64,000 nt of DNA from Pyruvatibacter mobilis (GTDB taxonomy: Bacteria; Pseudomonadota; Alphaproteobacteria; CGMCC-115125). How positions within the stretch are numbered: the stretch's first letter is position 1; every line of letters starts with the position of its first letter. The notes beneath the pieces were generated by a model. The model had not been told where the DNA came from, made no database searches, and saw only the letters and a list, made by a program, of their open reading frames with translations. The stretch is taken from the NCBI RefSeq assembly GCF_012848855.1, contig NZ_CP051630.1:2087501-2151500 (forward strand), in the 5' to 3' direction. A program made the position numbers and the translations under genes. Shown one piece after another: positions 1 through 64,000 of this stretch.

Positions 1-51
1 TCGGAGTGTCCGCGCGCATAATTCTGCCAAGAGCAAGAAGACGAGGTCCAG

Positions 52-861
52 ATGAGCGTTTCGGGTCTGATGGAAGGCAAGCGCGGCCTGATCATGGGGG
101 TCGCCAATGACCGGTCCATCGCATGGGGCATTGCGAAAGCAGCAGCCGAAGCGGGCGCGGAACTGGCCTTCACCTATCAGGGCGATTCACTGAAGAAGCG
201 GGTGGACCCGCTGGCCGAGCAGCTGGGCGCCAAGCTGGTGCTGCCCTGCGACGTGACGGATGCAGCCTCCATGGATGCTGTGTTCGAAACGCTCGAGAAG
301 GAATGGGGCAAGCTTGATTTCGTGGTCCACGCCATTGCCTTTGCCGACAAGGCGGAGCTCAAGGGCCGCTATGTGGACACCTCGCTCGACAATTTCCTGA
401 TGAGCATGAACATCTCCTGCTACTCGTTCACGGCCATCGCCCAGCGGGCGGAGAAGCTGATGCATGACGGCGGCTCGATGGTGACGCTCACCTATTACGG
501 CGCCGAGAAGGTGATGCCCCACTACAATGTGATGGGCGTGGCCAAGGCGGCGCTGGAAGCCAGTGTCCGCTACATGGCCGAAGACCTCGGCAAGCGGAAC
601 ATCCGCGTCAACGCGATTTCCGCGGGCCCCATCAAGACGCTGGCCGCCAGCGGCATCGGTGATTTCCGCTACATCCTCAAATGGAACGAGTACAACGCCC
701 CCATGCGGCGGACCGTGACCATCGACGAGGTGGGCATGTCGGCGCTGTATCTCCTGTCCGACATGGGCAAGGCCGTCACCGGCGAAGTGCATCACGTGGA
801 TGGCGGCTATCATGTGGTCGGCATGAAGGCGGAAGACGCGCCGGACATCGCCGTCTCCTGA
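52..861 (+). CDS. fabI: Enoyl-[acyl-carrier-protein] reductase (NADH), FabI type
   Basis: Catalyses the last reduction of each fatty-acid elongation cycle (trans-2-enoyl-ACP to acyl-ACP) in the cytoplasm. The 269-aa length is normal for FabI. The N-terminus has the FabI-style nucleotide loop GVANDRSIAWGIA (about residues 16-28) rather than the classical SDR TGxxxGIG, and the active-site pattern Tyr-x6-Lys is visible as YNVMGVAK (about Y158/K165). The C-terminus carries the usual GEVHHVDGGYH. A GAGG-type ribosome site lies just before the ATG. It lies 45 bp upstream of aroC on the same strand, a common alphaproteobacterial neighbour pair. Confidence 0.95.
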   Translation: MSVSGLMEGKRGLIMGVANDRSIAWGIAKAAAEAGAELAFTYQGDSLKKRVDPLAEQLGAKLVLPCDVTDAASMDAVFETLEKEWGKLDFVVHAIAFADKAELKGRYVDTSLDNFLMSMNISCYSFTAIAQRAEKLMHDGGSMVTLTYYGAEKVMPHYNVMGVAKAALEASVRYMAEDLGKRNIRVNAISAGPIKTLAASGIGDFRYILKWNEYNAPMRRTVTIDEVGMSALYLLSDMGKAVTGEVHHVDGGYHVVGMKAEDAPDIAVS

Positions 862-906
862 GGGAGCCCCTAGCCTCTTTGGCGCTGCCGCACTAGCTTA
901 GCCTCC

Positions 907-2040
907 ATGAGCCACAACACTTTCGGACATCTCTTCCGCGTCACCACCTGGGGCGAGTCGCACGGGCCCGCGCTCGGCTGCGTGGTGGATGGCTGCCCGC
1001 CGGGTATTCCGCTTGAGGAAGACGACATCCAGGTGTGGATGGACAAGCGCAAGCCCGGGCAGAACAAATACACCACCCAGCGCCGCGAACCGGACCAGGT
1101 CCGCATCCTCTCCGGCGTCTTCCCGCGCGAGGAGGACGGTGTGCAGGTAACAACCGGCACGCCGATCAGCCTGATGATCGAGAACACCGATCAGCGGTCG
1201 AAGGACTATGGCGACATCAAGTCCAAGTTCCGGCCGGGGCATGCGGATTATGCCTATTACGCCAAATACGGTATCCGCGATTATCGCGGCGGCGGGCGGC
1301 AATCAGCCCGCGAGACCGCCGCGCGCGTGGCCGCCGGGGCCATCGCCCGCAAGATCCTGACGGCCATTCTTGGTGACGGCGTCGAGATCCGCGGCGCTCT
1401 CGTGCAGATGGGCCCGCACAAGCTCACCCTGCCCCGCGCCGACTGGGACTGGTCGATCCTCGAGGACAATCCGTTCTGGTGCCCGGACGCTGCCACGGCA
1501 GACATGTGGGCGGAGTATCTCGACGGCATCCGCAAGGCAGGCTCGTCCTGCGGCGCGGCCATCGAGGTTCAGGCACGTGGGCTGCCCGCCGGTCTCGGCG
1601 CGCCAATCTACGGCAAGGTCGATGCGGAGCTGGCGCAGGCGCTGATGAGCATCAACGCGGTGAAGGCCGTTGAGATCGGCGACGGCATGGATGTGGCGGC
1701 GCTGACCGGCGAGGAAAACGCCGATGAGATGCGCATGGAGAACGGCAAACCTGTCTTCACTGCCAACCATGCGGGCGGCGTGCAGGGCGGCATTTCCACC
1801 GGCCAGGACATCATCGCCCGCTTTGCGGTGAAGCCCACCTCCTCCATCCTCACCCCGCGCGATACGGTTGATCTCGACGGGCAGGACACCAGTGTCATCA
1901 CCAAGGGACGGCACGACCCCTGTGTCGGCATCCGCGCGGTGCCGGTCGGTGAAGCGATGATGGCCTGCGTGCTGGCGGACCAGCTCCTGCGCCACCGGGC
2001 ACAGACGGGCCGCGTGGCCGGGCTGGATCTGGGCCGCTAG
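907..2040 (+). CDS. aroC: Chorismate synthase
   Basis: Converts 5-enolpyruvylshikimate-3-phosphate to chorismate, the branch point to aromatic amino acids and folate; it needs reduced FMN. The 377-aa protein has the family signatures in order: the N-terminal [18 protein letters not shown] with the conserved His, the central [19 protein letters not shown] block, and the C-terminal [18 protein letters not shown] with the second conserved His. Length and ends are standard. It follows fabI and precedes a small membrane-protein gene by 21 bp, so the three are probably co-transcribed. Confidence 0.95.
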
Positions 2041-2061
2041 CGAAGAGAGAAGGATGACGGC

Positions 2062-2610
2062 ATGACGGGTTCCGATCCCTTCGAGGACAATGCGCCGCCG
2101 TCCTCCTTTGCCACCACCTATCAGCGCCAGGCCGGCGAGATGATGGTCTATGGCGGCACGTTTTTCGGGCTGTTCTTCCTGCTCGGCGGCGTGATGTCGT
2201 CGGTGCCGGGGCTCTATCTGCTGGCCATCGTGATGCTGGCGGCGGCGTTCTACTTCTTCCCGATGGTCCGTACCGAGAAGGCCCAGCTCAAGGTCGAGCC
2301 GAAGGGGCTTTATCTCGACGGCATGGGCTGGCTGCCCTGGACCGGCATCCGCAATGTGCGCATCTACGACCGCTCGGTCCGCACGATCCGCAACGCCCAT
2401 CTTGAGCTGACGCTGGCTGCGCCGATCGAGGAGATCGTGATCTCCGAGGACAAGGAGGACCCGCTGCGCGACCTGATGACCAAGATCTGGTCACCAAAGC
2501 GCGGCGAGGACGGGCGGGCGGCCACAATCGTCGTGGTGAAGCTCGAACCGCTCCTGGCCAGCCCCGAAGAAATCCTCGCCGCCATTCGTCGGCACCTGCA
2601 CCACGTGTGA
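2062..2610 (+). CDS. Hypothetical membrane protein with two TM segments and a soluble C-terminal domain
   Basis: The 182-aa product is not a family I can name. Residues about 27-45 and 50-70 are hydrophobic (GGTFFGLFFLLGGVM; LYLLAIVMLAAAFYFF) and form a likely membrane hairpin. The rest is soluble, with alternating beta-like stretches (LKVEPKGLYLDG, HLELTLAAPIEEIVI) resembling the bacterial PH-like or STM3941-like domains that follow such hairpins; that comparison is inference. It starts 21 bp after the aroC stop and is the last gene before a hairpin-rich island, so it probably ends the fabI-aroC transcript. Confidence 0.75.
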   Translation: MTGSDPFEDNAPPSSFATTYQRQAGEMMVYGGTFFGLFFLLGGVMSSVPGLYLLAIVMLAAAFYFFPMVRTEKAQLKVEPKGLYLDGMGWLPWTGIRNVRIYDRSVRTIRNAHLELTLAAPIEEIVISEDKEDPLRDLMTKIWSPKRGEDGRAATIVVVKLEPLLASPEEILAAIRRHLHHV

Positions 2611-2639
2611 GATCGGGCACAGCTGCGCGCCCAACAAGC

Positions 2640-2660
2640 CCCTCCCCCTAGTGGGGAGGG
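2640..2660. terminator. G-rich hairpin after the fabI-aroC run
   Basis: CCCTCCCC (2640-2647) pairs with GGGGAGGG (2653-2660) around a 5-base loop. It lies 30 bp downstream of the membrane-protein stop, where a terminator is expected, but has no clear T tract. The same arms recur at 2829-2849, so this may be a repeat-family hairpin rather than a dedicated terminator. Confidence 0.4.
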
Positions 2661-2682
2661 CGAGTATGTGCGCCCTCACCCG

Positions 2683-2774
2683 GAGACCCTCCGGTCAAGC
2701 CGGAGGGATAGCGGTGTATTTTTTCCCGCTCATCCTACGGCTTGACCGGAGGATCTCTCTCAGCCCGCCTGAGC
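2683..2774. repeat. REPIN-like palindromic element, copy A
   Basis: Two hairpins in inverted orientation. CCTCCGG-TCAAG-CCGGAGG on the left is answered on the right by an exact reverse complement of the hairpin except for one base (CCTACGG). They are separated by GATAGCGG...CCGCTCAT and a T-rich spacer, and closed by CTCTCTCAGCCCGCCTGAGC. Copies C (62853-62971) and D (63309-63427) share the same blocks. It sits between convergent genes and is flanked by two CCCTCCCC/GGGGAGGG hairpins. Confidence 0.85.
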
Positions 2775-2810
2775 GCCATCTCCACGGACCGAGCCCGTAC
2801 CCCCCACCCC

Positions 2811-2850
2811 GGCGGCTCACGCCGCCGACCCTCCCCATCGAGGGGAGGGT
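2811..2850. terminator. Two consecutive hairpins before the convergent methyltransferase gene
   Basis: GGCGGC (2811-2816) pairs with GCCGCC (2821-2826). Immediately after, ACCCTCCCC (2828-2836) pairs with GGGGAGGGT (2842-2850). They lie about 10 bp beyond the stop of the minus-strand methyltransferase, so they could end its transcript. No T tract is seen, and the second hairpin repeats the one at 2640-2660. Confidence 0.4.
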
Positions 2851-2860
2851 GTGATCCGGC

Positions 2861-3928
2861 TCAGCTTTTCTCGAAGCTCATGACCTTCGACAGGAAGACC
2901 GGCGTCTCGCTCAGCGGCGTGAGGCCGGCCTTGCTGAACAGCGTGGTCAGGTCTTCCTTCGTGTAAGAGTCAAAATAGGGCTCGTGGAATGCCCAGGGGA
3001 AGAAATCGAGCAGCGCGTCCATGCCCTCCGTATCGCCCTTTTGCAGGGCATCCACGAAAATCAGCCGCCCGCCGGGCTTGAGCACGCGCGCCAGCTCAGC
3101 CGCCACCACGCGGCGGATCTTCGGCGGCAGTTCGTGGAACAGATAGATGCAGGTCACAACGTCCTGGCTGTTGTCGGCCACCGGCAGCCGCTCGGCATTG
3201 GCGTTGGCCAGGCGCACCTGCCGCCATTTCTTCAGTGTCCGCCGCGCCTTGGCGAGATAGTTGGGCGACAGATCCACCGCCGTCAGATTGAGGCGGGGGT
3301 AGTTGTCGCACACAAAGGTCAGGAAGCGGCCCGTGCCGCAGGCAACATCCAGCATCGCCACATCGCGCTGATCGCGGCCCCTGAGCGCGTCGGCCAGCGG
3401 CACAAGCGCCTGCCGCCGCATGGCGTCCGCCGTGCCGGTGAACAACACCTCCACCTGGGTGTCGTAGATCTCGGCCGACGCATCATCCAGCCAGCCGCCG
3501 GTCTGGTAATGGAAGTTCTGCAGATAGTAGCGGGGGAAGCGCTGGCGGCGTTCTTCGTTAAGCACTTCGGAGTGCCCGCGCGCCCGCCTGCGGCCATCAA
3601 CCCGCGGCACGTCTTTCAAATAGGCGCGCGCCTTGCGCAAGCCGTTGACCGGGCGTGGCGACATGTCATGCGGGGCGGCATAGATGCCCTTTTCGACGTT
3701 ACGCCAGTCGCGGGCGAACAGATCAGCCACCGCCTTCAGCAGCGCCCGGCGGTCCGGTGCCTTGCCGTCGGTACGCAGGGGTCTTGATGTTTCGTCGCGC
3801 AGCGGGCCGACGATGCGCCGTGTGGCAGCATACTGGCCCAGATACCACGCCACGCGCGCCCCTTGGCTCAGGCCGTAGGCGAGCCTGAGAGCAGGACGGG
3901 ACCCGGAGGCTGCGGATGCATCGCTCAT
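2861..3928 (-). CDS. Class I SAM-dependent methyltransferase
   Basis: The 355-aa protein has a long N-terminal region without a motif I recognise, then a Rossmann methyltransferase domain: motif I VACGTGRFLTFV (about residue 195), acidic motif II LTAVDLSPNYLAKAR, and motif IV-like DVVTCIYLFHELPP, ending with the Methyltransf_11-style LKPGGRLIFVDA. The substrate cannot be told; the fold is UbiE/ArsM-like. It begins 9 bp after the stop of the RNA methyltransferase gene and is the last gene of the HDAC-xseB-dxs-tlyA minus-strand series. Confidence 0.85.
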   Translation of the reverse strand: MSDASAASGSRPALRLAYGLSQGARVAWYLGQYAATRRIVGPLRDETSRPLRTDGKAPDRRALLKAVADLFARDWRNVEKGIYAAPHDMSPRPVNGLRKARAYLKDVPRVDGRRRARGHSEVLNEERRQRFPRYYLQNFHYQTGGWLDDASAEIYDTQVEVLFTGTADAMRRQALVPLADALRGRDQRDVAMLDVACGTGRFLTFVCDNYPRLNLTAVDLSPNYLAKARRTLKKWRQVRLANANAERLPVADNSQDVVTCIYLFHELPPKIRRVVAAELARVLKPGGRLIFVDALQKGDTEGMDALLDFFPWAFHEPYFDSYTKEDLTTLFSKAGLTPLSETPVFLSKVMSFEKS

Positions 3929-3937
3929 TCCCCTAAT

Positions 3938-5191
3938 CTAGGGGCGTTCGAACACCGCGACCAGTTCTACGTGGGGCGACCAGCGGAACTGATCGACCGG
4001 GGTCACCGCCCCGAGCCGGTAGCCGCCATCGATCAGCACCCGCGCGTCGCGGGCGAAGGTGGCCGGGTTACAGGAGACGCCTGCCACCACCGGCACCTTG
4101 GATTTCGCCAGCTGCTCGCACTGGGCCAGCCCCCCGGCGCGCGGCGGGTCGATCACCGCCACATCATAGTCCTTGAGGTCCATCGCAAAGACCGGGCGGC
4201 GGAACAGGTCGCGCTTGTCGGCGCGGATCGGCTTCAGCCCCTGCAGATGGCGGGTCGCCTTGTCGAGCGCCGCGATGGCCGCCGCGTCGCTGTCAAACGC
4301 GTCCACCTTGGCCAGGCGCGCCAGCGGCAGGGTGAAAGCCCCGCAGCCGGAAAACAGATCAACCACACGCCGCACCCGCTTGCGCGACGTCACCGCCTGG
4401 ATCACGCGGGCGCGCAGGGCGTCCTCCGCCTGCGCCACCGCCTGCAGAAAGCCGCCTGCGGGCGGCACGCAGGCCAGCCCGTCAAACTCGATCACCGGCG
4501 GCCGCCATTCGGCCACCGGCTCGTTGTTCCAGGTGAGGCGCGCCAGCCCCGCCGCCCGCCCGGCTTCGGACAGATGCGACAGCAGCGCGCGATCAAGCGT
4601 CTTGCCGGGCATCTCGACGGCCACGTCCAGCCCGTTGGTGGAGGTGGTAACCGAGACCCGCGCCTCCCCGCGCCGCGTGAGGCCCGGTTCCAGAAGCTGC
4701 GCCAGTGCCGGCAGGCCCTCGATGAGGGCGGGCTTCACCAGCAGGCAGGGCGACACATCGACAATGTGCGACGACGCCTTTTCATGAAAGCCGATCACCA
4801 CGCCTGCATTGCTGCGGCGGGCCGCGAAAGTCGCCCGCCTGCGCGACCGGGGCGGCACGGTGAGGGTGGGCATCACCTCCGCCTCAATGCCGCGATGGGC
4901 CAGCGCCGAGATCACCTGCTCGCGCTTCCACTCCGCCACAAAGCCGTCGCTCACATGCTGCAGCGTGCAGCCGCCGCACTGGCCGGCCTGCGGGCAGGGC
5001 GGCTCGACGCGATGGGGCGACGGCTCATGCACCGCGACGATGCGCGGGCGCGCACCTTGCATGTTGAGGGACACCACGTCCCCCGGTGCACCGCCATCCA
5101 CATAGATGGTTTCGCCGTCGAGCTCGGCCATGGCATCGCCCTTATGGGCCAGCCCCGTCAGCTTCACCTTATCTGTTGCGTTATCCATCAT
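3938..5191 (-). CDS. RNA m5U methyltransferase, TrmA/RlmC/RlmD family
   Basis: Expected to methylate C5 of a uridine in rRNA or tRNA with SAM. The 417-aa protein starts with a TRAM-like beta domain (HKGDAMAELDGETIYVDG) followed by the Fe-S cluster pattern CPQAGQCGGC (about residue 67) with a later Cys in SPCLL. The C-terminal catalytic domain has VDLFSGCGAFTLPLA (SAM loop), DPPRAG and VSCNPATFARD, whose Cys is the family nucleophile, with a final Glu in VELVAVFE. RlmD-like is most likely given the Fe-S Cys set, but the exact target is not settled. Its start overlaps the tlyA stop by 4 bases (ATGA), so the two are translationally coupled. Confidence 0.88.
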   Translation of the reverse strand: MMDNATDKVKLTGLAHKGDAMAELDGETIYVDGGAPGDVVSLNMQGARPRIVAVHEPSPHRVEPPCPQAGQCGGCTLQHVSDGFVAEWKREQVISALAHRGIEAEVMPTLTVPPRSRRRATFAARRSNAGVVIGFHEKASSHIVDVSPCLLVKPALIEGLPALAQLLEPGLTRRGEARVSVTTSTNGLDVAVEMPGKTLDRALLSHLSEAGRAAGLARLTWNNEPVAEWRPPVIEFDGLACVPPAGGFLQAVAQAEDALRARVIQAVTSRKRVRRVVDLFSGCGAFTLPLARLAKVDAFDSDAAAIAALDKATRHLQGLKPIRADKRDLFRRPVFAMDLKDYDVAVIDPPRAGGLAQCEQLAKSKVPVVAGVSCNPATFARDARVLIDGGYRLGAVTPVDQFRWSPHVELVAVFERP

Positions 5192-5925
5192 TCTTTTTCA
5201 TCCAGACGCGCCCCGAGCAGGAACTCAACATTGCCGCTGCCCCCGGCGATCGGGCTTTCCACGCAGCCGGTGATGGTCCAGCCGGGCATCTCCGTAATGG
5301 CCGCGCTGACCGTTTCGATGGAACTCTGGCGGGCATCCTGATCCTTGACGATGCCACCCTTGCCGATGGCCTCGCGCCCTACTTCGAATTGCGGTTTCAC
5401 CAGCACCACAAGCCGGGCGGGCGTGCTTGCGAATGTGCAGGCATGGGGCAGCACCTTGGTAGCGGAAATGAAAGACACGTCGCAGACGATGATATCGACC
5501 GGCTCGGTGATCTGTTCCGCGGTCAGCGTCCGCGCGTCCTGGCCTTCAAGGGAAATGACGCGGTCATCGGTGCGGAACTTTTCCGATAGCTGATCGCGCC
5601 CCACATCCACCGCATAGACGCGCCTTGCGCCGCGGGTCAGCACAACATCGGTGAAGCCACCGGTCGACGCTCCGATATCCAGCACCACCTTGTCCCTGGA
5701 CGGGATGCCGAACTGGTCCAGCGCGTGGGCGAGTTTCAGGCCCGCGCGCGACACATAGGGGATCGCCGGCTCGTCCAGGGTGATGTCCGTATCCGGATCA
5801 AACTCCTGAGACGGCTTGGCGGCGACGACGCCGCGCACTTTCACCCGGCCGGCCTTGATTTCGGCCTGCGCACGGGCGCGCGAGGGAGCAAGCCCGCGGT
5901 CCACGAGCAAGAGATCAAGCCGCAC
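5188..5925 (-). CDS. tlyA: TlyA-family 16S/23S rRNA 2'-O-methyltransferase
   Basis: The 245-aa protein has an N-terminal S4 RNA-binding domain (MRLDLLLVDRGLAPSRARAQ, about residues 1-60) joined to an FtsJ/RrmJ-type methyltransferase domain with the SAM loop DIGASTGGFTDV (about 83-94), DVSFIS and the VKPQFEVGRE motif. In mycobacteria TlyA methylates rRNA cytidines in both subunits; the name haemolysin A is historical. It lies 48 bp downstream of dxs on the same strand, a widespread bacterial neighbourhood, and overlaps the next RNA methyltransferase by 4 bases. Confidence 0.92.
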   Translation of the reverse strand: MRLDLLLVDRGLAPSRARAQAEIKAGRVKVRGVVAAKPSQEFDPDTDITLDEPAIPYVSRAGLKLAHALDQFGIPSRDKVVLDIGASTGGFTDVVLTRGARRVYAVDVGRDQLSEKFRTDDRVISLEGQDARTLTAEQITEPVDIIVCDVSFISATKVLPHACTFASTPARLVVLVKPQFEVGREAIGKGGIVKDQDARQSSIETVSAAITEMPGWTITGCVESPIAGGSGNVEFLLGARLDEKE

Positions 5926-5973
5926 GGAAATTCTCCGAATTGGGGCGGTGGGGCCTCAGACCCGGTTGGGGTC

Positions 5974-7908
5974 TCAGGCGCGTTGGGGCGCTGTGTCGCT
6001 CACGGTTTCCGCCACGCCAAGGGCCGACATCGCGGTTGCGACGATGGCTGCCCTGTCGAGGCCCGCTTCCGCATACATGACGCCGGGCTTGTCCTGATCG
6101 ATAAAGCGATCAGGCAGCACCATGGGCCTGATTTTCAGCCCCCGGTCAAGCCGCCCGCTCATCGCGAGATGCTGCAGCACATGGCTGCCGAAGCCGCCGA
6201 CCGACCCTTCCTCGATGGTGATGAGCACCTCATGGGCATCCGCGAGGCGGTTGATAAGATCAATATCCAGCGGCTTGGCAAAGCGCGCATCCGCCACGGT
6301 GGCGGACAGGCCATGGGCGGCAAGATCATCGGCAGCGGCCAGGCATTCGGCCAGCCGGCCGCCAAGGCTGAGGATCGCGATCTTCGAGCCTTCACGCAGC
6401 ACGCGGCCCTTGCCGATCTCGAGCATTTGCCCGCGTTCCGGCATGTCCACGCCCATGCCCTCCCCGCGCGGATAGCGGAAGGCGATGGGCCCCTCGTCAT
6501 AGGCTGCCGCCGTGCGCACCATGTGGACCAGCTCGGCCTCATCGCCTGCGGCCATCACCACGAAGCCCGGTAAAGTGGACAGATAGGTGATGTCGAACGC
6601 GCCTGCATGGGTCGGCCCGTCGGCGCCCACAAGGCCCGCCCGGTCAATGGCAAAGCGGACGGGCAGCTTCTGGATCGCCACGTCATGCACCACCTGATCG
6701 TAGGCGCGCTGCAGGAAGGTGGAATAGATCGCGGCAAATGGCTTCATGCCCTCGGTCGCCAGCCCCGCTGCAAATGTCACCGCGTGCTGCTCGGCGATGC
6801 CCACATCGAAGCTGCGCTCGGGGAAGCGTCCGGCGAAGATATCAAGCCCGGTGCCGCCGGGCATGGCCGCATTGACGGCGACGATCCGGTCGTCTTCCTC
6901 GGCTTCCGTCACCAGCGCATTGGCAAACACCTTGGTATAGGCAGGCGCGTTGGCCTTGGCCTTTTGCTGAGTGCCGGTAATGACGTCGAACTTCGACACG
7001 CCGTGATATTTGTCCGCAGCCGCTTCCGCTGGGGCATAGCCCTTGCCCTTCTGCGTCACCACATGAATGAGGATCGGCCCGTCCTTGGCGTCCCGCACAT
7101 TCTTCAGTACCGGGAGCAGATGGTCGAGATTGTGCCCGTCGATGGGGCCCACATAATAGAAGCCCAGCTCCTCGAACAATGTACCGCCGGTCGCCATGCC
7201 GCGGGCATATTCCTCGGCCCGCTTGGCGGTGGTTTCCAGCGTGCGCGGCATCTTCTCCGCCAGCTGGCGGGCGAAATTGCGCAAGGTCCGGTAGGACGAC
7301 CCGGAAATGAGCCGCGCCAGATAGGCCGACATGGCGCCCACCGGCGGGGCGATCGACATGTCGTTGTCGTTGAGGATGACGATCAGGCGGCTGCCGAGCG
7401 CGCCTGCATTGTTCATCGCCTCATAGGCCATGCCGGCGGACATGGCGCCATCGCCGATGACGGCGATCACGTTGTTGTCGCGCTGTTTCAGGTCGCGCGC
7501 CACCGCCATGCCGAGACCGGCTGAAATCGACGTCGAAGAATGCGCCGCGCCGAAGGGGTCGTAGCCACTCTCCGCCCGTTTGGTGAAGCCCGATAGCCCG
7601 CCGCCCTGGCGCAGGGTGCGGATGCGGTCGCGGCGGCCGGTGATGATCTTGTGCGGGTAGCACTGGTGGCCCACATCGAAGATCAGCCGGTCATCGGGGG
7701 TGTTGAACACATAGTGGATGGCGGTGGTCAGTTCGACCACGCCAAGCCCCGCACCCAGATGCCCGCCGGTTTCGGAGACAGCGGCGATGGTTTCAGCACG
7801 GAGTTCGTCTGCGAACTGGCGCAGGTCTTTCTCTGACAGCGCGCGGAGGTCGGCGGGGACCGTCACCCGGTCAAGAAGCGGGGTTTTGGCAGGCAGGTGA
7901 TCGGCCAT
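5974..7908 (-). CDS. dxs: 1-deoxy-D-xylulose-5-phosphate synthase
   Basis: First enzyme of the MEP isoprenoid pathway (pyruvate plus glyceraldehyde-3-phosphate to DXP), ThDP-dependent. I place the start at the ATG giving [15 protein letters not shown] (644 aa, usual length); an upstream in-frame start has no support. Visible motifs are [14 protein letters not shown] near the N-terminus, [12 protein letters not shown], the ThDP/Mg motif [18 protein letters not shown], and the transketolase catalytic-Glu region [17 protein letters not shown]. The window also contains part of ispE and a polyprenyl synthase, so three isoprenoid steps are encoded here. It lies between xseB and tlyA in the conserved order. 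Confidence 0.96.
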
Positions 7909-8058
7909 GAGGGTCTCCCGGGATGCGCGCGCTTTCAGCCCCCCTTGCCGCATTTGCGTAGGGGAATGCTTGAAGGCTCACGCCTTTTGCGCATGGAATC
8001 AAGGTGGCCCGGCGCGCGGTGGCGGCTCCGGGGTCAGGCGGGCTGGCAAAAGCGGGGG

Positions 8059-8078
8059 AAAAGCCCTGTTTTCGGGCC
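8059..8078 (-). terminator. Weak terminator-like hairpin after xseB
   Basis: Read on the minus strand, GCCC (from 8077) and GGGC (to 8063) pair around a 7-base loop and are followed by TTTT. The stem is only 4 bp and the next gene, dxs, is on the same strand, so it may be inactive or give only partial termination. Confidence 0.25.
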
Positions 8079-8082
8079 GGGC

Positions 8083-8340
8083 TCAGTCGTCGTCCATATG
8101 GGCGGCGGCGGTGCCGGCGGGCGCGCCGTCGGGGCCGAGGCTGATCTTTTCGACCTTCATCTCGGCTTCCCGCAGCTTGGCCTCGCAATGGGCCTTCAGC
8201 GCCGTGCCGCGCTCATAGACCTCGATGGACTTTTCCAGATCTACGTCGCCGCCCTCGAGCTGGCTGACGATGCGCTCAAGTTCCTCGAGCGCCGCCTCGA
8301 AGGAGAGTTTCTTGATATCGGCGGGGATCTTGTCGGCCAT
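8083..8340 (-). CDS. xseB: Exodeoxyribonuclease VII small subunit
   Basis: Small subunit of the ExoVII single-strand DNA exonuclease; the large subunit XseA is not in this window. The 85-aa reading starts at [20 protein letters not shown]. It shows the family core [32 protein letters not shown] (given here in pieces: [29 protein letters not shown]), which forms two helices. The C-terminal tail is alanine and acid rich. The longer upstream in-frame extension is rejected because it runs into the neighbouring gene and lacks family similarity. It lies between the HDAC-like gene and dxs. Confidence 0.92.
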
Positions 8341-8371
8341 GTGAACGTGTCCTGTGGGCGGGCTTTGAGGG

Positions 8372-9301
8372 TTACGCTGCCATGAGGGCGCGCAGATGGG
8401 CTGCCGTGGCGCTGCCCAGCGCATCCAGATCATAGCCCCCTTCAAGTAGCGATATGAGGCGGCCTTCGCAATGGCGGGCTGCAACGGCGCAGAGCTGCTG
8501 CGTCATCCAGGCAAAGTCCTCATCCGTCAGCTCCATCTGCGCCAGCGGGTCTGCCAGATGTCCGTCAAAGCCTGCGGAGATGATGAGCAGCTGCGGGGCA
8601 AACCTGTCCAGCGCCGGAAGGATCTTCTCCTCATAGGCGGCCCGCATCATGGCACCATCCGCGTGCGGCGGCAGGGGCACGTTGAGGATGTTGTCGGCCA
8701 CTCCCGTCACGTCAGCAGCACCGGTGCCCGGATAAAGCGGGTGCTGGTGGGTGGATGCATAAAACAGCGTCGGCTCGTGGAAGAAGGCGGCTTCCGTGCC
8801 GTTGCCGTGATGCACGTCGAAATCGACAACCGCCACGCGCTCAAGCCCGTGCACCGCCTGGGCGTGGCGGGCGGCGATGGCGGCATTACTGAAAAAGCAG
8901 AAGCCCATGGCGGTCTCGGGCTCTGCATGGTGGCCCGGCGGGCGCATGGCGCAGAAGACGTTGCGCGCATCCCCGGCCATCACGAGATCAACCGCCTGCA
9001 CGGCTGCGCCCGCGGAGAGGTGGGCTGCAGTCAGCGTGCCCGGCGCCATCACCGTGTCCGCATCGATGAAGCTGTAGCCGTCCTGCGGCACGGCCTCGTC
9101 CATGGCGGCCAGATGGTTGTGCGGGTGGACGCGAAGAAGCTGGTCGCTCGTCACGGGCCGGGCGCGCAGGCGCGTCAGGGCGTCGAACTCGGGCCCATCG
9201 AGGGCCGACAGCACGGCGGCGATGCGGGCCACGCGCTCGGGGTGTTTCTCCGGCGGGGCGTGCAGGTCGCAGTCGGGGTGGGTGATCAGCGCTGTTGTCA
9301 T
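8372..9301 (-). CDS. Histone deacetylase family (class II-like amidohydrolase)
   Basis: A zinc amidohydrolase of the HDAC/acetylpolyamine amidohydrolase fold. Bacterial members deacetylate polyamines, acetoin-related or other small acyl amides; the substrate is unknown here. The 309-aa protein starts at [14 protein letters not shown]. It shows [20 protein letters not shown] (catalytic His pair), [14 protein letters not shown] (zinc-binding Asp and His) and [13 protein letters not shown] (second zinc Asp region). It is the first gene of the minus-strand xseB-dxs-tlyA run, as in many alphaproteobacteria, and its start codon is 111 bp from that of the divergent transporter. Confidence 0.9.
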
Positions 9302-9411
9302 GTTTGCCTCGGCACAACGCCATTGTGCCGCAGCGGCGCCGCGCTGCAAGCTTTGTGACGCGAATCATGAAAAGCCACCCGCACCGACAGGATGGCAGGA
9401 TGGACGGAGCA

Positions 9412-10431
9412 ATGACACACACCCCCGCCCCTACTCAGCCGACCGTACCATCCGAGGAAACGGACGGCCTTGTCTGCGCTTTCCTGCTCGACGGCCAGGG
9501 GGATGCGCGGCAGGTGGGCTGGGACGAGGTGCGCAGCTGGACGCCGGACAAAGGCGAAATCTGGATCCATCTCGACTACACCCATGAGACCAGCGCCCGC
9601 TACATCCGCGAGGACAGTGGCGTGGAGCCGATCGCAGCCGACGGCCTGCTGGCCACCGAATCACGCCCGCGCACCATTGATTTCGGCACTGCCGTGCAGG
9701 TGACCCTGCGCGGGGTCAATCTCAATCCCGGCCAGCGGCCGGAGGACATGATCTCCATCCGCTGCTGGATCGAGCCCGGGCGCATGATCACCACGCGGCA
9801 CCGGCGGCTGCAGAGCATCGACGCCCTGCGCCAGCGGGTGACAGGACCGGCCAAGCCCAAATCGGTGACCGAACTGTTCCACCTGCTCGCCGACAGGCTG
9901 TCGGCACGGGTGGATGACGCGGTGAGCGCCATCGACGAGACGGTGGACGAGCTGGAGGAAGCCGCGCTGGACGACGCCACCGCCTCGGGCCGGGGCATCG
10001 AACGCGAGCTGGGGCGGATGCGGCGGCGGGCGATCACCCTGCGCCGGTTCCTGGCGCCGCAGCGCGAAGCGCTTAACGCGCTGCAGGTGGGTGTTGGTCC
10101 GTTCACGGATCGGGAGCGGGCGCATCTGCGCGAGATCGTGGATCACAATCTGCGCATCCTCGAGGACCTCGACGCCACCCGCGAGCGGGCGGCGGTGGTG
10201 CAGGAAGAGCTGATGCACCGGGCCTCCGACCAGATGAACCGCAACATGTACATGCTGTCGGTGGTGGCGGCGATCATGCTGCCGCTGGGCTTCATCACCG
10301 GGCTGTTGGGCATCAATGTGGGTGGCCTGCCCCTGTCCCACAGTGCCAATGGGTTCTGGATCGTCACCGGCGCTTTGGTGATCCTGGTGGCGATCCAGGT
10401 CTATTTCTTCCGCAAGCAGAAGTGGCTCTAG
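9412..10431 (+). CDS. CorA/ZntB-family divalent metal transporter
   Basis: The 339-aa protein has a large cytoplasmic N-terminal domain with long helices and two C-terminal membrane segments (MLSVVAAIMLPLGFITGLLG and WIVTGALVILVAIQVYFF). CorA has GMN after the first segment; here it reads GIN in TGLLGINVGG, the form usual in ZntB-type zinc transporters. An RKQKWL-type basic tail follows. Starts at 9400 (MDGAM) or 9367 are possible; 9412 has a GGAG ribosome site four bases upstream. It is transcribed divergently from the HDAC-like gene, and I infer metal transport, not a specific ion. Confidence 0.88.
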   Translation: MTHTPAPTQPTVPSEETDGLVCAFLLDGQGDARQVGWDEVRSWTPDKGEIWIHLDYTHETSARYIREDSGVEPIAADGLLATESRPRTIDFGTAVQVTLRGVNLNPGQRPEDMISIRCWIEPGRMITTRHRRLQSIDALRQRVTGPAKPKSVTELFHLLADRLSARVDDAVSAIDETVDELEEAALDDATASGRGIERELGRMRRRAITLRRFLAPQREALNALQVGVGPFTDRERAHLREIVDHNLRILEDLDATRERAAVVQEELMHRASDQMNRNMYMLSVVAAIMLPLGFITGLLGINVGGLPLSHSANGFWIVTGALVILVAIQVYFFRKQKWL

Positions 10432-10434
10432 GGT

Positions 10435-10989
10435 CTATCTCCCCAGAACGCTTGCCACGGCCACCTGAAAGGGCTTCCGGGACTGGCGCGCCCGGGCGAG
10501 AAGCCATGCGCCTTCGAGCCCCATCATCAGCGCTTCAGCGCTCTGCCGCGGTTTGTCATGGGCAAGCCGCCTGGCGTGAGACTCGATCAGGTCGATCCAG
10601 CGGTCGAAGACACTCAGTGCCTGTAGCCGCAAGTCGTCTGACCCCGGGGCGGTTTCAAGCAGGACGGACGCGATCGGACACCCTTCTGCGAAGCCCGAGG
10701 CTTCAAACCAGTCCGCAAGGCGCGTGCCCAGAGCCCTGGCTCCGGCACCAAAATTCTTTGCCGGTGTGAAGGCCTCATCAATGAACCGCTCGATTTCAAG
10801 GCTCGACCATGTCATGGCCGCCACCGCCAGCTCGTCCTTGCCACCGGGGAAGTGGTGATAGAAGGACCCTTTGGGTGCCCCGCTCTCTTCAAGGATCAGG
10901 TTGAGACCCGTGGCGTGGAAGCCATTGGCCTGGAACAGGCGGGCCGCAGCCTCGATCAGGGTCTGTCGCGCGTTCGATGTTCTCGGCAT
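10435..10989 (-). CDS. TetR/AcrR-family transcriptional repressor
   Basis: The 184-aa protein has an N-terminal helix-turn-helix typical of TetR: TRQTLIEAAARLFQANGFHATG, with the recognition helix GAPKGSFYHHFPGGKDEL (about residues 30-50). The C-terminal ligand-binding domain is of the TetR_C LmrA/YxaF-like sort. Its start lies 42 bp from a perfect 28-bp palindrome that sits between it and the divergent SnoaL-like gene, so autoregulation and control of that gene are the natural reading. It ends 4 bp from the transporter stop (convergent). Confidence 0.9.
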   Translation of the reverse strand: MPRTSNARQTLIEAAARLFQANGFHATGLNLILEESGAPKGSFYHHFPGGKDELAVAAMTWSSLEIERFIDEAFTPAKNFGAGARALGTRLADWFEASGFAEGCPIASVLLETAPGSDDLRLQALSVFDRWIDLIESHARRLAHDKPRQSAEALMMGLEGAWLLARARQSRKPFQVAVASVLGR

Positions 10990-11031
10990 GGCTTCAGACT
11001 AGCCATTTTATGGCGGTTGGTCTATATATAA

Positions 11032-11059
11032 CCATACTATGGTGATCACCATAGTATGG
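11032..11059. promoter_or_regulatory. Perfect 28-bp palindromic operator between tetR-like and SnoaL-like genes
   Basis: CCATACTATGGTGA is followed directly by its exact reverse complement TCACCATAGTATGG with no spacer. It is in the 95-bp divergent intergenic region, next to an AT-rich tract (TCTATATATA, 11021-11030), 26 bp before the SnoaL-like ATG. This is the position and symmetry expected of a TetR-family operator. Confidence 0.8.
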
Positions 11060-11084
11060 ATTGTTCCCAACCAGTGAGGATGCA

Positions 11085-11540
11085 ATGAACGAAGTACTGA
11101 CGACCTGGCGCCGTTTCCTGGATGTCTTCAACGAAGCGTGTCTGACAGATGAGTGGGACGCGCTGTCCCCTTTCCTAACCGAAGACGCCGAGTATCGCGT
11201 GTCGGGCTTTCCCATGGCCTGCCACCTTCACGGGAGGGACGCTGTGATTGCGGGATTTGCAAAATCTGTCCGGGGCTTTGACCGGAAATTCGACCAAAGG
11301 CACCATGAACCGGTGGGTATCCGCTACGCGCAGCCGGACACTGTCTCGGCCATCGCCTGGACGCGATACAGCAAGGCGGGCCTTCCTGACGTCTGCGTTG
11401 CCGCCCATGGCATCTGGCAGTTCCGCGACGGCAGGATCAGCCACATGAGCGACATGTGGGACACCACCCTTGCAGAGAACGCCAACGCGCTTGCCTGGCT
11501 GTCGCAGCATGGGGCAGGATTTGACCCGGCCTATGCCTGA
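11085..11540 (+). CDS. SnoaL/NTF2-like small protein
   Basis: The 151-aa protein has the NTF2-like layout: an N-terminal helix LTTWRRFLDVFNEACL, then DEWDALSPFLTEDAEYRVSG, a curved-sheet body and a C-terminal GIWQFRDGRISHMSDMWDTTL. Members are enzymes (isomerases, hydrolases) or binding pockets; no function can be assigned. The start at ATG 11085 is supported by GAGGA four bases upstream. It is divergent from a TetR-like gene and presumably repressed by it. Base composition (about 57% GC in parts) is slightly below its neighbours, which hints at, but does not prove, acquisition. Confidence 0.78.
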   Translation: MNEVLTTWRRFLDVFNEACLTDEWDALSPFLTEDAEYRVSGFPMACHLHGRDAVIAGFAKSVRGFDRKFDQRHHEPVGIRYAQPDTVSAIAWTRYSKAGLPDVCVAAHGIWQFRDGRISHMSDMWDTTLAENANALAWLSQHGAGFDPAYA

Positions 11541-11551
11541 TCCGGTATGGG

Positions 11552-12655
11552 TTACGCGGCGGCGTCTTCCCGGTTGAGCTGCACGTAGCGGGCGACGCCG
11601 TCCTCGCCCATGAAGCGGCGGGCGCGGCCGCGGGTGATGAGGCAGTTGAGGTGGGCCAGGCTCTCGCCGGTTGCCATATGCACCAGATCATCCGTGATCG
11701 GACGGCGGAACAGGGCGCTGAACACCTCGTTGGGCTTCTTCGGTTCCGCCAGCATCGTTTCGAGCTTGCCGAGGTCTTCCTCGTGCTCGTCGATCAGCGC
11801 CTGCAGGCGCACCTTCACGCCGTAGAACGGCTCGTTATGCGCCGGGCCGACAAGCGTGTCCGCCGGCAGTTCGTCGCGGATGCGGGCGCAGCTTTCCAGC
11901 CAGTCGGTCAGCGGGTCGGCCTGCGGCTCGGTGGGCTGGACGCTGATATTGGACGAGATGCGCGGCAGCACCTGATCGCCCGACAAGAGCACACCGGCCT
12001 CGGGGCAATACATGCAGATATGTTCCGGCGCATGGCCGCTGCCGACAATGGCGCGCCAGGTGCGGCCACCGATCTTCATCTCCTGCCCGCCAACGAGGCG
12101 GCGGAAGCTCTGCGGGATCGCGGACACATCCTTGCCGAAACCGCCGAAACGCTTCCGGTAGCGCTCGATCTGCGCATCGTTGAAGCCTGCTTCGCGGTAG
12201 AACCGGATGCCCTCTTCGGGTGCCTCGGTGCCGGTGTCGAGCACGAGGTTGCGGCACATGAGATAGTCCGTGCGCGACATCCACAGCTCGACGCCGAAGC
12301 GCCGTGTCAGCCAGCCGGCGAGGCCCACATGATCCGGGTGCAGATGGGTGACGATCACCTTGGTGACCGGACGGCCGCCCATGACGCCCTCGAACACCGT
12401 TTCCCACAAGTCGCGCACCTTCGACGTGTTGACGCCGGTATCAACGATTACCCAGCCGTCGCCATCCTCGATCAGGTAGAGATTGATGTGGTCGAGCATG
12501 TAGGGCAGCGGCATGCGCAGCCAGTGGATGCCCGGTGCCATCTCGATCGTCTGGCCCAGCTCCGGCGCTTTCTTGAGGCCGTAGGGATAGCTGATTTCAG
12601 ACAGATTATCGGGGATTTGCGCGCGCGGCTCTGAGGGGGAGAGGGTGTCGGACAT
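11552..12655 (-). CDS. MBL-fold metallo-hydrolase
   Basis: The 367-aa protein has the metallo-beta-lactamase signature THLHPDHVG (His ligands and Asp, about residues 110-118), an N-terminal DTGVNTS beta-strand region, a GSGHAPEHICMY block with the next His, and VGPAHNEP with the last. A C-terminal helical domain follows. This arrangement resembles glyoxalase-II or LACTB2-like hydrolases; the substrate is unknown. The start is placed at MSDTLSPSEP, preceded on its strand by AAAGGAG. A strong inverted repeat lies about 20 bp upstream. Confidence 0.85.
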   Translation of the reverse strand: MSDTLSPSEPRAQIPDNLSEISYPYGLKKAPELGQTIEMAPGIHWLRMPLPYMLDHINLYLIEDGDGWVIVDTGVNTSKVRDLWETVFEGVMGGRPVTKVIVTHLHPDHVGLAGWLTRRFGVELWMSRTDYLMCRNLVLDTGTEAPEEGIRFYREAGFNDAQIERYRKRFGGFGKDVSAIPQSFRRLVGGQEMKIGGRTWRAIVGSGHAPEHICMYCPEAGVLLSGDQVLPRISSNISVQPTEPQADPLTDWLESCARIRDELPADTLVGPAHNEPFYGVKVRLQALIDEHEEDLGKLETMLAEPKKPNEVFSALFRRPITDDLVHMATGESLAHLNCLITRGRARRFMGEDGVARYVQLNREDAAA

Positions 12656-12671
12656 GGGGGCTCCTTTGCGC

Positions 12672-12714
12672 ATTGGGGTACGTGACGGGCCCTGCGCCGT
12701 CAACGTACCCCGAT
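12672..12714. repeat. Nested inverted repeat upstream of the MBL gene
   Basis: GGGGTACGT (12675-12683) pairs with ACGTACCCC (12703-12711), with AT/AT pairs outside one mismatch. Inside, GACGG (12684-12688) pairs with CCGTC (12697-12701) around an 8-base loop. It lies between the acyl-CoA dehydrogenase stop and the MBL ribosome site. It could be a terminator without a T tract or an operator. Confidence 0.55.
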
Positions 12715-12730
12715 GGAAAGGCAGCTATGA

Positions 12731-14527
12731 CTAGGACGCCAGAAGGTCCGGGCTCAGGGCATAAAGCCCTTGCGCCCCCGACGTCACCGGCGCCTTGAGG
12801 CCCGCCGCCTGCGGCAGGATGTTGGTGGCATAGAACGCCGCCATCTCGACCCGCCCGGCGAGATAAGCGTCGTCAGCCGCCTTCGGGTGCGCCGCCAGCG
12901 CGCCCTTGGCGAGATAGGCACCGCCCGCCACCGTACCGATCATCTTGAGATAGGGCGTGGCCCCGCCCAGCGCGTCGGTTGCCTCGGTCTTCATGGCTTC
13001 CAGCAGCCAGTCCGTCGTCTCGCGCAGCACTTCATTGGCGTCCGCCAGCTCACGGCCGATGGTCACGAGCTTTTCGTCATTGGAAGCCGCGCACTGCTTG
13101 GCGGTGTCGTCGATCTCATCGAGGAAATCGGCAATCACCTCGCCGCCATTCATGGTCAGCTTGCGGGTCACAAGGTCAATCGCCTGAATGCCGTTGGTGC
13201 CCTCATAGATGGGGGCGATGCGGCTGTCGCGCAGGTGCTGGGCGGCGCCCGTCTCCTCGATGAAGCCCATGCCGCCATGGATCTGGATGCCCATGGACGC
13301 CACATCCACACCGATGTCGGTGGAGAAGCCCTTGGAGATCGGCGTCAGCAGCGCCGCGCGCCCCTGCCCCCATTTGCGCCTGGTTTCGTCATCGCCATTG
13401 TGCTCAAGGTCGATGGCGACAGCGTTGGCGTAGCAGATGCCGCGGGTGGCCTCGGTCATCGCCTTCATGGTCATCAGGGTCCGGCGGATATCCGGGTGGT
13501 CGATGATGGCGGACGGACCATCCTGGCTTTCCGTATACGGCGTATGCGCCTTGCCCTGGCGGCGCTCCATCGCATAGTCCAGCGCCTGCTGGTAGGCACG
13601 CTCGGCGATGCCCACGCCCTGCATGCCCACATTGAGGCGGGCATTGTTCATCATCGTGAACATGCAGCGCATGCCCTTGTTCTCTTCGCCGATCAGCCAG
13701 CCGATGGCGCCCTCGTTCTCGCCATAGGACATGACGCAGGTGGGGCTTGCGTGAATGCCGAGCTTCTTTTCAAGCCCGATGCATTTCACGTCGTTCAGCT
13801 CACCGAGGGATCCGTCGTCATTGACGAAATATTTCGGCACCAGGAACAGCGACACCCCCTTGGTGCCTTCCGGCGCGCCGGGCAGACGCGCAAGCACGAG
13901 GTGGATGATGTTCTCCGCCATGTCGTGGTCGCCCCAGGTGATGTAGATCTTGGTGCCCTTGATCTTGTAGCTGCCATCGCCCACAGGCTCCGCCTTGGCC
14001 TTGAGCGCGCCCACATCCGAGCCCGCCTGCGGCTCGGTCAGGTTCATGGAGCCGGTCCATTCGCCGCTCAGCAGCTTGGGCAGATATTTCTCGCGCAGCG
14101 CGTCAGAGCCGTGCTGGGTGAGGCTCTCTACCGCGCCCTGGCTGAGCATCGGGCACAGGCCGAAGGCCATATTGGCCTGGTTGATATATTCCTGCACCGC
14201 CACGGCGAGCGCCAGAGGCAGGCCCTGACCGCCATAATTCACGTCACCGGGGATCGAGCACCAGCCCGCCTCGAACCACTGCTTGTAGGCGTCGGCAAAC
14301 CCGTCAGGCGCCTTCACGCCGTCGGCTTCCAGCCGCGCGCCCTGCTGGTCGCCGGTCCAGTTGAGCGGGGCGAGCAGGTCGCCTGCCATGCGCCCGGATT
14401 CCTCCAGCACCTGCTCGATCAGGTCCGGCTCGAGATCCGGGAAAGCCTGGGTGCCGCACAGGTCTTTCAGACCGGCGATCTCGTTGAGCGCAAAGGACAT
14501 GTCGCGGACGGGCGGACGATAGGTCAT
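12731..14527 (-). CDS. Acyl-CoA dehydrogenase with C-terminal extension
   Basis: A flavoenzyme that oxidises an acyl-CoA thioester to the 2-enoyl-CoA and passes electrons to ETF. The 598-aa length fits the long subfamily with an extra C-terminal domain, which includes FadE-like enzymes and the DMSP-pathway enzyme DmdC. Visible are MNLTEPQAGSDVGALKAKA and YITWGDHDMAENI (FAD/substrate sites), GIQIHGGMGFIEETG, and IYEGTNGIQAIDL with the catalytic Glu of this subfamily. The start at MTYRPPVRDM (14527) is preferred; MSFAL at 14500 is possible. It is divergent from the Sua5-like gene. The substrate cannot be fixed. Confidence 0.92.
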   Translation of the reverse strand: MTYRPPVRDMSFALNEIAGLKDLCGTQAFPDLEPDLIEQVLEESGRMAGDLLAPLNWTGDQQGARLEADGVKAPDGFADAYKQWFEAGWCSIPGDVNYGGQGLPLALAVAVQEYINQANMAFGLCPMLSQGAVESLTQHGSDALREKYLPKLLSGEWTGSMNLTEPQAGSDVGALKAKAEPVGDGSYKIKGTKIYITWGDHDMAENIIHLVLARLPGAPEGTKGVSLFLVPKYFVNDDGSLGELNDVKCIGLEKKLGIHASPTCVMSYGENEGAIGWLIGEENKGMRCMFTMMNNARLNVGMQGVGIAERAYQQALDYAMERRQGKAHTPYTESQDGPSAIIDHPDIRRTLMTMKAMTEATRGICYANAVAIDLEHNGDDETRRKWGQGRAALLTPISKGFSTDIGVDVASMGIQIHGGMGFIEETGAAQHLRDSRIAPIYEGTNGIQAIDLVTRKLTMNGGEVIADFLDEIDDTAKQCAASNDEKLVTIGRELADANEVLRETTDWLLEAMKTEATDALGGATPYLKMIGTVAGGAYLAKGALAAHPKAADDAYLAGRVEMAAFYATNILPQAAGLKAPVTSGAQGLYALSPDLLAS

Positions 14528-14686
14528 GCGGTGTCTCTCACAAGTTGCTGTGACGCAGCGTGCTGCTGGATATCTCTGGTTGAGGCAACAGATAGCAGAA
14601 TTGGCGGTGAGTTCCAGCCGGAGGGCCGTGCCGCGCCTGCAAATGTGGCTTTCATCGGTGCAGGGGGCCATGGCAGATTGCGCGCC

Positions 14687-15667
14687 ATGACGGACCTTTC
14701 TTCCCCTTCCCCGCCTCCGGTTCTGCCCGTCCTGGCGGATCAGGACGCCATCGGCCGCGCGGCGGGGCTGCTGCGCGACGGCGGGCTTGTGGCGTTTCCC
14801 ACTGAAACGGTTTACGGGCTGGGGGCGGATGCCACCAATGATGCCGCCGTGGCGCGCATCTTCGAGGCCAAGGGCCGCCCCCAGTTCAACCCGCTGATCA
14901 GCCATGTGAGCGGCGTCGACATGGCCGAAACGCTCGGCGACATGGGCGAGACGACGCGCAAATTGGCGCAGACCTTCTGGCCCGGCCCGCTGACGCTGGT
15001 GCTGCCGCGCAGGGCGGACTGTCCCGTGTCGCTGCTCGCTTCCGCCGGGCTCGATACCGTGGCCGTGCGGATGCCGGACCATGCCACCGCGCAGGCGTTG
15101 ATCCGCCGCGCCGGCCGCCCGCTGGCCGCCCCCAGCGCCAACCCCTCCGGCGGCGTCAGCCCCACCACATCTCAGCATGTGGCGGACGGGCTCGGTGACC
15201 GGCTCGACATGATCCTTGACGGCGGGCCTTGCCGGGTGGGCTTGGAATCGACAGTCATTGCCGTTGACGGCGACAAGGTGCGCCTGCTGCGACCCGGCAC
15301 CATCACCCGCGCAACGCTTGAGGCTGTGTGCGGGCCGGTTGAAACAGCCGCGCCCGGTGCCATCGAAGCGCCGGGGATGATGGCCTCGCACTACGCGCCC
15401 AACGCCCGGGTGCGCCTCAACGCCACCAGCGTCACGCCGGGGGAAGCGCTGCTGGCGCTGGGGCCGGATGTGCCCGCCTATCAGGGGCCGATGGCCAATC
15501 TCAGCGTGACCGGCGACCTTGTGGAAGCGGCGGCCAACCTGTTTGCCATGCTGCGCGCGCTCGACGCACAGACGCCTGACGGCATCGCCGTCATGCCCGT
15601 GCCCCATGAGGGGATCGGCGAAGCGATCAATGACCGGCTCAGGCGGGCCGCAGCCCCCCGCGGCTGA
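14687..15667 (+). CDS. L-threonylcarbamoyladenylate synthase, long Sua5 type
   Basis: Makes threonylcarbamoyl-AMP from Thr, bicarbonate and ATP for the t6A37 modification of ANN-decoding tRNAs. The 326-aa protein has the YrdC/TsaC core: GGLVAFPTETVYGLGADATN, KGRPQFNPLISHV, WPGPLTLVLPR, PSANPSGGVSPT and the SLESTVIAVDG-like strand GLESTVIAVDG. The Sua5 C-terminal domain begins after the linker APGMMASHYAPNARV, so it is Sua5 rather than the short TsaC. The start ATG follows GCGCC with no clear ribosome site. It diverges from the acyl-CoA dehydrogenase across 159 bp. Confidence 0.92.
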   Translation: MTDLSSPSPPPVLPVLADQDAIGRAAGLLRDGGLVAFPTETVYGLGADATNDAAVARIFEAKGRPQFNPLISHVSGVDMAETLGDMGETTRKLAQTFWPGPLTLVLPRRADCPVSLLASAGLDTVAVRMPDHATAQALIRRAGRPLAAPSANPSGGVSPTTSQHVADGLGDRLDMILDGGPCRVGLESTVIAVDGDKVRLLRPGTITRATLEAVCGPVETAAPGAIEAPGMMASHYAPNARVRLNATSVTPGEALLALGPDVPAYQGPMANLSVTGDLVEAAANLFAMLRALDAQTPDGIAVMPVPHEGIGEAINDRLRRAAAPRG

Positions 15668-15681
15668 CGGGTTTTAGTCCT

Positions 15682-15710
15682 TTGACGGAAAAGCACGGGC
15701 GGTTTACCTC
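15682..15710 (+). promoter_or_regulatory. Candidate sigma70-type promoter of the FAD-linked oxidase gene
   Basis: TTGACG (15682-15687) and TACCTC (15705-15710) are 17 bp apart. The -10 box ends six bases before the ATG at 15717, and no ribosome site is seen, so the transcript could begin at or next to the start codon. The -10 match is weak. Confidence 0.3.
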
Positions 15711-15716
15711 ATCAGC

Positions 15717-17156
15717 ATGGACACGCAGACGCATACATCCCCCGCCCTCACGCCAGACGTGATTGACCGCTTCATCGAGGCCGCAGGCCCCGGCGGCGCG
15801 CTTGTGGGCGGGCGCGATGACCTCGAGAAATATCTCGTCGAGTGGCGCGGGCTTTACCGGGGTGAGACTCCGCTGGTGCTGCGGCCCGGCAGCGTTGAAG
15901 CCGTGTCGGCCATCGTCAAGATAGCCGCCGAGACCGGCACGCCGCTGGTGCCGCAGGGCGGCAATACGGGGCTGGTCGGCGGGCAAATCCCTGACGCAAG
16001 CGGCGGCCAGGTCATTGTCTCGCTGGAGCGGATGAACAAGGTGCGCGCGGTCGATGCGCTCAACAACGCCATGGTGGTGGATGCGGGCTGCACCCTGCAA
16101 TCCATTCAGGACGCCGCGTCAGAGATCGACCGGCTGTTTCCCCTGAGCCTTGCGTCGGAAGGCTCCTGCCAGGTTGGCGGGGTCATCTCCACCAATGCGG
16201 GCGGTACGGCGGTGCTGCGCTACGGCTCCATGCGCGACCTGGTTCTGGGGCTTGAGGCGGTGCTGCCCAATGGCGAGATCTGGAACGGGCTCACGAGCCT
16301 GCGCAAGGACAATACGGGCTATGACCTGATGCGGCTTCTGGCCGGGGCGGAAGGCACGCTGGGCATCATCACCGGCGCCGTGCTGAAGCTCTACCCTGCC
16401 CCCAAGGCGACCGAGACGGCGTTTGTCGCGGTGCGCGACCCGCAGGCTGCGGTCGAACTTCTGGCACGGCTGCAGGATGTCTCCGGCGGGCTGGTCGCCA
16501 CCTTCGAGATCATCAAGCGCTCGGGCTTCGAGCTGGTGTTGCGGCATTTCGAGGATGCGGCGGACCCGTTCAGCGATCCCCATCAATGGTATGTGCTGGT
16601 GGAACTGACCGCGGGCACCGATGGCTGGCTGCGCGGCGTGCTGGAACAGGGCCTTGGCGGTGCGATGGAGGCGGGCCTCGTGCTTGACGCGGTCCTGGCC
16701 GAAAGCGAAACGCAGCGGCAGGCCCTGTGGGCTTTGCGCGAAAACATGTCCGAAGCGCAGAAGCTCGAAGGTGCCAGCATCAAGCATGATGTTTCCGTGC
16801 CGGTCTCCCGCGTGCCGGACTTTCTGGATCAGGCCACACGCGACGTCGAAGCCGCCATGCCGGGCATCCGGCCCGTCCCCTTCGGCCATATCGGCGATGG
16901 CAACATCCACTTCAACCTGAGCCAGCCGGTGGAGATGGACCCGCAGGCCTTCATCGGCCAGTGGCAAGCGATGAATGACATCGTGCATGGCGTCGTCGCG
17001 CGGCTCAATGGCTCGATTTCGGCTGAGCACGGCATCGGCACGCTGAAGCGCGAGGAGATTACCCGCTACAAGTCGGACGTGGCGTTGGGGGCCATGCGGG
17101 CGATCAAGCAGGCGCTTGACCCCAAGGGCATCATGAATCCCGGCAAGCTCGTTTAG
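15717..17156 (+). CDS. FAD-binding oxidase, D-2-hydroxyacid (D-2-hydroxyglutarate/lactate) dehydrogenase type
   Basis: A VAO-family flavoprotein of 479 aa. It has the FAD PP-loop region PQGGNTGLVGGQ (about residues 81-92), EGSCQVGGVISTNAGG, GAEGTLGIITGAVLKLYP, and the C-terminal GHIGDGNIHFN (metal/substrate His) plus ISAEHGIGTLK. This set fits D-2-hydroxyglutarate dehydrogenase, GlcD or D-lactate dehydrogenase (cytochrome). Sequence alone does not separate them, but the length and the GHIGDGN motif favour the D2HGDH-like group. It ends convergently against the CorC-type gene, one base from a tandem repeat. Confidence 0.88.
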   Translation: MDTQTHTSPALTPDVIDRFIEAAGPGGALVGGRDDLEKYLVEWRGLYRGETPLVLRPGSVEAVSAIVKIAAETGTPLVPQGGNTGLVGGQIPDASGGQVIVSLERMNKVRAVDALNNAMVVDAGCTLQSIQDAASEIDRLFPLSLASEGSCQVGGVISTNAGGTAVLRYGSMRDLVLGLEAVLPNGEIWNGLTSLRKDNTGYDLMRLLAGAEGTLGIITGAVLKLYPAPKATETAFVAVRDPQAAVELLARLQDVSGGLVATFEIIKRSGFELVLRHFEDAADPFSDPHQWYVLVELTAGTDGWLRGVLEQGLGGAMEAGLVLDAVLAESETQRQALWALRENMSEAQKLEGASIKHDVSVPVSRVPDFLDQATRDVEAAMPGIRPVPFGHIGDGNIHFNLSQPVEMDPQAFIGQWQAMNDIVHGVVARLNGSISAEHGIGTLKREEITRYKSDVALGAMRAIKQALDPKGIMNPGKLV

Positions 17157-17162
17157 CTAATT

Positions 17163-17261
17163 GTTGCCGACAGCGCTGCGCAGACCGGCTTTCTAGCTGT
17201 TGCCGACAGCGCTGCGCAGACCGGCTTTCTAGCTGTTGCCGACAGCGCTGCGCAGACCGGC
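17163..17261. repeat. 36-bp tandem repeat, 2.75 copies, including a stop codon
   Basis: The unit (beginning TAGCTGTTGCCGACAGCG on the + strand) recurs with a 36-bp period and no mismatch over 17163-17261. The third copy contains the last codons and TAG of the minus-strand CorC-type gene. Read on in that frame, each further copy encodes KAGLRSAVGN(S/N) and another TAG. Being 36 bp, the repeat keeps frame. Confidence 0.95.
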
Positions 17262-18593
17262 AATCGGAATATTGCGCAGGGGCGCGATCATCACCTTGTC
17301 GATGCGGGTGCCGTCGAGGTCGATGACCTCGAAGCGATAGCCGTCCCAGACGAATTCATCGCCCTCGGTCGGCAGGCGGCCGAAATAATGCAGCATCGCG
17401 CCGGCAAGCGTGTTGAAGTCCTCGGTGTCCTCGCCGGGCAGGGACTGGAGGCCGAGCACGTCCTTCAGCTCGTCCACCGTGGCACCGCCATCCACCAGGA
17501 ACGACCCGTCCTTGCGGGAGATGATGTCGAGGCGCGGGGCGCTGCCGTCGGGCGTCACGTCACCGACCATGGCACGGAAGATTTCCGCCATGGTGATCGC
17601 CCCCTGCACTTCGCCGAACTCGTCCACCACCAGCGCCATGAACTTGTTTTCCGACTGCATGATGCCCAGCACCTGCAGGGCCTTGGCGCTTTCCGGCACG
17701 TAGAGCGGCGCGCTCATGCTGGCGAACAGATCAATCTCGGCGCTCTGCGGCAGGCCCGCCAGCAGGTCCTCGGCGCGGATCACGCCCACCGGCTCGCGCG
17801 TGGGGCCGCGGCCGACCACGTAGCGCATGGACTGGCTTTCACGGATCACCGCCGCGTTGCGCTCCAGCGGGGCTTCGATGTCGAGCCACGGCAGCTGACG
17901 GCGCGGGGTCATGATGTCGTAGGCCATCTTGTCGCCGAGGCGGAAGACGCGGTGCACGATGTCGCGCTCCACATCCTCGATGGCACCGGCCTCCGCGCCC
18001 TCGATCACCAGCTGGCGGATTTCCTCTTCTGTCACCTGGCTGACGGGCTCAGCCGAGATGCCAAGGAATCGCAAGGTGAGATCGCTCAGTACCGAGAGCA
18101 AGTCCACCAGCGGGCTGAACAGCCGCGACAGGCCCTGCATGGGCCGCGCGATGGCGCTGGCGAAGAATTCCGGATTGCCGAGCGCGATGCGCTTGGGCAC
18201 CAGTTCGCCGATGACCAGGGTGAGGATGGTGACGATCACCACCACGAGGCCGAAGGCCAGCGGCTCCCCATAGGTGCCGATCCACTCGACACCGGTGAGG
18301 ATTTCAGCCAGCGGCTCGGACACGGTTGCGGCACCGAAGGCACCGGACAGAACACCGATCAGAGTGATGCCGATCTGCACAGTGGACAGGAAGCGTTCCG
18401 GCTCCTCGCGCAGGCGCGCGGCGACCCTGGCGCCGGACGACTTGCTGTCGCCGTCGGCCAGTGCCTGCAGGCGCGCAGAGCGGGACGAGACAACGGCCAT
18501 CTCCGACAAGGCGAAGAAGCCGTTGAACACCACCAGCGCAAACAGAATGAGGACGTCGAGAAACATCAGGAATCCGAACCAACCCAGTTGCAT
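17229..18593 (-). CDS. Membrane CNNM/CorC-type protein (DUF21 - CBS pair - transporter-associated domain)
   Basis: The 454-aa protein begins with hydrophobic MFLDVLILFALVVFNGFFALSEMA, the start of a DUF21 membrane domain with about four segments (to about residue 190). A CBS pair follows (MTPRRQLPWLDIEAPL...; VVDEFGEVQGAITMAEI), then a C-terminal CorC_HlyC domain (DGGATVDELKDVLGL, FETLAG-like FNTLAGAMLHYFGRLP). Relatives act in Mg/Co efflux or homeostasis; the haemolysin label is historical. No ribosome site precedes ATG 18593; MFLDV at 18566 is an alternative. The end is unusual: the last 11 codons and the stop are triplicated downstream. Confidence 0.88.
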   Translation of the reverse strand: MQLGWFGFLMFLDVLILFALVVFNGFFALSEMAVVSSRSARLQALADGDSKSSGARVAARLREEPERFLSTVQIGITLIGVLSGAFGAATVSEPLAEILTGVEWIGTYGEPLAFGLVVVIVTILTLVIGELVPKRIALGNPEFFASAIARPMQGLSRLFSPLVDLLSVLSDLTLRFLGISAEPVSQVTEEEIRQLVIEGAEAGAIEDVERDIVHRVFRLGDKMAYDIMTPRRQLPWLDIEAPLERNAAVIRESQSMRYVVGRGPTREPVGVIRAEDLLAGLPQSAEIDLFASMSAPLYVPESAKALQVLGIMQSENKFMALVVDEFGEVQGAITMAEIFRAMVGDVTPDGSAPRLDIISRKDGSFLVDGGATVDELKDVLGLQSLPGEDTEDFNTLAGAMLHYFGRLPTEGDEFVWDGYRFEVIDLDGTRIDKVMIAPLRNIPIAGLRSAVGNS

Positions 18594-18673
18594 GGAGTAT
18601 AGGGATTTATAGGATGGATTGCTCGTTTTTGCGGGCACTTCCGCAATGCATTCATTGGGGAGGTCTGCCCGGC

Positions 18674-19117
18674 ATGACAAAAAACCAGTCTGCGTCTGAC
18701 ATTCATTTTCGTGATGCTGTCGCCGCTGACCGCGATGCGGTCACGGCCCTGTGGGCGGCCTGCGGCCTGACGCGGCCCTGGAATGATGCCGCGGCGGATT
18801 TCGACCGGGCGCTTTCCGGCCCTTCCTCCACAGTGCTGGTGGGGATTTGCGCTGACGCCGTCATTGCCAGCGCGATGGTGGGCGATGACGGGCATCGCGG
18901 CACGGTCTATTACGTAAGCGTCGCCCCCAAGCAGCAGGGTACGGACCTTGGCCGTCGCCTGATGGCGGCTGCCGAAGACTGGCTGCGGGCGCGCGGGGCG
19001 GGCAAGATCAACCTCCTGGTGCGCAACGAGAACGCCAGGGCGGCCGGCTTCTACGAGGCGCTCGGCTATGACGTCGAGCCGAATACACAGCTGGGCAAAT
19101 GGCTGACGCCGCGCTGA
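18674..19117 (+). CDS. GNAT-family N-acetyltransferase
   Basis: The 147-aa protein has the GNAT acetyl-CoA motif VSVAPKQQGTDLGRRLMAAAEDW (in pieces: VSVAPKQQGTDLG, RRLMAAAEDW), with the R/Q-x-x-G-x-G/A loop, preceded by a beta strand GTVYYVSV. The ending NLLVRNENARAAGFYEALGYDVE is typical of the YpeA-like subgroup. The acceptor is unknown. The start ATG 18674 is preferred over upstream in-frame starts because GGAGG lies about 10 bases before it. It is divergent from the CorC-type gene. Confidence 0.85.
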   Translation: MTKNQSASDIHFRDAVAADRDAVTALWAACGLTRPWNDAAADFDRALSGPSSTVLVGICADAVIASAMVGDDGHRGTVYYVSVAPKQQGTDLGRRLMAAAEDWLRARGAGKINLLVRNENARAAGFYEALGYDVEPNTQLGKWLTPR

Positions 19118-19126
19118 CATCCCCGC

Positions 19127-19873
19127 TCACAGCAGGGACATCTGGCCGTCATCCTTGTCCTTTGATTTTGGCGGGGTCTTTTTTTCGCGCTTTGGCTCCT
19201 CGGCGGGGGCCACTTCGGCCATCAGGGCCTCATCGTCATTGGCCACCGCATTGACCCGGCGCGACACGGGCACCGCCTCGAGCATATCATCCGGGGACGG
19301 AGCAATCAGCGCCTGCGCGTCGCGGGTGAGGGTTTCGGTGGTGTCCAGCCAGGTCTCCCACGCGCCCTCTTCCAGGATCACCGGCATGCGGTGATGGATC
19401 GGGGCCAGGGTGGCATTGGCCTCGGTGGTGATGATGCTGCAGCTCTCCAGCTCCGAGCCGTCCGGCGCCTGCCAGTGCTCCCAGATGCCGGCAAAGGCCA
19501 GGGGTGCGTGGTCATTGCGGCGGATCAGATAGGGCTGCTTGGCGTATGGCGGGGACGTTTTCCACTCGTAGAAGCCATCGGCCGGGATGAGGCAGCGGCG
19601 GCGGCGGAAGGCAGACCGGAAGGCCGGTTTTTCAGCCACCGTCTCGCCGCGCGCATTGAACAGCGGCCTCGTCCCCACTTCCTTCGCCCAGTCCGGCACC
19701 AGCCCCCAGCGGACGAGCTGGAAATGCCGCTGGCCGTCCTGCTCCTTGCGGATGATGGGGACGGGCTGGGTCGGTGCCACATTGTAGCGCGGCGGAAAAT
19801 TCGGCTGCTCCGGATAGCCGAACAGATCCCGCATGGCGTCCGGCGGCAGGGTGATAGCGTAGCGACCGCACAT
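19127..19873 (-). CDS. SRAP-domain DNA-protein crosslink protein (YedK/HMCES family)
   Basis: Binds abasic sites in single-stranded DNA through a thiazolidine crosslink with Cys2, protecting them from cleavage. The start is placed at MCGRYAI so that Cys is residue 2, exposed after Met removal; a start four codons upstream would bury it. Other signatures are PRYNVAPTQPVPII, WGLVPDWAKE, FNARGETVAEKPAFR, CLIPADGFYEWK (active-site Glu) and the His in IHHRMPVIL. Length is 248 aa with a Lys-rich tail. It lies alone between convergent GNAT and divergent small genes. Confidence 0.93.
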   Translation of the reverse strand: MCGRYAITLPPDAMRDLFGYPEQPNFPPRYNVAPTQPVPIIRKEQDGQRHFQLVRWGLVPDWAKEVGTRPLFNARGETVAEKPAFRSAFRRRRCLIPADGFYEWKTSPPYAKQPYLIRRNDHAPLAFAGIWEHWQAPDGSELESCSIITTEANATLAPIHHRMPVILEEGAWETWLDTTETLTRDAQALIAPSPDDMLEAVPVSRRVNAVANDDEALMAEVAPAEEPKREKKTPPKSKDKDDGQMSLL

Positions 19874-20053
19874 GGGCTGGGGCAATGTCCTTCATAAGCA
19901 GGGCTGACGGTGACGGCATGCCTGCCCGGGTCTCCCTGTCGTCCCCGGGCAGCGCAGATGCTATCCATGCATCGTTAACCGGTTTGATGGCAAGAAACTG
20001 CCGCTTTGCCTATCGTCCGGATATGCCGGATTTACCAGTTCCAGGAGACGCCC

Positions 20054-20356
20054 ATGCGCCGCGCCTTGCCCCTCGCCTCTGCGGTCCTCGCCCTTGTCAT
20101 GACCACGGGGTCTGTGATCGCCGCCGATGAGGCCGCGGAAGATGACGGCCGCAAGGGCCCCTTCGTGGTGACCGACCGGACGCTGGGGAGCCTGCTGGAC
20201 GACGGCTTCAGCGTCGAGGGCCTTCTCGGCGGGTCGATGATCCTGGTGAAGGACGCCGAGCTCTACAGTTGTGCTCTTGTGCCGGGGGCTGAAATGCTGA
20301 CCTACAAGACCCAGTTCGAGTGCTCGGTGCTGGATGAAATCCCGGTGACGGAATAG
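20054..20356 (+). CDS. Small secreted protein of unknown function
   Basis: The 100-aa product has a clear signal peptide (MRRALPLASAVLALVMTTGSVIA, cut before ADEAAED). The mature part is acidic, with FVVTDRTLGSLLDDGF and two cysteines (YSCALV, FECSVL) about 20 residues apart that could form a disulfide in the periplasm. GGAGA nine bases upstream supports the ATG at 20054. I do not recognise the family. Confidence 0.7.
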   Translation: MRRALPLASAVLALVMTTGSVIAADEAAEDDGRKGPFVVTDRTLGSLLDDGFSVEGLLGGSMILVKDAELYSCALVPGAEMLTYKTQFECSVLDEIPVTE

Positions 20357-20400
20357 CCCGGATCCGGCGGAATTCCTGACGATTTTAATAAAGTCGCGCC

Positions 20401-20434
20401 CGGTAAGCGACCGGTAAGATTAGACTTGTTATCT
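20401..20434 (+). promoter_or_regulatory. Direct repeat with 11-bp period and nearby -10 box
   Basis: CGGTAAG occurs at 20401-20407 and 20412-20418, one helical turn apart, followed 10 bp later by TTATCT (20429-20434). This heptamer-N4-heptamer layout just before a -10 box is the geometry of PhoB/OmpR-class activator sites. It lies about 70 bp upstream of the gene at 20504. Confidence 0.35.
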
Positions 20435-20503
20435 TGCAACCCATAGTCGAAGAACCGCCGGGCCGTCACGGCCGCGCGGAGCACTACGGGTGAAGGGTGC
20501 GGA

Positions 20504-21094
20504 ATGGGGGCTGCTCCAGCACAGAAACTGGAGATGACAACGCGCCGCGTCGGCAAGATGGGGTGGTCGCGCACGCTCGGCCTCTTGGCCAAGGGCCGCA
20601 ACATCAACCCCGAAACCCTGCTGGCGACCGACTATCTCAACCACTTCAACGAGGTGGTGATGCTCATCGAGCTGGCCTGCGACATGCCCGATTGCGTGGA
20701 GGACGTGGCCGCCTGGGAGCCGCTGAGCTACCAGGAGCATTTCCGCCGTTCCACCTTCGCCGCCAAGGAACTGGCGATCCTCGCCTATGAGAATTCACCG
20801 CCCAAGTTCCGCGATCCGTTCGACGCCATCGTCGAGCAGGCGGACGCGGTGGCGCTGAAAGCGGCCAAGGAACTCACCGAAGCAGTCGGTGACGGTGAAA
20901 ACATGGACGCGGAGAAGGTTGCGCATCTGGCCAACACCCATGCGGCCACCCTGCGGCGGCTGGTGGACATGGCCAGCGGCATCATCAACGGCCATGGCAT
21001 CCGCACCCACCAGGAAGACATCGACGCCATCCTTGAGGATGAGGCCGGCGATGACGGCATCAGCCAGGACGAGATCGACGCCATGTTCGGCTAG
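20504..21094 (+). CDS. Unknown protein ending in a FliM-like SQDEID motif
   Basis: The 196-aa product is mostly helical and acidic with no membrane segment; I do not recognise the main body (LLATDYLNHFNEVVMLIELA, AWEPLSYQEHFRRSTFAAKE). The C-terminus has two related motifs in a row, THQEDIDAILEDE and ISQDEIDAMFG at the very end. The second closely resembles the SQxEIDALL motif with which FliM binds CheY-P, and CheZ also ends in a CheY-binding helix. The start 20504 has AAGGG upstream. Expression may depend on the direct repeat at 20401-20418. Confidence 0.72.
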   Translation: MGAAPAQKLEMTTRRVGKMGWSRTLGLLAKGRNINPETLLATDYLNHFNEVVMLIELACDMPDCVEDVAAWEPLSYQEHFRRSTFAAKELAILAYENSPPKFRDPFDAIVEQADAVALKAAKELTEAVGDGENMDAEKVAHLANTHAATLRRLVDMASGIINGHGIRTHQEDIDAILEDEAGDDGISQDEIDAMFG

Positions 21095-21268
21095 CGCGGC
21101 TGCGCCCCCAATCGTGACCCCGGCCCCGACATTCTTCCGGCCTCCTCTCCCCGTCTGCCCTTCATCCCTCGATCCCGTTGGGCCTTGCCCATGGAACGGT
21201 CCGCGGCGCGCGCGCTATAGTCGCCGCCGACACCAATCCTTGAAGCAACAACACCAAAGGGGAAACGC

Positions 21269-22054
21269 ATGGGTTACGCACCTTTCGACCTGACCGGCAA
21301 GGTGGCGCTGGTGACCGGCGGCAATGGCGGCATCGGCCTCGGCATGGCGGACGCCATGGCGCAGGCAGGCGCCGACGTGATGATCTGGGGCACCAATGAG
21401 GACAAGAACGCCAAGGCCGTCGCACAGATGGAAGCCCACGGGCGCGGCAGGATCGCGGCCATGCGGGTGGATGTGTCCGACGAGGACCAGGTCGTCCGCT
21501 CGATGAAGGAAACCGCCGAGAAAATGGGCCGGATCGACGCGGTCTATGCCAATGCGGGCATCGGCTACGGCGCCAACTCCTTCCTCAACATCACCACGGA
21601 GCTCTACCGCAAGGTTCTGGCTGTCAATCTCGACGGCGTGTTCTGGACCTTCCGGGAAGCCTGCCGCCACATGGAAGAGCGCGCGAAGAACGGCGACCCC
21701 GGCGGGTCCATTGTCGGCGTGGCCAGCCTTGCCGCCATCGAGGGCGCCGGGCGCAACGAGCATTACGCGGCGACCAAGGGCGCGGTCATTTCCATGATGA
21801 AGGGCGTGGCCGTCGAATTCGCCAGGCACGGCGTGCGCGCCAACGCCATCCTGCCCGGCTGGATCGCCACCGACATGACGTCTGCTGCGCAGGACGCCCC
21901 GGCCTTTGCCGAACGGGTGATCCCGCGCGTGCCGGCGCGGCGCTGGGGCGAGCCGGAGGATTTCGGCGGTGTCGCCGTCTATCTGGCGTCGGATGCCTCC
22001 ACCTATCACTCAGGCGACACCTTCGTGATCGACGGCGGCTACGCGATCTTCTGA
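21269..22054 (+). CDS. SDR-family NAD(P)-dependent oxidoreductase
   Basis: A classical short-chain dehydrogenase of 261 aa: cofactor loop VTGGNGGIGLGMADAM (TGxxxGIG, about residues 17-32), NAG in VYANAGIGYG, catalytic Ser region VGVASLAAIEG, and YxxxK as HYAATKGA, ending with TFVIDGGYAIF. The substrate is unknown. AAGGGG nine bases before the ATG supports the start. It is followed by a strong terminator hairpin. Confidence 0.9.
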   Translation: MGYAPFDLTGKVALVTGGNGGIGLGMADAMAQAGADVMIWGTNEDKNAKAVAQMEAHGRGRIAAMRVDVSDEDQVVRSMKETAEKMGRIDAVYANAGIGYGANSFLNITTELYRKVLAVNLDGVFWTFREACRHMEERAKNGDPGGSIVGVASLAAIEGAGRNEHYAATKGAVISMMKGVAVEFARHGVRANAILPGWIATDMTSAAQDAPAFAERVIPRVPARRWGEPEDFGGVAVYLASDASTYHSGDTFVIDGGYAIF

Positions 22055-22074
22055 TCGCCCGTCCGTATAAAGAC

Positions 22075-22104
22075 AAAAGCCGGAGCAGCAATGCTCCGGC
22101 TTTT
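22075..22104. terminator. Rho-independent terminator, bidirectional
   Basis: AAAAGCCGGAGCA (22075-22087) pairs with TGCTCCGGCTTTT (22092-22104) around GCAA, followed by a T. It lies 20 bp after the SDR stop and 23 bp from the stop of the convergent secreted-protein gene, so it can serve both. Confidence 0.92.
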
Positions 22105-22127
22105 TCATCTGCTCTAATGCCCGCGCG

Positions 22128-22730
22128 TCAATTGATCGGGATGTTCTGGTTGGCGTAGGCCTGTTCGCACTGCTTGTAGAGCTCGGTGCCGACCGTCAGC
22201 CCCTCCTGCTCGTTGCAATATTGCAGGGCTTCCCAGAAATGGCCGGGGCGGGAAAACTCCTTCAGCTTCTGCTCGTGCGGCAGGCTGTCCCAGTAATCCT
22301 GCACATCCTTGCGGACGCTTTCATCAACGCAGACAAGGCGGCCGAACTGGTCCGTCTGCCCCCGGGCCACGCATTCCTCCGACGGCCCACGGAAGCTGCC
22401 GTCGGCGTTCCACTGGCTTGCATTCTGCTGCCAGCTCTCGGTGCGTTCGGCAACGCAGGCATCGCTCTGCGGTGTGCCGGCGCGGAAGCCCAGATAGTCG
22501 CAATAGATGACTTCACGCCAGTTTTCGAACTTGGATTCGAACAGGCTCTGCTTGAAGTAATCCGGCATCCGGCCCCACCAATTGTCGAAGCGCTCGCGCT
22601 CCGCCGGGCCGAGGGTGGTGAGGAAAGCCTGAAGCTCGGCGGTGTAGTCCCCGGCGGCTTCGGCCTTCGTCGGAAGGGCTGTGAACAGCATCGCCATGAC
22701 GGCGAACAGACACGTCGCAAACCTGGTCAT
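22128..22730 (-). CDS. Secreted protein, paralog of the next gene, family unknown
   Basis: The 200-aa product has a signal peptide (MTRFATCLFAVMAMLFTALPTKAEA). The mature part has DNWWGRMPDYFKQSLFE and a Cys/aromatic block: CDYLGFRAGTP, a second Cys about 5 residues on, a stretch with Trp, NADGSFRGPSEECVARG and GRLVCVDE. The same block occurs in the product of 22796-23242, so the two are tandem duplicates. It adds about 60 residues at the C-terminus with one more Cys pair (QYCNEQEG, KQCEQAY). AAGGAG seven bases upstream supports the start. Four to six Cys suggest a disulfide-bonded periplasmic or outer-surface protein. Confidence 0.75.
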   Translation of the reverse strand: MTRFATCLFAVMAMLFTALPTKAEAAGDYTAELQAFLTTLGPAERERFDNWWGRMPDYFKQSLFESKFENWREVIYCDYLGFRAGTPQSDACVAERTESWQQNASQWNADGSFRGPSEECVARGQTDQFGRLVCVDESVRKDVQDYWDSLPHEQKLKEFSRPGHFWEALQYCNEQEGLTVGTELYKQCEQAYANQNIPIN

Positions 22731-22795
22731 TTCTTGCTCCTTACGGCGTCACCTGCCGGTGCGCCTGTTGCTGGTGCAGAGGATGCGGGTTCGGA

Positions 22796-23242
22796 TCAGT
22801 TGCAGATGAGACGGCCCCATTTGTCGGTCTTGTTGCGGGCGAGGCATTCCTCCGACGGGCCCCTGTAGCTGCCGTCCGGGTTCCACTGGTCAGCGGATGC
22901 CATGCGCTCCCGGTACTCCCGCTCGCGGCACTCCACGCCCTCCGGCGTGCCCATGCGGAAACCGAGATAATCGCACAGCACCGTCGGCCGCCACTTGGCC
23001 AGCGGCAGGCTGCGCAGTTCGGTCTTCATCTTTTCCGGCGCTTTCGACCACCAGTCCTCGAAGCGGTCCGCCGGGATGGTCATCTCGGTGGCAATGTCTT
23101 CCAGCGGATAGGGATAGGTCTCGGCATGTGCGGGCGTGACGGCAAGCTGGACTGCCAGCAGCGGCAGTACCGCGGCGACGGCCCACGTCTTCATGCCCGT
23201 CATGATCCTGCGGGCGGCACTCGAACGTATACGGGAACTCAT
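22796..23242 (-). CDS. Secreted protein, paralog of the preceding family member
   Basis: The 148-aa product has an export signal (hydrophobic WAVAAVLPLLAVQLAV, cut after AHA near residue 40). The mature domain has DWWSKAPEKMKTELR, CDYLGFRMGTPEGVEC, NPDGSYRGPSEECLARN and a terminal GRLICN. These blocks align one for one with the product of 22128-22730, but this copy lacks the C-terminal extension. AGGAGG ten bases before ATG 23242 decides the start over internal Met codons. The two genes are 65 bp apart on the same strand, likely one transcript. No known family is recognised. Confidence 0.75.
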   Translation of the reverse strand: MSSRIRSSAARRIMTGMKTWAVAAVLPLLAVQLAVTPAHAETYPYPLEDIATEMTIPADRFEDWWSKAPEKMKTELRSLPLAKWRPTVLCDYLGFRMGTPEGVECREREYRERMASADQWNPDGSYRGPSEECLARNKTDKWGRLICN

Positions 23243-23368
23243 CTGCGTACTTCCTCCTTAAGGGCCTTCGGCACCTTGCGGGCCTTTGGCAGCCCTTATT
23301 AGTAAGTTACCCTAACTAAAACAGGGGCAGCTTCCAAGGAAATACGTAGAGATATCGGTGACCGGGGG

Positions 23369-23797
23369 TCAGCGTTCGGACTGGTCGCGGTCCGCGGGGC
23401 CCTTCAGTTCCACCGTGTTGCCTTCGGGGTCCTGCACATAGATGGAGGGGCCGTACCCCCCTGCCCCGTAGCGGCGTTCCACCGGTCCTGCCTCAACGCC
23501 CCGGGCTGCCAGCCAGGACCGGATCTCGTCCGGGTCCCAGTCAGCGACGGTGAGACACACATGGTCCATGTTGCGGTGCGCCGGATCCGGCGCGCCGCCG
23601 CCTGCGCGGCCAAGCTCGCTGTCCATGGGCACGAGGTCGATCAGGCTGGCCCCGGCGCGCAGCTGCACCAGGCCGAGGTCGAGCCGGCGCTCCACCGGCA
23701 TGCCCAGCACCCCCTCATAGAAACCCAGCATGGCATCCAGATCCTTCACCCGGATCACCACGTGATCTATCGCCACAAAGTCGAGGAATTCCGGCAT
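23369..23797 (-). CDS. VOC-superfamily (glyoxalase/dioxygenase-like) protein
   Basis: The 142-aa protein is a single vicinal-oxygen-chelate domain made of two beta-alpha-beta-beta-beta modules. The first starts AIDHVVIRVKDLDAMLGFYEGVLGM (in pieces: AIDHVVIRVKDLDAM, LGFYEGVLGM) with a metal-type His. The second has MDHVCLTVADWD and ends IYVQDPEGNTVELKGP with the expected Glu. Substrate unknown; glyoxalase I, bleomycin-resistance and dioxygenase proteins share this fold. AAAGGAG seven bases upstream supports the start. Confidence 0.88.
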   Translation of the reverse strand: MPEFLDFVAIDHVVIRVKDLDAMLGFYEGVLGMPVERRLDLGLVQLRAGASLIDLVPMDSELGRAGGGAPDPAHRNMDHVCLTVADWDPDEIRSWLAARGVEAGPVERRYGAGGYGPSIYVQDPEGNTVELKGPADRDQSER

Positions 23798-23856
23798 AAT
23801 GGGCTCCTTTCAAAGGGCACCCGGACCAATGATCCGGCGGGCGGAGTGGGAACGGC

Positions 23857-24264
23857 ATGTGGCAGCACCCGGGCAGGAGACGCAAGAGCCTATGTGGCGT
23901 GGCATTGGCTGCCGCCCTGTTGCTGCTTGCGCCCGCTCCGGCAAAAGCCGACCCGGTGATGGAAGCAGGACTTGAGCGGCTGGCCGGCACTCTTGGTGCC
24001 GTGCATTACCTGCGCACGCTCTGCCGCCCCAATGAGGGCCAGGTGTGGCGTGACCGCATGGTGACGCTGCTGGGCCGCGGCGACCTCAAGCAGGCCGCGC
24101 GGGACCGGATGGTGGCCGCGTTCAATGCGGGATACAGCCGCCAGCAATCCGCTCATAAGCGCTGCACACCGGCTGCAGCCAATCTCGGCAACACCTATGC
24201 ACGGGAAGGTGCCGCCGAAGCCAACCGGCTGGCTGACCGGATCGGGCCAAGGCTCGAAAGCTGA
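23857..24264 (+). CDS. TIGR02301-family secreted protein
   Basis: The 135-aa product has a signal peptide (RRRKSLCGVALAAALLLLAPAPAKA, cut before DPV). The mature part matches what I recall of TIGR02301, an uncharacterised alphaproteobacterial family: LGAVHYLRTLCRPNEGQVWR, RMVAAFNAGYSRQQSAHKRC and a C-terminal AEANRLADRIG. Two conserved Cys may pair. No function is known. It ends 7 bp from the convergent GspE-like gene. Confidence 0.82.
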   Translation: MWQHPGRRRKSLCGVALAAALLLLAPAPAKADPVMEAGLERLAGTLGAVHYLRTLCRPNEGQVWRDRMVTLLGRGDLKQAARDRMVAAFNAGYSRQQSAHKRCTPAAANLGNTYAREGAAEANRLADRIGPRLES

Positions 24265-24271
24265 GTGTCGC

Positions 24272-26392
24272 CTAAAGCCGGGCGGCGAGGTCCACGGCGC
24301 GGGCAAGCTCGCCCGGGCTCACCTCCCCCATCAGCACCTTGCGCACGCCGTCCTCGGCCAGGGTCTGGAAGCCCTTGGAAGCGGCAGCGGCACGCAGATC
24401 GGCGATGGGCGCGCCCTCGGCGATGAGGTCGTTCATGTCATCGTCGATGTTGAGCACCTCGGAGATCACCGTGCGGCCCCGATAGCCGGTGGACCGGCAG
24501 GAGGGGCAGCCATTGGGGTGATAGACCGTGGGCCGGTCCGTCGGATCAAGGCCGAAGATGAAGCATTCATCGGCACTCGCCAGGCGGGATTGTTTGCACA
24601 CGGAGCACAGGCGGCGCACAAGGCGCTGGGCCATCACCGTGGTGATGCGCCCGGCAAGCTGGCGCGGGTCATCGACCATGCCGATCAGCTCGATCAGGGC
24701 TGCAAGGCTGTCCGGGGCATCCATGGAGGTCATCACCAGGCGGCCGGCGGAGGCGGCATTGGCAAGCGACCGGGCGGTGGCCCCGTCCTCGATCTTGTCG
24801 AACAGGAGAACATCCGGGTCCTGGGCGATCACGTCGTCGATCAGGGTTTCCGGATTGTTGGCCTGCGCCGTCGTCACTTCGAGCTGGCTGACCAGCGGCA
24901 GCCGGTAGCCGATGCGGCGCTCGACGGTGAAGATGGAGCGCTCGGCGGCCTTCATCTCGCCCAGCATGCCGTAAAGCGTGGTGGTGCGGCCCGAGGCGCG
25001 GCCACCGGCAACGACGATCATGCCCGAGGGGCGCACCAGCGAGCGCAGCACGAGGGCTGCGGAATGGTCGGACAGGCCAAGCTCGCCCAGCGACATGGGA
25101 TCGCGCGCGATCTCGCCGAGGCGGATCGTCATGCGCTCACCATTGAGCGTATCGAAGGTTTTGAGCGCGCACAGGAAGATGCGGCCGCCCAGGCGCATGG
25201 TGAATTCACCCGGCTCGGAGCCTTCCTGGTGTGCCGCCGTCGTGTCGCCGAGACCGGCAATGGCACGCAGATGGGCTGCCACCGGCGCCCAGAAGCGCTT
25301 GTCGATGGAGGATGACTGCTGCATGGCGCCATCCACCCGGTAGCGCAGGCGCACATAGCCATTCACCGGCTCGAAATGGGCATGGCTGGCCCCGGCGCGG
25401 ATCGCATCGAGCAGGGCGGCGTTGACGAGGCGCACCGCCGGGTCGGTCCAGACGGTGGCGTCGGCGCCGCGGGCTTCGCTGCCGCGCGCCAGCCCTTTGA
25501 GGATGCGTTCGGCGGACATCTCGTAATCGAGCACCGCTTCGATGGTCTCAGCCAACGCCGCCTTCGGCCAGAAGCACGGCTCGATGCGCGTGCCGGCGGG
25601 AAGATAGGGGCGCAGCAGTTCCACCTGGTCGATCTCGCGCGGATGCGACAGGGCCACCATGATGGCACCGCCGCCGCGTGATACAGGCAGGGCCTGCGCG
25701 GTGCGGATCAGGTCTTCCGGGGCGAGCTTGATGGCCTCGGGGTCGATCAGTGTGTGCAGCGGGTCATGCGCTGAGGTGATCTCCACCGACGCGACTTCAT
25801 CTGTGAACAGATCAAGGTCGGACAGGATCTTGCCCAGCAGCTTGTGCGGGTTGCGCTCCTGTTCGGCGATGGCGGTGTCGAGGCCGCGGCGCGTCACATA
25901 TCCCAGTTCCACCAGGCGTTCGCCAAGCGGGCGCTGCATGTCGCCGAGAGAGGCCATGGTCGGGCGGCGGCCTGAATTGTCGGCCTTCGCCACTTCCTCG
26001 GCGATGGCGGCGTCGGTGACCTTGAGGGTCGGGCCGGCACGGCCTGCACCTTCGGGACGCGCTGCGGCGGGCCGGGCGGCGCTGATCGGCGTCACGCTGG
26101 CACCGGCGATATCGGCAGGCTGTGCGCCACGCTTGGGCGCGGCACCGGCGGAACGGATCAGCCGTTCGATGCCCAGATCAACCTCGTCAGGGCTGTCCTG
26201 CTCGGCAAAGCCATCCGCCTCGCCTTCAAGGTCGAGGCCGAGGTCATGGATGTTGAGGGTGGGCTTGGCGGCATCCCGGGGAGCGGTTGCGTCAGCGCTG
26301 GCAGCCTCTGCCGCGCTGTCGCCGGGCGCAGCCGTGTCGGGCTTGTCCGCCCCGCTCTTGCCATTCTTGTTACGGCCGAAGGTCATGTTCAT
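24272..26392 (-). CDS. GspE/PilB-like secretion ATPase homolog with degenerate catalytic motifs
   Basis: The 706-aa protein has a low-complexity Ala/Asp N-terminus, an MshEN-type domain (RPLGERLVELGYVTRRGLD), then the GspE core: linker SHAHFEP, VRLRYRVDGAM, and the C-terminal Cys pairs CSVCK and CPSC with RGRTVISEVL. The ATPase signatures have changed. Walker A reads GGRASGRT (Arg for Lys, against GPTGSGKT). The Asp box reads TVERRIGY (against TVEDPIEY). Walker B reads FDKIED (against GEIRD). The His box reads TSMDAP (against STLHTN). Catalysis is therefore doubtful. No pilus or type II secretion genes are nearby. The start is placed at MNMTFGRNKNG; the open frame continues upstream without support. 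Confidence 0.87.
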   Translation of the reverse strand: MNMTFGRNKNGKSGADKPDTAAPGDSAAEAASADATAPRDAAKPTLNIHDLGLDLEGEADGFAEQDSPDEVDLGIERLIRSAGAAPKRGAQPADIAGASVTPISAARPAAARPEGAGRAGPTLKVTDAAIAEEVAKADNSGRRPTMASLGDMQRPLGERLVELGYVTRRGLDTAIAEQERNPHKLLGKILSDLDLFTDEVASVEITSAHDPLHTLIDPEAIKLAPEDLIRTAQALPVSRGGGAIMVALSHPREIDQVELLRPYLPAGTRIEPCFWPKAALAETIEAVLDYEMSAERILKGLARGSEARGADATVWTDPAVRLVNAALLDAIRAGASHAHFEPVNGYVRLRYRVDGAMQQSSSIDKRFWAPVAAHLRAIAGLGDTTAAHQEGSEPGEFTMRLGGRIFLCALKTFDTLNGERMTIRLGEIARDPMSLGELGLSDHSAALVLRSLVRPSGMIVVAGGRASGRTTTLYGMLGEMKAAERSIFTVERRIGYRLPLVSQLEVTTAQANNPETLIDDVIAQDPDVLLFDKIEDGATARSLANAASAGRLVMTSMDAPDSLAALIELIGMVDDPRQLAGRITTVMAQRLVRRLCSVCKQSRLASADECFIFGLDPTDRPTVYHPNGCPSCRSTGYRGRTVISEVLNIDDDMNDLIAEGAPIADLRAAAASKGFQTLAEDGVRKVLMGEVSPGELARAVDLAARL

Positions 26393-26797
26393 GACGCCCC
26401 CACATTCCTGCACCGGTACCCTGCCGGACAGACCGGCAGGCTGGCGGCCCGCACCTATGGCAGGGCTGCCCTCAAGACGAACACAGTGCCGGGCGGCGTG
26501 GCGCGTGGTGTGGCTGGCCTGATCCCGGACACTTGCGGATTCATTCAAGACTGAAAATGCAAGTGCCGGGCCGATCCCCTTGCTGGTCAGCCCGCGCCGG
26601 GTTCCCCGTGCCCGGCGCAGGCAGCCTAGCAGCAAAGACGGCTTTTTCGCCAGCGGCTTAGCTGGTTAACGCCCAAAAGGCGGCAACCCGGCAGCGCTGA
26701 GGCGGCCGGGCTGCACGAGGTGCGCATGAAAGGCACGAAACGTCCGCGCGGCAGCCCCTGGAACAGGGAGTGTCACGTTTTCGGACGGCGGGGCCGG
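26393..26797. other. Intergenic stretch, 405 bp
   Basis: Upstream of the GspE-like gene and downstream of the ThDP-enzyme gene (both minus). I see one hairpin, CCTGCCGG (26420-26427) with CCGGCAGG (26433-26440), close to the GspE-like start, and no convincing gene or sigma70 promoter. The region probably holds the GspE-like promoter. Confidence 0.5.
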
Positions 26798-28342
26798 TCA
26801 GATGATGGCTTCGATGAGGAACGGGCCCTTGCGGGACATCGCGGCCTCGAACGCCTTGTTGAAGTCTTCCGCCGTCGAGCAGGCCACCGCCTCAACGCCC
26901 ATGCCCTGGGCCAGCTTCACCCAGTTGAGGTCCGGGTTATGGAGGTCGAGCATGGAGAGCGCCTTGGGACCGGGGTTCTCGGCACCGACGCGCATCAGCT
27001 CGATATTGAGGATGGCGTAGGAGCGGTTGGCGAGGATCACCGTCACCACGTCCAGCTGCTCGCGCGCCATGGTCCACAGCGACTGCAGCGTGTACATCGC
27101 CCCGCCATCGCCGTGGAAGCACACGACCTTGCGGTCCGGGCAGGCAATCGCCGCGCCGGCTGCCAGCGGCAGGCCCTGGCCGATAGAGCCGCCGGTCAGG
27201 GTCATGTGATCGTGCGGCGCTGCGGTCTCGGTATAGATGTTGGTGAACAGGCCCGCGGTCGCGCCTTCATCCGACATCACCGCGCCCTCGGGCAGGAAAT
27301 GCGCGATGGCGCGGCCGACGCCGTCAGCGTCGAGATCACCGGAGGCAAGGTCGGGCTTGGCCAGCGCCACATGCTCGGGCGCCTGGGCCGGGGCGCCGAC
27401 GGCTTCGGCGAGGGCTTCAAGCGCTGCCATGCCGTCATCTTCCGGGCGCGCGAGGATCAGCGTGTCGGCGTCCTTGGGCGTCAGCCAGCTTTCCTTGCCG
27501 GGATAGGCGAAGAAGGCGACCGGGTTCTTGGCCCCCACCAGGATGAGCTGCTCGGTGCCTTCGAGGAACTCCTGCGCCTGCTCGGCGAAATAGGGAATGC
27601 GTTCAAGCTTCACCCGGCCGGCGCCCCGCTGCATGCGCGGGGTGAAGGTATCGCACATGATGCGCGCGCCGGTGGCTGCCTGGATGCGCCCGGCCAGCTC
27701 CAGCCCGTCTTCCAGCAGCACGCGGCCGCGCAGCAGGATTGCAGACTTTTTACCGTTCTTGAGCGCCGCAGCCACCTTGTCGATCTCGGTCCCGTCCACC
27801 GTGTGCGGGGCATCGAAATCGACCGGATTTGCCGCCGCGTCCGCGTCCAGCCAGGCGGTGTCGGCGGGCAGGATCAAGGTAGCGATACCGCCCGGTGCGC
27901 TCATCGACGCTGCATAGGCGCGGGCCCCGGCAGCGGCCACGTCGCGGGCGTCTTCCGGCGTTTCCATCCACACCGAGTTGGGACGGGCGACGCTGGCGAT
28001 GTCGGACGCGAGCGGGGCGTCATACTGGCGGTGATAGGTCGCGTGCTCGCCCACCACATTGATGATCGGGGTGGCGGCACGGCGGGCGTTGTGGAGATTG
28101 GCAAAGCCATTGCCCAGCCCCGCGCCCAGATGCAGCAGGGTCGCCGCGGGCTTGCCGGCCATGCGGCCATAGCCGTCGGCAGCGCCCGTTACCACGCCTT
28201 CGAACAGGCCGAGCACCGGGCGGATGCCGTCGATGCGGTCCAGCGCCGCCACGAAGTGCATTTCCGACGTGCCGGGATTGGTGAAGCAGACTTCCACGCC
28301 GCAATTGACGAAGGTCTGCACCAGGCTTTCCGCACCGTTCAT
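26798..28342 (-). CDS. ThDP-dependent enzyme annotated as acetolactate synthase large subunit-like
   Basis: The 514-aa protein has the three ThDP-enzyme domains: an N-terminal PYR domain with the activating Glu in LGLFEGVVTGAADGYGRM, a central domain, and a PP domain with the ThDP/Mg motif GDGGAMYTLQSLWTMAREQL ending in ILANRSYAILN. It is shorter than IlvB (about 570 aa) and has no small-subunit gene beside it. It therefore more likely belongs to the benzoylformate decarboxylase-like or IlvB-like catabolic group than to branched-chain synthesis. GGGAG ten bases before ATG 28342 supports the start. It is the last gene of the minus-strand run with LysE, the CoA ligase and the AcuI-like reductase. 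Confidence 0.85.
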   Translation of the reverse strand: MNGAESLVQTFVNCGVEVCFTNPGTSEMHFVAALDRIDGIRPVLGLFEGVVTGAADGYGRMAGKPAATLLHLGAGLGNGFANLHNARRAATPIINVVGEHATYHRQYDAPLASDIASVARPNSVWMETPEDARDVAAAGARAYAASMSAPGGIATLILPADTAWLDADAAANPVDFDAPHTVDGTEIDKVAAALKNGKKSAILLRGRVLLEDGLELAGRIQAATGARIMCDTFTPRMQRGAGRVKLERIPYFAEQAQEFLEGTEQLILVGAKNPVAFFAYPGKESWLTPKDADTLILARPEDDGMAALEALAEAVGAPAQAPEHVALAKPDLASGDLDADGVGRAIAHFLPEGAVMSDEGATAGLFTNIYTETAAPHDHMTLTGGSIGQGLPLAAGAAIACPDRKVVCFHGDGGAMYTLQSLWTMAREQLDVVTVILANRSYAILNIELMRVGAENPGPKALSMLDLHNPDLNWVKLAQGMGVEAVACSTAEDFNKAFEAAMSRKGPFLIEAII

Positions 28343-28410
28343 GTCACCCAACTCCCTGTTTGTCCTGATGATGTTTGTTTTGAGAGGCCCGTTCGGCCCC
28401 TGATGCCGGA

Positions 28411-29052
28411 TCAGGCGACGGACATATAGATGAGCCGCCCGATAATGAAGATGCCGAAGGATACAATCAGCACGCCGGAGATGCGATTGATCAGAATCAG
28501 GGTCTGATCGGTCATCCGGTCGCGCAGCAGCCCCACGGTGAGCGTGACGCCGAGCCACCACAGGGCCGAGCCGACAAAGACAGCCACCACCAGAAGCCCC
28601 GCCGTCAGCATGCTGGGCTCGGTCGTGACCAGCCCGCCGACGCCGCCGAAAATGGCGACGAAGCCCAGCATGGTGGCCGGGTTGGTGATGGTGAGCACGA
28701 AGGTGGCCATGACGGCGGCGGCCAGCTTGCCCGTCGTCTTGACGTTGACTTCCTTCGTGTCCACCGGGATGTGCAGGAAGGTGTGGACGCCCAGCCCGAT
28801 CAGGAAGAAGCCGCCAATGGCCTGCAGCCAGTCCCCCACCGCCACCAGCGTGGTGGACAGGGCCGTCAGCCCGAAGGCCGCCACCGTGGCGAAGACCGCA
28901 TCACCGATGGCGGCGCCAAGGCCGGAGACGAAGCCGTTGGTGCGGCCATAGGCCAGGGTGCGGCGGATGCAGATGAGATTGACGGGGCCGATGGGCGCTG
29001 CCACGACGATGCCAATCAGCACGCCATTCAGGATCAGATACCAGTCGGGCAT
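28411..29052 (-). CDS. LysE-family amino-acid/metabolite exporter
   Basis: The 213-aa integral membrane protein has six predicted segments, beginning LILNGVLIGIVVAAPIGPVNLICIRRTLAYG with the LysE/RhtB signature APIGPVN and the R-x-x-L-x-x-G loop. GLGAAIGDAVFATVAAFGL follows in the second segment (both given from longer stretches). Family members export Lys, Arg, homoserine, Leu or Cys; the cargo is unknown. It lies 68 bp before the ThDP-enzyme gene and 96 bp after the CoA-ligase gene on the same strand. Confidence 0.88.
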   Translation of the reverse strand: MPDWYLILNGVLIGIVVAAPIGPVNLICIRRTLAYGRTNGFVSGLGAAIGDAVFATVAAFGLTALSTTLVAVGDWLQAIGGFFLIGLGVHTFLHIPVDTKEVNVKTTGKLAAAVMATFVLTITNPATMLGFVAIFGGVGGLVTTEPSMLTAGLLVVAVFVGSALWWLGVTLTVGLLRDRMTDQTLILINRISGVLIVSFGIFIIGRLIYMSVA

Positions 29053-29148
29053 TCGGGGCCTTATCAGGTCAGCTCGGCTTTGGCGGGACGGAGCCGTTCA
29101 GACCCCGTCCCGCCGGTTTTCCGGTTTCATGTGCCCGAATGCGGGCCG

Positions 29149-31014
29149 TTACACAACCACCACATCGTTGCCGGGTGGGTCCGCAAACAGCTTGGCCACC
29201 TTGTCGGCCCGCCGGGCCAGCGACACGCTTTGATTGATGTAGCCCTTGTCGGTCAGTTCACCGGCATCAAGCGACGGCGGTTCGGCCAGCAGGATGGCGC
29301 GGTGGATCTGGGTCGATGAGCCGGGGTTCTTGGCGTTGTGCGCCTTAAGCCCCTCGGCGATGCGTTCCAGCACGCCCTGGGCGCGCACCACGTCCTCGGC
29401 GGGGGTGTCGTCGGCAAGCCCCGCGGCCTTGCGGCAGGCCGGCAGGTTGGGGAAGCCGAGAATGCCCACATAGGGCTCATCCAGCCCGGCCACCAGGCAG
29501 TCATTGATGAGACCGTTACCGGCCTCCACCGCCTGCACGCGCATGCGGCCCGCATTGACCCATGTGCCGCTGGAGAGCTTGAAGTCCTCCACCACGCGGC
29601 CGTTGAAGACGAGACCCTGCTTGGGGTCGTTGTCGTCAACGAATTTCGCAGCATCACCCAGGCGGTAATAGCCTTCCTCGTCGAAGGCCTCCGCCGTTTT
29701 TTCCGGGTTCTTGTAGTAGCCGGGGGTGATGCAGTCGCCCTTCACCCGCACTTCCATCTTGAGACCGGCGGGCACCAGCTTGATCTTGACGCCCGGCAGC
29801 GGCAGGCCCAGCAGGCCCATGCGCTCGGTTTCCCAATGGGTGTTCATGATGGTGGGCGCGGTCTCGGTCGCGCCGTAGCCCGAGGTAAACAGGATGCGCT
29901 CACCGGTGACGCGGATCGCCACCGCCTGCATGCGCTCGGCCAGGTCCTGGTTGAGCGCGGCACCGCCATAGCCCATGGAGCGGAGCTGCGAGAAGAAGTT
30001 CTTTGCCAGCGCGTCGTCCTTTTCCAGCTCCTCGATGAGCATGGTGTAGGCGGCGGGCACGTTGGTGTAGGTGGTGGGCGCGACTTCGCGGAGGTTCTGC
30101 ACCGTCTCCGCGAACTGCCCCGGCACCGGGCGGCCGCCGTCAATGTAGAGCGTGCCGCCTGCGGTGAGCAGATTGTTGAGCACCGCATTGCCGCCGAACA
30201 CGTGGTTCCACGGCAGCCAGTTTACCAGCGTCGGTGCGGGCTCGTCCTCATCTTCCTCAATCAGCTTGGAGGCCATCACGGAATTCACACACATCATCCG
30301 GTGCGTGGTGATGACGGCCTTGGGCATGCCGGTGGACCCGGAGGTGAAGAGATATTTCGCCACCGTGTCATAGGTGAGCGCGTCATATGCCGCATCCACG
30401 GCGTCCGTCGGCTCGGTTGTCAGCAGGTCCTCGTAAGATGTCGACCCATGGAAGGCCGGAGCGGGCTTCTCCACATGGATCAGCGCCAGCTTCTCCACGT
30501 CCAGCGCGCCCATGGCGTCTTCGAACATCAGGCCGTCCTGCACGAAGATGGCCTGCGGCTCGATCAGCTCGAACACGTAGCGCAGCTTGGCATAGTCCGA
30601 CGAGATGAGGCTGTAGCTGGGCGATACGGGCACCGCGGGCGCGCCGGTGAGGATCGCGCCATAGGTCATCAGCGCGTGCTCGATGGAATTGCCCGACAGG
30701 ATCATCAGCGGCTTGCCCGGGCCCACACCGCGATCAATCAGCGCCTGCGCAATGCGGCGCACGCGGTCATAGGCCTCAGCGAAGGTGACCGTCTCCCACT
30801 CGCCGAATGTCTCGCCCGCCTTGGGCGGACGGCGCTTGGCGAGCCACACCTGGTCCGGTTTCTCAGCGGCCCATTTTTTCAGGGGCTCGATGACATTGGC
30901 TGCGGCATCACCCATGGGATGCGGATTTTCGAGGACGACCGAACCATCGTCCCGGCGCTCCACATCAACGCGGGTTTCAACGAAATTGACTTTTCTGAAT
31001 GGCGGCAAAGACAT
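29149..31014 (-). CDS. Feruloyl-CoA synthase-like acyl-CoA ligase
   Basis: An ANL-superfamily enzyme that adenylates a carboxylate and transfers it to CoA. The 621-aa protein has the P-loop YLFTSGSTGMPKAVITTHRM, the A5-like motif GYGATETAPT, the hinge region YRLGDA followed by GRVVEDFKLSSGTWV, and a C-terminal LTDKGYINQ with the Lys expected for adenylation. The FKLSSGTWV variant of the hinge (rather than DxIKxxG) and the length match feruloyl-CoA synthases, which activate ferulate/coumarate from lignin, but related aryl or alkyl acids are possible. It is in a same-strand run with the AcuI-like reductase. Confidence 0.84.
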   Translation of the reverse strand: MSLPPFRKVNFVETRVDVERRDDGSVVLENPHPMGDAAANVIEPLKKWAAEKPDQVWLAKRRPPKAGETFGEWETVTFAEAYDRVRRIAQALIDRGVGPGKPLMILSGNSIEHALMTYGAILTGAPAVPVSPSYSLISSDYAKLRYVFELIEPQAIFVQDGLMFEDAMGALDVEKLALIHVEKPAPAFHGSTSYEDLLTTEPTDAVDAAYDALTYDTVAKYLFTSGSTGMPKAVITTHRMMCVNSVMASKLIEEDEDEPAPTLVNWLPWNHVFGGNAVLNNLLTAGGTLYIDGGRPVPGQFAETVQNLREVAPTTYTNVPAAYTMLIEELEKDDALAKNFFSQLRSMGYGGAALNQDLAERMQAVAIRVTGERILFTSGYGATETAPTIMNTHWETERMGLLGLPLPGVKIKLVPAGLKMEVRVKGDCITPGYYKNPEKTAEAFDEEGYYRLGDAAKFVDDNDPKQGLVFNGRVVEDFKLSSGTWVNAGRMRVQAVEAGNGLINDCLVAGLDEPYVGILGFPNLPACRKAAGLADDTPAEDVVRAQGVLERIAEGLKAHNAKNPGSSTQIHRAILLAEPPSLDAGELTDKGYINQSVSLARRADKVAKLFADPPGNDVVVV

Positions 31015-31094
31015 GCGCGCGCCTCCCCGTAAAGGGCCGGCCGGCTCTCATTTTGGCGGAGCCGGTCCGGCGGTGGTTTTTGATTTTTGATATG

Positions 31095-32087
31095 TCAGGC
31101 GTTGACGTCGACGATCAGACGACCCCGCACCTTGCCGGCGATGATGTCCGATGCCGCACCGATCACCCCGTCAAGGCCGATGGTGTTGGTCATGCTGTTC
31201 AGCTTGTCGAGGTCCAGATCGCGGGCCAGGCGGCTCCAGGCCTCCTCGCGGATGCCGCGCGGGGCCATTACGCTGTCGATGCCGCACAGGGTGACGCCGC
31301 GCAGGATGAACGGATAGACGCTCGACGGCAGGTCCGCGCCACCGGCCAGGCCGCAGGCCGCAACCGTGCCGCCATAGGAGGTCTGCGCAATGACATTGGC
31401 CAGAGTCGTGCTGCCGACGGCGTCCACCGCGCCCGCCCAACGTTCCTTGCCGATGGGCCGTCCGGGTTCGGAGAATTCCTTGCGGTCGATCACGTCCACC
31501 GCTCCCAGCGCCTTCAGATAGTCTGCCTCTTCCGGGCGGCCGGTGGAGGCCACCGGGCGGTAGCCCAGCTTGGCAAGCAGCGCGATGGCGACGGAACCGA
31601 CACCACCATTGGCACCGGTCACCAGGATGTCGCCGTCCTTCGGGCCGACGCCGTGCTTTTCCAGCGCCAGCACGCACAGCATGGCCGTATAGCCCGCCGT
31701 GCCGATCGCCATGGCGTCGGCCGTTGAGAAGGCGTCCGGCAGCTTCACCAGCCAGTCGCCCTTGACGCGGGCCCGCTGGGCATAGCCGCCGCTGTGGCCC
31801 TCGCCGACGCCATAGCCGTTGAGCACCACCTTGTCGCCGGCCTTCCAGTCGGCATGGTCCGACGAGATGACCTCACCGGCGAAATCAATGCCGGGAATCA
31901 TCGGCGAGGCGCGCAGGATCGGTGCCGTGCCGGTCAGCGCGAGGCCGTCCTTGTAGTTCACGGTGGAATGGCTGACAGCGACAGTGACATCGCCTTCCAT
32001 CAGATCCGCGTCGGTAATGTCTTTGATTTCAGCGGATTGGCCATCATCCGTCTTTGTGACCATGAGGGCGCGGAAACTATCAGCCAT
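31095..32087 (-). CDS. Acryloyl-CoA reductase / YhdH-AcuI family MDR oxidoreductase
   Basis: A zinc-independent medium-chain dehydrogenase/reductase of 330 aa. The N-terminal domain has SHSTVNYKDGLALTG and PGIDFAGEV; the cofactor domain has VTGANGGVGSVAIALLAKLG and VASTGRPEEADYLKALGA, where Ser-Thr-Gly-Arg after the strand suggests NADPH. AcuI reduces acryloyl-CoA to propionyl-CoA in DMSP and 3-hydroxypropionate metabolism; YhdH is its enteric relative. The start is placed at MADSFRALMV; the long upstream frame is not supported. Confidence 0.9.
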   Translation of the reverse strand: MADSFRALMVTKTDDGQSAEIKDITDADLMEGDVTVAVSHSTVNYKDGLALTGTAPILRASPMIPGIDFAGEVISSDHADWKAGDKVVLNGYGVGEGHSGGYAQRARVKGDWLVKLPDAFSTADAMAIGTAGYTAMLCVLALEKHGVGPKDGDILVTGANGGVGSVAIALLAKLGYRPVASTGRPEEADYLKALGAVDVIDRKEFSEPGRPIGKERWAGAVDAVGSTTLANVIAQTSYGGTVAACGLAGGADLPSSVYPFILRGVTLCGIDSVMAPRGIREEAWSRLARDLDLDKLNSMTNTIGLDGVIGAASDIIAGKVRGRLIVDVNA

Positions 32088-32175
32088 CAGAAACTCTCCA
32101 TGAAGGCAGGCGTAACAGGAAATCGGTTCGCCGCAACGGGACCCCATCGCGGACGCAGCGTCAAGACCGGCTTTC

Positions 32176-33948
32176 TCAGCGGGCCGACAGGACCTCTTCC
32201 ACCGGGCCGTCCGCCGGGACGCCGAGCATGTGATGCTGGTGCCAGAGGGCGAAATAGAGCAGCAGCCAGGCTGCCTGGCCGTCATGCTTGGCCGGTGTGG
32301 TCGTGAGGCCCGCAAACAGCGCTGCCACGCGCTCGGCATTGCAGAGTTCGGTAACGCCGGGCTGGCGGGCCACAAGCGGCGCCAGCCGCGCGCCGCGCCC
32401 GGCGATCCACTCACCGACGGGCACGGTGAAACCGCGCTTGCGGGCGAAGGGTTCAGCCTCCGGCAAGTGCTTTGCCAGCCAGGCGCGCAGCAGGTGCTTG
32501 CCGATGCGGCCCTTGAGCTTGAGGTTGTCCGGCAGGCGGTAGGCGATGTCTGCGACTACCGGGTCCAGCAGCGGCGTGCGGCCTTCCAGGCTGTGGGCCA
32601 TCAGGCAGCGGTCAAGCTTGATGAGCAGATCATTGGGCAGCCAGTCGGCGCAATCCACTGCCTGGGCGCGCTGCAGCCGCGTGCGACCGCCGATGGCGGA
32701 TTTGTTCCAGGCGGACATGATGCCGTCGCGCCAGGCGGGCGCCTCGTTGCGCAGGAGCTTGAGCCCATCGAGCGCGCCGCGGGAGCGCATGGCCCGGCCG
32801 CCGAGCCAGGTGGGGCGTGTCACGGCGCGGTAGCGGCCATAGCCTGCGAACAGCTCGTCGCCCCCCTCCCCGCACAGCACCACTTTCACGTCCTGGGCGG
32901 CGACGGATGCCAGCTTGTAGGTGGGGATGATCGCATAATCCGCCGTCGGATCATCGGTTGAGGCAACCATTGCGGGCAGGAGCGACCAGAAATCCTCCTC
33001 GGTGACATCGATGCTCTCATGGTCGGCACCGGTGGCGGACGCCACGCGGGCTGCGTGCTCCCGCTCGTCGCGCACGCGGGTGCCCGAGAAACCCGCCGTG
33101 TAGCATTTGACCGGCTGATCGTTCAGCCGCGCCATGCAGGCGAGGATGACCGAGCTGTCGATGCCGCCGGAGAGGAACATGCCATAGGGCACGTCCGACC
33201 GCTGATGCACGCGCACGCTGTCGATCAGCGCGTCTTCAAGCATCACGATCGCATGTTCTTCGCTTTGCGGGCGCGGGCCTTCAGCGGGCAGCGCGTGGCG
33301 GCGGTGACGCTCCAGCACGCGGCCGCGCTCGATCACCAGCGTTTCGCCGGGCAGCACGCGGCAGATGTGACGGAAGGCGGTTTCGCGGCCGGTGGTGAAC
33401 TGGAGCTGCAGCAATTCGCCGATGGCCGGGCTGTTCATCTCAGGTGACACGAGCCCCGTGGCCAGCAACGCCTGCGGCTCGGACGCGAAGATGAACCCGT
33501 GGCCGGTCTCGGCATAGTAGAGCGGCTTGATGCCGAAGGGATCGCGCGTGAGCATCAGGCGCTCGCCGTCCGGGTCATAGAGCGCAATGGCATACATGCC
33601 CCGGAGGGCGTCAGCAAAGCGCACCCCGTCGCGGCGGTAGAGCTTCAGCGGCGGCTCGCAATCGGAATGGGTCTTGAAGCCTGCCTCGCCAAGCTCCCGG
33701 CGCAGCTCGAGATAATTGTAGATCTCGCCATTGGCGACGAGCGCCAGGCCCTCATCGTCAAACAAGGGCTGGTCGCCGGTTTCAAGGTCGATGATCGCCA
33801 GCCGCGTCTGCATCAGGCCGGTGGCGCCGGAGACGAAGCTCCCCTCCCCGTCCGGACCGCGATGGGTCAGGGCGTCGGACATGGCGTTGAGCACCGTCAT
33901 CGACGGCGCCTGCCCGCTGGTGGTCTGCATGCCTGCGATGCCGCACAT
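32176..33948 (-). CDS. Glutamine-hydrolysing asparagine synthase family amidotransferase
   Basis: The 590-aa protein begins MCGIAG, so Cys2 is the nucleophile of the class II glutaminase domain (about residues 1-210, with RLAIIDLETGDQPL and ANGEIYN). The synthetase domain carries the PP-loop FLSGGIDSS (about residue 260), CGEGGDELFAGYGRY and LLDPVVADIAYRLP. It could be AsnB for asparagine synthesis, but it lies directly after two glycosyltransferase genes on the same strand. Relatives in such loci modify sugar acids in surface polysaccharides, so that role is an alternative. Confidence 0.88.
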   Translation of the reverse strand: MCGIAGMQTTSGQAPSMTVLNAMSDALTHRGPDGEGSFVSGATGLMQTRLAIIDLETGDQPLFDDEGLALVANGEIYNYLELRRELGEAGFKTHSDCEPPLKLYRRDGVRFADALRGMYAIALYDPDGERLMLTRDPFGIKPLYYAETGHGFIFASEPQALLATGLVSPEMNSPAIGELLQLQFTTGRETAFRHICRVLPGETLVIERGRVLERHRRHALPAEGPRPQSEEHAIVMLEDALIDSVRVHQRSDVPYGMFLSGGIDSSVILACMARLNDQPVKCYTAGFSGTRVRDEREHAARVASATGADHESIDVTEEDFWSLLPAMVASTDDPTADYAIIPTYKLASVAAQDVKVVLCGEGGDELFAGYGRYRAVTRPTWLGGRAMRSRGALDGLKLLRNEAPAWRDGIMSAWNKSAIGGRTRLQRAQAVDCADWLPNDLLIKLDRCLMAHSLEGRTPLLDPVVADIAYRLPDNLKLKGRIGKHLLRAWLAKHLPEAEPFARKRGFTVPVGEWIAGRGARLAPLVARQPGVTELCNAERVAALFAGLTTTPAKHDGQAAWLLLYFALWHQHHMLGVPADGPVEEVLSAR

Positions 33949-33989
33949 ATCTCGTCGTCAGCCTGTCTGTTTTCGGGGGATCGGCCGCA

Positions 33990-35021
33990 TCAGCCGCGCC
34001 GTTCTTTTACCTGTGCGAAGAGCGAAAGGTAACGCTCAAGGCAGGCGGATTGGGAAAATTCGGCTTCGACGCGGGCGCTGCCTGCCGCAACCAGCCGGGC
34101 TGCCAGCGTGTCGTCGTTGCGCAGCCGTGCAATGGACGCTGCCACCGCCTCGGCGTTGTTCTTGGGCACCAAGAGCGCGTCCTCGCCGTCGCGCACCAGC
34201 CATGCGGGGCCCGTCGCATCCGCCGTCACCACCGGCGTGCCATGGGCCCAGGCGGCGATGATGACGTTGCCGAAAGGCTCCGTGCGGGAGGGAAAGACGC
34301 ATATGTCGGCGGTGCGCAGCAGCCGGCCGGGGTCATCCCGCCAGCCGAGCCAGCGCACCCGGCCGTCAATGCCCAGGTCACGCGCCTGCTGGCGCAGTTC
34401 CGCCTCCAGCGGTCCGGCCCCTGCGATCCACAGCCAGGCACCGGGCGTCATGGCGAGCGCATCCAGCGTCACATCAAATGCCTTGGCGTCATGCATCCGC
34501 CCCATGGCGAGCAGCAGGGGTGCGTCATCGGGGGTTTCGAAATCAGCGCGCGCAAGCGGCGGACGCGGATCAATCGGGGTGAAGTTGGGGATGAAATGCA
34601 CCGTATCCGGATCAAACCCGCCTTCGGTCAGATAGCGAACAAGGTCCGGCGTGTTGCACACCTGGGCATCGAACCCGCGGAACGAGCTGAGATTGTAATA
34701 GCCGCCATGGCGCGCGATGCGCGCATAGTCACCTTCGGGCGTCGCGCGGGCCGCGCGGCCCATCCAGGCCAGCACGATGTCGGCCTGCATGTCCTTTGCC
34801 ATGCGGCGGATGGTGCGCGGGGTGGTGAAGTCCAGCCAGCGCTTGAAGGGCACATCCGCGTGGCGCACGCCTGCCTGATCCAGCAATTGCCCGCGCGCCT
34901 CATTGGGGCGCATCACGGCCCGGCTGTCATGGCCGGCCTCCTGCAGGGCGATGGCCAGATCGACGAAGAAGCGCTCCGCGCCGCCGACCGGGCCGCCGGC
35001 TATGGTGTGGAGGATGTTCAC
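33990..35021 (-). CDS. Glycosyltransferase family 4 (GT-B fold)
   Basis: The 343-aa protein has the GT-B layout. The N-terminal acceptor domain starts HTIAGGPVGGAERFFVDLAIAL (Gly-rich loop). The C-terminal GT1_4 domain has LLAMGRMHDAKAFDVTLDAL, the strand WLWIAGAGPLEAELR, and the donor-binding E-x7-E region SRTEPFGNVIIAAWAHGTPVV. It probably transfers a hexose or similar residue to LPS core or another polysaccharide; the specificity is unknown. Its start overlaps the stop of the GT9-GT2 gene by 4 bases (ATGA), and asnB-like follows 41 bp later. Confidence 0.9.
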   Translation of the reverse strand: MNILHTIAGGPVGGAERFFVDLAIALQEAGHDSRAVMRPNEARGQLLDQAGVRHADVPFKRWLDFTTPRTIRRMAKDMQADIVLAWMGRAARATPEGDYARIARHGGYYNLSSFRGFDAQVCNTPDLVRYLTEGGFDPDTVHFIPNFTPIDPRPPLARADFETPDDAPLLLAMGRMHDAKAFDVTLDALAMTPGAWLWIAGAGPLEAELRQQARDLGIDGRVRWLGWRDDPGRLLRTADICVFPSRTEPFGNVIIAAWAHGTPVVTADATGPAWLVRDGEDALLVPKNNAEAVAASIARLRNDDTLAARLVAAGSARVEAEFSQSACLERYLSLFAQVKERRG

Positions 35022-36778
35022 GCGGGCCCGTCTCCGCCCGGCGTCTCGTCCTCGCGGTAAACCTCCGGCTCCAGTGTCGCCTTGAGCCAGGAGACGATGG
35101 GGTAAAGCCCTGCCAGCATGCCGACGAGGAAGCCATAGCCGCCTTCGCGGTAGCCCTTGCGGCGCACATAAGCCTTGTAGAAGCGCGACGGAATGCGGCG
35201 GATGTTGCGGCGCAGGGTTTCCTGCTGCGCCTTGCCGGACGAGATGAGGTCACGGGCATTGGCCGTCGTGTAGCGGTCGAAGCGCGCCAGCATGTCGCTG
35301 ATGTTCTCGTCCACCAAATGATCGACGCGGGTCTCCAGCATGCCGAGACGCGGACCCATATCGAGGGACGGGTGCACGCGCTGGCGGCCCCAGCGCTTGG
35401 CCCCGCGGGCAAACAGGCGCGGGGCGGCGCTGGCCCCGATATAGGCACCCCAGCCATAGCGCACCCGCGTTGCGCCCACGTAATTGTCGAACTGGATGAG
35501 ATAGACGCCCGGCGGCGAGGCCTGGGTGACGGCGCTGATTTCGCGCGCCAGTGCCTCGGGCACCCGTTCGTCCGCATCCACCTCAAGGATCCAGTCGCCC
35601 TTGCAGGCGTCGATGCCCGCATTGCGGCGGTCGCCCTCGATGGGCCAGCCCCCTTCGATGATGGTGTCCGCCCCCGCCGCTTCGGCGACAGCGCGGGAGT
35701 TATCCGTACACCGATCAAGCACCACCACGCGCTCATCGGCGAAGGACAAGGCGTCGAGGCAGGCCTTGAGGTTGTGTTCTTCATTGTGGGCAACGGTCAG
35801 TGTGGAGAGCCGGGGTGCCGTCGCCTGACCGGTCACCTTCTCCCACAGCGCTTTCGCGGCCACATGGGCCTTGTCCACGGTGAGGCCTGTCATCTCGCTT
35901 TTTGAGGAGCGGAAATCGTATGTCGGGCTTGAGATGATTTCGTCAAAGCTCCGCGGCCCGCGAACGCTTGCCCCCTTCGGCCCCCACGGGCCGTAGCGGT
36001 CTTCGGGGCTGGGGCCGAACAGGCCCAGCGTCGGCAGGCCGACGGCGGCTGCCATGTGCATGGGGCCTGAATCATTGCCGACATAGAAGTCCGCCCGCTC
36101 CAGGCAGGCGGCTGTCAGCGGCAGGTCGGTCTTGCCGACAAGATCTATCAGCTGCGCGTCAGGGATCGCCTCGATGACCGGCAGGGCCGCGTCGCGCTCG
36201 CTGGCTGCGCCGATCAGCATGACGCGGGCACCGGGCAAAAAGCCGTCCGGACCCGTAATGCGCCTGATCAACTCGATGAAGCGCGCGGCGGGCCACATCT
36301 TGCCGCCCCAATTGGCGGTGGGGCCGACGGCAAGCACCTTGCCGCCCTCCGGCACCAGCTCGGCCGCCTTTGTGCGCGCCTCCCGCCCGGTGGCGAGGCG
36401 CGGCACCGGCGGCGGGGTCAGGCCCATCACGGTGGCGATATGGGGCACGCGGTGGAGCGATGTGTCCTGCCGCAGCACCCGCCGCTCCCTGGCGCGCAGC
36501 GAATAGGAGATGAGCGACGCCCGCAGGTCGACCACCAGGTCCCATTTCGTGCCGCGGGTCTGCTTCCACAGATCGATCCAATGGCCGGACCGCTTCTGCT
36601 TGGGCATCTCGATGATGCGGGTGACGCCGGGCTGGTCGCGGAACAGGGTGGCGGCGGCGGGGCCGCAGGCGACCGTGATCTCGGCCTCGGGGTGCCGGTC
36701 GGCCAGCCAGGAGAGCACGCCGCTCGACAGGACGGCGTCGCCGATGCGGTTATAGGTGACGAAGAGAATGTGCTTCAT
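35018..36778 (-). CDS. Bifunctional glycosyltransferase: GT9 (heptosyltransferase-like) fused to GT2
   Basis: One 586-aa frame holds two enzymes. Residues about 1-330 are a GT9 domain (MKHILFVTYNRIGDAVLSSG, PTANWGGKMWPAARF, VGNDSGPMHMAAAVGLPTLG). From about residue 340 a GT2 domain starts (LSTLTVAHNEEHNLKACLDA, VVVLDRCTDNS, DWILEVDADERV with the DxD-like motif), ending in a helical, basic tail. Separately, such enzymes add heptose and another sugar to LPS core. The GT2 half resembles the WaaE/KdtX group. The gene heads a polysaccharide operon with GT4 and an AsnB-type amidotransferase, and diverges from ygfZ. Confidence 0.87.
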   Translation of the reverse strand: MKHILFVTYNRIGDAVLSSGVLSWLADRHPEAEITVACGPAAATLFRDQPGVTRIIEMPKQKRSGHWIDLWKQTRGTKWDLVVDLRASLISYSLRARERRVLRQDTSLHRVPHIATVMGLTPPPVPRLATGREARTKAAELVPEGGKVLAVGPTANWGGKMWPAARFIELIRRITGPDGFLPGARVMLIGAASERDAALPVIEAIPDAQLIDLVGKTDLPLTAACLERADFYVGNDSGPMHMAAAVGLPTLGLFGPSPEDRYGPWGPKGASVRGPRSFDEIISSPTYDFRSSKSEMTGLTVDKAHVAAKALWEKVTGQATAPRLSTLTVAHNEEHNLKACLDALSFADERVVVLDRCTDNSRAVAEAAGADTIIEGGWPIEGDRRNAGIDACKGDWILEVDADERVPEALAREISAVTQASPPGVYLIQFDNYVGATRVRYGWGAYIGASAAPRLFARGAKRWGRQRVHPSLDMGPRLGMLETRVDHLVDENISDMLARFDRYTTANARDLISSGKAQQETLRRNIRRIPSRFYKAYVRRKGYREGGYGFLVGMLAGLYPIVSWLKATLEPEVYREDETPGGDGPA

Positions 36779-36945
36779 CTTGGCGCGGGCAGGCTTTCCG
36801 GGCAGTTATCCTCCCGCCTTATAGGTGCGTTCCCGCCCGAAAGCCAATCACCAGCTGTCAGGAGGGTTTATGCGCCCCTTGAACAGCGCGCCCCCTGCCC
36901 CCACCCTTCTGCCCGACAAATCCCTGATGTTCCGGACCAGACCCA

Positions 36946-37824
36946 ATGAGTAATACCCGAACCGCCCTCCTGGATGACCGGCGCGTGCTGCGCGCCCACG
37001 GCGCCGACGTGCATGACCTTCTGCAACGGCTGGTGACCGGCAATCTCGAGGCCGTGGATCGCGGCACGCCGGTCTACTCGCTGCTGCTGACGCCGCAGGG
37101 CAAGTTCCTGTTTGATTTTTTCATCGCCGCCGAACCGGGGCGCGAGGCCAGCTACCTGATCGACTGCGCGGCCGCGCGGGCGGCCGAGCTGCAGAAGCGG
37201 CTCACCATGTACAAGCTGCGCGCGGATGCAGCCTTTGATGATGCCAGCGCTGACTATTGCGTAGAAGCACGGTTCGGCGACGGGGCTGAAGCCTTTGACG
37301 GGGCGGTTTCCTATGAAGATCCGCGGGCAGGCTTTCTAGGCACGCGGGCCTTCGTGCCGACCGGCGCTGAAATCGCGGATGCAGATGCGTCGGCTGAGGA
37401 CTATCGCAGCTTCTGCGTGTCGCGCGGGGTGCCGGACGGAGCGCAGGACATCGGCGCGGACAAGGATTTCCCCATCGAGTGCAATCTCGACCTGCTGAAC
37501 GGGATCGACTTCAAGAAGGGTTGCTTTGTCGGCCAGGAAGTCGCCTCGCGCATGCACCGCAAGGGCAAGGCACGCAAGCGGCTTGTGGTGGCGGCGATGG
37601 AGGGGGATGCGCCGGATCAGGGCACCAACATCACCATGGGCGACGCCAAGGTCGGCAGTATCTGTGGCCACGCGGGCAATGACGCGCTGGCACTCGTGTT
37701 TCTTGACCGCGTGGCGCGGGCCGGCGGCGCAGACGCGCAGGCAGGCGATACCAGGCTCACCCTGCGCGTGCCGCCCTATGCGGCCTTCACCCTCGACGGC
37801 ACGCTGGAGGAAGACGCCCAATGA
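36946..37824 (+). CDS. ygfZ: Folate-binding protein YgfZ/GcvT-like, Fe-S cluster assembly
   Basis: A tetrahydrofolate-dependent factor that helps maintain certain Fe-S enzymes (such as MiaB). The 292-aa protein shows the hallmark KGCFVGQEVASRMHRKG, containing the conserved Cys of the K-G-C-[FY]-x-G-Q-E signature. The N-terminal GcvT fold has the block FLQRLVTGN-like LLQRLVTGNLEAV, then LLLTPQGKFLFDFF. It overlaps tag by 4 bases (ATGA), indicating translational coupling, and diverges from the glycosyltransferase operon. Confidence 0.93.
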   Translation: MSNTRTALLDDRRVLRAHGADVHDLLQRLVTGNLEAVDRGTPVYSLLLTPQGKFLFDFFIAAEPGREASYLIDCAAARAAELQKRLTMYKLRADAAFDDASADYCVEARFGDGAEAFDGAVSYEDPRAGFLGTRAFVPTGAEIADADASAEDYRSFCVSRGVPDGAQDIGADKDFPIECNLDLLNGIDFKKGCFVGQEVASRMHRKGKARKRLVVAAMEGDAPDQGTNITMGDAKVGSICGHAGNDALALVFLDRVARAGGADAQAGDTRLTLRVPPYAAFTLDGTLEEDAQ

Positions 37825-38417
37825 GCGCTGCGCAGGATGAGACCGGCCGCTGCGGCTGGTGCGGTGACGACCCGCTTTATGTGGCCTATCACGACGGGGA
37901 ATGGGGCGTGCCGGAATATGACGACCGGGCGCTGTTTGAAAAGCTGATCCTCGACGGGTTCCAGGCCGGCCTGTCCTGGATCACCATTCTCCGGAAACGC
38001 GACAGCTTTCGCGCGGCGTTTGACGGCTTTGAGCCCGAGACAATCGCCCGCTACACCGAAAAGGATATCACCCGGCTGCTGGGCAATGAGGGCATCATCC
38101 GCCACCGCGGCAAGATCGAGGCGACCATCGGCAATGCGCGCGTGTGGCTCGACATGATGGAGACCGAGCCGGGCGGCTTCTCGGGCTATCTGTGGGATTA
38201 TGTGGACGGCACGCCGCTGCAATCGTCGCTGGAGAGCTGGCGGGACGCCCCGGCCAAGACGGCGATGAGCGAAGCCCTGTCGAAAGACCTCAAGAAGCGC
38301 GGCTTCAAGTTCTGCGGGCCGACCATCGTCTATGCCTTCGCCCAGGCGGTGGGGATGGTGAATGATCACCAGCTGACCTGCCCGCGCCGCACCGCCTGCG
38401 CCGATCTTGCCCGCTAA
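37821..38417 (+). CDS. tag: DNA-3-methyladenine glycosylase I
   Basis: Removes N3-methyladenine from DNA. The 198-aa protein shows the family landmarks: N-terminal zinc Cys/His set RCGWCGDDPLYVAYHDGEWG (Cys and His ligands), EKLILDGFQAGLSWITILRK with the Glu/Trp pocket, a GxxRHRGKIEA helix, and the C-terminal FKFCGPTIVYAFAQAVGMVNDH with HQLTC completing the zinc site. It overlaps ygfZ by 4 bases. Confidence 0.95.
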   Translation: MSAAQDETGRCGWCGDDPLYVAYHDGEWGVPEYDDRALFEKLILDGFQAGLSWITILRKRDSFRAAFDGFEPETIARYTEKDITRLLGNEGIIRHRGKIEATIGNARVWLDMMETEPGGFSGYLWDYVDGTPLQSSLESWRDAPAKTAMSEALSKDLKKRGFKFCGPTIVYAFAQAVGMVNDHQLTCPRRTACADLAR

Positions 38418-38442
38418 TTGGGCTAGCCTGCTGACCGGCCCG

Positions 38443-38736
38443 CTAGACGTCGAAGCCTGCCCGGCGGGCCAGGGTCTGTGTCTTGCCCAGCCGCCAGAGA
38501 TGAATTTCCCGTGCCATGCGCAGGGACGGCTTGAGGGCAAAGAGAAGACTGCCGATCAGAAACAGCCAGGTGCCTGACTGTTTGGTCTCCTCGCTGAAGA
38601 ACAGGACGCTGCCGGTGACGAAGAGCATGGCGGCCATGAAGTCGGCAGCCGTATAGGCCAGCTCGTAGAGCGAATACACCGCCGTGTAATGCTCGTTCCT
38701 GTTGCTGGCCGCGTCCTGGAAAAAGGGAAGTTTCAT
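38443..38736 (-). CDS. YrhK-domain small membrane protein
   Basis: The 97-aa protein has two hydrophobic segments (ELAYTAADFMAAMLFVTGSV and GTWLFLIGSLLFALKP) with EETKQS between, and a C-terminal basic helix MAREIHLWRLGK. This matches the YrhK domain, a small membrane family of unknown function. AGGAGG five bases before the ATG at 38736 fixes the start. It ends convergently 25 bp from tag. Confidence 0.8.
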   Translation of the reverse strand: MKLPFFQDAASNRNEHYTAVYSLYELAYTAADFMAAMLFVTGSVLFFSEETKQSGTWLFLIGSLLFALKPSLRMAREIHLWRLGKTQTLARRAGFDV

Positions 38737-38815
38737 CTGGCCTCCTGACGCTCCGACAACACCGGAGGCCGTCCGGGAGTTCCAAGAGGTCACGCCACAG
38801 AGCCCCAACTTGCAC

Positions 38816-39481
38816 TTACGGGATAACCCAGCTCCGCGTCCCGGCGACATAGTCGAAGATCGCCCGCCTGTGGCCCTGGCTGGCCAGATAGAGCCAGTCC
38901 AGCGCCTCCACGTGGAAGCGCATGATGGCGAAGTTGCCATAGCCGTCCTCCAGCCGCTCGGCGGCCACACGGCGGCCCTCATCGGCATCCACCGGCAGGC
39001 CGGATGTCGGGTCAGGCGCCGGCGCCCCGGGTGCATCCACCGCCAGGTAGCAAACGCGGCTGCCGAGCGCCGAGGCTTCCCATGCCCGGCGATGCGCCTC
39101 GCCTTCGGTCAGCAGGTCGGCCCGCACGGTGGCGCGGAGCTGTATCTTCGCGGCGGCATCATAGAAATGCAGCTGGGCGCGCGACTCACCGGCGAGGTCG
39201 CGTGCCTTGCGGGAGCGCTGGTCCGTGTTGGCGCGCAGAATTTTTTCCGCCCGCGACGCTTCGCGCAGCACGACGGTGCGGGCAAGCGGGGCCCCGTCCG
39301 GCGCCACGGTCGCGAGCACCGGGGTGTGAAAGGCGGTCTTCGCCGAGGCAGCGCCATCCTCCAGCATGTCCCAGGCCGCCTTTTCCGCAGCGTCAAGCTG
39401 GGAATAATAGACCGGCAGACTGCTGGTCTCCGTGGCCACACCGGCCTCTTGCAGGGTCTTGGGAAGGGTCGTGTCGGTCAC
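38816..39481 (-). CDS. Pyridoxamine 5'-phosphate oxidase-related flavin-binding protein
   Basis: The 221-aa protein has the split-barrel PNPOx fold: TPVLATVAPDGAPLARTVVLREA, LRANTDQRSRKARDL, and a C-terminal RLEDGYGNFAIMRFHV and FDYVAGTRSWVIP-like end. Typical PdxH ends with RLAP; that motif is not seen, so this is a general PNPOx family member rather than PdxH. It probably binds FMN or haem-like cofactors; the substrate is unknown. It diverges from the KAS III gene across 247 bp. Confidence 0.83.
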   Translation of the reverse strand: MTDTTLPKTLQEAGVATETSSLPVYYSQLDAAEKAAWDMLEDGAASAKTAFHTPVLATVAPDGAPLARTVVLREASRAEKILRANTDQRSRKARDLAGESRAQLHFYDAAAKIQLRATVRADLLTEGEAHRRAWEASALGSRVCYLAVDAPGAPAPDPTSGLPVDADEGRRVAAERLEDGYGNFAIMRFHVEALDWLYLASQGHRRAIFDYVAGTRSWVIP

Positions 39482-39728
39482 GGGCAGTCCTTGAAGTCGG
39501 GAGAAATCAGACGGTTTCAGGCGGCGAAACGGCCCGGCGGCCGGGCTGCAGCGGATGGGAGTTCACCAATGAAGGCGGCTTGCGCTGGCATGACCAGACC
39601 GCTTCCCTTAAATTATCCCATTAAGCGACGCGGACCAGCGGCCGCCCGGTGTTTTTGCGGGTGCGTGCAGGTTCGCGCGGGGGATTGGGACGAGAGACAC
39701 GCCGCTTCGGCCCTATGGCGGCCAGGAA

Positions 39729-40874
39729 GTGCGACATAATCAGGTGGTAGGTTTGACCAAAGTTGTCATCAGTGGAACCGGCGTCTTCACGCCTTCGGAA
39801 GCAATCACCAATGAGGAGCTGGTTGAAGCGTTCAACACCTATGTGAAGAACTTCAACGCAGCCAACAAGGACGCGATCGACCGCGGCGAGGTGGAAGCGC
39901 TTTCGGAATCGAGCGTGCCCTTCATCGAGAAGGCGTCGGGCATTCAGCAGCGCTTCGTGATGAACAAGGACGGCATTCTTGATCCGGAGATCATGGCCCC
40001 GCGCCTGCCGGAGCGCCCGAATGAAGAACCGTCGATCCTCGCCGAGATGGCGGTGACCGCCGCGCGTGACGCGCTGAAGCAGGCGGGCAAGTCCGCCAAG
40101 GACGTGGACGCGGTGCTGGTGGCCTGCTCCAACCTGCAGCGCCCCTACCCGGCGATCGCCATCGAGGTGCAGGACCTTCTGGGCATTGACGGGTTTGCCT
40201 TCGACATGAACGTGGCGTGTTCGTCCGCCACCTTCGGCATCCAGCAGGCCTATGACATGATCCGCTCCGGCTCGGCCAAATGCGTACTGGTGACGAGCCC
40301 CGAGATCTGCACCGGCCATCTCAATTTCCGCGACCGCGACAGCCATTTCATCTTCGGTGACGTGGCAACCGCCGTTGTGGTGGAAAATGCCGAGACGGCA
40401 ACGGCGGAGCATCCGTTCGAAATCATCAGCACCCGTCTCAAGACGCAGTTCTCGAACAATATCCGCAACAATTTCGGCTTCCTGAACCGCACCGCGCCTG
40501 AGGGCATCGGCGCCAAGGACAAGCTCTTCGTGCAGGAAGGCCGCAAGGTGTTCAAGGAAGTGGTGCCGATGGTGTCGGCGATGATCCTCGAGCACATGGC
40601 GGACGAGAATATCGGCAACAACTCGCTCAAGCGCATGTGGCTGCACCAGGCCAATGCCAACATGAACGACCTGATCGGCAAGAAGGTGATGGGCCGGTCG
40701 CCGTCGGAGGCCGAGCAGCCGAACATCCTGAAGGACTATGCCAATACGTCCTCCGCGGGCTCGATCATCGCCTTCAACAAGTTCAGCGAAGACCTCGACC
40801 CCGGCGATGTGGGCGTGATCTGCTCCTTCGGCGCGGGCTATTCCGCCGGCAGCGTGCTGGTGCGGCGCGTCTGA
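39729..40874 (+). CDS. Beta-ketoacyl-ACP synthase III family protein
   Basis: A thiolase-fold condensing enzyme with the FabH triad: Cys in NVACSSATFGIQQAY, His in WLHQANANMND, and Asn in YANTSSAGSI. At up to 381 aa it is longer than FabH (about 320), like the FabH-like proteins of the KAS III family that condense acyl-CoA starters or act in specialised lipid synthesis. The start is uncertain: GTG at 39729 is the longest, GTG 39744 and TTG 39753 are alternatives. The TTG would give the usual MTKVVISGTG start. A strong terminator follows. Confidence 0.88.
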   Translation: MRHNQVVGLTKVVISGTGVFTPSEAITNEELVEAFNTYVKNFNAANKDAIDRGEVEALSESSVPFIEKASGIQQRFVMNKDGILDPEIMAPRLPERPNEEPSILAEMAVTAARDALKQAGKSAKDVDAVLVACSNLQRPYPAIAIEVQDLLGIDGFAFDMNVACSSATFGIQQAYDMIRSGSAKCVLVTSPEICTGHLNFRDRDSHFIFGDVATAVVVENAETATAEHPFEIISTRLKTQFSNNIRNNFGFLNRTAPEGIGAKDKLFVQEGRKVFKEVVPMVSAMILEHMADENIGNNSLKRMWLHQANANMNDLIGKKVMGRSPSEAEQPNILKDYANTSSAGSIIAFNKFSEDLDPGDVGVICSFGAGYSAGSVLVRRV

Positions 40875-40896
40875 CGGTGACTGCCCGCACGAACGG

Positions 40897-40926
40897 AAAA
40901 GCCCCGGACAATGTCCGGGGCTTTTT
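40897..40926. terminator. Rho-independent terminator after the KAS III gene
   Basis: AAAAGCCCCGGAC (40897-40909) pairs with GTCCGGGGCTTTT (40913-40925) around a 3-base loop, with more T bases following. It is 23 bp after the stop. Confidence 0.93.
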
Positions 40927-40944
40927 GTTTGAGCTCGCTGTGGC

Positions 40945-40981
40945 GAGAGAGACCCTCCGGCTTGACCGGAGGCTCTCTCTC
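40945..40981. repeat. Solo hairpin of the REPIN-like family, copy B
   Basis: GAGAGAG and CCTCCGG on the left pair with CCGGAGG and CTCTCTC on the right around CTTGA. It has the core and the outer GAGAGA arms of elements A, C and D but only a single hairpin. It lies between convergent gene ends, next to a terminator. Confidence 0.75.
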
Positions 40982-40995
40982 CACCCGCACAGCAC

Positions 40996-41364
40996 TTACG
41001 GATAGGGCCGCACGGCGACAACGCGGAAGGTGTGCATCTCGCCGTCGCTTTCGGTGATGGACACATACTCGCCTTCGGCCAGCTTGTGGCGGTCGAGCTT
41101 GAACAGCAATTCGTCGTCCTCGTCGTCGGACTTGTCGTAATCGAACTTCCAGCCCTTGCCCACATGGCGCAGATGGCCGCGCAGATCGTCCTCGTCCTTC
41201 CAGAACCGGTGGACGGTGCAGTCTTCCTTGTGGTTCTTCCAGGCTTCGGGGTCGAGCTGCATGTCGCCGTCGAGCGGCACGATGAATTCATAGCCGCACT
41301 CGGACGATCCGTCCGGGTACTGATCGCTGCGGGCGACGTGCAGGTGAACGCGGTAGAGCGCCAT
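40996..41364 (-). CDS. Conserved-looking hypothetical protein, acidic
   Basis: The 122-aa cytosolic product (no signal or membrane segment) starts MALYRVHLHVARSDQYPDG. It is rich in acidic residues, especially DKSDDEDDELLFKLDRHKL, and ends EMHTFRVVAVRPYP. Several His and Trp residues are spread along it (KNHKEDCTVHRFWKD, GHLRHVGKGWKF). I do not recognise the family; codon use matches its neighbours, so I take it as a real gene. It precedes no obvious partner; the universal stress gene upstream on the same strand is 75 bp away. Confidence 0.72.
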   Translation of the reverse strand: MALYRVHLHVARSDQYPDGSSECGYEFIVPLDGDMQLDPEAWKNHKEDCTVHRFWKDEDDLRGHLRHVGKGWKFDYDKSDDEDDELLFKLDRHKLAEGEYVSITESDGEMHTFRVVAVRPYP

Positions 41365-41439
41365 GGGTGATTGTCCTTCTTGCAGAATGTTGCGGCAGGT
41401 GCCCGCCGGGTGACCCGGCAGGCGGATTGCCGGACGGGC

Positions 41440-42306
41440 TCAGTGTGCCATGAGCACCGGGATGGTGGCATGCGACCGGATGTGGCGGGTGACGCCGCCC
41501 AGCACCAGCTCACGCAGGCGGGAGTGGCTGTAACCGCCCATCACCAGCAGGTCGCCCTGGAGGTTGGTGGCTTCGGCCAGCAGCACTTCGCCGGTGTTGC
41601 GGTTGTCTTCCGGCACCAGGTGGATCTCGGCGGTGACCGTGTGCAACGCCAGATATTCCTGCAGGGCGCGGGCGCCGGGTGCATCGCTGACACCGTCCTC
41701 ATCGACGCAGACGATGGTGACCTTTTCAGCGGAGACGAGGAACGGCATGGCGGCGGTGATGGCGTTGGCGGCTTCGCCGCTTTCATCCCAGCCGATGACA
41801 ACGCTGGCGCCCACATCCGCCGGGGCCTGCTGCGGAGCCAGCAGCACCGGGCGGCCTTCGGCCAGCATGCAGGTTTCAAGGGCGTTGGGGCCGGAGGCCT
41901 GGTCGCGGGCACCGGCATCGGCAACGATGACGAGGTCGGCCAACCGGCTTTCCCCCGCGATCACGTCAACCGCACGGCCCGACTTGATGCGCATGCGCGC
42001 GGTGGCGGCATCGGCGCGCACCTCATCGGTGATCTCGACGCCTGCGGCGCGGGCGGCTTCTTCGGCCTCCTTGCGGCACTGGTCCTCGGCGCTGTCGGCG
42101 GCCTTGCGGGCGGTCTCGATGATGTCCTCGACGACGGGGCCGGAAATGCCTTCGCCCAGATAGGGCAGCGCGTCGGTCGGGTTGGGACGCACGAAGAGAA
42201 TGTCCGCCTGGGCGTGGAAGCGCTTGGCGAGGGACAGGCCCATGGTCAGCGACGCCGCGTCGGAGGCGGAGCCGTAAAGCGGGCACAGAATGCGTTTGAT
42301 GGACAT
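41440..42306 (-). CDS. Universal stress protein, tandem USP domains
   Basis: The 288-aa protein consists of two USP domains. The first (MSIKRILCPLYGSASDAASL) lacks a clear nucleotide loop. The second, from about residue 165 (ASVVIGWDESGEAANAIT), ends with the ATP-binding pattern GGYSHSRLRELVLGGVTRHI (G-2x-G-9x-G), followed by the typical IPVLMAH. The nucleotide probably binds in the second domain. Role: stress survival, details unknown. It is upstream of the 122-aa hypothetical gene on the same strand. Confidence 0.9.
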   Translation of the reverse strand: MSIKRILCPLYGSASDAASLTMGLSLAKRFHAQADILFVRPNPTDALPYLGEGISGPVVEDIIETARKAADSAEDQCRKEAEEAARAAGVEITDEVRADAATARMRIKSGRAVDVIAGESRLADLVIVADAGARDQASGPNALETCMLAEGRPVLLAPQQAPADVGASVVIGWDESGEAANAITAAMPFLVSAEKVTIVCVDEDGVSDAPGARALQEYLALHTVTAEIHLVPEDNRNTGEVLLAEATNLQGDLLVMGGYSHSRLRELVLGGVTRHIRSHATIPVLMAH

Positions 42307-42633
42307 ATCTCTTCCGTTTCGTTGCGCGCCGGTCCGGCTGCGCGGGGACTATGCATAGGGCGTCAAATCGGTGGCGGTCTCAAAGCGCCCTGCACAGGTC
42401 TGCATGATCCTATGCGGGCGCGCGCCGCCACCATGATGTGGGTCAAGCCCCGGCCAGGCCAGCGCTGTCTCCGCGGGCAGTTTAACGGCCCGGCGAGGGG
42501 GAACAACAGGGGTTTTGCGGGCCGTCCGCGCGCCTTGAACCGGCGATTGCGCGATAGGGGGTTTTTGCATCGACAGGGCGCGGCCGAGCTTTTACACACG
42601 GTCCCCCGTTCGCCGCCTAAGTGAGAGGATGAC
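42307..42633. other. Intergenic stretch, 327 bp
   Basis: Divergent region between the USP and HD-hydrolase genes, so it holds two promoters, but I see no strong -35/-10 pair, operator or small gene in it. GTGAGAGGATGACATGACC at its end supplies the HD gene's ribosome site. Confidence 0.5.
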
Positions 42634-43251
42634 ATGACCGTGCCGAAGGACAGTGACGCCCCGCGCGCCTGGCAGCGCATGCTCAGCGGGCGGCGGCTTG
42701 ATCTGATCAACCCGTCGCCGCTCGACGTGGAGATCGAGGACATTGCCCACGGGTTGGCGCGGGTCGCGCGCTGGAACGGGCAGACGGTGGGGGATCACGC
42801 CTATAGCGTGGCGCAGCACTCCCTGCTGGTCACGGACCTTGCGCAGGCTTTCGCACCGGACTGGGACCAGACCAAGCTGCTGGCCGCGCTGCTGCATGAC
42901 GCACCGGAATATGTCATCGGCGACATGATCAGCCCCTTCAAGGCAGCCCTGGGCGTTGACTACAAGACCTTCGAAACGCGGCTGGAGGAGGCGATCCACA
43001 TCCGCTTCGGCATTCCCGCACAAACGCCGAGACACGTGACCCGCACCATCAAGCGGGCGGATCACGTGTCGGCCTATCTGGAAGCTGTGGAGCTTGCGGG
43101 GTTCGAGCCTGCGGAAGCGGCGCGGCTGTTCGGCCGGCCGCGGCTGACGCCGGCCCAGTCCCGGGCGGCGCGGCGGTGGATCAAGCCGCTGCCGGTGCGT
43201 GAGGCACAGGATGCCTACCTCAAACGCTTCGCGACCCTGGCGGCGGGGTAG
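42634..43251 (+). CDS. HD-domain phosphohydrolase
   Basis: The 205-aa protein has the HD metal motif: His in AYSVAQHSLLVT, the HD pair in AALLHDAPEYVIGDMISPFK, and a later Asp in IKRADHVSAYLEA. This layout (with E after HDAPE) resembles YfbR-type 5'-nucleotidases and other small HD hydrolases. Substrate unknown; likely a nucleotide phosphate. GAGAGGATG sits before the ATG. It ends convergently with the DJ-1/PfpI gene at a hairpin. Confidence 0.85.
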   Translation: MTVPKDSDAPRAWQRMLSGRRLDLINPSPLDVEIEDIAHGLARVARWNGQTVGDHAYSVAQHSLLVTDLAQAFAPDWDQTKLLAALLHDAPEYVIGDMISPFKAALGVDYKTFETRLEEAIHIRFGIPAQTPRHVTRTIKRADHVSAYLEAVELAGFEPAEAARLFGRPRLTPAQSRAARRWIKPLPVREAQDAYLKRFATLAAG

Positions 43252-43295
43252 CCGGATCGCGGGATGCCGACAGGCGGCCGGCGCCGCGCCACCCG

Positions 43296-43332
43296 GGTCC
43301 CCCCAAGGCTGAGCGCCGTCATTGGGGGAACC
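43296..43332. terminator. Hairpin between convergent HD and DJ-1/PfpI genes
   Basis: CCCCCAA (43300-43306) pairs with TTGGGGG (43322-43328) around a 15-base loop, and three more pairs form outside one mismatch. It sits in the 112-bp gap between the two stops. There is no T tract, so it may be a weak or bidirectional end signal. Confidence 0.4.
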
Positions 43333-43363
43333 GGAGGCAGGGCCGCAGCCTCAAACCAAAGCT

Positions 43364-43924
43364 CTAGGCTGCGGCGCGGGTGTGCTGGCCTTCGAGAATT
43401 TCCTCGGCGATCTTCTTGCTGAAGACTTCAAGGTCATCCGGGTTACGGGACGTGATCAGGCCGTTATCGGCCACCACCGCCTCGTCCACCCAGGTGGCAC
43501 CGGCATTCTTCACGTCGGTCTTCACCGACGGGTAGGACGTCATGGTCGCGCCTTCGGCGATGCCTGTCTCCACCAGCAGCCAGGGGGCGTGGCAGATCGC
43601 CGCCAGCACCTTGCCGCTTTCATAGGCGCGCTTGATGAACGCCAGGGCGTCGTCATTGACGCGCAGCAGGTCCGGGTTGATCTGGCCGCCGGGCAGCACG
43701 AGGGCGTCGTAATCATCCATGGATGCTTGGTCCAGCGTCTTGTCGATCGAGACAGGGCGGCCCCAATCGTCGCCGTCCCAGCCCTTGATGTCACCATCTT
43801 CGGGCGCGATCACATGCACCTCGGCGCCCATCCCGGCCAGGCGGTCGCGGGGGACTTCCAGTTCCGACTGCTCGAAGCCGTGGGTGGCGAGCAGTGCGAT
43901 GCGTTTGCCTTTGAGATCGGCCAT
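43364..43924 (-). CDS. DJ-1/PfpI family (type 1 glutamine amidotransferase-like) protein
   Basis: The 186-aa protein has the nucleophile elbow LAAICHAPWLL with the reactive Cys (about residue 106), flanked by Glu in FEQSELEVP and the following His, as in PfpI/YhbO. These act as proteases, chaperones or glyoxal-damage repair enzymes, depending on study; I give no precise role. The start is placed at MADLKGKRI with GGAGG-like GAGGCC upstream; the 28-residue upstream extension has no support. Confidence 0.88.
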   Translation of the reverse strand: MADLKGKRIALLATHGFEQSELEVPRDRLAGMGAEVHVIAPEDGDIKGWDGDDWGRPVSIDKTLDQASMDDYDALVLPGGQINPDLLRVNDDALAFIKRAYESGKVLAAICHAPWLLVETGIAEGATMTSYPSVKTDVKNAGATWVDEAVVADNGLITSRNPDDLEVFSKKIAEEILEGQHTRAAA

Positions 43925-44061
43925 GGGGGCCTCCTTTCGGACTCGGTTACGGGATGCCTGATCAACCGGCTGCCCCCGGCCGTTGTTCCGAAGAAACCCG
44001 GCCCGCATGTCGCGGCCCCCACATCTCCCTTAAATCCGGGCCTTGAAAGATGGGGGGCACC

Positions 44062-44082
44062 TAATGCTACAAATGAGCAAAA
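44062..44082 (+). promoter_or_regulatory. Candidate operator in front of the NrtR/NadQ-like gene
   Basis: TAATGCT (44062-44068), seven bases, then AGCAAAA (44076-44082). The nadA promoter carries the same layout with perfect symmetry (TAATGCT-N7-AGCATTA). The site lies 34 bp upstream of the GTG at 44116, so the regulator probably controls itself. Confidence 0.55.
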
Positions 44083-44115
44083 GTGCGGCAGCCCCCGAAC
44101 GGAGAGCGATCACAG

Positions 44116-45168
44116 GTGGCGCGGAAGCAGACCACGGCAGGACCCGGCTTTGACGACACCTCCACTGCAGTGGTGGTGGGCCTCAACGCGGCCATCGTGA
44201 CCATCGCCGAAGCCGAGCCGCGGACCCTGGTGGTGCGCGCGCCGGGGCAATGGGATGCCCTGCCCTTCGGCCCGTTCGACCCGCTCAAGCACCGCACCAT
44301 GGATGTGGGCCTCCGGCGCTGGGTGCAGGACCAGACCAAGCTCGATCTGGGCTATGTGGAACAGCTTTATACGTTCGGCGACCGCGGCCGGCACCGGCAC
44401 CCGGAGGATACCGGGCCGCATATCGTGTCGGTCGGCTATCTGGCGCTGGTGCGGGCGCAGGACATGGGTGAGGACGCCACCGCGCAGCAGAGCAGCTGGC
44501 GCTGCTGGTACAGTTACTTCCCGTGGGAGGACTGGCGGCAGGGTCGGCCGGCAATCATCGACGGCAAGATCGCCCCGCTGGTGGGGGAGTGGGTGGCCCG
44601 CGCCACGACGCCTGCCCTCAAGGCGCGGCGGCGGGAGCGGCTGGATCTGTGTTTCGGCCTCAACGGCATCGCCTGGGACGAGGAAAAGGTGCTCGAGCGC
44701 TTCGAGCTGCTGTATGAGGCGGGCCTTGCCGACGAGGCGGCGATGGACGGGCGCAAGAACGCCCGCCGCAGACTGGGCGTCGCGGAAGACGCGCAGGATG
44801 TGCCCGCCCTCGGCGACCCGATGCTGCATGACCATCGCCGCATCCTCGCCACCGCCATGGGCCGGCTGCGGGCCAAGCTCAAATACCGGCCCGTCGTGTT
44901 CGAGCTGATGGCGGAGGAATTCACCCTCACCGAATTACAGACCACCGTGGAAGCGGTGATGGGCCAGAAGCTGCACAAGCAGAATTTCCGCCGCCAGGTG
45001 GAAAAGACGGGCCTTGTGGAAGGCACGGGCCGGATGACCACCAAGACCGGCGGGCGGCCCGCCGAGCAGTTCCGCTTCCGCCGGGAAGTTGTGACGGAGC
45101 GCGCGGCACCGGGCGTGCGCGTGGGTGCGCCAGTGCGCGGACGCAGCAGCCGGGCGGCGGCGCGCTAG
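44116..45168 (+). CDS. NrtR/NadQ-type NAD-biosynthesis repressor (Nudix-like plus winged helix)
   Basis: The 350-aa protein has a Nudix-fold domain (residues about 10-170). Its Nudix box is degenerate: RRWVQDQTKLDLGYVEQLYT replaces the catalytic RExxEE. Then comes a winged-helix domain (about 255-330) with FELMAEEFTLTELQTTVEAV, HKQNFRRQVEKTGLV and GGRPAEQFRF. NrtR and the alphaproteobacterial NadQ regulators use a Nudix-like domain to sense NAD-related ligands and repress NAD genes. nadABC lie 1.7 kb downstream and share an operator-like sequence with this gene. The GTG start at 44116 is chosen for GGAGAG upstream; GTG 44083 would lie on the operator. Confidence 0.86.
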   Translation: MARKQTTAGPGFDDTSTAVVVGLNAAIVTIAEAEPRTLVVRAPGQWDALPFGPFDPLKHRTMDVGLRRWVQDQTKLDLGYVEQLYTFGDRGRHRHPEDTGPHIVSVGYLALVRAQDMGEDATAQQSSWRCWYSYFPWEDWRQGRPAIIDGKIAPLVGEWVARATTPALKARRRERLDLCFGLNGIAWDEEKVLERFELLYEAGLADEAAMDGRKNARRRLGVAEDAQDVPALGDPMLHDHRRILATAMGRLRAKLKYRPVVFELMAEEFTLTELQTTVEAVMGQKLHKQNFRRQVEKTGLVEGTGRMTTKTGGRPAEQFRFRREVVTERAAPGVRVGAPVRGRSSRAAAR

Positions 45169-45183
45169 GAACCGGTCCTAACC

Positions 45184-45903
45184 CTAGTCCCTGCTTGGTT
45201 TTTCGTCCGTATCCGGACGGGTGGCGTTGGCGAACGCCCGCATGACGGCCTTGGTCCGCAACAGGCCGAAAAAGGACATCATGCGGTTGATGGCCTCGAA
45301 GGCGAGATCGGCAGCTTCCTGCTGGCCCACATTCTTGCCAATGCTGGCGAGAAAGCTCTCCACCTCCCGCTGGCCGAGATCATTGGCGTTCGCCACATAG
45401 AAGCCCAACTGCGCGGGGTTGAAGCCCTTGTCGGTGGTGAAGCCGACGCGGCGCATGTCGCCGCAGATGGCAACGATCTCCGCATCAGTCCGCGACAGCA
45501 TGGTCTCCCCGTCCTGCTCCTTGAGGCGCACGGCCTTGATCTCCTGAAGCGCGTGAGCGTCTTCTTCCGCCTGCGGATTGCGTTCGATGACGGATGCCAG
45601 CGGCACCAGGGCGTCGTAGCGGTCGAGGCGGGCGGCGACGAGCTGTTCGAGATGCGGGAAAGCGCCGATGCTGAGGGAGGGGTCGGAGACATCACCCGAA
45701 AGCACGCGCTTGATCTGCGGCAGGGTCATCCCCTCCTCCTTGTGGAGGCGGCGGATGAGGCGAATGCCATCCACATGGGCCTGATCGTAATCAGCCACGT
45801 TGGGTTTGGACCGCTTGGGCTCGGGCAGCAGGCCATGGCGGAAATAGACGCGGATGGTCTCGCGGTTGACGCCGGTGGCTGCTTCCAGGTCACGCATCTT
45901 CAT
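45184..45903 (-). CDS. MerR-family transcriptional regulator
   Basis: The 239-aa protein starts with a MerR winged HTH: MKMRDLEAATGVNRETIRVY, FRHGLLPEPKR, and the wing helix VDGIRLIRRLHKEEGMTLPQIKRVL (in pieces: RLIRRLHKEEGMTL, PQIKRVLSG). The effector part (about 75-239) is longer than in metal sensors and has no Cys cluster, so it probably senses an organic ligand or a protein partner. It ends convergently 15 bp from the NrtR/NadQ-like gene. The first in-frame ATG (45921) is less likely than MKMRD at 45903. Confidence 0.85.
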   Translation of the reverse strand: MKMRDLEAATGVNRETIRVYFRHGLLPEPKRSKPNVADYDQAHVDGIRLIRRLHKEEGMTLPQIKRVLSGDVSDPSLSIGAFPHLEQLVAARLDRYDALVPLASVIERNPQAEEDAHALQEIKAVRLKEQDGETMLSRTDAEIVAICGDMRRVGFTTDKGFNPAQLGFYVANANDLGQREVESFLASIGKNVGQQEAADLAFEAINRMMSFFGLLRTKAVMRAFANATRPDTDEKPSRD

Positions 45904-45996
45904 GGGCGAGGCATAGCGCACTTTTGCGGGCCGCTCTAACGCATTCTGCGGGCGATCACATATCCGCTGGCGGCGGCATGCCCCCTCGCCCCGCTC

Positions 45997-46596
45997 TCAG
46001 ACAGCCTGTGCCACCGCGCGGCGGCGGAGCAGGATGAGGGCGACGAACAGCACGCAGGCGATGCCGACAGCGGCCGGAAAGAGGACCGTGGCCCATGTGT
46101 AAGCCTCGAGCGCCAGCACCACGCAGCCATTCCGCAGCGCCATCAGCGTGAAGAAGGTGGCGTTCTCCTCATGCGGGGCACCATAGGCCTTGCGCATGGA
46201 CGGGCCGAAGCCCAGCAAGTCCACGATTGTGAGAATGACGACGGCATAAAGCGGGTCGGACGTCAGCCACCACAGGGGGAGCGCTGTTATGGCCAGCGCC
46301 AGATAGACCCAATCAGACGCCACGATGGTGGTGTCGGCGGTCGTGCGCATGGCCAGGAACGCAACGAGGAAGGTGACGGCGCCGGAAATGCCGATGGGCC
46401 ATGCCCCGATGCCCGCCCCGTCCGCCAGTTGAGCGAAGAAGACAACAACGGTGCCCCCCGCCCAGATGAGCCACGAAAAGACGTGCGGCCGGGTCTCATC
46501 GCGCAGGATGGCGCGCATATAGGGCAGGAAGGCCACGAAAGTGAGGACCAGCGCCAGGAGGCTGAAGAGCTGTTTGTCGAGGGGAATGCCGGCCAT
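45997..46596 (-). CDS. Integral membrane protein, six to seven segments
   Basis: The 199-aa product is almost entirely hydrophobic, starting MAGIPLDKQLFSLLALVLTF and including HVFSWLIWAGGTVVVFFAQ, GISGAVTFLVAFLAMR, WVYLALAITALPLWWLTS, YAVVILTIVDLLGFGP, and a final VGIACVLFVALILLRRR. The repeated Pro/Trp-containing segments recall SWEET or PQ-loop type carriers, but no signature is certain. It lies between MerR and nadA, so it could transport an NAD-related compound; that is speculation. Confidence 0.72.
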   Translation of the reverse strand: MAGIPLDKQLFSLLALVLTFVAFLPYMRAILRDETRPHVFSWLIWAGGTVVVFFAQLADGAGIGAWPIGISGAVTFLVAFLAMRTTADTTIVASDWVYLALAITALPLWWLTSDPLYAVVILTIVDLLGFGPSMRKAYGAPHEENATFFTLMALRNGCVVLALEAYTWATVLFPAAVGIACVLFVALILLRRRAVAQAV

Positions 46597-46759
46597 GATA
46601 CGCTGCCTGACTGCCTGTTGGTTCCGTGCCCGCACAACGCCCGCTCGGCGCCTCCTCAGCGCCCGCCGGGCCGGATGAGTGATCCGGGCAAAGTGATTTG
46701 CCTCAGTACTTTAGTCGGAAATGGCTTGATCCTGCGAGAGACCGCCCCATTTACCAGAC

Positions 46760-46788
46760 TTGACAGGGGTAATGCTCAAACGTAGCAT
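46760..46788 (+). promoter_or_regulatory. Sigma70-type promoter of nadABC
   Basis: TTGACA (46760-46765) and TAGCAT (46783-46788) with 17-bp spacing; TTGACA is a consensus -35. The spacer and -10 are covered by the operator-like inverted repeat at 46769-46791. Confidence 0.7.
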
Positions 46789-46791
46789 TAC
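46769..46791. promoter_or_regulatory. Inverted-repeat operator overlapping the nadA promoter
   Basis: GTAATGCT (46769-46776), 7-base spacer CAAACGT, AGCATTAC (46784-46791): perfect 8-bp arms. Bound repressor would cover the -10 and part of the spacer. The matching half-sites upstream of the NrtR/NadQ-like gene support NAD-dependent repression. Confidence 0.7.
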
Positions 46792-46839
46792 TCCCAGATG
46801 ACAGTGCGGATTGACGTCCGCCTTTTTTGCGGCCCTCCA

Positions 46840-46858
46840 TATACTCAAAATGAGTATA
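46840..46858. promoter_or_regulatory. Second palindrome in the nadA leader
   Basis: TATACTCA (46840-46847), AAA, TGAGTATA (46851-46858): perfect 8-bp arms, 34 bp before the ATG and downstream of the putative start of transcription. It differs in sequence from the first operator, so it may serve another regulator (the MerR gene is nearby) or a second promoter. Confidence 0.6.
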
Positions 46859-46892
46859 ACGCCGCTGCCCAGACTGCAAGGGAGGCCTGGCC

Positions 46893-47990
46893 ATGACCAT
46901 CGTGTATGACGCCAGCATCAATGACGGGATCAAGCGCACGCAGGCCAAGGCGCCCGCTGCCGCACCAAAGGCCAAAAAGCCGGTGCCGGAATTCGAAGTT
47001 CCGGAATACACCCCCGGCCTGGCGAAAGAGATGTCTTCGCTCTACGCGCGGGTGTCGAAGGTCATCCCTTCCGTCGAGTGGCCTTTCTTTGCGCCCTATA
47101 TCTACGAGATCAACCGCCTCAAGGCGGAGAAGAACGCGGTGATCCTGGCGCATAATTACATGACGCCGGAAATCTTCCACTGCGTGTCCGATATCGCGGG
47201 CGACAGCCTGCAGCTGGCCATTGAGGCCACCAAGGTCGAGGAAGAAGTGATCGTCCAGTGCGGCGTGCACTTCATGGCCGAGACCTCGAAGCTCCTGAAC
47301 CCTCAGAAAAAAGTGATCATCCCCGACGAGATGGCCGGCTGCTCGCTGGCCTCCTCCATCACCGGGGCCGATGTCCGCGCCATGCGCGAAGCCTATCCCG
47401 ACGTGCCGGTGGTGACCTATGTGAACACCTCCGCCGAGGTGAAGGCGGAGACCGATATCTGCTGCACGTCGTCGAACGCGCTGAAGGTTGTCGAAAGCCT
47501 CAACGTGCCGCGCGTCATGTGCATCCCGGACGAATATCTCGCCCGCAATGTGCAGAAGCAGACCGATGTGGAGATCATCACCTACAAGGGCTCCTGCGAA
47601 GTGCATGAGCGCTTCACCCCGGAAGAGCTGCGCGAATATCGCGAGAACGATCCGGGCATCAAGATCATCGCCCATCCCGAGTGCCCGCCCAACGTGCTGG
47701 ACGAAGCCGATTTCTCCGGCTCCACCTCGGCGATGATCAACTGGGTGAAGGACAACCAGCCCGCCAAGGTGATGATGGTGACCGAGTGCTCCATGTCGGA
47801 CAATGTGGCGGTGGAGAACCCGAATGTGGAGTTCATCCGCCCGTGCAATCTGTGCCCGCACATGAAACGCATCACCCTGCCGAAGATCCTGGCCTCGCTG
47901 CACTCCATGCAGGACGAGGTGACGATTGACCCGGCGATTGCCGAGCGTGCGCGGCTGCCGATCGAGCGGATGATCGCCCTCAACAATTAG
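46893..47990 (+). CDS. nadA: Quinolinate synthase
   Basis: Condenses iminoaspartate with dihydroxyacetone phosphate to quinolinate using a [4Fe-4S] cluster. The 365-aa protein has [38 protein letters not shown] with one cluster Cys, [25 protein letters not shown], and C-terminal [13 protein letters not shown], where CxxC supplies further cluster ligands. GGAGG seven bases before the ATG supports the start. It leads the nadABC operon (38 bp to nadB). Confidence 0.96.
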
Positions 47991-48028
47991 GGCCGTCATC
48001 TGATCGTCCAGCCCGGAGGCGGGACATC

Positions 48029-49630
48029 ATGAGCACAGCAAACGAGCATCTGGCCGGTGACGCGCTGATCGCGGGTGCCGGGCTGGCAGGGCTGTTCACG
48101 GCCCTGAAGCTCGCTGACCGGGGCCGCCAGGTCACCGTGCTGTCCGGCGTAGCGCGTCCCGGCGGGGCCACCTCCACCTGGGCGCAGGGCGGCATCGCCG
48201 CAGCGCTGGGCCCCGACGACAGCGCGGACCTGCATGTGGCCGACACGCTGGCCGCCGGTGACGGGCTGGTGGATGAAGCCGCCGCCCGCGCCCTGGCCGA
48301 AGACGCGCCTGCCCGCATTGCCGATCTCGAAGCGCTAGGTGTTGCGTTCGACCGCAGGGCCGACGGCAGCTTTGCGCTGGGCCGGGAAGGCGCGCATTCG
48401 CGCAACCGCATTGCCCATGTGGGCGGTGACGGTGCCGGTGCCGCGATCATGAAGGCGCTGGGTCAGGCGGCTGAGGCACACCCCAACATTCACATCGTCC
48501 CCGGCTGGAACGCAGCTGATCTCATCGTCGAGGGCGGCAGTGTCACCGGCATCATGGCACGCGGCGGCGTGGAGCCGGACGCCCCCACCCTTGCCGTGCG
48601 GGCAGATACAACCGTGCTGGCGACCGGCGGTGTGGGCGCGCTTTACCGGGTGACCACCAACCCGCCGGGCTCGCGCGGCCACGGTCTGGGGCTCGCTGCC
48701 CGGGCGGGCGCCCGCGTGGCCGATGTCGAGTTCGTGCAGTTCCACCCCACCGCCATCGCCTGCGACGAAGACCCTGCCCCCCTTGCGACCGAGGCCCTGC
48801 GCGGGGAAGGCGCAACGCTTCACCGGGCTGATGGATCGCGGCTGATGGAAGGCGTGCATCCGGATCTTGAGCTTGCGCCGCGCGATATTGTGGCCCGCGA
48901 GATTGCCCGTGAAATCGCGCGCGGCGGCACGGTGTTGCTTGATTGCCGCACAGCAGTCGGCGCGCGGTTCGCCGAGCGCTTCCCCGCCGTGCATGCCGCC
49001 GCGCTGCGGGCGGGCATCGACCCGGTCACGCAGATGATCCCCGTGGCCCCGGCCGCGCATTACCATATGGGCGGCGTGGTGACGGATCTGACTGGGGCGA
49101 CAAGCCTTCAAGGCCTTTATGCCTGCGGCGAGGTCTCCCGCACCGGGGCGCACGGGGCCAACCGGCTGGCGTCCAATTCGCTGCTTGAATCCATCGTGTT
49201 CGGCGCACGCATTGCCGACGCCGTTGCGGGCCTCACGCCCGGCACGTCTGCGCCCAAGGCAGCCCCACAGGGCGGTGAAGCGCCCAAGGGGCCGGACCCG
49301 CATGCGGCGCAGATCATGCACCTACGCACCGCCATGTCGCTTTCTGTGGGCGTGGCGCGCGAGGCCGGTCAGTTGGCCGCAACGCTCGACATGATCCGCA
49401 GCTTTGACGCAGACGCCCGGCCCGAGGCGTCCGGCTACCGCAACATGCTTGCCGCCGCGCTGCTGATCACCGCCGCCGCCCATCGCCGCCATGAAAGCCG
49501 TGGCGGCCACGCCCGGCTTGATTATCCGCAGGCGGATGATGCCCTGGGGCGCCCCCTGCCCCTGACGCTGGACGAGGCCCGCGCGACGGGCCTTGCCGCT
49601 GCCCCCACTCCTGTCCAGAAGACGGCCTGA
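48029..49630 (+). CDS. nadB: L-aspartate oxidase
   Basis: Oxidises aspartate to iminoaspartate with FAD, feeding NadA. The 533-aa protein has the FAD dinucleotide loop [17 protein letters not shown] near the N-terminus, [13 protein letters not shown], the succinate-dehydrogenase-family block [31 protein letters not shown], and [13 protein letters not shown] near the C-terminus. The family His/Arg active site region [13 protein letters not shown] is intact. It is between nadA and nadC, 4 bp before nadC. Confidence 0.95.
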
Positions 49631-49634
49631 CACC

Positions 49635-50501
49635 ATGCCCCACAGCAATCTGCCCCCGATGCCCCGCCTGATCGTCGAGCCCGCCGTGCGCCGCGCGCTG
49701 GAAGAGGATCTTGGCCGCGCCGGTGACATCACCACCGATTATGTGGTGCCGGAAGATGTGCGGGCGCAGGCACGCATCGCCGCGCGCAAACCGGGCGTTG
49801 TGGCGGGGCTTGATGCGGCGCGTACTGCCTTCCGGCTGGTGGACCCGGACTTGATGATCGGAATTGAGCGGCGTGACGGCGACCGGCTGGAGCCGGGGGA
49901 CACGATCTGCCATCTGGACGGCAAGGCGCGCTCCATCCTCACCGGCGAGCGGGTTGCGCTCAATTTCCTCGGCCACATGTCGGGCATTGCCTCGGAGGCT
50001 GCAAAAATGTCCGCCCTCATCGCGCATACCAAGGCGAGGGTCACCTGCACCCGCAAGACGACGCCGGGCCTGCGCGCCTTCGAGAAGCATGCGGTGCGCT
50101 GCGGCGGCGGGTCCAATCACCGCTTCGGGCTCGATGACGGCCTGCTGATCAAGGACAACCACATCGCCGTGGCGGGCGGCGTCACCGCTGCCATTCAGGC
50201 TGCCAAGGCGCAGGCCGGGCACATGGTGAAGATCGAATGCGAGGTGGACACGCTCGACCAGCTGCGCGAGGCGCTTGATGCCGGGGCGGAAGCAATCCTG
50301 CTCGACAACATGGCGCCCGCCACCCTTGCCGAGGCCGTGGAGATCAATGACGGCCGGGCCGTGCTGGAAGCCTCCGGCGGCATCACGGCGGACACCATCG
50401 TGGGAGTTGCGGAAAGCGGCGTGGACCTCATTTCCGTGGGCTGGCTCACCCATTCCGCCCCGTCGCTCGATCTGGGTCTCGACATCGATTTCGGCGACTA
50501 G
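49635..50501 (+). CDS. nadC: Quinolinate phosphoribosyltransferase (nicotinate-nucleotide pyrophosphorylase)
   Basis: Converts quinolinate and PRPP to nicotinate mononucleotide, completing the de novo entry into NAD. The 288-aa protein shows [51 protein letters not shown]-type QPRTase motif (pieces: [26 protein letters not shown]), LIKDNHIA and the C-terminal EASGGI and [12 protein letters not shown]. The start at 49635 lies 4 bp after the nadB stop; MPRLIVEP at 49659 is an alternative. No third gene follows in the operon; the SDR starts 69 bp on. Confidence 0.95.
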
Positions 50502-50570
50502 CTTCCAACGCGGGGCCGGTGGGCCTAGAGTCTGCCCTGAAAACAAAAAGATGTTTCAGGGAGACGGGTC

Positions 50571-51413
50571 ATGAGCAAGACCAAGGCGGGCAACCGCAAA
50601 TCAATTTTCATCACCGGGGCTGCCAGCGGCATGGGCCGGGCGACGGCAGAGCTGTTTGCGTCCAAGGGCTGGTTTGTCGGCGCGACGGATGTGAACGAGC
50701 TTGGCCTCAAATCGCTTGAGGCCGATATCGGGCCGGACAATTGCTTCATCTCAACGCTGGATGTGACGAGTGCCGAGGATTTCGGGGCCGTGCTGGAGGC
50801 GTTCTCGAAGGATACGGGCGGGACGCTCGACCTACTGTTCAACAATGCCGGCATCGGCAATGGCGGCTTTTTCGACGAGATGGATTTCGCCGACGTGATG
50901 GCGGTGGTGAACGTCAATTTCATCGGCGTGCTGCGCGGCATCCACATGGCCTATCCGCTGCTCAAGGCGACGCCGAACTCGCTGTGCTTCACCACGTCCT
51001 CTTCCTCCGCCACCTTCGGCATGCCGGGCATCGCGGTCTATTCGGCGACCAAGCACGCGGTGAAGGGCCTGACGGAAGCGCTGTCGATCGAGTTTGCGCG
51101 CCACGGCGTGCGGGCAGCGGACGTGCTGCCGGGGCTGATCGACACGGCGATCCTGCCGGAGGGCACCACCGACAACGCGCCGAGCGAGGGCATGTTCCGG
51201 CTGATGCCGGCGGACTCGGTGGCTGTGTGTGTGTGGGAGGCCTATCACACGCCGGAGAAGCTGCACTGGTTCGTGCCGGAGGAGATCGGTGATCTCGACA
51301 AGGCCGCCGGCAACACGCCGGAGCTCGTGCGCGAGCAGCTCAAATCCACCGGGCCGCTGGCAGAGCTGATCCGCAACATGGAAGAAGAAAGCAAGAAGGC
51401 CGCCTCTGCCTGA
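50571..51413 (+). CDS. SDR-family oxidoreductase
   Basis: The 280-aa classical short-chain dehydrogenase has ITGAASGMGRATAELFA (cofactor loop), NAG in FNNAGIGNGG, TSSSSATFGMPG with the active Ser, and YSATKHAVKG with the Tyr-Lys pair. The C-terminal tail after the SDR core is about 30 residues and ends EEESKKAASA. GGGAGA-type ribosome site precedes the ATG. It may be co-transcribed with nadABC, but 69 bp separate it and no functional link is evident. Confidence 0.9.
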   Translation: MSKTKAGNRKSIFITGAASGMGRATAELFASKGWFVGATDVNELGLKSLEADIGPDNCFISTLDVTSAEDFGAVLEAFSKDTGGTLDLLFNNAGIGNGGFFDEMDFADVMAVVNVNFIGVLRGIHMAYPLLKATPNSLCFTTSSSSATFGMPGIAVYSATKHAVKGLTEALSIEFARHGVRAADVLPGLIDTAILPEGTTDNAPSEGMFRLMPADSVAVCVWEAYHTPEKLHWFVPEEIGDLDKAAGNTPELVREQLKSTGPLAELIRNMEEESKKAASA

Positions 51414-51423
51414 GACGGCCTTC
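51395..51423. terminator. Hairpin overlapping the SDR stop codon
   Basis: GAAGGCCG (51395-51402) pairs with CGGCCTTC (51416-51423) around a 13-base loop that contains the TGA. The T tract is poor. It lies between convergent genes. Confidence 0.4.
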
Positions 51424-51455
51424 CCGTTTGATCTTGCTATAAGCCCGGCTGGTGC

Positions 51456-52286
51456 CTAGCTGTCCTGCAGCGGCGCCGGCTTGGCGGGCTTGCGGTTGCC
51501 CCAGCGGTAGAAGACGTGCTTGCCGACGGTGGCCGTCTCTTCCAGCGTCGGGGCCCAGTAAGGCGCCACATAGTCAGCGTGGTAATGCGTGGCCTTGCCG
51601 GTCACTTCTTCCCACTTCACGTCCAGCATCACATAGGCGGCCAGGGCGCGGGAGCGGTCCCAGGCGGCCTTTTCGCGCGGAATGTCGCTCAGGCCGTCGC
51701 AGGTCCAGGAGAACTGGCAGCCCGTGGCCAGGTGCGCGCCCTGATAGACGACGCCGCAGATGGTGCGGGGGTAGCGCTTGTCGGCCACCCGGGTCAGCAC
51801 CACTTCGGCCACGGCCAGCTTGCCCTTGGCGCCTTCGCTGCGGGCCTCGAAATAGATTGCTTCGGCGAGGCACTGGCGCTCGCGGGCAATTTGCTCTTCC
51901 GACAGCTTGGAGAAGCGCTTGGCGAGACGGTCCTCGCCGGCGATGTCGATGGCGTTTTCCACCACCGCGTAAAACGTGTCGTCGCTCATGGAACGGGTTA
52001 CGGCCGGCAGGGTTATCACCGGGGCGCTGAGGCGGCCGCCGGCGACCCGCGCACGGGCCTTGGCGGTGACAGCCTTCACGTCCGGCGTCTCGCTGATGCT
52101 CAGCGCCGCCTGCTGCTGCGACGGGTCAGCTTCCCCGCCGAGGAAGGTAACCGCGGTGCTGCCGGCCAGCACAATGGCACCGGCGGCGGCGATGATGGCC
52201 GTCTTGCGTGTCCACTCCCGCCCCTCGGTGAGAGACCGGCAGCGATGACGGATCTGCGTCAAAACGGTGTCGAGCCTGTTCAGCAT
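51456..52286 (-). CDS. Cell-wall hydrolase, SleB-type
   Basis: The 276-aa protein has an N-terminal membrane anchor (KTAIIAAAGAIVLAGSTAV, about residues 28-46), a linker, then the Hydrolase_2/SleB domain: QCLAEAIYFEARSEGAKGKL with the catalytic Glu, VVLTRVADKRYPRTICGVVYQG (in pieces: VVLTRVADKRYP, TICGVVYQG) and CQFSWTCDGLSDIP. SleB is a lytic transglycosylase in spores; in alphaproteobacteria relatives are thought to remodel peptidoglycan. The start is ATG 52286 (MLNRLD); the frame upstream is not supported. Confidence 0.86.
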   Translation of the reverse strand: MLNRLDTVLTQIRHRCRSLTEGREWTRKTAIIAAAGAIVLAGSTAVTFLGGEADPSQQQAALSISETPDVKAVTAKARARVAGGRLSAPVITLPAVTRSMSDDTFYAVVENAIDIAGEDRLAKRFSKLSEEQIARERQCLAEAIYFEARSEGAKGKLAVAEVVLTRVADKRYPRTICGVVYQGAHLATGCQFSWTCDGLSDIPREKAAWDRSRALAAYVMLDVKWEEVTGKATHYHADYVAPYWAPTLEETATVGKHVFYRWGNRKPAKPAPLQDS

Positions 52287-52906
52287 CGTCCTGTCTCCAC
52301 ATGGTCCGCATCGGGGTCTTGTGACCCTGATACTTGAGGCGGGCAGGCATCTTGCGGGCGCGCGCACATCTGCGCTGCGGCCCCTGGCCTTGCTCCACCC
52401 CCAGATTTGAAACCAAGCGGGCTTCCCAACCCGCATTCCCAGTGCCGGGCGCGATACGCGGGAGCATCTGGCTCCCCTGCGCCGGGCGGTTCCGGCGGGA
52501 ATGGCACTCGTCCCATTCCCGGACCGGTCTTGGCGTCGTCGCAATCCCCGTGCCAGCGACAGCCGGTTTATCCCCGGCCTGTCCTGGCGCCTGATCGGGC
52601 GTTCTGCCCCTCGGAAAATGCGCCGGAAACTGTGTTTGTCCCGCCCCCTGCCCTGATGTGACAGATTTATGTGCGGGTGTCGGGGAGGGAGATAGCATTA
52701 AGGCCTGCCGCCTTCAAGCGGACAGCACTCACGCCCATGTTATCTGGCGCAACCCCTTGATTTTACAGGCAAAATCAGGCGCAGACCTGCCATGCACGGA
52801 TGCCGCCCGTTTTTTACCGGACGAGCCGCATCCTGTGCCAGAATCAGACACTTCCAACCCGAAATATATTGCACTGCAGCAAAAACCGGCGGTTTCCCGC
52901 CTGTTT
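52287..52906. other. Intergenic stretch, 620 bp
   Basis: The longest gap in the window, between the ppdK 3' end and the SleB-type gene. I find the ppdK terminator (52881-52908) and an inverted repeat TGATTTT (52758-52764) with AAAATCA (52771-52777) around a 6-base loop, but no gene, tRNA or repeat. A small RNA cannot be excluded. Confidence 0.5.
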
Positions 52907-52908
52907 TT
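52881..52908. terminator. Terminator overlapping the ppdK stop
   Basis: AAAAAC (52881-52886) pairs with GTTTTT (52903-52908), and GGCGG (52888-52892) with CCGCC (52897-52901), with one bulged mismatch and a TTTC loop. Read on the minus strand it is followed by T bases. The TAA of ppdK (52907-52909) lies at its base. Confidence 0.75.
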
Positions 52909-55576
52909 ACCTGGTCGCGAGTGCGGCCTGGGCAGCGGCCAGGCGGGCGATGGGCACGCGGTAGGGCGAGCACGACACATAGTCGAGGCCGACTGTCTCA
53001 CAGAAGGCCACCGAGGCCGGGTCACCGCCATGCTCACCGCAGATGCCGAGCTTGATGTCGGCACGGGTCGACCGGCCGCGCTCGGCGCCGATCTTCACCA
53101 GCTCGCCCACCCCATCGGGGTCCAGCGACACGAACGGGTCCTGCTCGATCAGCCCCTGCTCCGTATATGTCTTGAGGAACATCGCTGCATCATCGCGCGA
53201 AATGCCATAGGTCGTCTGCGTCAGATCATTGGTGCCGAAGGAGAAGAACTCCGCCGTCTCGGCGATGTTGTTGGCCTGAAGGGCTGCGCGCGGCAGCTCG
53301 ATCATGGTGCCGACGAGATAGCTCAGCTTCTTGCCGGTCTCTTTCTCAACGTCACCGGCAATCGCCACGATGCGCGCCTTCAGCGTGTCCAGCTCCTGCT
53401 TCATGGCAACGAGCGGGATCATGATTTCCGGCGTCACCGGGGAGCCGGTCTTCTCGGCGGCGGCAATCGACGCTTCGAAGATGGCACGGGCCTGCATCTC
53501 GTAGATTTCCGGATAGGAAATGCCGAGGCGGCAGCCGCGATGGCCCAGCATCGGGTTGAACTCGTGCAGCTCATGCGCGCGCTGCTTCAGCTTGGCGGCA
53601 TCAACGCCAGAGGCAGCCGCCACTTCTTCCATTTCTTCGTCCGACTGCGGAAGGAATTCGTGCAGCGGCGGGTCAAGCAGGCGGATCGTCACCGGCAGGC
53701 CGGACATGATCTCGAACAAATCGGTGAAGTCCTGCCGCTGCATGGGCAGGATCTTGTCCAGCGCCGCCTTGCGGGCTGACTTGTCGTGCTCGTCGGCGAG
53801 GATCATCTCGCGCACGGCGACAATGCGCTCGGCTTCAAAGAACATGTGCTCAGTGCGGCACAGACCAATGCCCTCGGCGCCGAACTTGCGCGCGGTCTCG
53901 GCATCCGCCGGGGTTTCCGCGTTGGTGCGCACCTTCATGCGACGGGCCTTGTCGGCCCATTCCATCAGTTTGCCGAAATCACCGGAGAGTTCCGGCTGCA
54001 GGGTCGGCACTTCGCCCTGCATCACCTGGCCGTTGCCGCCATCGATGGTGATGATGTCACCTTCAGAGATCGTCACGCCGCCGACGGTGAAGGTCTTTGC
54101 CGCATAATCAACACGGATCGTACCCGCGCCGGACACACAGGGCCGCCCCATGCCGCGGGCCACCACGGCCGCGTGGCTGGTCATGCCGCCGCGGGTGGTC
54201 AGAATGCCTTGGGCTGCGTGCATGCCGTGAATGTCTTCGGGGCTTGTTTCGATCCGTACCAGGATGACCTTCTTGCCTTCCTGCATGCACTCCACCGCGT
54301 GTTCGGCGGTGAACACGACGGCACCGGATGCCGCGCCGGGCGACGCAGGCAGGCCGGAGGCAATCACGTTGCGTTCCGCATCCGGATCAAGGGTCGGGTG
54401 CAGCAGCTGGTCCAGCGACGCGGGGTCCACGCGCTTCACGGCTTCTTCGGAGGAAATCAGTCCCTCATCCACCATGTCGCAGGCGATCTTGAGGGCGGCT
54501 TTCGCCGTGCGCTTGCCGTTGCGGGTCTGCAGCATCCACAGCTTGCCCTGCTGGACGGTGAACTCGATGTCCTGCATGTCGCGGTAATGGCCTTCGAGCT
54601 TCTTGTAGATGTCCACAAGCTGCCCGAACACTTCCGGCATGGCTTCCTCCATGCTGGGGGCGGTCGCACCGGCTGCCTCGCGGGAGGCCTTGGTCAGGTT
54701 CTGCGGGGTGCGGATGCCCGCCACCACGTCCTCGCCCTGGGCATTGATGAGGAATTCGCCATAAAATTCTTTCACGCCGGTGGACGGGTCGCGGGTGAAG
54801 GCGACGCCCGTGGCCGACGTATCGCCCATATTGCCGAACACCATGGCCTGCACGTTGACGGCAGTGCCCCAGCTTTCGGGGATGTTGTGCAGGCGACGAT
54901 AGGTGTTGGCGCGGTCATTGCGCCAGGAGCCGAACACAGCCGAGATCGCGCCCCAGAGCTGGTCCTTCACATCCTGCGGGAAGGGCTGCTCCAGCTCGCG
55001 CTCAACAGCGGCCTTGTAGTGCTGGATGATTTCCTTCCAGTCATCGGCGGAAAGATCCGTGTCCAGCGTATAGTCGTTCTCTTCCTTGTAGACCTCGAGG
55101 ATCTCCTCGAAGTGGTAGTGGTCCACGCCCAGCACCACGTCGGAATACATCTGGATGAAGCGGCGGTAGCTGTCCATGGCGAAGCGCTCATCGCCCGACA
55201 GCTTGGCCATCGCGCCCACGGTCTCGTCATTGAGGCCGAGATTCAGCACCGTATCCATCATGCCCGGCATGGAGGCGCGGGCGCCCGACCGCACCGAGAC
55301 GAGCAGCGGGTTTGCGGTGTCGCCGAAGGTGGCGCCGACCAGCTTGCCGATCTGCTCAAGGGCATCATCAACCTGGTCGGACAGCTCGTCCGGGTACTTG
55401 CGGCCATTGTCGTAGTACCAGGTGCACAGCTCGGTGGTGATGGTAAAGCCCGGCGGCACCGGCAGCCCGAGATTGGACATCTCCGCAAGGTTCGCGCCCT
55501 TGCCGCCCAAAAGGTTGCGGTCCTCAGCGGACCCTTCCGCCTTGCCGTCGCCGAAGCTGTACACCCACTTGGTCAT
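52907..55576 (-). CDS. ppdK: Pyruvate, phosphate dikinase
   Basis: Interconverts pyruvate, ATP and phosphate with PEP, AMP and PPi; in alphaproteobacteria it links glycolysis and gluconeogenesis. The 889-aa length is typical. The N-terminal nucleotide domain has LLGGKGANLAEM. The central phosphohistidine loop reads GGMTSHAAVVARGMGRPCVSG. The C-terminal TIM barrel has ALCRTEHMFF-like IGLCRTEHMFFEAERI, GTMIELPRAALQ and the Cys-containing GICGEHGGDP. It lies in the same-strand run glyQ-glyS-ppdK, the common alphaproteobacterial order. Confidence 0.96.
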   Translation of the reverse strand: MTKWVYSFGDGKAEGSAEDRNLLGGKGANLAEMSNLGLPVPPGFTITTELCTWYYDNGRKYPDELSDQVDDALEQIGKLVGATFGDTANPLLVSVRSGARASMPGMMDTVLNLGLNDETVGAMAKLSGDERFAMDSYRRFIQMYSDVVLGVDHYHFEEILEVYKEENDYTLDTDLSADDWKEIIQHYKAAVERELEQPFPQDVKDQLWGAISAVFGSWRNDRANTYRRLHNIPESWGTAVNVQAMVFGNMGDTSATGVAFTRDPSTGVKEFYGEFLINAQGEDVVAGIRTPQNLTKASREAAGATAPSMEEAMPEVFGQLVDIYKKLEGHYRDMQDIEFTVQQGKLWMLQTRNGKRTAKAALKIACDMVDEGLISSEEAVKRVDPASLDQLLHPTLDPDAERNVIASGLPASPGAASGAVVFTAEHAVECMQEGKKVILVRIETSPEDIHGMHAAQGILTTRGGMTSHAAVVARGMGRPCVSGAGTIRVDYAAKTFTVGGVTISEGDIITIDGGNGQVMQGEVPTLQPELSGDFGKLMEWADKARRMKVRTNAETPADAETARKFGAEGIGLCRTEHMFFEAERIVAVREMILADEHDKSARKAALDKILPMQRQDFTDLFEIMSGLPVTIRLLDPPLHEFLPQSDEEMEEVAAASGVDAAKLKQRAHELHEFNPMLGHRGCRLGISYPEIYEMQARAIFEASIAAAEKTGSPVTPEIMIPLVAMKQELDTLKARIVAIAGDVEKETGKKLSYLVGTMIELPRAALQANNIAETAEFFSFGTNDLTQTTYGISRDDAAMFLKTYTEQGLIEQDPFVSLDPDGVGELVKIGAERGRSTRADIKLGICGEHGGDPASVAFCETVGLDYVSCSPYRVPIARLAAAQAALATR

Positions 55577-56002
55577 GGTCGTGTGCCTGTCTTGAGGTGG
55601 TGATGTGAATTCTGTGTGAACCCGCGACTCGTGCCGGACTCATGGAAGAGACAGGCGGTGCGGTCAAGGCATGGCTGGGTCGCAGCCACGGGAATCTTTG
55701 GATTGGCCGCTTGAGCCGCTGCGCTGTCGGGGGCGGGGGCAAACGAGATGCCCTCAGGTGCCGCCCCGAAGTGCCGCTCCACCCTCACCCGGTGCTCCGC
55801 ACCGACCTCTCCCCCCACTTTTGCGGTCCGTCCGCAAAAGCGGACAGGAGCGGGAGAGGTAAAGTATTGGTCCCTCTCCCCTCGTGGGAGAGGGAGGGGC
55901 CCGCCGCGCAAACGACAGTTTGCACGGGGGGAGGGTGAGGGGGCGGCAGCGGTCGCGGTCACGCCCGGCCGCGCGTCATGGCCCGGGGCCACAGCCACTG
56001 CC
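55577..56002. other. Intergenic stretch before ppdK, 426 bp
   Basis: Upstream of ppdK and downstream of glyS, both on the minus strand. Besides the composite palindromic element at 55782-55941, only a weak -35-like TTGACC on the minus strand can be made out. I see no gene. Confidence 0.5.
55782..55941. repeat. 160-bp composite palindrome with five nested hairpins
   Basis: CCCTCACCC (55782-55790) at one end is matched by GGGTGAGGG (55933-55941) at the other. Inside are GGTGC/GCACC, CCTCTCCC (55806-55813) with GGGAGAGG (55852-55859), CTTTTGCGG (55818-55826) with CCGCAAAAG (55832-55840), CCCTCTCCC (55872-55880) with GGGAGAGGG (55886-55894), and GCAAAC with GTTTGC (55908-55923). It looks like an intergenic repeat family; only this copy is in the window. 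Confidence 0.75.
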
Positions 56003-58105
56003 CTAGCCCTCCACCTTGGAGAAGTCGGCGACGGTGTGCAGGGCGTCGCGGATCTGGGCCAGCAGCTTGAGCCGGTTGGCGCGGATTCTCGGGTCGTTGT
56101 CATTCACCCGCACACCGGTCTCGGTATCGAGGAACAGATCGACCGGCCCGCGCAGCTTGGCAAGCGCCGCCATGGCCCCGGCGAAATCTTCCTTCGCCAC
56201 CGCCTCGCGCGCGATGCCGGTGGCGGCATCAATCGCCGCGTAAAGATCGCTCTCGGCCTTTTCGGAAAACAGCTCGGTGTTGGCCGTGCCGGAAACCGGC
56301 GCGCCGTCCTTCTTTTCCTCGATGCGCAGGATGTTGGCGGCGCGCTTGTAGCCCGCCAGCAAATTGGCCCCGTCATCGGTTGCCAGGAAATCCGACAGCG
56401 CATTGACGCGCTGGACGATCAGCCAGAGGTCGTCCTGGCCCTCCATTGCGAAGACCGCATCCACAAGATCATGCCGCGCCCCACGGTCGCGGAGATAGAC
56501 CTTCAGGCGGTCGGCGAAGAAGGACAGGAGGTCGTCGAGCGTCGCATCGCGATCCTCTGCCTCGCGATTGTCACCGTCATAGCTCCATACGCTTCCCATC
56601 ACCTGACGGATGGGAATTCGTATCTCGTTTTCGAGAATCGTCCGAGTGACGCCCAATGCGTACCGGCGAAGGGCGTAAGGATCTTTCGAGCCCGTCGGCT
56701 TCTCACCGATGTCCCAGAAACCGACGAGCGTATCCAGTTTCTCGGAAAGGGAGACAGCGATTGATACGGGAGCGGTAGGCACATCGTCATCAGCACTCTG
56801 GGGCGCATAGTGGTCTCGGATAGCATCTGCTACCTCGGCCACTTCACCATCTTCAATCGCGTAGTAGCGGCCCATGATGCCCTGAAGATCAGGAAACTCG
56901 TAGACCATGCCGGTCGTCAAATCCGCTTTTGCAAGGCGCGCGGCACGATCAACGTTGCCGCGATCGGCGCCGACATAGGGTGCGACGAGATCTACGGCGA
57001 CACCCGCCACCCGCTCCATCTTGTCATGCACGGTGCCGAGCTTGGCGTGGAACACGACCTTCTTGAGGTCATCCACGCGGCTGTCCAGCGTGCGCTTCTT
57101 GTCTTCGTCCCAGAAGAAGCGCGCGTCGGAGAAGCGGGCGCGGAGGACGCGGCCATTGCCGTCGGCGATGGCGGTGCCGCCGTCTTCCGCTTCCACATTG
57201 GCGACGCAGATGAACTTCGCTGCCATGCCGCCGCTCTTGGGGTCGCGGACCGCGAAATATTTCTGGTTCGACCGCATGGTCGAGGTCAGCACTTCCGGCG
57301 GCACGTCGAGGAAGCTTTCATCGAACGACCCCATCAGCGGCACGGGCCATTCAACCAGCCCCGCCACCTCTTCCAGCAGCGCCTCGTCCTCCACCAGCTC
57401 AAGCCCCTGCGCCTCACACAGGGTCTTGGCTTCGTGCAGGATCGTCTGCATACGGATCTCCGCGTCCACCATCACCTTGGCGCGGTCAAGCCCCACCTCA
57501 TAGTCTTCAAGGCGCGACACGGTGATCGCGTCGGGCGCCATGAAGCGGTGACCATAGGTGACGTTGCCGGACGTGATGACGGTGTCGTCGTTGAGCGCCA
57601 CCTCGAAAGGCACCACCTCACCATCAAACGTGCAGACGATGGAATGCAGCGGCCGCACCCAGCGCAGCGTGCCCACGCCCCATCGCATGGACTTGGGCCA
57701 GGGGAATTTCTTCACCGTGTCGGGAATGATCTCGGCCAGCAGCTCCGGCACCGGGCGGCCCGGCTTGTCGATGACGGCGACGTAAAACGCGCCCTTCTTG
57801 TCCTCGCGCTGCTCGCAGTCGTCAACGCTTGCAAGCCCCGCCGACTTCAGGAAGCCCTCAAGCGCCTTTTCCGGCGCGCCGACGCGCGGGCCCTTGCGCT
57901 CTTCCTTGCGGTCGGGTGCCGCCCCCGGCAGGCCGCCGAGTGCCAGCATCAGCCGGCGCGGGCCATAATGGATGCGCGCCCACTCATAGGTGACGCCGGC
58001 CTCCACCAGCGCGTCCGTCACCATGCGCTGCAGGTCTTCCGCCGCACGCTTCTGCATGCGCGCGGGGATTTCCTCGCAGAAGAGTTCGATCAGGGTCTCA
58101 GGCAT
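56003..58105 (-). CDS. glyS: Glycyl-tRNA synthetase beta subunit
   Basis: Beta subunit of the alpha2-beta2 bacterial GlyRS; contributes tRNA binding and aminoacylation support to GlyQ. The 700-aa length is usual. Motifs: N-terminal [34 protein letters not shown]-type core ([14 protein letters not shown]), [13 protein letters not shown], and the C-terminal helical bundle. It starts one base from the glyQ stop, so the two are coupled. A patch at about 56571-56930 has lower GC (about 56%) and uses codons such as ATA, CGA and TTG that are rare in the rest of the gene. Confidence 0.93.
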
Positions 58106-59007
58106 TACTCAGCCCCCTCGATCTGCGTCTTCAGATAGGCTTCGCAGCAGCCCTTGGCCAGGTTCCGGACCCGGCCGATATAGGCCTGGCGTTCGGTGAC
58201 TGAGATGACGCCGCGGGCGTCCAGCAGGTTGAAGCGGTGGGATGCCTTCAGCACCTGGTCATAGGCGGGCAGCGGCAGCGCGGGCGTGTGGCTCAGCAGC
58301 CGCTCGCATTCCTTTTCCGCGTCGGCAAACTGGCGGAACAGGGCCTCGGTGTCAGCGGCGTCGAAATTGTGGTGGGAATATTCCACCTCCGCCTGGTGGA
58401 ACACGTCGCCATAGGTGACCTTCTTGTCGCCCTCAGCGCCGTTGAAATCCAGTTCAAACCCGTTGTCGACGCCCTGCACATACATGGCCAGGCGTTCCAG
58501 CCCGTAGGTCAGCTCGCCGGACACGGGTGAACAGTCGATGCCGCCCACCTGCTGGAAGTAAGTGAACTGGGAGACCTCCATCCCGTCGCACCACACTTCC
58601 CAGCCCAGGCCCCAGGCGCCCAGCGTCGGGCTTTCCCAGTCATCCTCCACAAAGCGGATGTCATGCAGCTTGGGGTCGATGCCCAGCGCATAGAGGCTTT
58701 GCAGGTAGAGCTCCTGGATGTTGTCCGGGCTCGGCTTCAGGATCACCTGGAACTGGTAATAGTGCTGGAAGCGGTTGGGGTTCTCGCCATAGCGGCCGTC
58801 CGTCGGGCGGCGGGAGGGCTGCACATAGGCCGCGTTCCAGGGCTTGGGGCCGAGCGCGCGCAGGGTGGTCGCGGGGTGAAAGGTGCCCGCGCCCATTTCC
58901 ATGTCATAGGGTTGCAGCAGCACGCAGCCCTGGTCCGCCCAGAAGCGTTGCAGGGTCAGGATCAGGCCCTGAAAGGATGTATCGGCCTTCGGCCGTGACG
59001 CGGTCAT
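58105..59007 (-). CDS. glyQ: Glycyl-tRNA synthetase alpha subunit
   Basis: Catalytic alpha subunit (class II synthetase fold) that activates glycine and charges tRNA-Gly together with GlyS. The 300-aa protein has the characteristic [49 protein letters not shown] and [19 protein letters not shown]. These are standard GlyQ landmarks. It overlaps glyS by one base and follows the small protein and S49 peptidase genes on the same strand. Confidence 0.95.
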
Positions 59008-59285
59008 CGAGGCGCTTGGAACTCACCTGAAAAGGGTGAAACGGGGTCGGTGCGGGCCCGGATTTCCAGCAGGCGCCCCCTGGTGACCTGAAACCGCAGA
59101 ATCGACAAGAGGGCTGCTATATGCCCGGGCGCGGCGGAACCTAGCCGCGCGGGTCATGCGGGGTCAAGGACGGGCTTGCCGGGGGGTGAGAGGGCCAGGA
59201 GGCTAGCCGCAGGCTGGTCGTTGGCTGACCGGCGGGCGACGCTGTGTCAGGGCACTGGCCCGTGTGCCGCCCGTGCGGCACGTGC

Positions 59286-59492
59286 CTAGCGCGGCTGGCG
59301 GTCGGTGGGGCGATAGACGCCGTCCTTGCCGGCTTCCAGCGTCTGGGCGTCGGATTTGCCGCTCATATGCTGGGTGGCGCGGCGGGCGGCCTCCTCCACG
59401 GCGGAACGGCGGCTAACACCCTTGTCCTTGAGCGTCCGCCAGGCGGCCACCGCGGCGACGATCAGCAGGGCCGTGAGGATGATGTTTCCCAT
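59286..59492 (-). CDS. Small single-pass membrane protein, unknown
   Basis: The 68-aa product has one N-terminal membrane segment (NIILTALLIVAAVAAWRTL) and a basic, charged tail (SRRSAVEEAARRATQHMSG...). AGGGG eight bases upstream supports ATG 59492 (the ORF would also begin at a TTG one codon earlier). It lies between the S49 peptidase and glyQ. I do not know the family, and the call rests on start, ribosome site and codon use. Confidence 0.55.
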   Translation of the reverse strand: MGNIILTALLIVAAVAAWRTLKDKGVSRRSAVEEAARRATQHMSGKSDAQTLEAGKDGVYRPTDRQPR

Positions 59493-59543
59493 CAAATTAT
59501 CCCCTAGTCGTTGGGCCCCTTTGCCGGGCCCCGGAATCCGGGC

Positions 59544-60488
59544 CTAGAGCCCGAAGCGGTTCCAGTGCGCGCGGGCTTCCAGCGCCGCAAGCCCGGTTTC
59601 CACCAGATTTGCAGCCTCGCCCGCCATCATGGCGGCGGCAGATGGCGAAGCTGTGGCAGCTGCTGCGGGCGCACCGACTTCAGCAGCGTTCTTGTTGCGG
59701 CGGAACAGGCCGCCGGACACATGCACGAGCTTGAGCTTGGTCTTGTCGCCGAACTTCTCCTGCATCACCGCACGCATATCGCCCAGCCCGTCGATCAGGC
59801 CCAAAGTCTTGGCGGTGGCACCGGTCCAGAAGGCGCCGTTGAACAGCTCATCCTCCGGCGCGGACAGCTTGTCGCCCCTGTGATCGCGCACCATCTGCTT
59901 GAAGCTTTCGTGCACTTCTTCCTGCAGCTTCTTCAGATGCGCCACGTCCTTGGGGTTTTCTTCCTGGAACGGGTCGAGCATCGCCTTGCTGGTGCCCGCC
60001 GTATAGATGCGGCGTTCGACGCCCACCTTGTCGATCAGCTTCTTGAAGCCGAAGCCCGCCGAGACAACGCCAATGGAGCCGACGACGGAGTTTTCATCCG
60101 CATAGATCTCGTCGCCAGCCAGCGCCAGCATGTAGCCGCCGGAGGCGCCCACATCCTCGATGAAGGTAAAGACGGGCTTTTCATGCTCCTTGGCCAGCGC
60201 GCGGACGCGCTTGGTGATCAGCGCCGACTGCACGGGCGAGCCGCCGGGGGAGTTGATGGCGATGGCCACGGCCTTGGCCTGACTGTTGGTGAAGGCCGCC
60301 TCGAGGTCCGCCGCGCAGGAGGCCAGCGTCAAGGACGGGCTCAGCGGGGTGGACTGGCCGCCGATGACGCCGGTGAGGCGGACGACGGTGACGAGCGGTT
60401 CCGGCTCGCCCATCAGCTTGCGGGCGATGGGGCCGATCAGCGGCTGGTCGCGCAGGGCGCGCAGATTATCCTTGATTGCCATGGCCAT
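59544..60488 (-). CDS. sppA: S49-family signal peptide peptidase (SppA/SohB-like)
   Basis: Degrades cleaved signal peptides or other membrane-associated peptides. The 314-aa length fits the short, single-domain SppA36-type proteins. The core has AINSPGGSPVQSALI, the catalytic Ser in DVGASGGYMLALAGDEIYAD, the strand ENSVVGSIGVVSAGF, and Lys in FKKLIDKVGVERR as the general base. A hydrophobic N-terminus is weak, so it may be peripheral. The start is placed at MAMAIKDNL (60488); the long frame upstream is not supported. Confidence 0.88.
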   Translation of the reverse strand: MAMAIKDNLRALRDQPLIGPIARKLMGEPEPLVTVVRLTGVIGGQSTPLSPSLTLASCAADLEAAFTNSQAKAVAIAINSPGGSPVQSALITKRVRALAKEHEKPVFTFIEDVGASGGYMLALAGDEIYADENSVVGSIGVVSAGFGFKKLIDKVGVERRIYTAGTSKAMLDPFQEENPKDVAHLKKLQEEVHESFKQMVRDHRGDKLSAPEDELFNGAFWTGATAKTLGLIDGLGDMRAVMQEKFGDKTKLKLVHVSGGLFRRNKNAAEVGAPAAAATASPSAAAMMAGEAANLVETGLAALEARAHWNRFGL

Positions 60489-60538
60489 CAGATAGTCACG
60501 CGCCCGTGAAAGCGCAAGCGGCGCGGCTGTCCGGTGCT

Positions 60539-61354
60539 TCAGCCGCCGATCTCGAGCGGGCGGCCCTTCCGGAGGATGTCCCAGGCATCCCCGGTAAACC
60601 GCGCATCCGCCCCGTGCAGCACCAGGCCGGGCAGCAGCTTCAGCGGGGCGCGGCTGCCCTTGGTGGCCTGCACGATGACGCGGGAGGCCGGTTTGCCGGT
60701 TGATCGCGGGGCCGGCCACAGGGGAAAGACCTGTGCGCCCCCTGCCCGGCCCTCAAGCGCTGCCAGCAGATCCCCCACCCGGTCAGCCCGGTGGATGAAG
60801 CTCAGCGTGCCGCCGGGGCGGACCATCCGCGTGGCGAACTTGACCCAGGCGTCCAGCAGCTCCTGCGGACCCGCAAAGGCGCGGGCGCGGGCATCTCCCG
60901 GCGGCGGGGTCGCCTCGCCTTCGGTCAGGAAAGGCGGGTTGGCGATGGCATGGTCGCAGGTTTCCGGTGCCAGGCCGTGCTCCGCCAATAAAGACGCCTT
61001 GAGCGTCACATCCGCCTCGATGAGCGACACCATGTGCGCAAGTTCATTGCGCTCGGCATTACGGCGGGCCAGCTCCAGCGCGCCAGCCTCAATCTCGACA
61101 CCCAGCACCCGCGCGCCGGTCCGCCGGGCGAGGCACATGGCGGCGACACCGGGCCCGCAGCCGGGCTCGAGCACCAATTCGCCCTCCTTCGCCGGACAGG
61201 CGGCTGCCAGCATCACCGTGTCCACCCCGGCCCGGAAGCCCTGGCGCGGCTGCAGGCATTTCACCTTGCCGCTGAGGAAATCATCGTCCGAGGTCTCGAT
61301 TTCCTGCACCGTTGGGGCGTCTGTTGGTGCTTCTGTGGGTGCTGTCCCGCTCAT
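60539..61354 (-). CDS. tRNA1(Val) adenine-N6-methyltransferase-like (TrmN6/YfiC)
   Basis: The 271-aa protein is an N6-type class I methyltransferase: motif I VLEPGCGPGVAAMCLARR, then VLGVEIEAGALELARRNAE, and the catalytic NPPF in DHAIANPPFLTEG. This fits YfiC/TrmN6, which methylates A37 of tRNA1(Val), and HemK-like enzymes; the Gly-rich start MSGTAPTEAPTDAPT is not diagnostic. It overlaps the DUF2007 gene by 4 bases and precedes sppA by 50 bp. Confidence 0.84.
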   Translation of the reverse strand: MSGTAPTEAPTDAPTVQEIETSDDDFLSGKVKCLQPRQGFRAGVDTVMLAAACPAKEGELVLEPGCGPGVAAMCLARRTGARVLGVEIEAGALELARRNAERNELAHMVSLIEADVTLKASLLAEHGLAPETCDHAIANPPFLTEGEATPPPGDARARAFAGPQELLDAWVKFATRMVRPGGTLSFIHRADRVGDLLAALEGRAGGAQVFPLWPAPRSTGKPASRVIVQATKGSRAPLKLLPGLVLHGADARFTGDAWDILRKGRPLEIGG

Positions 61355-61584
61355 CCGCGGCTCTCCCCCACCGGCGGCACGTCGATGCCGGCGTCCACCA
61401 GCAGCGTGCGCGCCTGGGCCGCCTGGTCATCGCGCACGGCCAGCCGCCGCGGCAGCACCCCCAGCGAGCCTTCGACCACGCTCATATGCAGGTCGAGCAG
61501 CTGATAGGCGATGCCCGCATCCTTCAAGAGCGCTTCGGCGAAGGAGACGGTAACCGGGTCGTTGGTGCGCAGGAGTTCGATCAT
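61351..61584 (-). CDS. DUF2007-family small protein
   Basis: The 77-aa protein has the DUF2007 pattern: MIELLRTNDPVTVSFAEALLKDAGIAYQLLD (in pieces: IELLRTNDPVTVSFAEALL, KDAGIAYQLLD), then LGVLPRRLAVRDDQAAQAR. The family is described as a putative signal-transducing, ferredoxin-like or ACT-like fold; the function is unproven. It overlaps the methyltransferase by 4 bases and is the first gene of this minus-strand run (about 61.6 kb), diverging from the polyprenyl synthase. Confidence 0.82.
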   Translation of the reverse strand: MIELLRTNDPVTVSFAEALLKDAGIAYQLLDLHMSVVEGSLGVLPRRLAVRDDQAAQARTLLVDAGIDVPPVGESRG

Positions 61585-61707
61585 GGGCGGGGTGTTTCGC
61601 AGACCTAGGTGAAACAGGACGTGGATCCCGGCGGACCGGGAGCAGGCTCGAGTATTGTCCCTGACGCAGACGTGAAATGCGCGGCGGGGGGCCGCATGGT
61701 AGTTGAC

Positions 61708-61735
61708 TTGACCAGCCAAGACCCGCACTTAGACT
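61708..61735 (+). promoter_or_regulatory. Candidate promoter of the polyprenyl synthase gene
   Basis: TTGACC (61708-61713) and TAGACT (61730-61735), 16 bp apart; another TTGACT lies just before (61703). It is about 65-90 bp upstream of the possible starts. A moderate match only. Confidence 0.35.
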
Positions 61736-61823
61736 TCACATCATCGGGATTAGACCGCCCGATCAGGCCGCCCCGAAGGGCGCGTCTTTCCACCCTATCA
61801 TGCAAAGGGCCAGCAGAAGAGAC

Positions 61824-62843
61824 ATGGGCGTCGTCGTTCCCCTTGAAAGTGACCGTGGCCAGGGCAGCGATGCTGTCGAGCGGCTGACGGCGCTTGTCGG
61901 CTCCGACATGGAGCGGGTGACCGAGCTGATCCTGTCCCGCCTCGCGTCACAGGTCGAGATGGTGCCGGAGCTTGCAGGCCACATCGTGGAAAGCGGCGGC
62001 AAGCGCCTGCGCCCGATGATGACGCTCGCTGCCGCCGAGATCTGCGGTTATCAGGGTACGGACCATGTGAAACTGGCCGCTGCCGTCGAGCTGATGCACA
62101 CGGCCACCCTTCTGCATGATGACGTGGTGGATGAAAGCGACCTGCGCCGCGGCAAGCAGGCCGCGCGCAAGATCTGGGGCAACCAGGCCAGCGTGCTGGT
62201 GGGTGATTTCCTGCTCGGCCGCGCCTTCAAGCTGATGGTCGAGGTTGGTTCGCTGAAGGCGCTCGACATCCTGTCGTCGTCGGCCTGCGTCATTGCCGAG
62301 GGCGAGGTGCTGCAGCTTGCCACCACCAAGGACACGCGCACCACGGAAGATGCCTATCTGCAGGTGGTGAACGCCAAGACCGCCGCCCTGTTCGCCGCCG
62401 CCACGGAAGTAGGCGCGGTAGTGGCCGACCGGCCCGATTCAGAACAGGCGGCGCTGGCCTCCTACGGTCGCAATCTGGGCATCGCCTTCCAGCTCGTCGA
62501 TGACGCGCTTGATTATTCAGGCCGCCAGGCAACGCTCGGCAAGACGGTGGGCGACGATTTCCGCGAAGGCAAGCTGACCCTGCCGGTGGTGCTGGCCTAT
62601 CGCCGCGGCACGGCGGATGAGCGCGCCTTCTGGGAGCGCACCCTGCGCGACGGCGACCAGCAGGACGGCGACATGGAAAACGCCATCGCCATTATGGAAC
62701 GCCATGGCTGCCTCGACGACACCATCGGCCGCGCCCGCCACTACGGCGCCATCGCCTGCGACGCACTCGCCATCTTCCCGGAAAGTGACATGCGCGACGT
62801 GCTGATCAGCCTCGTGCATTTCTGCGTCAACCGCAGCTACTAG
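61824..62843 (+). CDS. Trans-polyprenyl diphosphate synthase (octaprenyl/decaprenyl type)
   Basis: Builds the long isoprenoid side chain of ubiquinone from IPP and an allylic starter. The protein (339 aa from ATG 61824, 347 aa from 61800) has the first Asp-rich motif in LLHDDVVDESDLRRG and the second in FQLVDDALDYSG (DDxxD-type), plus GGKRLRPMMTLAAA near the N-terminus and DDFREGKLTLPVVLA. The chain length cannot be judged. GAAGAG just before 61824 gives that start slight preference. It is divergent from DUF2007 and followed by REPIN-like copy C. Confidence 0.93.
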   Translation: MGVVVPLESDRGQGSDAVERLTALVGSDMERVTELILSRLASQVEMVPELAGHIVESGGKRLRPMMTLAAAEICGYQGTDHVKLAAAVELMHTATLLHDDVVDESDLRRGKQAARKIWGNQASVLVGDFLLGRAFKLMVEVGSLKALDILSSSACVIAEGEVLQLATTKDTRTTEDAYLQVVNAKTAALFAAATEVGAVVADRPDSEQAALASYGRNLGIAFQLVDDALDYSGRQATLGKTVGDDFREGKLTLPVVLAYRRGTADERAFWERTLRDGDQQDGDMENAIAIMERHGCLDDTIGRARHYGAIACDALAIFPESDMRDVLISLVHFCVNRSY

Positions 62844-62852
62844 GCTGAAAGC

Positions 62853-62971
62853 GCCAGATTACTGAGAGACCCTCCGGTCAAGCCGGAGGGATAGCGGTTT
62901 TTGGTTGGGGTTGAAATAGTGCCGCTCATCCTCCGGCTTGACAGGAGGATCTCTCTCACCCTGCCTGAGCC
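62853..62971. repeat. REPIN-like palindromic element, copy C
   Basis: Same plan as copy A: CCTCCGG-TCAAG-CCGGAGG, then GATAGCGG...CCGCTCAT, then the inverted hairpin (CCTCCGG-CTTGA-CAGGAGG, one change), ending CTCTCTCACCCTGCCTGAGC. It begins 10 bp after the polyprenyl synthase stop and is 40 bp before the GIY-YIG gene. It shares GCCAGATTA at its start and GGTTGGGGT in the loop region with copy D and has the same length, 119 bp. Confidence 0.88.
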
Positions 62972-63010
62972 CCCCTTGACGCCCCCAGCCCCTGCCGTTG
63001 CACTTCCGCA

Positions 63011-63301
63011 ATGGCCTTCTTCGTCTACATCCTCACCAACAAGCCCGGCGGCACGCTCTATGTGGGCTACACGGATGACCTTGCCAGGCGACTGACCGAA
63101 CACCAGTCCAAAGGCGCGCCCGGCTTTTCAGCCCGATACAATCTGCTGCGCCTGGTGCATTTCGAGGCATTCGACAGCCGCGAGGAAGCCAGGCAACGCG
63201 AGCGGCGGCTCAAGCACTGGATCCGCGACTGGAAGGTGTCGCTGATCGAGGCCGACAATCCGGATTGGGACGATCTGACGGGCCGCGTGCCGCACTTCTA
63301 G
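63011..63301 (+). CDS. GIY-YIG nuclease-domain protein, UPF0213-like
   Basis: A 96-aa single-domain GIY-YIG protein: FVYILTNKPGGTLYVGYTDD (VYI and YVG in place of GIY and YIG), the conserved Arg in LARRLTEHQ, and Glu in SREEARQRERRLKHWIRDWK. Small UPF0213-like members have been suggested to be DNA-repair or structure-specific nucleases, or selfish nucleases; the substrate is unknown. No ribosome site precedes ATG 63011. It is flanked by direct copies C and D of the REPIN-like element, with its stop 7 bp before copy D. Confidence 0.88.
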   Translation: MAFFVYILTNKPGGTLYVGYTDDLARRLTEHQSKGAPGFSARYNLLRLVHFEAFDSREEARQRERRLKHWIRDWKVSLIEADNPDWDDLTGRVPHF

Positions 63302-63308
63302 GGTGTCT

Positions 63309-63427
63309 GCCAGATTATCAAGAGACCCTCCGGTCAAGCCGGAGGGATAGCGGTATATGGTTGGGGTAAAAAAAATTCCGCTCATCCTCCGGCTTGACCG
63401 GAGGATCTCTCTCAGCCCGCCTGAGCC
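63309..63427. repeat. REPIN-like palindromic element, copy D
   Basis: Left hairpin CCTCCGG-TCAAG-CCGGAGG and right hairpin CCTCCGG-CTTGA-CCGGAGG are exact reverse complements of each other. Outer arms include GAGA and CTCTCTC, and the end reads CAGCCCGCCTGAGCC. Same orientation, length and start (GCCAGATTA) as copy C. Its right end overlaps the last codons and TGA of ispE (63412-63414 onward). Confidence 0.9.
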
Positions 63428-64000
63428 TTAATGCCCTCCCCCAGCACCTTCGCCGCTTCGACCCACCAGCCATCGCGGCGCACGGCCTTGGCCGCGGCAG
63501 CGGCGGCCGTTTCTGTCGCATAGAGGCCGAAGCAGGTGGCGCCGGAGCCGGACATGCGGGCGAGGAGGCAGCCTTTGGTGGCAGCGAGCGCCTGCAGGGT
63601 TGCGCTTACCTCGGGCACCAAAGCGCGGGCTGCGGGTTCGAGGTCGTTGCGGCAGGTGCCGAGAAAGCGGGTCAGTGCCTGAGGCGACGGCAGGCTGCCG
63701 GGCCAGAACGTGTCGCTGTCGCGGGTTGCAGGCGGGGCATCAAGCGCCTTGAAGACCGGCCCGGTGGGCACCGGCGCGCCGGGATTGGCCAGCACGCACC
63801 ACAGGTCAGGCAGGCCGGGGGCCGCCGCAATCCGCTCGCCGATGCCGGACATGATTTTAGGTGTCGGCGCGTGCACGCAGACCGGCACATCCGCCCCCAG
63901 CGCCAGACCCATCTCCGCCAGCGCCGCGGGCGTGTGGCCGAGGCCCCACAGCGCGTTGAGTGCGCGTAAGGCCGCCGCGCAATCTGCCGAGCCGCCACCG
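63412..64000 (-). CDS. ispE: 4-diphosphocytidyl-2-C-methyl-D-erythritol kinase, 3' part, runs off the window
   Basis: Phosphorylates CDP-ME in the MEP isoprenoid pathway. About 195 C-terminal codons are present; the start lies beyond position 64000. At the cut edge the GHMP-kinase Gly-rich motif is visible ([19 protein letters not shown]), followed by [12 protein letters not shown] with the catalytic Asp region. Near the C-terminus is [17 protein letters not shown], the GHMP motif 3. The last codons KAQAG-stop lie within REPIN-like copy D. Confidence 0.88.

Follow-up and report, generated by a model that had tools for sequence, protein, structure and literature searches.

The window, by which we mean the whole stretch of 64,000 nucleotides analysed here, encodes on its minus strand, at 24272-26392, a 706-residue protein whose translation is free of stops and which has the architecture of the PilB/GspE/MshE motors. 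Its ATPase motifs are altered, and the locus therefore raises the question of whether it is a motor gene in decay or a pseudo-ATPase kept for a purpose of its own and, if so, for which one. A preliminary description of this DNA had proposed the latter, with a structural or regulatory role. The gene and its main parts are as follows:

24272..26392, minus strand: whole gene, putative orphan pseudo-ATPase of the PilB/GspE/MshE family, 706 residues (open frame; Pfam T2SSE and MshEN)
25943..26392, minus strand: N-terminal tail, residues 1-150, weakly conserved and predicted to be disordered (identity and AF2 pLDDT)
25517..25756, minus strand: MshEN globular part, residues 213-292 (Pfam match)
24305..25444, minus strand: T2SSE part (N2D and C-terminal ATPase), residues 317-696 (Pfam; Foldseek to PilB/GspE, TMt at most 0.78)

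Both Pfam matches lie above their cut-offs, with E values of 2.6e-62 (211 bits) for T2SSE and 7.7e-7 (29.5 bits) for MshEN, while the curated NCBIfam equivalogs remain far below theirs (TIGR02538 PilB, 255.7 versus 675.65; TIGR02533 GspE, 253.7 versus 630.25). An alternative, longer frame opens at TTG 26635, which is probably not the true start because, upstream of a conserved M-x-M-T-F, part of the window sequence is deleted in related genomes. Further upstream, at about 26657-26669 (minus strand) and some 265 bases from the start codon, we observed a TTAACCA-x-CTAAG block common to the four genus sequences, whose TTAACCA part we take to resemble a CtrA half-site. The tail of the window gene is 42-47% identical to those of the other members of the genus, contains the short conserved pieces LNIHDLG and GIERLIRSAG, and has an AF2 pLDDT mostly below 45. 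The AF2 model as a whole, built from 16 sequences, has a PilB/GspE fold at modest confidence (mean pLDDT 61, pTM 0.49), and we used it for fold and helix order only. In Foldseek, its best match was GspE 4pht (E 5.4e-28), and the ATPase region gave TMt values of 0.78 to PilF 5oiu and 0.76 to PilB 5tsg.

All the motifs quoted in the preliminary description are found in the translation, and we confirm that the four ATPase motifs are altered, next to an intact zinc site:

24980..25006, minus strand: Walker A, GGRASGRTT, residues 463-471 (family GPTGSGKTT); identical in 4/4 genus genomes
24905..24928, minus strand: Asp box, TVERRIGY, residues 489-496 (family T[LIV]EDP[VI]EY), Glu491 kept (homolog alignment)
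24785..24814, minus strand: Walker B, DVLLFDKIED, residues 527-536, Lys533 in place of the catalytic Glu (homolog alignment)
24713..24748, minus strand: His box, AGRLVMTSMDAP, residues 549-560, both His gone (R551, D558) (homolog alignment)
24497..24607, minus strand: zinc tetracysteine CxxCx29CxxC, residues 596-632, intact in 4/4 genus members

The strings originally pointed out span residues 463-470 (GGRASGRT), 531-536 (FDKIED) and 555-560 (TSMDAP). The two CxxC pairs that had been described as kept are C596/C599 and C629/C632, 29 residues apart. According to passages of PMC5061722, EpsE has the same CxxCx29CxxC spacing and cannot do without zinc binding, by which its hexamer is stabilised. 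In an alignment of 45 homologs, the four genus members have GGRASGRTT and TVERRIGY, with G-E changed to D-K in Walker B and AGR...TSMD in the His box. The four intact motif patterns are each matched by 41/41 homologs from the class outside the genus (duplicates L002, L036, L039, L040 and L043-L050 left out of the count), so that the substitutions, absent from all 41 and identical in the four genus genomes, are conserved in a clade. These 41 homologs share 101 positions at a conservation of 85% or more. All four genus members keep the family residue at 59 of these positions, and all four lack it at 39; the losses include the Lys of Walker A, the Gly and the Glu of Walker B, the two His of the His box, the TGH Thr and an arginine finger. 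With 59 positions kept and 39 lost, the altered motifs are not a matter of chance.

In order to relate these changes to function, we mapped the residues of Geobacter PilB by hand on the alignment, with roles taken from passages of PMC5424180. The catalytic E395 becomes K533, H413 becomes R551, H420 becomes D558 and T411 becomes A549, besides the replacement of the Walker A Lys by Arg (R469). Regarding the arginine fingers, R271 is lost (A/S409) and R286 is kept as R424 by the same hand mapping. Also kept are the Mg-binding E357 (E491), T470 and T471, and R455 (R593), which in those passages serves the nucleotide-free interface. Pore loop 1, which holds D398 and E400 in PilB, is variable inside the genus. 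From these residues we infer that the protein does not hydrolyse ATP; weak nucleotide binding would still be possible, R424 and E491 being kept.

The N-terminal region had also been described as kept. MshEN domains hold c-di-GMP via two 24-residue half-sites, according to passages of PMC5013675, and both can be located here:

25859..25930, minus strand: c-di-GMP half-site 1, residues 155-178, RLG changed to PLG, remainder kept including the final Gln (half-site comparison)
25769..25840, minus strand: c-di-GMP half-site 2, residues 185-208, destroyed by R to L, G to D, L to A and Q to A (half-site comparison)

Against the two-half-site pattern RLGxx..G..LxxxLxxQ, the first copy misses its Arg and the second is destroyed, and this comparison rules out an intact c-di-GMP receptor. 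A Pro at the same position of half-site 1 is found in homolog L015, yet its ATPase motifs are intact. Half-site 2 is three residues shorter in genus member L009. Because half-site 2 is lost, AF2 predicts no second helix there and the NCBIfam c-di-GMP motif NF053729 reaches only 31.7, below its cut-off of 38, the domain has kept its fold and not its ligand site, and it is to the fold alone that the earlier statement applies.

Regarding conservation, our genus sample comprises four genomes with only three distinct sequence groups, since L007 and L008 are 98% identical. A search of GTDB contigs added one match, from Candidatus Phaeomarinobacter, 76% identical in its best segment and on the same contig as L009; passages of PMC4110880, a paper in which a term search gave no pilus words, associate this candidate genus with brown algae. 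The frame is open and the altered key residues are invariant in 4/4 genomes. For the closest pair, L007/L008, the ATPase domain has a dS of 0.44 and a dN of 0.005, with 4.5 non-synonymous against 99.5 synonymous changes, so the dN/dS check proposed at the outset gives a value near 0.02; the 79 codons around the motifs present 0 non-synonymous and 21 synonymous differences. Between the three groups, ATPase domain identity is 88-91% and synonymous change is saturated. Excluding the closest pair, the motif windows (86-90% identical between groups) are not better conserved than the domain and, with pore loop 1 variable as well, not every face of the protein is under constraint. The genes surrounding the locus follow the same order in G001, in G003 and on the short contig L036. 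The conservation and the dN/dS rule out a decaying pseudogene. It had been reasoned, too, that close homologs keeping the Walker A Lys would point to such decay; the nearest that keep it are at most 38% identical. A kept fold, lost catalytic residues and purifying selection, the marks of a pseudoenzyme, are thus found together. Pseudoenzymes exist in many families, and these data support reading the protein as a conserved pseudo-ATPase, as was first proposed, instead of a pseudogene.

We found no closer pseudo-relative outside the genus among 142 relatives and 385 class genomes (overlapping sets), nor among 398 phylum genomes, 72,556 plasmid records, viral contigs and GTDB contigs, in searches at E<=1e-60 for the class and E<=1e-85 for the phylum that scored at most two candidates per genome, so that weaker or second pseudo-motors may escape. 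For twelve homologs from the phylum (L107-L118), our patterns matched in 12/12 cases at Walker A and at the His box, in 11/12 at Walker B and in 6/12 at the Asp box, as pattern matches only. Several of the MshE homologs from the phylum (L108-L110, L112-L114, L116 and L117) have frames of 914-943 residues, some 350 more than usual, which suggests an extra domain.

In a tree of 32 proteins (13 of the 45 homologs left out), the genus members group together (100/100), and the stem leading to them measures 2.37 changes per column, compared with a median end branch of 0.51. To contextualize this value, we built quick trees, whose lengths are rough, for the pseudo-motor and two control proteins, using the same genomes wherever these were available. 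The stem of the genus was 3.31 changes per column for the pseudo-motor (17 rows, L014 omitted; median end branch 0.48), with another 1.0 on the far side of the midpoint root that cuts it, 0.21 for GlyQ (11 rows; median 0.25) and 0.34 for TadA (15 rows; median 0.29). Two partial GlyQ loci, one partial TadA locus and four extra TadA paralogs were omitted from the control trees, and at our threshold GlyQ was absent from 5/18 genomes and TadA from 2/18. The pseudo-motor stem thus exceeds those of the controls about tenfold. Its branches within the genus are short, and together with the long stem they argue for a burst of change followed by constraint. The nearest sampled lineage by both GlyQ and TadA is G231, and its motor (L051) is intact.

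The own genome consists of one 3.33 Mb contig. Besides the pseudo-motor, it encodes just two T2SSE proteins, a Tad motor of the CpaF/TadA type (497 residues) and a VirB11-like protein (343 residues), both with GK[ST] P-loops and both labelled by resemblance and gene neighbours. No intact GspE/PilB came out of this search, which, with a reading of the two other loci, rules out the active PilB/GspE paralog that had been suggested as a partner. Neither a type IVa prepilin nor a PilC-type platform nor a non-Tad secretin was found in the four genus genomes. Prepilin N_methyl matches are present in 0/4 of them versus 10/10 genomes with an intact homolog. T2SSF matches amount to two proteins per genus genome (335-338 residues), the own-genome pair lying at the Tad locus with the CpaF-type motor; there is one secretin match per genus genome, at the Tad locus in the own genome, and partial and below cut-off in the draft G002 (81% complete). 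In nine of the ten genomes with an intact motor, by contrast, a T2SSF match begins no more than 300 bases from the motor gene; in the tenth, G305, the nearest on the same contig is some 36 kb away. Locus L044 presents, by Pfam, a TPR protein, a second T2SSE motor, a secretin, two prepilins, the motor and T2SSF. A prepilin-like protein of this locus (7763-9076) also gave a weak CBM_5_12 match, below cut-off (E 7.8e-5).

The orphan location noted in the preliminary description held as well: a Pfam scan of 48 other distinct ORFs of the window brought up no pilus or secretion gene. The neighbours are metabolic, with acyl-CoA, TPP-enzyme and transporter genes lying between the pseudo-motor gene and a group at 32179-36778 (minus strand), 6-10 kb upstream, of an asparagine-synthase-like amidotransferase and two glycosyltransferases. 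G001 and G003 have this group in the same order, and only TIGR01536 passed its cut-off in the window genes, PEP-CTERM/XrtA and LPS models scoring below theirs. Besides, we noted two small proteins at 22128-22730 and 22796-23242 (minus strand), which match no Pfam family and keep their order within the genus at 63-71% identity, and a putative 630-residue open frame at 39624-41513 (minus strand) without any Pfam or NCBIfam match. Other MshEN proteins of the genus, as in L119 (2275-4233) and L120 (2662-5025), are glycosyltransferases, one of which lies in G001 near a protein with an NfrA_C domain.

We think it rather probable that the protein is a pseudo-motor domesticated after the loss of its pilus, now acting as a nucleotide-free scaffold or signalling protein. 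The ancestral protein would have been an MshE/PilB-type pilus-extension motor that outlasted its pilus, the type IVa machine (prepilins, PilC platform, secretin and retraction motor) having been lost in the genus ancestor. A phase of fast change would then have ruined the ATP site together with one half of the c-di-GMP site, after which the non-catalytic form may have been fixed, with selection preserving it. The protein would stay apo, as a PilB ring or its subunit, held in this state by the kept zinc fold and by R593, the equivalent of the apo-interface arginine R455, and might offer a constant surface and its flexible 150-residue tail, the best candidate for a partner-binding element, to a partner. 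Its output would be scaffolding or a permanently 'on' signal instead of movement. The order of the losses, the oligomeric state, the partner and the output are what we infer from the pattern as a whole. A precedent is given by Myxococcus PilB: passages of PMC5544727 report that a Walker A Lys mutant with neither ATPase activity nor pili still signalled exopolysaccharide production, and there, as in passages of PMC11656802, apo PilB is proposed as the signalling form. This precedent comes from a distant organism that retains its pilus. More tentatively, a motor stripped of ATP, of c-di-GMP sensing and of its machine could have been recruited as a cytoplasmic scaffold or signalling hub, with the apo conformation as the functional product.

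As to what such a protein would act upon, a surface polysaccharide and the Tad pilus are the likeliest guesses, each unlikely when taken alone. By analogy with the Walker A-dead Myxococcus PilB (in the passages of PMC5544727), a permanently apo form might control a surface polysaccharide, a doubtful reading to which the glycosyltransferase and asparagine-synthase-like genes upstream, in an order kept in G001 and G003, and the genus glycosyltransferases with their own MshEN domain lend some weight; the intervening acyl-CoA, TPP-enzyme and transporter genes, and the partly LPS-type looks of the upstream cluster, take from it. To an equally limited extent we consider that it regulates the Tad pilus, the last type IV filament left to the genus, by attaching to the TadB/TadC platform or to the CpaF/TadA motor, where it would serve as an inactive subunit or competitor. 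Apart from the Tad locus, no T2SSF/secretin system was found in the genus, TadA homologs are present in 4/4 genomes, and paired motors acting jointly are documented for other pili in passages of PMC11656802; however, in G000 the locus lies some 583 kb from the pseudo-motor, TadA belongs to a distant subfamily, genomes without the pseudo-motor have TadA homologs too, and pore loop 1, the pore lining in PilB, varies inside the genus.

Two further readings concern the protein itself. That it binds nucleotide, or is a weakly active ATPase with an unorthodox P-loop in which Arg stands for Lys, would fit the retention of T470, T471, Glu491 and the arginine finger R424, but the catalytic Glu turned into Lys, the Walker B Gly turned into Asp and the loss of both His-box His and of one arginine finger make it quite improbable. 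Least credible of all is a functionless relic in slow decay: the long stem branch, the loss of the remaining machine and the variable tail would agree with it, but hardly the open frame in 4/4 genomes or an ATPase domain 88-91% identical at saturated dS with a dN/dS near 0.02.

By comparing the pseudo-motor with known systems, its position in the family can be specified. The MshE/PilB type IVa motors (L010, L051 and L011) have the same MshEN, N2D and ATPase order, the tetracysteine zinc site and 35-38% identity; the pseudo-motor differs in that its four ATPase motifs are lost, together with an arginine finger and a c-di-GMP half-site, and in that no type IVa pilus genes were found in its genome. 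The GspE proteins of type II secretion (EpsE 1p9r; GspE 4pht and 4ksr) are alike in fold and zinc site, whereas the catalytic residues of the pseudo-motor differ and its genome is without a non-Tad secretin or a PilC/GspF-type platform. XpsE (2D27), the GspE of Xanthomonas campestris, presumably serves type II secretion as an ordinary ATPase, unlike the pseudo-motor. Key c-di-GMP residues are changed in both, the MshEN domain of XpsE having lost c-di-GMP binding according to passages of PMC5013675. The closest parallel in the laboratory, Myxococcus xanthus PilB K327A (passages of PMC5544727), has likewise lost the Walker A Lys, with no ATPase activity expected and pilus-less signalling possible; the pseudo-motor has instead become fixed in nature, with changes in all of its catalytic motifs and in a genome that lacks the pilus.

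Among the matches listed in the open-licence PMC literature, none that we could recognise concerns a naturally occurring pseudo-ATPase in the PilB/GspE family, nor did we find a description of this lineage. PilB signalling has been suspected to be separate from the motor role, and in Myxococcus the two can be separated only by mutants. Here, nature appears to have split these roles, with the motor chemistry and the pilus gone and the protein retained. The pseudo-motor would thus offer a clean system for PilB-type function without pilus movement, and a clear example of a machine part turning pseudoenzyme.

Follow-up and report, generated by a model that had tools for sequence, protein, structure and literature searches.

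A one-domain GIY-YIG nuclease gene between inverted REP hairpins: a probable miniature mobile unit in Pyruvatibacter mobilis and other bacteria

In Pyruvatibacter mobilis and in many other bacteria, a small gene for a one-domain GIY-YIG nuclease lies between two hairpins that are inverted relative to each other. We consider it probable that an inverted REP hairpin of the CGTC class, the nuclease gene and an oppositely oriented REP hairpin together form a miniature mobile unit. Comparative sequence evidence also suggests, with slightly less confidence, that the hairpins are the substrate of the nuclease and owe their spread to it. The layout is shared across phyla, with flanks particular to each gene, and the unit sits at unrelated sites; because of this recurrence at unrelated places across many phyla, gene plus hairpins are probably a very small mobile element.

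The nuclease gene and its hairpins in the window

The window, i.e., the whole stretch of 64,000 nucleotides analysed, contains the following features, located by sequence comparison and folding for copies C and D and by open reading frame, PF01541 match, homolog alignment and AlphaFold2 model for the gene.

63011..63301, + strand: GIY-YIG nuclease gene, 96 aa, single-domain
62853..62971, + strand: REPIN-like copy C, two inverted hairpins, directly upstream of the gene
62870..62890, - strand: outer hairpin of copy C, CCCTCCGGTCAAGCCGGAGGG, antisense
62922..62955, + strand: inner hairpin of copy C, CTCATCCTCCGGCTTGACAGGAGGATCTC, sense; left end of the proposed unit
63309..63427, + strand: REPIN-like copy D, directly downstream of the gene
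63321..63353, - strand: first hairpin of copy D, antisense; right end of the proposed unit
63384..63406, + strand: second hairpin of copy D, ATCCTCCGGCTTGACCGGAGGAT
2683..2774, + strand: solo REPIN copy A, same family as C and D, without a gene; read as non-autonomous
40946..40994, + strand: diverged single element of the same family (65% identity; contig match 2128454-2128488)

The first-pass annotation had described a GIY-YIG gene without a ribosome site, bracketed by two direct 119-bp REPIN-like copies, and its coordinates and copies hold. The gene has an ATG start and an intact reading frame of 96 aa, no Shine-Dalgarno sequence is visible ahead of it, and gaps of 39 nt and 7 nt separate it from copy C and copy D, respectively. 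Both copies are 119 bp long, 89% identical and far more stably folded than their shuffles (z -6.9 for C and -7.6 for D). The direct orientation stands for the copies as wholes but is refined at the level of hairpins: copies C, D and A are each an inverted hairpin pair, like the inverted dimers of CGTC REPs, and the two hairpins closest to the gene are mutually inverted, sense before and antisense after it. From inner hairpin to inner hairpin, the proposed unit covers 62922-63353, about 432 bp. In the window copies the stem measures 8-9 and the loop 5, but both tag (CTCAT) and tail (CTC) are variants. Elsewhere in the window, three tandem 36-bp copies at 17157-17264 are 89-100% identical to the reference copy; as 36 bp is a multiple of three, they possibly encode a 12-residue repeat.

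The gene product belongs to the GIY-YIG superfamily, scoring 58.3 bits against the Pfam profile PF01541 (cut-off 22.6; E 9e-16), and GIY-YIG and T5orf172 are the only Pfam domains that it matches. Seven positions (Y6, Y17, G19, R27, H31, E64, and N83) are invariant among 25 aligned homologs, and Y6, Y17, R27, H31, and E64 are candidate catalytic residues. The AlphaFold2 model has a pLDDT of 90.5; Foldseek ranks the UPF0213 structure 1zg2 first and Slx1 next, and 1zg2 is also matched by profile (E 1.5e-11). The stand-alone UPF0213/COG2827 proteins, whose bacterial structures (PDB 1zg2 and 1ywl) were deposited as hypothetical, and Slx1 share the one-domain fold and are closest in sequence and structure, whereas the window family is a distinct clade tied to hairpin-bounded units. 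Slx1 is a nuclease for branched DNA (PMC1564403), and this kinship fits an action on a hairpin or cruciform. Duplicated or diverging copies of the gene have dN/dS values of 0.04-0.27, so the protein is functional; purifying selection acts on the family, whose candidate catalytic residues are intact.

Association of the gene family with its hairpins

Close homologs occur in many alphaproteobacterial families among the 59 relatives searched, most of them with hairpins on both sides, in several stems and loops, and paralogs in one genome can have different stems. GIY-YIG genes are also encoded by Caulobacter, a laboratory alphaproteobacterium (PMC10688885). The genome of P. mobilis itself (G000) contains UvrC and three small GIY-YIG genes by the PF01541 profile, and all three small genes have hairpins on both sides. 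The abundant stem flanks the window gene (L002) and L003; L001 has another stem at its flanks, CCGTGGTCAAGCCACGG, which is rare: BLAST hits it at just 11 places in the genome, the two flanks of L001 included.

A named search with 585 relatives among the candidates gave 80 loci, picked on protein similarity and not on flanks, with 53-68% amino-acid identity to the query, from Proteobacteria, Bacteroidota, Chloroflexota, Omnitrophota, Patescibacteria, and others; 76 genes from about 13 phyla had enough flank to be used. Since perfect-stem counts alone discriminate weakly between nuclease genes and controls, the 200 bp upstream of each gene were aligned to the 200 bp downstream, and a score of at least 20 was taken as a match. 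Matching flanks were found for 71% of the GIY-YIG genes (n = 76). Among other genes of these loci the figure was 2.0% (n = 651), 4.4% for the 180 that have intergenic DNA both upstream and downstream, and 5.5% when only small genes were considered. Pairing flanks across loci gave 12%, and p is about 4e-25 for the GIY-YIG flank matching, which is mainly inverted (median 26 vs. 10). About 29% of the homologs have no matching flanks at the threshold, some of them with one recognisable hairpin or decayed copies. The same-locus controls rule out chance or general intergenic hairpins as the source of the pattern. The first-pass annotation had proposed this comparison with chance, and the outcome (71% against 2-6% in controls) leaves us practically certain that the association is real.

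The hairpins are also ordered around the gene. An oriented REP pattern (GTCAYBCCBGS-loop-SCVGGVRTCC) has 62 copies within 200 bp of nuclease genes and 23 in the remainder of 1.26 Mb, a density about 97-fold higher close to the genes, with 25 sense and 5 antisense copies upstream and 23 antisense and 9 sense copies downstream. The median unit length of the family loci is 384 bp. A gene flanked by inverted REPs of a linked family is a trait of RAYT/REPtron systems, and the GIY-YIG genes show it.

The Slx1-like fold would suit a nuclease that the cell keeps for processing hairpins or cruciforms, as in Slx1-like repair, with the adjoining REPs acting as transcription terminators or mRNA stabilisers; REPs do lie mostly downstream of genes, where they are plausibly transcribed (PMC3733652). 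We regard such a housekeeping role as very unlikely. Under it, synteny should be conserved and inheritance mostly vertical, and neither was found: the gene lacks synteny even among congeners, the clade is absent from two thirds of the sampled families, and several divergent paralogs can occur per genome. The ispB orthologs of same-genus G001 and G003 (95% identical) have neither gene nor hairpins downstream, so the gene is not at a conserved place. The matched inverted copies, moreover, stand upstream as well as downstream at the high local density given above.

Copies, polymorphic sites and copy number

The unit reads GTC-hairpin-CCAG-gene-CTGG-hairpin-GAC over about 350-480 bp. The 353-bp unit of G017 consists of CGTCAT-hairpin-ATCCAG, a 98-aa frame whose GTG start directly follows the hairpin tail, a stop, and CTGGAT-hairpin-ATGACG. 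Many gene-less +/- pairs of 96-109 bp in the same genome have ends identical to those of the unit and look like its non-autonomous derivatives. In the SpSt-1139 genome, units L110 and L132 stand at different places and are homologous exactly from hairpin to hairpin, not beyond; Bradyrhizobium L130 and L162 are likewise homologous over the unit only.

Orthologous sites differ in their content. The G017 unit is absent from the corresponding short intergenic region of same-genus G099, which has no gene and no hairpin. Between fnrL and a response-regulator gene of Sphingobium, the unit is present in four of the replicons compared, in one of them with a frame shift; two others have a solo hairpin, GTCACCCCGGGTCAAGCCCGGGGTGAC, whose stem is a variant in one of the two, and a further two lack both unit and hairpin. 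Occupied, hairpin-only, and empty alleles all exist at this one site. The sites vary by presence and absence, which may reflect either gain or loss of the unit, and no target-site duplication was resolved at either. Taken together, we consider it very probable that the unit is mobile.

The main rival reading is that a free-standing, homing-type GIY-YIG gene selfishly lands between pre-existing REPs, which are spread by something else. REPs are reported to serve IS elements as landing sites (PMC1525189), the solo hairpin in Sphingobium agrees with a homing site that can be occupied or empty, and a gene inserted in the spacer of a REPIN would yield the same sense-gene-antisense layout. However, there is no REP at the orthologous site of G099, the rare hairpins of the L001 type are found chiefly beside their own gene, REP number follows the nuclease better than Y1 genes, as set out below, and Y1 genes are entirely absent from G000, G006, and G007. 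We consider this alternative unlikely, though the most serious of those weighed.

Several further loci show how units and repeats are arranged. All eight near-identical Rhizobium plasmids found have the unit and differ only in how many hairpin arrays lie downstream. In three Rhizobium plasmids (L173, L217, and L218), CCCTC-tagged double-hairpin elements lie downstream of the GIY-YIG gene, with one copy in one plasmid and two in others. An Anaerolineae locus (L122) has two units, at 9997-10288 and 13984-14275, about 4 kb apart and 93% identical in amino acids, embedded in long arrays of an 80-bp double-hairpin repeat. On Planktothrix agardhii plasmid p1 (L177), a related GIY-YIG gene without visible flanking hairpins lies between an MmeI-type restriction-modification gene and DISARM drmA.

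The core hairpin CCTCCGGTCAAGCCGGAGG has 152 copies at no more than one mismatch in the 3.33-Mb genome of P. mobilis, compared to 0 for the reversed control pattern, and is therefore not a product of chance. Its zero-mismatch copies are nearly all on the + strand from about 0.9 to 3.0 Mb and mixed in strand elsewhere, a bias possibly linked to replication direction. Whether element number tracks the nuclease had been posed as a check in the first-pass annotation, and it does so at two scales. Within the genus, core hairpins and nuclease genes number 152 and 3 in G000, 28 and 2 in G001, 31 and 2 in G003, and 4 and none detected in G002, an 81% complete draft. Among 96 alphaproteobacterial genomes, mostly one per family and with the nuclease clade called at over 100 bits, 290 of 325 oriented REPs fall in nuclease-carrying genomes.

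Because the oriented pattern is narrow and misses the stem of the window genome itself, these survey figures are lower bounds: the pattern occurs in 26 of the 96 genomes (control zero), the nuclease clade in 32, and Y1 in 21. The nuclease is present in 18 of the 26 REP-bearing genomes versus 14 of the 70 others (p 1e-5), and in 10 of the 12 genomes with at least five REPs (p 2e-4), where Y1 reaches 4 of 12 (p 0.25). REPs without a detected nuclease were found in G048 (17), G054 (6), and G045 (4). The association of Y1 with genomes having at least one REP (13/26 vs. 8/70; p 1e-4) would suit a Y1/RAYT-type HUH transposase elsewhere that moves REPs and, by chance, the units carrying a GIY-YIG gene. 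This reading is the least likely of all, as the association is lost at five or more REPs, the 2013 survey found no CGTC REPs flanking tyrosine transposases (PMC3733652), and the window genome, with all its core hairpins, has no Y1/RAYT gene (PF01797). The enzyme of RAYT/REPtron systems is thus missing from that genome, where a RAYT as driver is unsupported, and it is this absence that makes the RAYT analogy apt.

Co-evolution of hairpin loop class with the protein tree was not upheld. Within Alphaproteobacteria, loop class changes 11 times on the tree against a shuffled mean of 12.8, and 33 of 200 shuffles are as low; over all rows, it changes 19 times against 29, with 0 of 200 shuffles as low. 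Since loop class clusters overall but not within Alphaproteobacteria, host history may explain the clustering, and a specificity of each enzyme for its hairpin type finds no support at the level of that class.

Relation to known repeats and proposed mechanism

CGTC REPs were defined by a CGTC, TGTC, or CCTC tag, an 8-9-bp stem, a 4-5-nt loop, and a CCA tail; they form inverted dimers, mostly in Alphaproteobacteria, and include dRS3 of Neisseria and RPE-4 and RPE-6 of Rickettsia (Di Nocera, De Gregorio, and Rocco 2013, PMC3733652). Tag, stem, loop, and tail of this superfamily are found across the nuclease-associated hairpins, which also share its inverted dimers and main host class. As of 2013, no enzyme had been reported for these repeats, which "apparently lack a dedicated transposase" (PMC3733652), whereas the gene family described here lies consistently inside the unit. 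We propose the GIY-YIG family as the dedicated enzyme of CGTC REPs and the likely engine behind them. No earlier report joining GIY-YIG with these repeats was found in open-access PMC. In Neisseria gonorrhoeae (L174; NZ_CP119140.1, 1882275-1882556), dRS3-type hairpins (ATTCCCN8GGGAAT) are clustered around an unannotated relative of the window gene, and those closest to it are ordered antisense-sense rather than sense-antisense.

The unit resembles several known systems. As with RAYT (TnpA-REP) and its REPs or REPINs, a small gene stands between inverted hairpins, gene-less pairs are dispersed, and paralogs of one genome can have different hairpins; the enzyme, however, is a GIY-YIG hydrolase of unrelated fold without HUH or Y1 motif, and the hairpins have a CGTC/TGTC tag and CCA tail instead of the RAYT-type GTAG. 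Free-standing GIY-YIG homing endonuclease genes are likewise selfish nuclease genes with occupied and empty alleles at one site, but the unit has no extra DNA-binding domain or intron, and hundreds of gene-less repeats of its terminal hairpins occur besides. An autonomous unit with short derivatives that share its ends is also what MITEs and their parent insertion sequences present; the present unit differs in having no DDE or other transposase, no target duplication seen, and a length of only about 350-480 bp.

A working model follows the RAYT precedent in part. The nuclease would recognise its own hairpins, most likely as cruciforms or as single-stranded hairpins at replication forks, and would nick or cut them, as the Slx1-like fold suggests. 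Host repair would then place a copy of the unit at the break or at a new site, and gene-less paired or single REPs would be non-autonomous derivatives that are moved in trans, in the way RAYTs move REPINs. We infer this route of hairpin cleavage and copying from the comparisons above. GIY-YIG enzymes are not known for joining DNA strands, so a homing-like route of cutting and repair is preferred over true transposase chemistry; as GIY-YIG chemistry is hydrolysis only, movement would need host functions. The first-pass annotation had placed this GIY-YIG family in a RAYT-like position and tied it to the spread of the element. That hypothesis is supported, and neither of the two refuting outcomes named with it was found: the congener without a detected nuclease is poor in the element, and the homologs adjoin hairpins far beyond chance.

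A second GIY-YIG clade (query L083) shows a comparable arrangement with other repeats. In 6 of 11 cases, its genes have CTGAGCTTGTCGAA some 36-56 bp upstream, TTCGACAAGCTCAG some 290-340 bp past the start, or both, in inverted order around the gene; 2 of the 5 remaining genes were unscored because they yielded no reading frame. Flank scores were at background for two GIY-YIG proteins that belong to neither clade. TTCGACAAGCTCAG was seen at L186 (G031), L187 (G056), L189 (G035), L192 (G059), L193, and L076 (G015), and second-clade reading frames often run into this repeat (RPSTSSGRT-like tails). At L076 (G015:C1 near 2431432, minus strand), the GIY-YIG frame, open over 354 aa, reads through the repeat into what resembles an RNA methyltransferase of the TrmJ/SpoU type, a possible repeat-mediated gene fusion.

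The broadest reading, on which we are evenly divided, is that GIY-YIG nucleases are the missing enzymes of CGTC REPs, dRS3 and the Rickettsia RPEs included, and power a hitherto unrecognised superfamily of bacterial mobile elements that, at about 350 bp, would be the smallest autonomous ones, with the second clade doing likewise for TTCGACAAGCTCAG repeats; at least two independent nuclease-hairpin systems would then exist alongside RAYT-REP. CGTC REPs are among the commonest repeats of Alphaproteobacteria and, as dRS3, of Neisseria, and what moves them was left open in 2013. With a gene family that is located within the unit, fits its own hairpins, and varies with their number, this question can be tested directly using one small protein and a 25-nt hairpin. 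Should the reading be confirmed, an enzyme fold unrelated to that of RAYTs would join the REP world, an element of about 350 bp would prove autonomous, and a large group of stand-alone GIY-YIG genes, often annotated just as nuclease family proteins, would be accounted for. It would also suggest that nuclease-hairpin pairs arose more than once.
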